Below are positions 1-5,933 of a stretch of DNA of 5,933 nt, piece by piece (the first letter of the stretch is position 1; each line of letters begins with the position of its first letter). This DNA comes from Candidatus Mcinerneyibacteriota bacterium. Its GTDB lineage: Bacteria > AUK180 > JAQVHJ01. Made by a program: the position numbers and the translations under genes. The stretch is taken from positions 1 through 5,933 of the forward strand of contig DAOVMD010000215.1 in assembly GCA_030630935.1 (NCBI GenBank), given 5' to 3'. Below the pieces are notes generated by a model. It was not told the origin of the DNA and did no database searches. It saw only the letters and a program-made list of their open reading frames with translations.

Positions 1-97
1 CCCAACTGGATTCTATCATATTAGTAACACTCTTTGGTAGATTAGTCAAAAATGATATTAACTTTATCTGTTTATGATTTGTATTTTCTTTAAACAT
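1..97 (-). CDS. Transposase N-terminus (partial, cut by window edge), IS1182-like
   Basis: On the minus strand an ATG at 97-95 opens a frame that runs without a stop to the window edge, giving 32 complete codons. The product begins MFKENTNHKQIKLISF and continues through a 'LPKSV' motif to a 'SSW' triplet. From memory this resembles the start of DDE transposases of the IS1182-like group, which begin with a short polar segment, then 'LP..' and 'SW' just before the first conserved block. The catalytic DDE residues would lie outside the window and cannot be checked. Support for a real gene is good: GGGAG sits 7 bases upstream of the ATG and a near-perfect promoter precedes it at the expected distance. 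The presence of a gene start is fairly certain; the family assignment rests on about 30 residues and is moderate. Confidence 0.6.
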   Translation of the reverse strand, partial: MFKENTNHKQIKLISFLTNLPKSVTNMIESSW

Positions 98-104
98 CGT
101 TTTA

Positions 105-109
105 CTCCC
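105..109 (-). promoter_or_regulatory. Ribosome binding site of the transposase
   Basis: GGGAG on the minus strand (109-105) lies 7 bases upstream of the ATG at 97-95. It fixes this ATG as the start of the partial transposase frame. Confidence 0.65.
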
Positions 110-135
110 ATAGTTTCAACGTTTACGACACTTAT

Positions 136-164
136 ATTATACCATATTTGTCGATTTATTTCAA
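136..164 (-). promoter_or_regulatory. Sigma-70-type promoter of the minus-strand transposase
   Basis: Reading the minus strand, a -35 box TTGAAA (164-159) is followed by exactly 17 bases and a consensus -10 box TATAAT (141-136). Transcription would start near 129, leaving a leader of about 30 bases before the ATG at 97. The match and spacing are close to ideal, and the promoter points into the transposase frame. Confidence 0.75.
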
Positions 165-229
165 GTGATTTGTGCTCAAAAATTAAAATTTTTACAAAAT
201 TTGACTTTTTGCAGGAAGTTCAAATATCA

Positions 230-522
230 TTAATAAATTATCTAAAATTTACATATTGGCATTCTATGAGATAGCTTTTTATAAAAATTACTAAAGAATA
301 TATGATTTTTAAAAATATCCTTAAATCAAGGGAAATATTAAAAGTTAATAAATTGACAGATTCTATAATTATTTACTCAAGTTCGCACATAGAGAAGGTT
401 TAACAGTGATAGGTTCTTATGATCCCCAAAGAATGAATTATACAGGTAATGACTTTTATGATGGTATGCATCTTAAAAAGGAGAAGATAAATTTATTATT
501 TAGAGGGATATCTATTGATTAG
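230..522 (+). pseudogene. Decayed C-terminus of an SGNH/GDSL-type hydrolase-like protein
   Basis: From 352 to the TAG at 520-522 one frame is open for 56 codons and reads like a real protein end: 'FYNYLLKFAHREGL', 'VIGSYDP', then 'NDFYDGMHLKKE'. The D-G-M-H stretch (codons at 460-471) fits the Asp-x-x-His block that carries the catalytic Asp and His in SGNH/GDSL hydrolases and related polysaccharide-linked proteins. The frame is blocked upstream by TAA TAA at 346-351. A second frame supplies a plausible continuation (302-361, 'NILKSREILKVNKLTD') that would join the first through a one-base frame change near 358-361. Further back the same second frame ('NYLKFTYWHSMR', 236-271) is broken by a TAG at 272-274. 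This looks like a gene truncated at or near the IS end and then degraded. The part after 352 is the firm part; the part before 302 is speculative. Confidence 0.5.
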
Positions 523-533
523 GAAGCATCCTC

Positions 534-566
534 TGCATCAGGAAAATCAAAGATTTACCTGATGCA
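534..566. repeat. Long near-perfect stem-loop after the gene remnant
   Basis: TGCATCAGG (534-542) pairs with CCTGATGCA (558-566). After a single A/A mismatch (543/557), AAATC (544-548) pairs with GATTT (552-556), leaving a loop of three A residues. This makes 14 base pairs in 33 bases. It lies 11 bases after the TAG of the broken hydrolase-like gene, so it may be its old terminator, but no T-run follows directly. It could also be a palindromic repeat in its own right. Confidence 0.65.
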
Positions 567-645
567 CTCCATATTAAGTAAACAACTGTTTTTTATTAAC
601 AGATTACTGCAGTCAAGCCCTTTGAACTTTCCAGGACGCAGGCTA

Positions 646-675
646 GATTTTGCTTCGCTGCGATGCGCAATGACA
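646..675. repeat. Extragenic palindromic repeat, copy A (CGCAATGACA type)
   Basis: This unit begins near GATTTTGCTTCGC and ends with CGCAATGACA (666-675). TTGC (650-653) pairs with GCAA (667-670) to close a hairpin. The same ten-base ending recurs exactly at 788-797. GC-rich units of this form, with a TTCGC or TACGC core and a CGCAATGAC end, are familiar as dispersed intergenic repeats in many bacterial genomes. Confidence 0.65.
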
Positions 676-718
676 CAGAACCACGCGCTTCGCTAGGGTT
701 CTGTGCACCGCAAATGAC
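674..718. repeat. Hairpin repeat between copies A and C, with degenerate CGCAAATGAC end
   Basis: CACAGAACC (674-682) pairs perfectly over nine bases with GGTTCTGTG (697-705). An inner mini-stem is formed by GCG (685-687) and CGC (691-693). The unit is followed by CGCAAATGAC (709-718), which differs from the CGCAATGAC ending of its neighbours by one extra A. It looks like a third, rearranged unit of the same repeat, inserted into or grown from copy A. Confidence 0.6.
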
Positions 719-724
719 GTTTTT

Positions 725-761
725 CCCTGTAAGCAGGGTTTATAAAAGGGAGCTTGCTCCC
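725..761. repeat. Paired short hairpins, possible weak bidirectional terminator
   Basis: Two hairpins sit side by side. CCCTG (725-729) pairs with CAGGG (734-738) and is followed on the plus strand by TTTAT. GGGAGC (748-753) pairs with GCTCCC (756-761) and is followed on the minus strand by TTTTAT. Each could act as a weak Rho-independent terminator in one direction. Since they lie inside the extragenic repeat cluster, they may simply be repeat parts. The inverted repeats are certain; termination is a guess. Confidence 0.5.
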
Positions 762-797
762 GGATTGCAGCGGTCACTACGCTCCATCGCAATGACA
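762..797. repeat. Extragenic palindromic repeat, copy C (CGCAATGACA type)
   Basis: ATTGC (764-768) pairs with GCAAT (789-793), and AGCG (769-772) pairs with CGCT (780-783) across a five-base bulge. The unit ends in CGCAATGACA (788-797), identical to the end of copy A. It is the last repeat before the promoter of the MEMO-AMMECR1 operon, about 35 bases upstream of its -35 box. Confidence 0.65.
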
Positions 798-832
798 AAT
801 AGCATCCATGTATACAAGCAGTCTTATATTTA

Positions 833-861
833 TTGACTTAAATTATTTAATATGTTATACT
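833..861 (+). promoter_or_regulatory. Strong sigma-70-type promoter of the two-gene operon
   Basis: The -35 box TTGACT (833-838) is separated by exactly 17 bases from the -10 box TATACT (856-861). A TG at 853-854, one base before the -10 box, adds an extended -10 element. Transcription should start near 868, giving a leader of only about 22 bases that carries the Shine-Dalgarno sequence. The leader is too short for a riboswitch, and I see no clear operator palindrome over the promoter. Confidence 0.75.
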
Positions 862-872
862 TATTATATAAG

Positions 873-880
873 AAAGGAGG
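873..880 (+). promoter_or_regulatory. Shine-Dalgarno sequence of the MEMO-AMMECR1 gene
   Basis: AAAGGAGG at 873-880 lies 9 bases before the ATG at 890. It is a near-complete anti-16S match and decides the start. An in-frame TAA at 869-871 rules out any longer N-terminus. Confidence 0.85.
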
Positions 881-889
881 AGAGTAATT

Positions 890-2401
890 ATGAGAAGAGA
901 ATATTTTTTAATTATTATCGTAAGTATATTATGTGCATTAATACCAACCCATACAGGAGGTGCTGTAGTGGGAGACACGTGTGAACCAGTTGTAGCTGGT
1001 CAGTTTTACCCGGGGACTGAGACTGAATTGAAGGAGATGATTAATAAGTTAAAGGATGCAGTCCCGGAAAATGTATTATTTCAAGGTCGACCTGTTGTAT
1101 TATTCTCTCCGCATGCAGGATATGTATATTCAGGTAATACTGCAGCATTTGGCTTTTATCAGATTCGAAATTTTAAGATTAAAACATTTATTATAATTGG
1201 TCCTACTCATAGAGTTCCGCTGAAGAAAGCATCAGTTGGAAATTTTAAATATTTCAAAACGCCCTTAGGTAAAGTTGAAGTAGATGTTGAGTTAGCAAAT
1301 AGAATAATAGATAAGGATAAGACCAAGTTTGATTTTAATTCCACTGCGTTTTTATATGAGCATTCAGTTGAAGTTCAAGTACCCTTTATCCAAAGTTTTT
1401 TTCCGGGGTCTAAGATAATACCCATTGTAATGCCGCAGGATATAGAAGTTGTTAAGGCACTTTCAACAGCGTTAACGGAAGTTATCGGTAAGCGGGAAGA
1501 TATCTTAATTATTGCGAGTACGGACATGTCTCATTTTCACAATTCCAAGAAGGCAATAGAGATGGATAAGAAAGCATTAAAACTTATTAAAGATCTTGAT
1601 TACGTTGGTTTAATTAAAAGCACGAAAGCCGGGGAATGTGAACTCTGCGGCTTGGCTCCTGTCCTTACAGCAATTTTAACTGCGAAGTCTTTGGGAGCCG
1701 GGAATGTAAAGATATTTCAATATACACATTCCGGAATTGTATCAGGTGATAACAAGCGTGTCGTCGGTTATTTTTCCGGAGTAATATCTAAAACTATTGA
1801 TACAAAGGAGGAGTCGAAGGATATGATTCTAAATGATAAACAAAAAAAAGAAGTTTTAAAGATAGCCAGGGAAACGATCGAGACTTACCTTAAAACAGGA
1901 AAGGAACCTGATTTTAATATTACGGATTCGAAACTGAAAGAGAAGTACGGATGTTTTGTAACATTGCATAAAAATAAAAATCTACGCGGTTGTATTGGTC
2001 ATTTTGAAGCTGACACCGCACTTCATGAAATTGTAATGAAGATGGCGATTCAAGCATCTTTACATGATCCGAGATTCCCAGCAGTTAAACTAAGTGAAAT
2101 GAAGGATATCGAGATAGAGATTTCTGTTCTTTCACCGCTTAAAGAAACGGATTCACCTCTTTCAATAAAGAAAGACGTTCATGGAATTTATATTCAGGAG
2201 AAAGGCGGGTATCGCGGGGGGACATATCTTCCGCAGGTCTGGAGTGAGCATTTTTCAGATAAGGATGCTGAATATTTCTGGGGACATCTATGCAAGTTCA
2301 AGGCCGGTTTTCCATCAGATGCCTGGAAAAAACCTGAGAAATATAAAATCATGATTTATAGTGCAGAGGTTTTCTCTGAAGGAGAACTTTTAGATAAGTA
2401 A
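890..2401 (+). CDS. Exported MEMO-AMMECR1 fusion (AmmeMemoRadiSam proteins B and A)
   Basis: This 503-residue protein joins two families that usually occur as separate partners. Residues 1-25 look like an export signal: a basic start (Arg2, Arg3), a hydrophobic core at 6-18 and small residues around Gly23-Ala25. Residues 34-300 form a MEMO domain (relative of class III extradiol dioxygenases) with AGQFYP (36-41), PHAGY (74-78), GPTH (104-107), EHSVEVQ (157-163), STDMSHF (210-216) and CGLAP (253-257). By comparison with human MEMO1 the metal-site residues His75, His107 and Cys253 are kept, as are Asp212 and His215. Residues 316-497 form an AMMECR1 domain with LRGCIG (365-370), HDPRFP (392-397) and LPQV (447-450). 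Both domains appear intact and full length. The biochemical role of the AmmeMemoRadiSam set is not settled; the usual radical SAM partner is not visible here. The gene has its own promoter and strong ribosome binding site and precedes the DUF4175-like gene by 6 bases. Domain calls are firm; export is a prediction. Confidence 0.92.
   Translation: MRREYFLIIIVSILCALIPTHTGGAVVGDTCEPVVAGQFYPGTETELKEMINKLKDAVPENVLFQGRPVVLFSPHAGYVYSGNTAAFGFYQIRNFKIKTFIIIGPTHRVPLKKASVGNFKYFKTPLGKVEVDVELANRIIDKDKTKFDFNSTAFLYEHSVEVQVPFIQSFFPGSKIIPIVMPQDIEVVKALSTALTEVIGKREDILIIASTDMSHFHNSKKAIEMDKKALKLIKDLDYVGLIKSTKAGECELCGLAPVLTAILTAKSLGAGNVKIFQYTHSGIVSGDNKRVVGYFSGVISKTIDTKEESKDMILNDKQKKEVLKIARETIETYLKTGKEPDFNITDSKLKEKYGCFVTLHKNKNLRGCIGHFEADTALHEIVMKMAIQASLHDPRFPAVKLSEMKDIEIEISVLSPLKETDSPLSIKKDVHGIYIQEKGGYRGGTYLPQVWSEHFSDKDAEYFWGHLCKFKAGFPSDAWKKPEKYKIMIYSAEVFSEGELLDK
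1806..1825 (+). promoter_or_regulatory. Possible internal translation start for a free AMMECR1 domain
   Basis: Within the MEMO-AMMECR1 gene, AGGAGGAG (1806-1813) is followed after 9 bases by an in-frame ATG (1823-1825), codon 312. This falls in the charged linker between the two domains. Initiation here would give a 192-residue protein, the normal size of a stand-alone AMMECR1, and it would lack the export signal. The purine run also encodes Lys-Glu-Glu, so it may be chance. It may instead be the relic of a formerly separate AMMECR1 gene. Confidence 0.35.
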
Positions 2402-2407
2402 ATTATT

Positions 2408-5400
2408 ATGAAAAACTTTTTAAAATTAATCAAACATTTTCAGAGATCAATTATATTTGAACATTTTTTCTCTGGGATAGTTTTCTTTATTATTTCTGTA
2501 GAGACTTCGATACTGTTAAGTTATCTATTTGATTTAAGGTTCACCCGTAATATCGTATTTTTCGGATTTATAATTGGTTTTATATTAGCAGTTACGGAGT
2601 TTGTTTTTTATTTATTAAAGTTCTCATCCAAGTTTCGAGTAGCAAGATTTATTGAGCGGAGGAGTCCGGAACTTAAGGATTATGTTACCTCAACTCTTAC
2701 TCTACCGAAGGTTTCCGGGAAATATTACTCAGAGGTAATAGTAAAAAAAGCAATTGATAATGCAATTAAAAAAATCAAGGAAGTAAACCCATTATATAAA
2801 GTAGGGGAGAAGTCTTTATTATTAAATAAGGTTTCAATCTTAATTATAATTTTATTTTTAATAACATCTATTATAATTCCCTTTGATTCTTATCAGCGTA
2901 TTGAATATTTAATGACCGGCAGGGTTTTTCTGAAACCTAACACTAATATTTTATTATCGAAATACGGCGGGCGGATAATTGAAGGGGAAGATTTCACATT
3001 TCAAATAATCCCCTTGAAACCTGAGCTTAAAAGAGTAATTGTCTATACAAGCGAAATTGATGAGTCCCGTGAAATATTCCGAAGACTTGAGAATGTTGAT
3101 ACAAATATAAAGATTGTGATTCCAAATTGCCGGGAGGACTTTGAATATGAACTTAAAGCTGACGGTCAGGAATTTGGACCGTATCAGGTAAATATTGTTA
3201 AGCGCCCAGAAATAGAAAGTATATCTGTTTTAGTTTCACCACCGAAGTATACAAACATGAAATCTTTTCATTCGAAATCAGGAGATTTAAAGGTTCCTCA
3301 AGGTAGTATTCTGAATATGGAAATTACCTTTAATAAGGAATTGTTAAAAGCTGATTTAAAGAAAATTGGGCTTAGTAATATTAAGAATGGTAAAGTTGAG
3401 AAGAAGCAAGTCCAGTTTGAATTTAAGGTAATCGAAAATTATTCATATCAGATAATTGCATTTGATACAGATGGGATTAGTTTTGAATCTAATATTATGA
3501 ATATTGAGGTTATCCCGGATTCTGCTCCTATTGTAAAACTAACTAAACCCGGGAAGGATCTATCGTTAAAAAGTATTGAAATGAAAATTAAGCTTGAGAT
3601 ATTTACAGAAGATGATTATGGATTGAAAGAAGCACGCCTTGTTTTTTTTATATCTGATCATGATCAAAAATACCAAGTACCACTGAAGACATTCAGGAAT
3701 CAGGAGCAATCCGGGGTGATTACATTTAATTGGCCATTATCAATCTTAGATATTAAGCAGGAAGATTATATAACTTATTATGTCGAAGTATTCGATAATG
3801 CTGATTTATCTAACCGGGGTGTCTCAAAAACCTATACAATTTCATTTAAGAATACAAAGGAACAGATTGAAGAATTTATTTCGGAACAAGACGATATAAT
3901 TACATCACTTGAAAAGATTAAGGAGAAAAGTGAAGCTATTCAGCTTGAACTCAATGCTCTGATGAGAAAGTATGAGCTTCAAAATGAAGATAAGCTGACC
4001 TGGTCTGATAAAAAGAAATTACAGGAACTTTTAGATAGGGAAGAAGAATTGATTACAGAAGCTGCAAAATTACGTGAACAGTTAAAGGAAGCTGAAGAGA
4101 AATTTGATTTTGAATCGGATACTTTTCAGGATACACAGGAGAGGCTCGACAAGGTAAAGGAGTTATTTGATCAGCTACTTGATGAGAAGCTGAAGGAGAT
4201 GATGAATAAACTTAAAGATATGCTGAATAAATCTAATAATTTAGATCTGCAGAAAAAAAATGAACAGCTCAAGATGGATTCGAAAATGCTGCAGATGATG
4301 CTGGATAGAATGATAAAGGAACTGGAGCGTTTGAAACTGGAAAAGACCCTTGAGGAGTTGCTTGTAAAGACCGACGATTTAATAAAAAAGGAAACCGAGA
4401 TTCAGGATAATATTGGTAAGGAGAAAGGGCTTGAGAAGGACCAGGAGAAAATTACAGATGGTATAAAAGAGTTAGAGGAAGATCTTAAGGAATCAATTGA
4501 ATCATTAAAGGAGTCGCAGCCAGAGGTTGTTAAAGATCTCGAAAAAACTCAGGCTAATTCCGATTTTAAAGGAATGCAGAAAGAATCTAAAGACCTGGAA
4601 AATAGTCTAAAGCAAAATCAAAATCAGAAATCTAAACAACAAGCTGGTTCTATGAAGAAAGAGCTTGAGCGGTTAAGAAAGAATTTACGCAGTGATTTAG
4701 ATAATTTAAAGATGCGCGGGAATGAAGGTAAGATAGATTTAATAAATTTACTTATTCGGGACGGGATTGAAAACTCCAGGTATTTAAAAGAACTGAATCA
4801 GCTGATTGAAGATAATCAGTTTAATATTACAAAACATTCCAGTCTTGCGAAGGATGACATATTAAATTCAATAGATATCTTATCCCGGCAGCTGGGGAAT
4901 TATTTAGAATTATTAAGGGAATTAAGTATGTTGACAATAAAACTTGATTCGAAGATGAGTGATAGGATTCGAGCATCAAGAAGGTCGCTTGAGACAGCAT
5001 CTGTGCAATTTTCCTTTGGTAAAGTCAGCCCGAGTAAAATGTTTAATTTGCAGGCATATCGCGGAATTAACCTGACTATCTTAGACTTGATGAAATTAAA
5101 AAATGAAATTCAGTCATGTGCAAGTTGTGACAGCCAGGGTATGGAACAATTATTAAAGATGCTTGAGAAATTATCTAAGAAACAAGGTGACCTAAATGAG
5201 TACCTGGAAAAGCTGGCTGAACAGATGAAGAAGAATCATAAACCCGGACCATCTGAAAAGGAACTATTTGAACAGATGCAAAGGGAGCAGCGAGCAATTA
5301 GAGAAGCTCTTGAGAAATTAAATAAACAGTTACAAGAGATGAAGGATAAGAAAAGACTTCTTGGAGACATGGATAAACTCGGAGATGATATGAAGGATGT

Positions 5401-5683
5401 TGAAAAAAAGATTGCAGAACTTGATATCGGACCTGATACACAGAAAAAACAGAGAAAGATTCTACAACGAATGCTTGATATCCAGAAATCTATTCATCGT
5501 CAGGACTTTGAGAAAAAGAGAAAGGCAGAACTTGCCAGGCAGAAGATGCTGGATATAGAAAAATTAGCACCAAAATTAAAAGAGAGTGAATTATTTTTAG
5601 ATTTTGAAAGTTTCTGGAATGAGAATTATCCCGAGATATATAAAGAATATTTGAAGTCATACTTCGAGAATTTAAATCAATGA
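2408..5683 (+). CDS. Large membrane-anchored coiled-coil protein, DUF4175-like
   Basis: This 1091-residue protein has three hydrophobic segments near the N-terminus (about 22-41, 48-71 and 142-159). The basic N-terminus and the Lys/Arg-rich 72-141 loop suggest these lie inside, leaving residues 160-1091 outside the membrane. The loop carries ARFIERRSPELKDYVTS (79-95), a typical feature of DUF4175-type proteins ('IE...PEL.D...S'). Residues 175-480 look beta-rich, with DSAPIV (371-376), EDDYGL (401-406) and YYVEVFDNA (457-465), as in that family's extracytoplasmic repeats. Residues 484-765 are long Lys/Glu/Leu-rich coiled coil. A more mixed helical region spans about 770-900, and a second coiled coil about 910-1055 includes ILQRMLDIQKSIHRQDF (1018-1034). 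A Cys-x-x-Cys (904-907) interrupts it. The function is unknown; relatives are often found near MoxR/DUF58/von Willebrand-type envelope gene sets, none of which is in this window. The ATG is forced: in-frame TAA lies 6 bases upstream. No good Shine-Dalgarno precedes it, so coupling to the upstream gene is likely. Confidence 0.75.
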   Translation: MKNFLKLIKHFQRSIIFEHFFSGIVFFIISVETSILLSYLFDLRFTRNIVFFGFIIGFILAVTEFVFYLLKFSSKFRVARFIERRSPELKDYVTSTLTLPKVSGKYYSEVIVKKAIDNAIKKIKEVNPLYKVGEKSLLLNKVSILIIILFLITSIIIPFDSYQRIEYLMTGRVFLKPNTNILLSKYGGRIIEGEDFTFQIIPLKPELKRVIVYTSEIDESREIFRRLENVDTNIKIVIPNCREDFEYELKADGQEFGPYQVNIVKRPEIESISVLVSPPKYTNMKSFHSKSGDLKVPQGSILNMEITFNKELLKADLKKIGLSNIKNGKVEKKQVQFEFKVIENYSYQIIAFDTDGISFESNIMNIEVIPDSAPIVKLTKPGKDLSLKSIEMKIKLEIFTEDDYGLKEARLVFFISDHDQKYQVPLKTFRNQEQSGVITFNWPLSILDIKQEDYITYYVEVFDNADLSNRGVSKTYTISFKNTKEQIEEFISEQDDIITSLEKIKEKSEAIQLELNALMRKYELQNEDKLTWSDKKKLQELLDREEELITEAAKLREQLKEAEEKFDFESDTFQDTQERLDKVKELFDQLLDEKLKEMMNKLKDMLNKSNNLDLQKKNEQLKMDSKMLQMMLDRMIKELERLKLEKTLEELLVKTDDLIKKETEIQDNIGKEKGLEKDQEKITDGIKELEEDLKESIESLKESQPEVVKDLEKTQANSDFKGMQKESKDLENSLKQNQNQKSKQQAGSMKKELERLRKNLRSDLDNLKMRGNEGKIDLINLLIRDGIENSRYLKELNQLIEDNQFNITKHSSLAKDDILNSIDILSRQLGNYLELLRELSMLTIKLDSKMSDRIRASRRSLETASVQFSFGKVSPSKMFNLQAYRGINLTILDLMKLKNEIQSCASCDSQGMEQLLKMLEKLSKKQGDLNEYLEKLAEQMKKNHKPGPSEKELFEQMQREQRAIREALEKLNKQLQEMKDKKRLLGDMDKLGDDMKDVEKKIAELDIGPDTQKKQRKILQRMLDIQKSIHRQDFEKKRKAELARQKMLDIEKLAPKLKESELFLDFESFWNENYPEIYKEYLKSYFENLNQ

Positions 5684-5686
5684 AAC

Positions 5687-5714
5687 AGAGAACTGAGAGC
5701 AGAGAACAGAGAGC
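5687..5714. repeat. Two-copy 14-base tandem repeat just after the operon
   Basis: AGAGAACTGAGAGC (5687-5700) is followed directly by AGAGAACAGAGAGC (5701-5714), identical at 13 of 14 positions. It begins four bases after the TGA of the DUF4175-like gene. It forms no hairpin and no T-run follows, so it does not look like a terminator. Confidence 0.75.
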
Positions 5715-5763
5715 AGTCGTTTTATAGATTATAGAGAGAAGAAAAACATGCTTCTTTTGATCT

Positions 5764-5779
5764 CACAGGAAAATCTGTG
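5764..5779. repeat. Small stem-loop downstream of the operon
   Basis: CACAG (5764-5768) pairs with CTGTG (5775-5779), extendable by one G/T pair to leave a loop of AAAA. There is no following T-run. A weaker AGAAG/CTTCT pairing at 5737-5755 lies just upstream and is followed by TTT. Neither is a convincing terminator, so where the operon transcript ends is unclear. Confidence 0.4.
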
Positions 5780-5840
5780 TTGGAGTTTAGCTTCCGTTAT
5801 ATTTAAACACCTATTTTATATCTTTGAAAAACTTTTAACT

Positions 5841-5867
5841 ACTGAACACACTGAACACGCTGATAAA
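5841..5867. repeat. 9-base tandem repeat, ACTGAACAC type
   Basis: Two exact copies of ACTGAACAC (5841-5849, 5850-5858) are followed by a diverged third copy, GCTGATAAA (5859-5867). It is short, non-coding and of the kind that recurs in intergenic DNA of repeat-rich environmental bacteria. Confidence 0.7.
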
Positions 5868-5888
5868 AGCAAAAAACAAATTTTAACA

Positions 5889-5915
5889 GGGATGAACGGG
5901 ATGGACGGGATGAAA
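5889..5915. repeat. 9-base tandem repeat, GGGATGRAC type, then purine tract
   Basis: GGGATGAAC (5889-5897), GGGATGGAC (5898-5906) and GGGATGAAA (5907-5915) are three copies of one 9-base unit. An A-rich tract with a few G and a single C runs from 5912 to the window end. The unit differs from the ACTGAACAC repeat 22 bases upstream but has the same period. Confidence 0.75.
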
Positions 5916-5933
5916 AAAAGAAAAGAAAACAAA

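Follow-up and report, generated by a model that had tools for sequence, protein, structure and literature searches.

The question raised by this locus is what a MEMO-AMMECR1 protein would do outside the cytoplasmic membrane, and with which partner. Conservation of MEMO and AMMECR1 reaches from archaea to humans, where MEMO1 is the human form of the former and AMMECR1 is a disease gene. The window analyzed here is a stretch of 5,933 nucleotides that makes up the whole of contig C411 in a 3.16 Mb genome (G000) of 471 contigs; because it is an entire contig, the wider locus is readable only in relatives. A sequence-only reading of this DNA had proposed that a MEMO-AMMECR1 fusion and a DUF4175-like coiled-coil protein, encoded side by side, may form an undescribed envelope system.

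The MEMO-AMMECR1 and DUF4175 genes

Only two long open reading frames are present in the window, both on the plus strand (Table 1), and the six-base spacing claimed for them was borne out. A shared promoter, as claimed for them, is plausible from a site upstream, but promoter-like sites in the window are not above chance (20 compared with 24.5 expected from shuffled sequences). A good Shine-Dalgarno sequence precedes the MEMO-AMMECR1 gene (ORF1); the only one ahead of the DUF4175 gene (ORF2) is distant, consistent with translational coupling. The upstream non-coding DNA consists of dispersed repeats, and its 161-base stretch at window positions 640-800 has 49 matches in the genome.

Table 1. 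Positions of the genes, protein features and candidate expression signals in the window.
Feature	Position	Strand	Basis
Promoter-like site TTGACT-17-TATACT, extended -10	833..861	+	Consensus scan, 10/12 matches
Shine-Dalgarno AAGGAGG for the MEMO-AMMECR1 gene	874..880	+	Sequence
MEMO-AMMECR1 fusion gene (ORF1), 503 aa, predicted exported	890..2401	+	Pfam, NCBIfam, G001 orthologue, AlphaFold model
N-terminal signal MRREYFLIIIVSILCALIPTHT, about residues 1-22	890..955	+	Hydropathy; Sec/lipoprotein signals on orthologous class MEMO proteins
MEMO domain (residues 32-297)	983..1780	+	PF01875, TIGR04336, MEMO1 fold
MEMO metal-site residues H75, H107, H215, C253	1112, 1208, 1532, 1646	+	Motif and alignment
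AMMECR1 domain (residues 323-495) with LRGCIG motif, C368 at 1991	1856..2374	+	PF01871, TIGR04335
Intergenic gap ORF1/ORF2, 6 bases	2402..2407		
DUF4175 protein (ORF2), 1091 aa, membrane-anchored coiled coil	2408..5683	+	PF13779, 37.6 bits, cut-off 27.3
Region with three TM segments (residues 15-41, 49-67, 142-160)	2450..2887	+	Hydropathy
Extended coiled-coil-like stretch, charged and mainly helical (about residues 484-1052)	3857..5563	+	Sequence; low-confidence model helices

Both genes are real, as judged by Pfam matches to Memo, AMMECR1 and DUF4175 and by orthologues in the same order in the sister genus (G001), where the ORF1 orthologue (503 aa) is 64% identical and the ORF2 orthologue (1087 aa) is 59% identical. 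The two ORF1 domains (Memo 204 bits, AMMECR1 162 bits) lie behind a hydrophobic segment that comes after MRRE. NCBIfam names them AmmeMemoRadiSam proteins B (MEMO) and A (AMMECR1), with scores of 257 bits against TIGR04336 (protein B, cut-off 26) and 160 bits against TIGR04335 (protein A, cut-off 99).

The metal site of human MEMO1 consists of H49, H81, H192 and C244 (human numbering), which we take to correspond to H75, H107, H215 and C253 of ORF1. The AlphaFold model of ORF1 (mean pLDDT 93) shares with iron-bound human MEMO1 the fold (Z 34.8, 266 residues, 21% identity; human MEMO1 entries PDB 3bcz, 7kq8, 7l5c) and the four metal-site residues, whereas the MEMO domain of ORF1 is predicted to be exported and is fused to AMMECR1. 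LigB-type extradiol dioxygenases also share the MEMO-domain fold (Z about 17-20), but at only about 11-18% identity. The C-terminal domain resembles the AMMECR1-type proteins PH0010 (1vaj) and MM0484 (1zq7) in fold and sequence (Z 23.5 and 21.0; 36-40% identity), although in ORF1 this domain sits in a putatively exported fusion.

Both products had been expected to lie outside the cytoplasmic membrane, and the ORF1 signal and the ORF2 membrane topology predict the same. Export signals here and below were called by simple rules and by eye, not by SignalP. The N-terminus of ORF2 is positively charged, so its long C-terminal part is predicted to be outside; the structure model of ORF2 (mean pLDDT 44) was too poor for use.

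DUF4175 adjacency within and outside the class

The MEMO-AMMECR1/DUF4175 adjacency was found in 7/7 sampled genomes of the window's class (G000-G006) and is not peculiar to one genome. MEMO, AMMECR1 and DUF4175 are consecutive in every genome of the second family (G002-G006); among these, only G004 has the first two as a fusion, and in G002, G003, G005 and G006 AMMECR1 is an ORF of its own without a signal. The AMMECR1 domain has one match per genome in the seven class genomes, always at the MEMO locus, and that in the window is the sole one in G000. A TPR-type protein is encoded upstream of the class locus in G002 and G004, where this was checked by family scan. The four metal-site residues are kept in G000, G001 and G004-G006 and mostly lost in G002 and G003, whose MEMO proteins (L027 10105-10992, L028 13943-14830) retain the signal and have lost three of the four. 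Two further MEMO genes of G000 (L043, L044; contigs C215, C235) have no signal and are unpaired with any AMMECR1 gene.

The separate MEMO and AMMECR1 genes of G005 and G006 have a stop-start overlap at a run of adenines, A10 in G005 (L030, about 4890-4940, minus strand) and A9 in G006 (L031, about 2590-2645, plus strand). Insertion of a single base at these runs, or a shift of -1, would join the frames into a fused exported protein, which we offer as a lead only. Runs of at least nine adenines occur about 0.19 (G005 locus) and 0.08 (G006 locus) times per kb per strand, and the lead is weakened by the lysine-rich tail at the run and the AT-rich genomes.

Outside the class, no DUF4175 gene was found in 42 fused MEMO-AMMECR1 loci (357 kb, searched with a profile from 18 members), and neither MEMO nor AMMECR1 was found in 11 DUF4175 loci searched with the MEMO-AMMECR1 protein of the window. 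On these 42 and 11 loci we rejected DUF4175 as a general partner of MEMO-AMMECR1, and a general pathway joining the two families is not supported. The DUF4175 loci outside the class have, where checked, a DUF4159 gene upstream and a TPR protein gene downstream; DUF4159 lies at L032-L034, whereas it was not seen adjoining DUF4175 in the class genomes. In one such DUF4159-DUF4175-TPR cluster (G009, L032 8786-19050), a MoxR-type AAA gene lies about 3.5 kb past the TPR gene.

The best reading is that DUF4175 is a lineage-specific operon neighbour of MEMO-AMMECR1. ORF2 would then be an envelope protein of the DUF4159/DUF4175/TPR-cluster type that turned into an operon partner in one class, and it may position the MEMO-AMMECR1 enzyme in the envelope. 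The only DUF4175 protein in the literature searched was AdvA of Acinetobacter baumannii, an essential cell-division protein with two predicted TM helices (PMC7481262). AdvA and ORF2 have the DUF4175 family name in common, and the portion of that article consulted mentions no MEMO partner for AdvA.

A radical SAM partner with export signals

A radical SAM gene had been suggested as something to look for in the wider locus, and one was found in G000 on another contig than MEMO-AMMECR1. It encodes a TIGR04337 protein (protein C) at G000:C380:618-1712(-) that scored 414-417 bits (cut-off 220), and all three AmmeMemoRadiSam components (TIGR04335/04336/04337) are above their curated cut-offs in this genome. 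The protein begins MKKTIKLFLTVCSVLILISQFPFQVIGGSREASYYQKL and carries a predicted signal peptide, MKKTIKLFLTVCSVLILISQFPFQVIGG. Every class genome has at least one TIGR04337 gene away from the MEMO-AMMECR1 locus. Signals are also seen on the radical SAM proteins of G001, G004 and G005, each with a second copy that begins at or near the domain, and G002, G003 and G006 have the signal-less form only. The degraded MEMO metal site of G002 and G003, together with the lack of an exported radical SAM protein there, is consistent with joint loss. In G006 (91% complete), the exported MEMO is intact and no exported radical SAM protein was found.

The survey sample comprised 145 genomes, mostly one per family, and TIGR04337 was above cut-off in 99/145. 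Nearly all fused MEMO-AMMECR1 proteins in these genomes have a lipobox or a Sec signal (exceptions L181 and L187), and radical SAM N-termini are of two kinds, short ones and longer ones that bear a Tat or Sec signal. Per genome, 25 had both the fusion and a signal-bearing radical SAM protein, five had the fusion only, six had the exported radical SAM protein only, and 64 had neither (G064 excluded). The fusion and the exported radical SAM protein thus co-occur (Fisher's test, p = 2.9e-13), although the test assumes independent genomes and the sampled ones are not entirely so. The exported pair is present across many unrelated families. The fusion lies beside a signal-bearing radical SAM gene in Omnitrophota-labelled, Vermiphilus-labelled and further MAGs (L047, L049, L051, L054), and fusion and radical SAM genes are also adjacent at L046 and L057 and in G007, G035, G041, G048, G051, G060, G061, G075, G100 and G105. 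Tat signals were seen at L055, a Phycisphaerae MAG, on the fusion, and at L057, a Zipacnadia MAG, on the radical SAM protein.

The radical SAM tree used the core domain and excluded the N-termini, from which the export labels were set. Three proteins that the rule had missed (L172, L211, L236) were set as exported by eye; L214, with a masked N-terminus, and L046 (for the tree alone), with a cut-off one, were labelled exported from context; and L243 and L286 were set as not exported because, although flagged by the rule, they have a plausible start after the hydrophobic stretch. With these labels, a single clade of 46 contains 41/41 enzymes labelled exported (support is 91 for a 43-member part and 38 for the full clade), and the label changes five times on the tree compared with 35.8 times in shuffles. 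The five non-labelled members of the clade include a small subclade with short N-termini. The exported clade shows no variation in the CxxxCxxC motif or in eight further cysteines, four in an N-terminal and four in a C-terminal set, indicating that it is under catalytic constraint. In the MEMO and AMMECR1 trees the fusions cluster, yet they form no single clade.

The neighbours of exported and other radical SAM genes also differ. A gene for a membrane spermidine-synthase-like (SpdSyn-like) protein occurs at 17/40 exported and 0/89 other radical SAM loci (p = 1e-10), and genes for a Tat-signal DUF362 protein and a DsbD_2-like protein each occur at 6/40 and 0/89, in a comparison where some exported loci have longer stretches, which favours neighbour finds there. 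Neighbour clusters were named from one family-scanned member each, and those that were antisense shadows of core genes were ignored. Two sets of TM helices flank the spermidine-synthase domain of the SpdSyn-like protein, which in G035 ends in a NapH/Fer4_5 ferredoxin domain. In G000, a membrane gene of this type overlaps the radical SAM gene; the spermidine-synthase match is weak or absent in the window's class, so class members were placed by similarity to the rest. Near non-exported radical SAM genes, by contrast, a look at the sequences named ApbE-, NusG_II-, Hpre_diP_synt_I- and polyprenyl-synthase-like neighbours, hinting at quinone or isoprenoid metabolism. Such neighbours are found at L219, L233, L235, L249, L251, L253, L261, L265, L280 and L285.

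A probable extracytoplasmic AmmeMemoRadiSam module and alternative readings

From these sequence data, we put at roughly two in three the probability that ORF1 supplies the exported B and A parts of an AmmeMemoRadiSam module which lies outside the cytoplasm and includes the exported radical SAM protein. MEMO-AMMECR1 and the radical SAM enzyme would cooperate on the outer side of the cytoplasmic membrane, where the radical SAM enzyme may yield a radical or a radical-modified product on which the metal-bound MEMO and AMMECR1 domains would act. SAM and electrons would be brought across the membrane by clade-specific neighbours, for which the SpdSyn-like protein and the DsbD_2-, NapH- or DUF362-type proteins are candidates, and a polyprenyl- or quinone-type lipid is our guess for the substrate. 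Compared with the usual AmmeMemoRadiSam copies, which start directly at the domain, proteins A and B are fused here and all three domains are predicted to be extracytoplasmic; the exported clade has membrane and redox neighbours instead of those found near cytosolic copies; and the one-cassette arrangement, seen often but not always, gives way in the window's class to a radical SAM gene on another contig. More tentatively, and at somewhat less than even odds, the same picture may extend to a widespread system of a radical SAM enzyme exported by Tat or Sec and a usually lipid-anchored MEMO-AMMECR1, with SAM and electrons supplied by dedicated SpdSyn-like and DsbD/NapH/DUF362 carriers.

Radical SAM chemistry is thought to require the cell interior, and we know of no described system that supplies SAM or low-potential electrons outside the cytoplasm; if the enzyme truly acts there, both must be available there. 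This supply problem would vanish if the hydrophobic N-termini were membrane tethers of the radical SAM protein, and perhaps of MEMO-AMMECR1, with the enzyme domains cytoplasmic near SAM and ferredoxin, and the G000 signals are indeed Sec-like, without a lipobox and with putative cleavage. However, the positive charge of the N-termini predicts an outside location for the C-terminal domain, and many fusions carry lipoboxes and many radical SAM relatives carry RRxF Tat motifs, which are used only for export, so we consider tethering rather improbable. Against an exported module speak the five fusion genomes without a signal-bearing radical SAM protein, the signal-less AMMECR1 ORFs of G002, G003, G005 and G006, the case of G006, the subclade with short N-termini and the scatter of the fusions in the MEMO and AMMECR1 trees. 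In the window's class the two genes lie on different contigs, as would be expected if the exported MEMO-AMMECR1 acted alone, for example in metal binding or redox chemistry, and the co-occurrence came from common descent of a mobile set of genes. We give this about as little credence as tethering, since the genes are adjacent in many other genomes and catalytic residues are retained in both proteins.

A single functional unit of MEMO-AMMECR1 and DUF4175, with the coiled coil as scaffold or substrate, is a little less improbable than these two, and still unlikely. Their order is kept throughout the class despite about 20% DUF4175 identity between its two families and differing other flanking genes, but it also persists in G002 and G003 despite the degraded metal site, the linkage is confined to the class, and DUF4175 elsewhere neighbours DUF4159 and TPR genes. 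Our probabilities for the module, for the supply of SAM and electrons across the membrane and for this unit cover overlapping cases, and their total may differ from one.

As for novelty, Burroughs et al. 2019 is reportedly on the PCAD-Memo superfamily. PMC7159879 credits that work with the MEMO-AMMECR1-radical SAM association, and the name AmmeMemoRadiSam appears in five papers of the literature searched, with a single mention in each. No description of an extracytoplasmic AmmeMemoRadiSam was found in that literature, which did not cover Burroughs et al. 2019, nor anything relevant on exported radical SAM enzymes. PMC10924467, where Tat and a radical SAM gene are mentioned together, was set aside, as the gene is a mere neighbour there. 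The proposal of an undescribed system is thus narrowed: the MEMO-AMMECR1-radical SAM set is already known, and the export of a branch of it, including the radical SAM enzyme, looks undescribed. An extracytoplasmic branch with its own membrane and redox partners would narrow the possible substrates and yield testable gene sets.

In Brocadiales and G051 (L048, L050, L052, L141), a second, signal-less AMMECR1 gene directly follows the fusion, whose signal was seen in L048, L050 and L141, as though a separate copy served each compartment.
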